A stretch of 6,367 bases of DNA, taken from the NCBI GenBank assembly GCA_016931365.1, contig JAFGEY010000526.1, positions 1 to 6,367 on the forward strand. Reading direction: 5' to 3'. This document shows, one piece after another, positions 1 through 6,367 of this stretch. Made by a program: the position numbers and the translations under genes. The notes under the pieces are model-generated. The model saw only the letters and a program-made list of their open reading frames with translations, was not told the origin of the DNA and did no database searches. Source of the stretch: Anaerolineae bacterium (GTDB lineage: Bacteria; Chloroflexota; Anaerolineae; JAFGEY01). Numbering within the stretch: the first letter of the stretch is position 1; each line of letters begins with the position of its first letter.

Positions 1-124
1 CCAGGCTCAAGTGCAGCAGATGCACCTCGGCGCCGGCTGCGGCCTCCTTGAGCAGCACTCCGCCGCAGGCAATCTCCATGTCGCCGGCGTGCGCGCCAAC
101 GGCCAGAATCGTCTTTTTATCCAT
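1..124 (-). CDS. PIG-L/LmbE-family deacetylase, N-terminal part only
   Basis: Only the first 41 codons lie in the window; the gene runs off the low-coordinate edge. The start is ATG at 124-122, with a strong Shine-Dalgarno (AAGGAGGT, 138-131) six bases upstream. The peptide begins MDKKTILAVGAHAGDMEI and continues ACGGVLLKEAAAGAEV. This matches the N-terminal beta-strand, zinc-binding motif and following helix of PIG-L/LmbE deacetylases, which remove N-acetyl groups from sugar conjugates (GlcNAc-PI, mycothiol and bacillithiol precursors). The usual motif is AHPDDxE. Here it is AHAGDME: the His and the zinc-binding Asp are kept, but the position of the Asp that acts as general base in MshB-type enzymes is Gly. 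The start codon lies two bases after the GNAT stop, so the two genes are probably translationally coupled. Family assignment is fairly secure; the substrate cannot be stated from this fragment. Confidence 0.8.
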   Translation of the reverse strand, partial: MDKKTILAVGAHAGDMEIACGGVLLKEAAAGAEVHLLHLSL

Positions 125-126
125 CT

Positions 127-1074
127 TTACACCTCCTTGTGCAAAATAGCGAATTTGCGGCTCTCCCGAAAGCCAAAGCGCGCGTACAGGCGCGCCGCGT
201 CGCCGCCCGTCCACAGCACCCACGCGCTGTGCTGGCCGTCCTGGGCCATCGATTGCAGGGCGCGCGCCAGCAGCAGCGTGCCGATCCCCTGCCCCTGGAA
301 TCCTTCGGCGACGCCGAACGGCCCGAAATGCGCGCCCTCGTACTGGCAATAGCCGATCACCCACTCGCCGGAGACGGCCAACAAAAACTGGCCCGGCCTA
401 AACGCCCCGTCGTGGATGCGGGCCAGGTTGCGCAGAGCCAGCCACTCCCAATCCCAGGGCAAAGCGTCGCGCAGGAAGTGGCAAAAGGGGATCAACCAAC
501 GGGAACTGTAGGCCAGAATCGCAACGCCCTGTTGGGCCAACCGGCGCTCGCGCTCGTCCAGATCGGGCGGAAAGCACGGCGGCCACAAGGATGCGTCCAT
601 GGCGATGGCGTGCGAGGTCACCTGATAGCCTTGAGATTGGAAAAAGGCCAGCCCGCCGGGGTAAGCCGCCTCGTCGACGCCGGGGACGAGGTAGGCGGTG
701 GGATAGGTGGCGATCCACAGGTCGCGCTTTCCCGCCTGACCCAATCGCGCCTCCAACGCTTCGAGCAGCGCCGCGCCGACGCCCTGTCGCCGGAACGGCG
801 TATCGACGGCCAGGGCCAGAATCCAGGCGCGCGCGCCTTCCGGCCGGGAAGGAAAGTGAAATCCCTCACCGGCCATGCCCAGCGCCAAGCCGGCCATCTG
901 CCCAGCGATCCGGGCGACCAGGAAGAATTCGGCGCGAAAATTGGGGTCGAGCAGCACCTGGGCCTCCAGGCGTGCAGGGGAAATCAGGTCGGCGGTGAGG
1001 CAGCGATTCCACACCCGAACGAGTTCGGGCAAATCCGGGCTGTTCATTTGTTCCAGGTCCGTTTTGCGGGTCAT
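127..1074 (-). CDS. Tandem-GNAT-domain N-acetyltransferase
   Basis: This encodes 315 residues starting MTRKTDLEQM. The protein has two GNAT folds that would transfer an acetyl group from acetyl-CoA to an unknown amine. The acetyl-CoA pyrophosphate-binding motif A appears twice: RRQGVGA at residues 95-101, after strand AWILALAVD, and QGQGIGT at 260-266, after FGPFGVAEG. The second domain ends with the usual LYARFGF motif near 297-302. A two-domain GNAT of about 300 residues is a common bacterial arrangement. The ATG at 1074 is chosen because AGGAG lies six bases upstream. An in-frame ATG at 1113 would add 13 residues, but it falls inside the 111-bp repeat and has no comparable ribosome site. 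The stop is two bases before the PIG-L start, so the two form a gene pair. Nothing ties the pair functionally to the retroelement. The substrate is unknown; the two-domain layout resembles mycothiol synthase MshD, but that alone does not show MshD function. Confidence 0.88.
   Translation of the reverse strand: MTRKTDLEQMNSPDLPELVRVWNRCLTADLISPARLEAQVLLDPNFRAEFFLVARIAGQMAGLALGMAGEGFHFPSRPEGARAWILALAVDTPFRRQGVGAALLEALEARLGQAGKRDLWIATYPTAYLVPGVDEAAYPGGLAFFQSQGYQVTSHAIAMDASLWPPCFPPDLDERERRLAQQGVAILAYSSRWLIPFCHFLRDALPWDWEWLALRNLARIHDGAFRPGQFLLAVSGEWVIGYCQYEGAHFGPFGVAEGFQGQGIGTLLLARALQSMAQDGQHSAWVLWTGGDAARLYARFGFRESRKFAILHKEV
131..138 (-). promoter_or_regulatory. Ribosome binding site of the PIG-L gene
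   Basis: AAGGAGGT on the minus strand is a near-perfect anti-16S match, six bases before ATG 124-122. It lies inside the last codons of the GNAT gene, which supports coupling of the two genes and fixes the PIG-L start. Confidence 0.8.
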
Positions 1075-1080
1075 CGTTTG

Positions 1081-1085
1081 CTCCT
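1081..1085 (-). promoter_or_regulatory. Ribosome binding site of the GNAT gene
   Basis: AGGAG on the minus strand ends six bases before ATG 1074-1072. It decides between this start and an upstream in-frame ATG at 1113 that lies in repeat DNA. Confidence 0.7.
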
Positions 1086-1417
1086 GTGCATACCATAGGT
1101 AGGGGCGAAGCATCCCCTGTACATCGTTCGTTGACCAGGATGCTCGGACAGCAGGGCCAGGTTCAACCGGCAGGCTCCGTCTTGGGATGATTCGCTGTGC
1201 ATATTATGGGTAGGGGCGAAGCATCCCCTGTACATGGTCCGTTGACCAGGATGCTCGGGCAGCAGAGCCAGGTTCAACCAGCAGATTCCGTCTGGGGATG
1301 CTTCGCTGTGCATAGCATGGGTAGGGGCGAAGCATCCCCTGTACATGGTCCGTTGACCAGGATGCTCGGACAACAGAGCCAGGTTCAACCAGCAGGTTCC
1401 GTCTGGGGATGCTTCGC
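1085..1417. repeat. Three tandem copies of a 111-bp repeat
   Basis: Units are 1085-1195, 1196-1306 and 1307-1417, each starting TGTGCATA and ending at or near GGGGATGCTTCGC. By hand alignment units 2 and 3 differ at about 5 of 111 positions, and units 1 and 3 at about 10, with no indels seen. The end of each unit (GGGGATGCTTCGC) is the reverse complement of a stretch near the start of the next (GCGAAGCATCCCC). Each junction can therefore form a stem, for example 1294-1306 with 1327-1339 around a 20-base loop. The period is a multiple of three, so both strands stay open across the array, but nothing else suggests coding. With the flank at 1418-1599, this fills the gene-free stretch between the GNAT gene and the TR. 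Function is unknown; the array abuts the GNAT ribosome site and could affect that gene's expression. Confidence 0.9.
1294..1339. repeat. Inverted repeat at a tandem-repeat junction
   Basis: A perfect 13-bp inverted repeat has arms at 1294-1306 (GGGGATGCTTCGC) and 1327-1339 (GCGAAGCATCCCC) around 20 bases. A degenerate version occurs one period earlier, with left arm 1183-1195 and two mismatches. A left arm also closes the array at 1405-1417, without a following partner. Confidence 0.8.
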
Positions 1418-1433
1418 CCTTACAGTGGCCGGC

Positions 1434-1475
1434 GCCCGCCTCAGCCCGGCCACAAGGGCCGGACAGGAGGCGGGC
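1434..1475. other. Strong GC-rich stem-loop downstream of the TR
   Basis: The outer arms 1434-1442 (GCCCGCCTC) and 1467-1475 (GAGGCGGGC) pair over 9 bp. Inner arms 1446-1451 (CCGGCC) and 1457-1462 (GGCCGG) pair over 6 bp around a 5-base loop. A second inverted repeat lies beside it: GCGAGTT 1492-1498 with AACTCGC 1511-1517. On the minus strand both follow the TR, so they could end or shape the TR-containing transcript. No U-tract follows, so a classic intrinsic terminator is not supported. Apart from these stems I see nothing recognisable in 1418-1599. Confidence 0.55.
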
Positions 1476-1599
1476 CTGGCCTATTCGCCTCGCGAGTTCG
1501 CGCTTGGGCAAACTCGCAAGCCAGGGACAGGCTGCGCCAGCTTCAAGTCCTCGGCCGGGAAGGGCCCATTCCCCGCCCGGCATTTCCGGAAACCGCCAG

Positions 1600-1726
1600 G
1601 CTGTGAGAAACCATCACAATCCGAAACCCGATGTTGTTGTTCCTGTTGTTGGGATTGTTCCTGTTGCGCGCCGAGCACCGCACGTTATTGTTGTTATTGT
1701 TGAACGCCCCACCACGCAACACGCGG
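1600..1726 (-). repeat. DGR template repeat (TR)
   Basis: This 127-bp segment aligns without gaps to 3421-3547, the 3' end of the NACHT-FGE gene, at an offset of 1821. On the coding strand the core (1726-1605) has 33 adenines. Fourteen of them differ in the VR (10 A to G, 3 A to T, 1 A to C), while none of the 89 other bases differs. One further A (1604) is C in the VR, just past the 3' edge of the core. Read in the VR frame the TR gives GGAFNNNNNNVRCSARN, then RNNPNNRNNNIGF: 14 Asn codons (11 AAC, 3 AAT) set in adenine-poor scaffold codons. It lies 39 bp after the avd stop on the same strand and would be transcribed as part of the DGR RNA. It is the unmutated master copy; its own reading frame is not expected to be a gene. 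Confidence 0.97.
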
Positions 1727-1765
1727 TCTCTTTCCAGCCTGCCCCCACAACATACCACGCCCCGA

Positions 1766-2158
1766 TCAGGTCGTTCTGACTTGAGAGGTTGCGGCGGGTT
1801 GTCTTTTGATTTGCCCCACAGCCTCGGCCGTGTTCTGTTTCCACGTCCCCAACAGCCGGCCGACCTCGGCCACCAGGCGCGCGCCGTGGCCGTACTGGCC
1901 TTCATCGATCCACTGCCAGCGGAAGGCCAGGCGCAGGTAGAGCCGCACCTTGTCCAGTTCGGCGTCGGCCAGATCGAGCCTGGCCAGGCGGGCCTTGCCG
2001 CGCTCGCTGTTGGCCTCGACCAGCCGTTCTTGAAAGTCGAGGGCGGCATCGAGTAGCCGTTTGGTGACGATGAAGCGCTGGCTACGCGGAAAGTGATTGG
2101 TGACCGCCAGCAGCCAGTTGGTCAGATCGAACGTCTTGGTGAACAAAGGCGTGGTCAA
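1766..2158 (-). CDS. avd: Avd-like DGR accessory protein (four-helix bundle)
   Basis: This encodes 130 residues beginning MTTPLFTKTFDLTNWLLAVT. Avd proteins form a basic pentameric barrel of four-helix subunits that binds the DGR RT and template RNA and is needed for mutagenic cDNA synthesis. The match to the Bordetella phage Avd C-terminal half is visible by eye: VRLYLRLAFR (71-80) and RLVAEVGRLLGTW (94-106) correspond to its LRFWLRFLAG and IAEVGRILGSW segments. The length is close to the 128 of that protein. Many Arg and Lys residues across the central helices fit nucleic-acid binding. The start is TTG at 2158-2156, overlapping the RT stop (TTGA) with AGGAGG six bases upstream, so translation is coupled to the RT. 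The TR begins 39 bp after its stop. Position and sequence make this assignment firm. Confidence 0.92.
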   Translation of the reverse strand: MTTPLFTKTFDLTNWLLAVTNHFPRSQRFIVTKRLLDAALDFQERLVEANSERGKARLARLDLADAELDKVRLYLRLAFRWQWIDEGQYGHGARLVAEVGRLLGTWKQNTAEAVGQIKRQPAATSQVRTT

Positions 2159-3258
2159 GGATGGCCTCCTCTTGGTAACAGACGCACGCTGCCGAACATC
2201 GCCCGGCGCAGGCTCAGCGTGTCGCCGTAGCGGGCGTGATTGGCCCAGCCGCGCGCCGAAGCGGTGACCTGCTCCAGCGTCACCTGACCCTGGGCATATT
2301 GCCGGGCCAGCCCGCGCAGCTTGCGCCCGTAGGCCACGCCCTTGCGCCGCTTGAGCCGCCGTTTGTGCGGATAGATCACAAAGCCCAGGAACGGGATGCC
2401 TTCGGTGCAGGGACGCACCTGGGCGCTTTGTTCATGAATGGTCAGCCGCAGGCGGGCCATCCGCTCGATGACCGCTTGCCGCCAGGCCCACAACTGCGCC
2501 TTGTCGTCGCCAAAGAGCAGCAGGTCGTCCACATAGCGCAGGTAGCCGGCGCAGCGCAGCTCGCGCTTGACAAAATGGTCGAATGCGTTGAGATAGCAGT
2601 TGGCCCAGAACTGGCTGGTCAGGTTGCCGATGGGCAGCCCGCGCGGGCGGCTGGCGGCCCAAAGCCCCTGCCCTGAGCGCGAACCGGAGGTTCGAGTCGA
2701 AGGGTCGTCCTGGGGAAAATAGACCATCTCGTATTCCTCGCTCAGCACGCCCACCCCGCTCTCCAGGATGCGGTCGATCAGCCACAGCGTAGCGGCGTCG
2801 CTGACCTTGCGGGCCAGCGCGCAGCGCAAGAGTGCGTGATCGATGGAAGGAAAAAATTGCCGCACGTCGCAGGGCAGCACATAGCGGTAGCGGCGGGCGA
2901 AATACTGCGCCCGCGCCAGCGCGCGGTGGGTGCCCTTACCCACCCGGTTGGCATAGCTATCATAGATGAATGACCGTTCCAAGATCGGTTCGATGATGTT
3001 GCACAGCGCGTGGTGCACCACCCGATCGCGGAACGGCGCGGCCGAGATCAGCCGGCGCTTGGGTTCGTGAATATAAAAGCTGTTGTAATGGCCTGGTTGG
3101 TAAGTCTTGGCCGCCAGCTCCTCTTGCAGCGCGATCAGGTTGTCTTCCAGGCGGTATTCAAAGCGCGCCGCCGGCTCTTTGTTTCTTTTTCCTTTGCTCG
3201 CTTTGCGATGCGCCAGCAGCAGGTTGGACCAGTCGTACACCTGCTCGTAGAGGGTCAC
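2155..3258 (-). CDS. Diversity-generating retroelement reverse transcriptase
   Basis: This encodes 367 residues, the usual size for DGR RTs. It would copy the TR RNA into cDNA with errors at template adenines. Visible RT motifs include a catalytic Asp in LPCDVRQFFPSID (D131), the DGR-specific motif 4 GLPIGNLTSQ (207-216, SQ in place of the SP of retroviral and group II intron RTs), and the active-site YVDD at 242-245. LGFVIYPHKRRLKRR (291-305) follows as the downstream RT motif and basic region. The N-terminus (LYEQVYDWSNLLLAHRKA) is typical of DGR RTs. The start is GTG 3258-3256, with GGGAGGT five bases upstream. Residues 186-198 (PSTRTSGSRSGQG) appear to be an in-frame palindromic-element insertion between motifs 3 and 4, where related RTs usually run directly from a DD pair into L..RPRGLPIGN. 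The catalytic residues are intact, so the enzyme is probably active. avd follows with a 4-base overlap. Confidence 0.97.
   Translation of the reverse strand: MTLYEQVYDWSNLLLAHRKASKGKRNKEPAARFEYRLEDNLIALQEELAAKTYQPGHYNSFYIHEPKRRLISAAPFRDRVVHHALCNIIEPILERSFIYDSYANRVGKGTHRALARAQYFARRYRYVLPCDVRQFFPSIDHALLRCALARKVSDAATLWLIDRILESGVGVLSEEYEMVYFPQDDPSTRTSGSRSGQGLWAASRPRGLPIGNLTSQFWANCYLNAFDHFVKRELRCAGYLRYVDDLLLFGDDKAQLWAWRQAVIERMARLRLTIHEQSAQVRPCTEGIPFLGFVIYPHKRRLKRRKGVAYGRKLRGLARQYAQGQVTLEQVTASARGWANHARYGDTLSLRRAMFGSVRLLPRGGHP
2165..2170 (-). promoter_or_regulatory. Ribosome binding site that fixes the TTG start of avd
   Basis: AGGAGG on the minus strand, within the last codons of the RT gene, is six bases from TTG 2158-2156. 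This spacing and the TTGA overlap with the RT stop favour the unusual TTG codon as the real start. Confidence 0.75.
2665..2703. repeat. 39-bp in-frame palindromic element inside the RT gene
   Basis: On the plus strand, TGCCCTGAGC (2670-2679) and TCGAAGGG (2697-2704) flank an inverted repeat, CGAACC/GGTTCG, at 2681-2686 and 2690-2695 with GGA between. The same flanking 10-mer and 8-mer recur inside the FGE domain at 3804-3823. In the RT it adds exactly 13 codons (PSTRTSGSRSGQG), without a frameshift, between D185 and L199. It is read in the same frame as the copy in the FGE domain (PST...SGQ). This looks like a small mobile or miniature palindromic element tolerated in a surface loop, similar in behaviour to the Rickettsia palindromic elements, although no relationship to them is claimed. 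Confidence 0.7.
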
Positions 3259-3263
3259 TCTAT

Positions 3264-3270
3264 ACCTCCC
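3264..3270 (-). promoter_or_regulatory. Ribosome binding site of the RT gene
   Basis: GGGAGGT on the minus strand lies five bases before GTG 3258-3256. It supports GTG as the RT start and shows that the RT is translated independently of the upstream NACHT-FGE gene, which ends about 145 bp earlier. Confidence 0.7.
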
Positions 3271-3289
3271 TCACAGTTTTCACGTCGCC

Positions 3290-3307
3290 GCCCCCGCGGA
3301 CGGGGGC
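3290..3307. other. Small GC stem-loop upstream of the RT
   Basis: A perfect 7-bp inverted repeat, GCCCCCG (3290-3296) and CGGGGGC (3301-3307), encloses a 4-base loop (TCCG on the coding strand). It lies about 115 bp beyond the VR and 30 bp before the RT start. It could be a transcript hairpin or a secondary structure tied to VR targeting; nothing more can be said. Confidence 0.5.
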
Positions 3308-3331
3308 TTGAGCAAACGAAGGATTTCAATC

Positions 3332-3360
3332 GTGGGAGAGGGGCTTCGCCCCTCTCCCAC
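3332..3360. other. 13-bp perfect hairpin after the VR
   Basis: Arms GTGGGAGAGGGGC (3332-3344) and GCCCCTCTCCCAC (3348-3360) are exact reverse complements separated by three bases. On the coding strand the loop is GAA closed by C-G, giving GCGAAGC at the tip, a sequence known to form an unusually stable DNA mini-hairpin. DGR targets often have a hairpin or cruciform just 3' of the VR that is needed for efficient retargeting. This one starts about 60 bp past the VR and 42 bp past the stop codon of the NACHT-FGE gene, and has no counterpart after the TR. No T-run follows on the coding strand, so it is not a standard terminator. A role in DGR targeting is an inference. Confidence 0.6.
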
Positions 3361-3370
3361 ACCCTCACCC

Positions 3371-3415
3371 CCAGAGTCCCAGAGAGCCAGAGTCCAGAGA
3401 AATCAGAGGCCAGAG
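3371..3415. repeat. CCAGAG hexamer cluster at the end of the NACHT-FGE gene
   Basis: CCAGAG occurs at 3371, 3379, 3387, 3394 and 3410, and TCAGAG at 3403, at spacings of 7 to 9 bases. The cluster spans the last codons and stop of the variable protein and lies between the VR and the hairpin at 3332-3360. It could be slippage-derived sequence. No function is evident. Confidence 0.5.
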
Positions 3416-6367
3416 CGGAAGCTGGGAGAAACCATCACAATCCGAAACCCGATGTAGCTGTTCCTGACGTCGGGATTGCTCCTGTAGCGCGCCGAGCACC
3501 GCACGCTACTGCGGTTATCGCCGAACGCCCCACCACGCAACACGCGGAGCACCTTGTCGCCGGCCGACTCGTCCTCGCGCCCGTCGCCCGGATCGTAAGG
3601 GTACTTGAAATCCGGTTTCTCCCAATCTTTGCCCCACAAACTGCGCGTCCACTCCCACACGTTGCCGCTCAAGTCGAGCACGCCGTAGGGACTGGCTCCA
3701 TCCGGGAACACGCCCACCGGCGTGGTGTCGCCCAGGCCCAGAGCAGCACAGTTGCAGCGGGTGGCCTCGAACGCATCGCCCCAGGGATACGCGCGCCTGT
3801 CTTGCCCTGAGCCTGTCGAAGGGCCCCGCGCTGCCTTTTCCCACTGCGCTTCGCTGGGCAGCGCAATTGACTTGCCGGTCACTTCTGAGAGCCAGCGGCA
3901 GTAGGCCAGCGCGTCGTGCCAGGTCACATAAACCACCGGGTGACTCAGCTCGCCTTTCGGTGGACGGCCATTTTCCCAACCGTTCGGCGGCAGGTGGCCG
4001 GCCGCCTCAACAAAGAGGCGATACTGGGCGTTGGTGATCGGCACGCGCGAGATATGAAAAGTAGGCAAGGAAACCTGATGTAAGGGCTTTTCATCGCTGC
4101 TGCCGGTCTCGCTGCCCATCCAGAACGGGCCGGCCGGGACTTCCACCCACTCCGGCTCGCCATAGGGCAGCGTCCAGTATTGGGTTCCACCGATACGCGA
4201 CAATGCTTCAGCAGCAGCAATGCGGCGGCGGGTTAGCTCTTGTACCGTCATACCTCGTTGAAGGCGCACCTGGATCGAGGCCAACCATCCCTTGGGCGGC
4301 GGCGTCTCCAGTTCCTCGCGCAGCCGCCGCTGCACCTCGGCCTCCAGGTCGCCCGCCACGCGGCTGCTGCCCACGTCGCGCAGGCACTCGGCGGCCAGCA
4401 CCAGGTTGTGATATGGCTCGGCCTCCTGCTTGCAGTCAGCAATCGCCCGGATCAGCCGGGTGGCCCGCTCGCGGCTTTGCATGCTCAAATGGCCGGCTTG
4501 CAGCAGGATGGCCTCGCGCCACCAGGCGTCGGCGCAGTGCCCCAACGTGTATTCCATGTAATCGTCGCGCGCGGCCACGGCCAACGCGGCCAGATATTCC
4601 TGAAAGGTCAGGTGCGAAAAGGCATAGACCCCTTCGCCGCGCCCCACCAGCAGCCCGGTGCGCTCTTCTACCACCTGCAAAAAGCGATCCACCGCCCTCC
4701 CGACCGCCCGCCAGTCTTTCAACTGCTCGTACAGCCGTTCGCCCACCAGCCGGCGCAGCACATCCAGCGAGATGTCCTTTTGCTGCCCTTCGTGCATCGT
4801 CAGCGCTATCTTCTGCAACAGCAGCCGCTTGTCGCCGGCGTCAAAGGGGCGATCGTCCAGAATGGCCACTTCTTGCACTCCGCGCGCTTCATCCCACTTG
4901 CCCAGCAACACGTCCACCGCCTCGGCGTACAGTTCAGCGCGCCGGTCGGGCAGCTTGACCCGATCGCGGTGCACCAGAGCGATCACCGTCAGCAGCAACG
5001 GGTTGATGGCCAGCTCGCGCACCCGCTCGTTGGCGGCGATGGATGCCAGGAGATGCTGTGTCTGGCGCTCGGCATAGACGACGGCGCCCTCGCCCGGCCC
5101 CACCTGCCCCACGGCCACGGCCAGATGCCAGTTGCGCAAAAATTGACCTATGTCCTCGTCGCTGAAATCGCGCACCGTAGTGGTGACATACTCTTCGCTC
5201 AGCCGCGCCGCACCGGCATAGCCGACGATACGGCTGCTGACCACATAACGACACTGGGGATAGGCGCGGGTAAATGCCTCAACCAGGCGGGCCACCCGCC
5301 GCCGCAAGTCGGGGTCAGCCACCTCGTCCAGGCCGTCCAGCAAAATCACCGCCTGGCCGGAGTGGAGATAAGAGTCGAAAAAGTCGGGCGGGAGAACGAT
5401 CCGCTCCCCCTTGAGCATCTCGCGATAGTGCTCCAGCAGCAGCGTATGTCCCTCGGTGCCGTCGTCGGCGGGACGGCGCGACTTGAGAAATGCGCCCAAC
5501 CGCCGCAAGGGGATAAGCATCGGCAGCCAGCCGCGCTCCGGCAAGCCCAGCCGCTCCTTGACCAACGCTGTCCCTTCGGCCAGATCGCGCGCATACAGCA
5601 AGGCCAGGTAGCGCAGCAGGGTCGTCTTGCCGCTGCCGGGGTCGCCCAACACAACCAGGCGGGGATGGGCCTCCAGCGCCTCGTTGACGCTGACGGTGAC
5701 GGTTTCGGTTTGCACGCGCGGCGACAGATCGTCGGCCTTGTAGCCCCGCTGCAGGTGCGCCTCGCCGGGCGCCAGGCCAGCCTCGGCGGACAGCCAGGCT
5801 TCTTCGGCCTGCACGGTGCGCTGGCGGGTGGCGCGCAGGGTGACATAGATTTGCTCCAACTCGATGCTGACCAGTTTGCCGCCGGAACGAATGCCTTGCA
5901 GTTGCAGGTAGCGGTTTTGGCCGATCAGGTGACGCAGATAATGAGCCAGAGGCGATTCGCCGTTCACTGCCGGGGTCTCCACCGGCGGTTCGCCGACAAT
6001 GACGGTGGCTCCTTGCCCGGCAATGATCACGTGGCCGCCCACGTTGCCCGCCACCGCCACACCAGGGCCGGTGTTGACCGCGCTGCCATCCTGCGCGATG
6101 ATGCCGCTGCCCCACAATTGGGCGTGCAGCGTTTGGCGTTTGTCTTTCAGCGGTGACAGCATGGCCTCAAACTGCTCGCTTGAAAATGCGTTCCGCAGCG
6201 GTTCCTGCGCCTCGATGGCCTGCTCCACCTGGCCCAGCTCCTCCAGCGCGGCAAAGCGGGCGGCGAGCTGGGCGATCTCGTCCGGCAGGCGATCCTGCAC
6301 CAGCGGGCGATACTCGGCCAGGTAGCCCTGTACCAGCGCCCACTGCTCGCCAACGATCCGTCGGGCG
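3403..6367 (-). CDS. NACHT (STAND) NTPase with C-terminal DGR-diversified FGE domain, 5' partial
   Basis: The frame is open to the window edge, so the true start is probably upstream; GTG 6300, used here for numbering, has no ribosome site. Order: a helical N-terminal region (about 1-62), a glycine-rich segment (64-103, GNVGGHVIIAG), then a NACHT NTPase with Walker A GDPGSGKTT (219-227), Walker B VILLDGLDE (318-326) and sensor-like YVVSSR (352-357). INPLLLTVIALVH (432-444) and FSHLTFQEYLAA (561-572) belong to the winged-helix region typical of NACHT proteins. A helical linker (about 573-715) leads to an FGE domain from WVEVPAGPFWMGS (718-730), through GVLDLSGNVWEWT (873-885), to LRGGAF and GFRIVMV. 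NACHT proteins oligomerise on ligand sensing and act in signalling, cell death or defence. Here the ligand-binding tip is the DGR target. The FGE catalytic Cys pair seems absent (only C935 near the expected site), so it is a binding scaffold rather than an enzyme. Residues 827-833 (PSTGSGQ) are an element-derived insertion. No effector is visible; it may lie upstream of the window. Confidence 0.93.
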   Translation of the reverse strand, partial: ARRIVGEQWALVQGYLAEYRPLVQDRLPDEIAQLAARFAALEELGQVEQAIEAQEPLRNAFSSEQFEAMLSPLKDKRQTLHAQLWGSGIIAQDGSAVNTGPGVAVAGNVGGHVIIAGQGATVIVGEPPVETPAVNGESPLAHYLRHLIGQNRYLQLQGIRSGGKLVSIELEQIYVTLRATRQRTVQAEEAWLSAEAGLAPGEAHLQRGYKADDLSPRVQTETVTVSVNEALEAHPRLVVLGDPGSGKTTLLRYLALLYARDLAEGTALVKERLGLPERGWLPMLIPLRRLGAFLKSRRPADDGTEGHTLLLEHYREMLKGERIVLPPDFFDSYLHSGQAVILLDGLDEVADPDLRRRVARLVEAFTRAYPQCRYVVSSRIVGYAGAARLSEEYVTTTVRDFSDEDIGQFLRNWHLAVAVGQVGPGEGAVVYAERQTQHLLASIAANERVRELAINPLLLTVIALVHRDRVKLPDRRAELYAEAVDVLLGKWDEARGVQEVAILDDRPFDAGDKRLLLQKIALTMHEGQQKDISLDVLRRLVGERLYEQLKDWRAVGRAVDRFLQVVEERTGLLVGRGEGVYAFSHLTFQEYLAALAVAARDDYMEYTLGHCADAWWREAILLQAGHLSMQSRERATRLIRAIADCKQEAEPYHNLVLAAECLRDVGSSRVAGDLEAEVQRRLREELETPPPKGWLASIQVRLQRGMTVQELTRRRIAAAEALSRIGGTQYWTLPYGEPEWVEVPAGPFWMGSETGSSDEKPLHQVSLPTFHISRVPITNAQYRLFVEAAGHLPPNGWENGRPPKGELSHPVVYVTWHDALAYCRWLSEVTGKSIALPSEAQWEKAARGPSTGSGQDRRAYPWGDAFEATRCNCAALGLGDTTPVGVFPDGASPYGVLDLSGNVWEWTRSLWGKDWEKPDFKYPYDPGDGREDESAGDKVLRVLRGGAFGDNRSSVRCSARYRSNPDVRNSYIGFRIVMVSPSFRSGL
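3421..3547 (-). repeat. DGR variable repeat (VR) in the FGE domain
   Basis: This is the target copy of the TR at 1600-1726, with 15 substitutions, all at TR adenines. It encodes GGAFGDNRSSVRCSARYR, then SNPDVRNSYIGF, near the C-terminus. Of 14 Asn-templated positions 11 have changed: residues 927, 928, 930-932, 939, 941, 944, 945, 948 and 949 in numbering from GTG 6300. N929, N942 and N947 remain Asn. The 25-bp 5' block is adenine-free on the coding strand and so cannot vary. The 3' block 3426-3455 is identical in both copies and is the likely initiation-of-mutagenic-homology region. Five more matching bases with one A/C difference follow at 3421-3425. The VR ends 15 bp before the stop codon. 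Confidence 0.97.
3802..3823. repeat. Short palindromic element inside the FGE domain
   Basis: The plus strand reads TTGCCCTGAGC then CTG then TCGAAGGG. It shares the outer 10-mer and 8-mer with the longer copy in the RT (2670-2704) but lacks that copy's internal inverted repeat. It encodes PSTGSGQ (827-833) in the loop between EKAARG and RRAYPWGD, where FGE-family proteins usually have only a few residues. The frame is the same as in the RT copy. Confidence 0.65.

Follow-up and report, generated by a model that had tools for sequence, protein, structure and literature searches.

The locus raises two questions: whether a near-identical repeat shared by a small cassette and the end of a large gene belongs to a working diversity-generating retroelement (DGR), and what might direct the reverse transcriptase (RT) to the sequence that it copies. 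For the 6,367-nt stretch of DNA analysed here (the window), we consider it very probable that the locus is a DGR with an uninterrupted RT and Avd, in which a template repeat (TR) and a variable repeat (VR) of 127 nt show 15 differences, each of them at a template adenine, and which likely diversifies the C-terminal end of a protein with NACHT and FGE domains, a predicted defence-type sensor. What goes beyond the earlier sequence-only reading is a putative RNA element with covariation support, at positions 1434-1608, that is found in most related cassettes.

The TR (1600-1726) and the VR (3421-3547), both read on the minus strand, are direct repeats in register that are 88% identical over 127 nt with no gaps. 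All 15 mismatches are at an adenine of the coding (minus) strand of the TR (10 A to G, 3 A to T and 2 A to C), and none of its 92 other bases has changed. A gapless repeat with 15 adenine-only differences was already described in the sequence-only reading of this DNA, and realignment over 127 nt reproduces it; the accompanying counts of 33 adenines and 89 other positions, which may have come from a shorter core, do not apply to the full TR, which contains 35 and 92. Each of the 35 adenines occupies codon position 1 (20) or 2 (15) in the frame of the variable protein (VP), in which the TR translates as RVLRGGAFNNNNNNVRCSARNRNNPNNRNNNIGFRIVMVS and the VR as RVLRGGAFGDNRSSVRCSARYRSNPDVRNSYIGFRIVMVS. 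The 15th difference (TR 1604, VR 3425) falls within the terminal 5 nt, where the two repeats cease to be similar; because it is in or beside the modelled priming stem described below, it may reflect ordinary divergence instead of mutagenic copying. The pattern recurs in related loci. For a selection of 44 loci that contains the window, the VR differs at 708/1300 TR adenines versus 18/3544 other bases, as counted with a scoring more tolerant of adenine mismatches and with loci excluded where similarity ends far from the RNA stem. Over all 58 loci with a VR partner, 874 of 900 mismatches are at a TR adenine.

The RT gene (2155-3258, minus strand) is an uninterrupted frame of 367 aa with the YVDD motif present. 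Its product matches RVT_1 (E 9e-16) and phrog_1423 (E 9.3e-120), the latter a family that we infer from BPP-1-type relatives to be of DGR type, and the solved structure closest to it by sequence, 8ub7, is a reverse transcriptase. The avd gene (1766-2158, minus strand; 130 aa), for the accessory protein, is likewise uninterrupted, begins with TTG and overlaps the RT gene by 4 nt; Avd scores 85.4 bits against NCBIfam NF033474 (cut-off 80) and 58.2 against bAvd (cut-off 40). The order on the minus strand, VP-RT-Avd-TR, is also present in other genomes (e.g., L005, L013, L020, L046). That the repeat arose by chance similarity, as an assembly chimera or by plain gene duplication is extremely improbable: the locus is known from a single 6.4-kb contig, which favours such an origin, but 15 of 15 mismatches would land by chance on the 35 adenines of the 127 nt with a probability of 2.8e-10, and the recurrence of the gene order likewise speaks against it. 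The adenine-only differences, the DGR-type RT, the Avd match above cut-off and a target gene that ends in the VR uphold the earlier interpretation as a DGR; its suggestion that the system still works is plausible at most from the uninterrupted RT and Avd frames.

The locus could instead be a silent remnant that diversified its target in the past and in which RT, Avd or the RNA no longer works. An in-frame repeat insert of 13 residues, PSTRTSGSRSGQG, between conserved motifs of the RT points in this direction, as does the weakness of the priming stem in the window. However, the frames of RT, Avd and VP are all open, and a similar insert occurs in 15 of the 110 RT proteins (window included; 120 listed) in which the insert site was recognised by motif. 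The absence of change at all 92 non-adenine positions argues against long drift after loss of function. We regard a silent remnant as unlikely; the DGR may still be active.

The VP gene (3403-6366, minus strand; 987 codons and stop) has the VR close to its 3' end, and its 5' end is cut by the window. The encoded protein contains a NACHT NTPase domain (residues 237-414) and a C-terminal FGE-sulfatase/C-type-lectin-fold domain (737-977), with the VR inside the latter. Because the TR and the end of this gene differ only at adenines, the cassette likely rewrites the tip of this predicted defence sensor. Pfam gives nothing for residues 1-220 at E 0.01; the contig ends inside VP and the N-terminus is missing. 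Sequences homologous to NACHT were found in 46, and to FGE in 65, of 80 loci from relatives, many of which are short contigs. The AlphaFold model of VP is mediocre (mean pLDDT 68.8, pTM 0.40), and the predicted fold added just one point, a likeness of the C-terminal part to FGE-fold structures.

According to alignment with structure entries, the VR-encoded tip coincides with the active-site segment of FGE, where FGE enzymes carry their active-site cysteines. The domain might thus be an enzyme whose substrate choice, rather than ligand sensing, is varied by the DGR, and the full-length FGE-sulfatase match (E 5.7e-54) is what such a protein would give. Against this, the mutated active-site position of the human FGE entry 2aft (336, a number taken from the C336S mutant of the entry title) falls on a VR residue other than cysteine, and the window lacks the segment that carries the following cysteine, so that the active-site cysteine pair is absent. 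There the TRs of the window and of its relatives have Asn codons. An enzymatic role is very unlikely on these grounds, and VP is better viewed as a predicted defence-type sensor.

Directly behind the TR lies a conserved element modelled as a structured RNA (putative DGR spacer, Sp; 1434-1608, minus strand), which overlaps the final 9 nt of the TR and comprises helices P0, P1, P2, P3 and P4. The 5' strand of P1 (UCC, 1588-1590, minus strand) pairs with GGA at 1548-1550 (pairing from the alignment, coordinates hand-counted), a linker motif, GGCGAATA, is located between P3 and P4 (1482-1489, minus strand), and P4 is a terminal G+C-rich hairpin (1434-1475, minus strand). The linker motif and P4 are present in 35 of 38 TR-bearing sequences, window included. 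An alignment, A2, was made from 18 of the shorter TR-bearing sequences, window excluded; removal of L047 (long insert), L064 (MAFFT shift) and L049 and L072 (apparent outliers) gave alignment A3 of 14 relatives. In A3, paired cells amount to 91.4%, compared with 72.1% in shuffles, and the covariation score is 0.578 versus 0.203, a value reached by 0 of 500 shuffles; slid structures score 0.100-0.167. Taken on its sequence features, the locus carries a structured spacer RNA 3' of the TR, whose transcription and function are putative.

The model R1, generated from 14 relatives (window excluded), scores the window at 66 bits, with E 4.5e-19 in a search of 826 kb, the likeness of the window to its relatives having been noticed by eye before the model was built. 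At E <= 0.1, R1 matches 74 of 81 sources and 60 of 67 non-seed sources. A match is missing in 7 of 80 loci (L022, L023, L042, L050, L075, L076, L079), and the best match in L059 spans model positions 21-57 only. In 58 of these 74, the sequence immediately preceding the element proved to have a VR partner in the same locus. Among 80 viral-contig loci there were only 6 matches, all weak. In Rfam, the window element has no match up to E 1, other parts of the window have two weak ones, both below gathering score, and the 8 relatives searched, out of 80, have none at gathering score. Among the literature matches listed, the portions of text retrieved on DGRs do not describe the element.

Helix P0, formed by the TR end and the spacer, is the proposed priming stem. 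Cognate pairing of TR end and spacer beats swapped pairing (0/10000 permutations in 49 non-seed loci, 94/10000 in 14 seeds), in a test whose segments took their positions from the model, a bias toward cognate pairing. With TR ends taken from TR/VR similarity, the result is 0/10000 permutations in 33 non-seed loci, comprising only loci in which this end passes a filter of -3 to +8 nt, and with segments that overlap P1. In 44 of 58 loci the similarity ends within -3 to +8 nt of where P0 starts; in the other 14 it ends away from P0, and some of these appear to reflect a misplaced P0 or a short alignment. P0 is supported in the relatives and weak in the window, where it has two non-standard pairs and a value of -7.3 kcal/mol, compared with -7.15 on average for non-cognate pairs. 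In the test with TR ends taken from TR/VR similarity, the window ranks 32 of 44. A single conserved priming adenine inside P0 was considered and rejected: column 110 of A3 looked constant, but varies in the wider set.

The position of the element is fixed with respect to TR and Avd, and variable with respect to RT. In 74 loci it lies behind the RT gene in 37 (window included), before it in 33 and on the opposite strand in 4, and a quick RT tree suggests at least 5 changes of layout; in 66 of the 74, Avd is upstream on the same strand, with the element a median of 177 nt after the Avd match. Thus the unit read by the RT is likely the TR plus the RNA element. The element might also be a terminator or cis-regulatory leader with no priming role, given that P4 is a G+C-rich hairpin followed by a T-run in some relatives. 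However, P4 is not immediately followed by a T-run in the window, in all three placements the element accompanies TR and Avd instead of the RT gene, and P0 includes TR nucleotides, with TR/VR similarity mostly ending there. Moreover, in the available portion of PMC12875486, a folded spacer at the same place in BPP-1 recruits RT-Avd. A terminator or leader is therefore quite unlikely, and the element is likely a counterpart of the BPP-1 spacer, with a putative role in recruitment.

A search of 12 whole genomes with R1 (150 first-look candidates scored per genome) gave at least 26 places, which by coordinates and scores are the 12 starting loci, 2 other members of the set (L007, L036) and 12 new places. 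In ten of the 12 new places (L162-L167, L169, L172, L174, L180), an Asn-rich frame resembling a template lies directly upstream, and the templates of L164 and L165 read GLR where others read GFR. Another (L175/L181) is beside an RT remnant without visible TR, and at L168, the match with the weakest E-value (9e-4), no DGR part was seen. Near some of the TR-RNA units located by R1, neither RT nor Avd was found in 16-20 kb. We give even chances to the proposal that TR plus structured RNA is a relocatable "ticket" for any RT-Avd that matches it, whether in cis or in trans, that it has moved repeatedly relative to RT, and that satellites lacking RT and Avd (VP-TR-RNA) let one RT diversify several scattered sensors.

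The following mechanism is proposed. The avd-TR-Sp region would be transcribed, and the element 3' of the TR, for which conservation and covariation were observed, would fold as RNA, bind RT-Avd and set the start of copying; in the relatives the TR 3' end pairs with the spacer through P0, where TR/VR similarity mostly stops. RT would then copy the TR with misincorporation opposite adenines, as the TR/VR pattern suggests, and the cDNA would replace the VR in the VP gene. Altered tips are predicted to change ligand binding by the FGE/C-type-lectin domain, with NACHT relaying the signal to an N-terminal effector beyond the contig end.

A phage origin of the cassette was rejected. RT relatives from a phage collection are all below 60% identity (37% at best, in the best 20 of 148 records), those from viral contigs reach at most 53% among the best 80, and 70 of the best 80 genome loci carry names that we read as Chloroflexota, Aquidulcis among them. 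An RNA that has covariation support and stays with the template provides a handle for finding templates independently of RT, for predicting the start of copying and for testing the targets of one RT in trans. Searches of the window and of 8 of the 80 relatives found no Rfam 15 family for it.

Among known systems, the DGR of Bordetella phage BPP-1 (mtd-avd-TR-brt, AY029185) shares with the window the adenine logic of TR and VR and a homologous RT (37% identity). Both have a spacer 3' of the TR; in BPP-1, visual inspection shows 7 nt of complementarity between TR and spacer, one pair being G-U. Both also have the TR directly 3' of a small gene, in BPP-1 bbp7, which is presumably avd. Positions A56 and G117 of BPP-1 are reportedly given by Handa et al., and no conclusion here rests on them. 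Unlike the window, BPP-1 has its TR upstream of RT, a phage tail protein as target, and a spacer at which R1 gives no match. In the DiGReF classification, group 2 (TR downstream of RT) corresponds to the window layout, and 4 relatives agree with group 4, in which TR and RT occupy opposite strands; the part of PMC3521204 consulted makes no mention of a shared RNA element. VP resembles the bNACHT/Avs antiphage NTPases in its mid-protein NACHT NTPase. It differs from them by having a DGR-variable CLec domain as putative sensor, and it scores far under cut-off with the EruA model (41.5 vs 1000 bits).

The closest likeness in domain layout is to the NACHT/STAND-CLec DGR targets of multicellular bacteria ("clade 5D", Thiohalocapsa PB-PSB1 DGR 3 and 6), which in the excerpts of PMC10907252 have a central NACHT, a C-terminal FGE-type CLec domain with the VR and, like the part of VP inside the contig, an N-terminal extension without Pfam domain. 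The window, too, combines a STAND/NACHT NTPase with a VR-bearing CLec domain in one protein; its host is likely from Chloroflexota, and those excerpts mention no RNA element. As DGR-diversified NACHT-lectin proteins have been described there and proposed to serve adaptive sensing in bacteria, the locus is a further example of that type.

The earlier sequence-only reading of this locus as a diversity-generating retroelement (DGR) is borne out. The template repeat (TR, 1600-1726) and variable repeat (VR, 3421-3547) form a real pair that aligns in register and without gaps. As had been claimed, their differences are confined to template adenines: 15/15 fall at a minus-strand A of 1600-1726 and 0/92 other positions have changed, a pattern with a chance probability in the window of P 2.8e-10. 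The changes lean towards G, in small numbers (10 to G, 2 to C, 3 to T). All 35 TR adenines (35/35) occupy codon positions 1 or 2, and in the frame of the variable protein (VP) the TR reads as runs of Asn. Under a TR/VR scoring that favours A mismatches, 874/900 mismatches in 58 loci of the family lie at TR adenines, and in 44 filtered loci 708/1300 TR adenines have changed (286 to G, 137 to C and 285 to T), as have 18/3544 non-adenine positions.

The window locus is itself an ordinary, well-formed member of a known DGR class. The minus-strand order is VP, reverse transcriptase (RT), accessory protein (Avd), TR and RNA element. The VP gene (3403-6366) is truncated where the window and the contig (6367 nt) both end, and matches FGE-sulfatase (E 5.7e-54) as well as NACHT (E 7.8e-11); the RT gene (2155-3258) matches RVT_1 and phrog_1423, and overlaps by 4 nt the Avd gene (1766-2158), which scores above the cut-off of NF033474. 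Two genes lie downstream of the DGR (2-1113): one for a GNAT acetyltransferase and one, PIG-L-like and scoring below the Pfam cut-off, of which only the start is present. A 111-bp unit occurs three times in tandem at 1084-1417, just past the RNA element; the other two copies share 89% and 91% identity with the first. A short in-frame repeat (CCCTGAGC...GTCGAAGGG) encoding PSTGSGQ-like peptides occurs in both RT (2671-2704) and VP (3805-3823). Such an insert is present at the same RT site in 15/110 motif-bearing RT proteins, window included, and a similar pattern search of 120 VP proteins found it in the window alone. In one relative, L061, the hairpin loop of P2, a helix of the modelled RNA, also seems to contain sequence resembling this repeat.

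Among the matches listed, VP relatives have NACHT and FGE in common, and some carry extra Pfam accessions (e.g., PF04471, PF13271, PF13240, PF01656), listed without domain positions; we infer that these are exchangeable N-terminal modules. Because the VR coincides in sequence alignment with the FGE active-site segment (FGE structure entry titled C336S), the FGE domain is likely a binding scaffold rather than an enzyme. PADLOC gave only partial, weak matches to VP. DGRs diversifying NACHT/STAND proteins with C-type-lectin-fold domains are described by Doré et al. 2024 (PMC10907252), where a role as antigen sensors is put forward as a hypothesis whose test is still to come.

Relatives comprised 80 genome loci from an RT alignment, screened for VP, RT, Avd and TR. 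The main orders are VP-Avd-TR-RT and VP-RT-Avd-TR; others occur, such as L002, with the TR upstream and Avd downstream of RT, and a few opposite-strand arrangements. Placement of the TR upstream, downstream or on the other strand was already reported by DiGReF (PMC3521204). Mapped onto a quick RT tree, the two TR placements require at least 5 changes; the strongly supported branches by themselves force at least 2.

Sequences 3' of the TR look alike across both orders, window included. Five helices were drawn from 14 relatives without the window: P0, joining the TR end and the putative spacer, and P1, P2, P3 and P4. In the MAFFT alignment of these relatives 91.4% of cells are paired (72.1% when shuffled), two-sided changes occur in 23/33 pairs, with none in P3, and the covariation score is 0.578 versus 0.203 shuffled (0/500 shuffles as high). 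Sliding the structure by 1-3 columns gave 0.100-0.167, a comparison biased toward the drawn structure, which derives from the same 14 sequences. R1, a model seeded with these relatives, matches the window at the TR end (1434-1608, minus strand) with 66 bits (E 3.5e-21 alone, 4.5e-19 in 826 kb), and matches 74/81 sources at E <= 0.1, including 60/67 non-seed sources; Rfam has no match at this position of the window. A putative template RNA with covariation support that stays behind its template, together with the RT-less units found via R1, goes beyond the ordinary.

The 74 elements lie behind RT in 37 cases (window included), before it in 33 and on the opposite strand in 4. In 66/74 an Avd match precedes the element on its own strand (median distance 177 nt), and in 58/74 the locus contains a VR partner of the sequence immediately upstream. 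Given these counts, TR and RNA element look like a stable unit, relative to which the RT gene would be the mobile part. Weak R1 matches (13.7-24.7 bits), all upstream of the RT match, were found in 6/80 viral-contig loci (L093, L081, L086, L085, L102, L089), and the fold may extend beyond Chloroflexota.

A search of 12 whole genomes with R1 yielded TR-RNA units distant from any RT. Four are VP-TR-RNA units in stretches of 14-20 kb in which RT was not found. L176 (19.5 kb) and L177 (16.3 kb, an entire contig) also gave no Avd; they share a genome with the RT of L013, and 11/12 and 9/10 of their TR/VR differences are at TR adenines. L179 (14.3 kb) retains Avd, with 17/17 differences at adenines. 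Neither RT nor Avd was found in L178 (19.9 kb), which looks decayed or mispaired, since just 14/22 differences are at adenines. We infer that RT acts in trans on such units; Doré et al. (PMC10907252) report degenerate loci as well as targets that seem to have been diversified in trans. Separately, L180 (4.7 kb) has a TR-like frame and RNA element, with VP, RT and Avd not found, and L181 (7790-8316) has an RNA element beside a 76-residue RT remnant, with no visible TR.

The TR 3' end pairs better with its own spacer than with those of other loci: cognate pairing averages -9.13 versus -7.15 kcal/mol for non-cognate pairs in 49 non-seed loci, window included (0/10000 permutations), and -8.24 versus -6.71 kcal/mol in the 14 seeds (94/10000). 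With TR ends taken from TR/VR similarity, 33 non-seed loci, which are filtered and whose segments overlap P1, give -14.31 versus -11.97 kcal/mol (0/10000). TR/VR similarity stops -3 to +8 nt from the P0 start in 44/58 loci. This pattern is expected if copying begins just 5' of P0. P0 is weak in the window and, for that reason, is proposed there only from the family. According to PMC12875486, the spacer in the DGR of Bordetella phage BPP-1 folds and recruits bRT-Avd, and an internal adenine serves as the primer. The BPP-1 spacer has no match to R1; 7 nt of TR:spacer complementarity can be seen by eye in the BPP-1 record.
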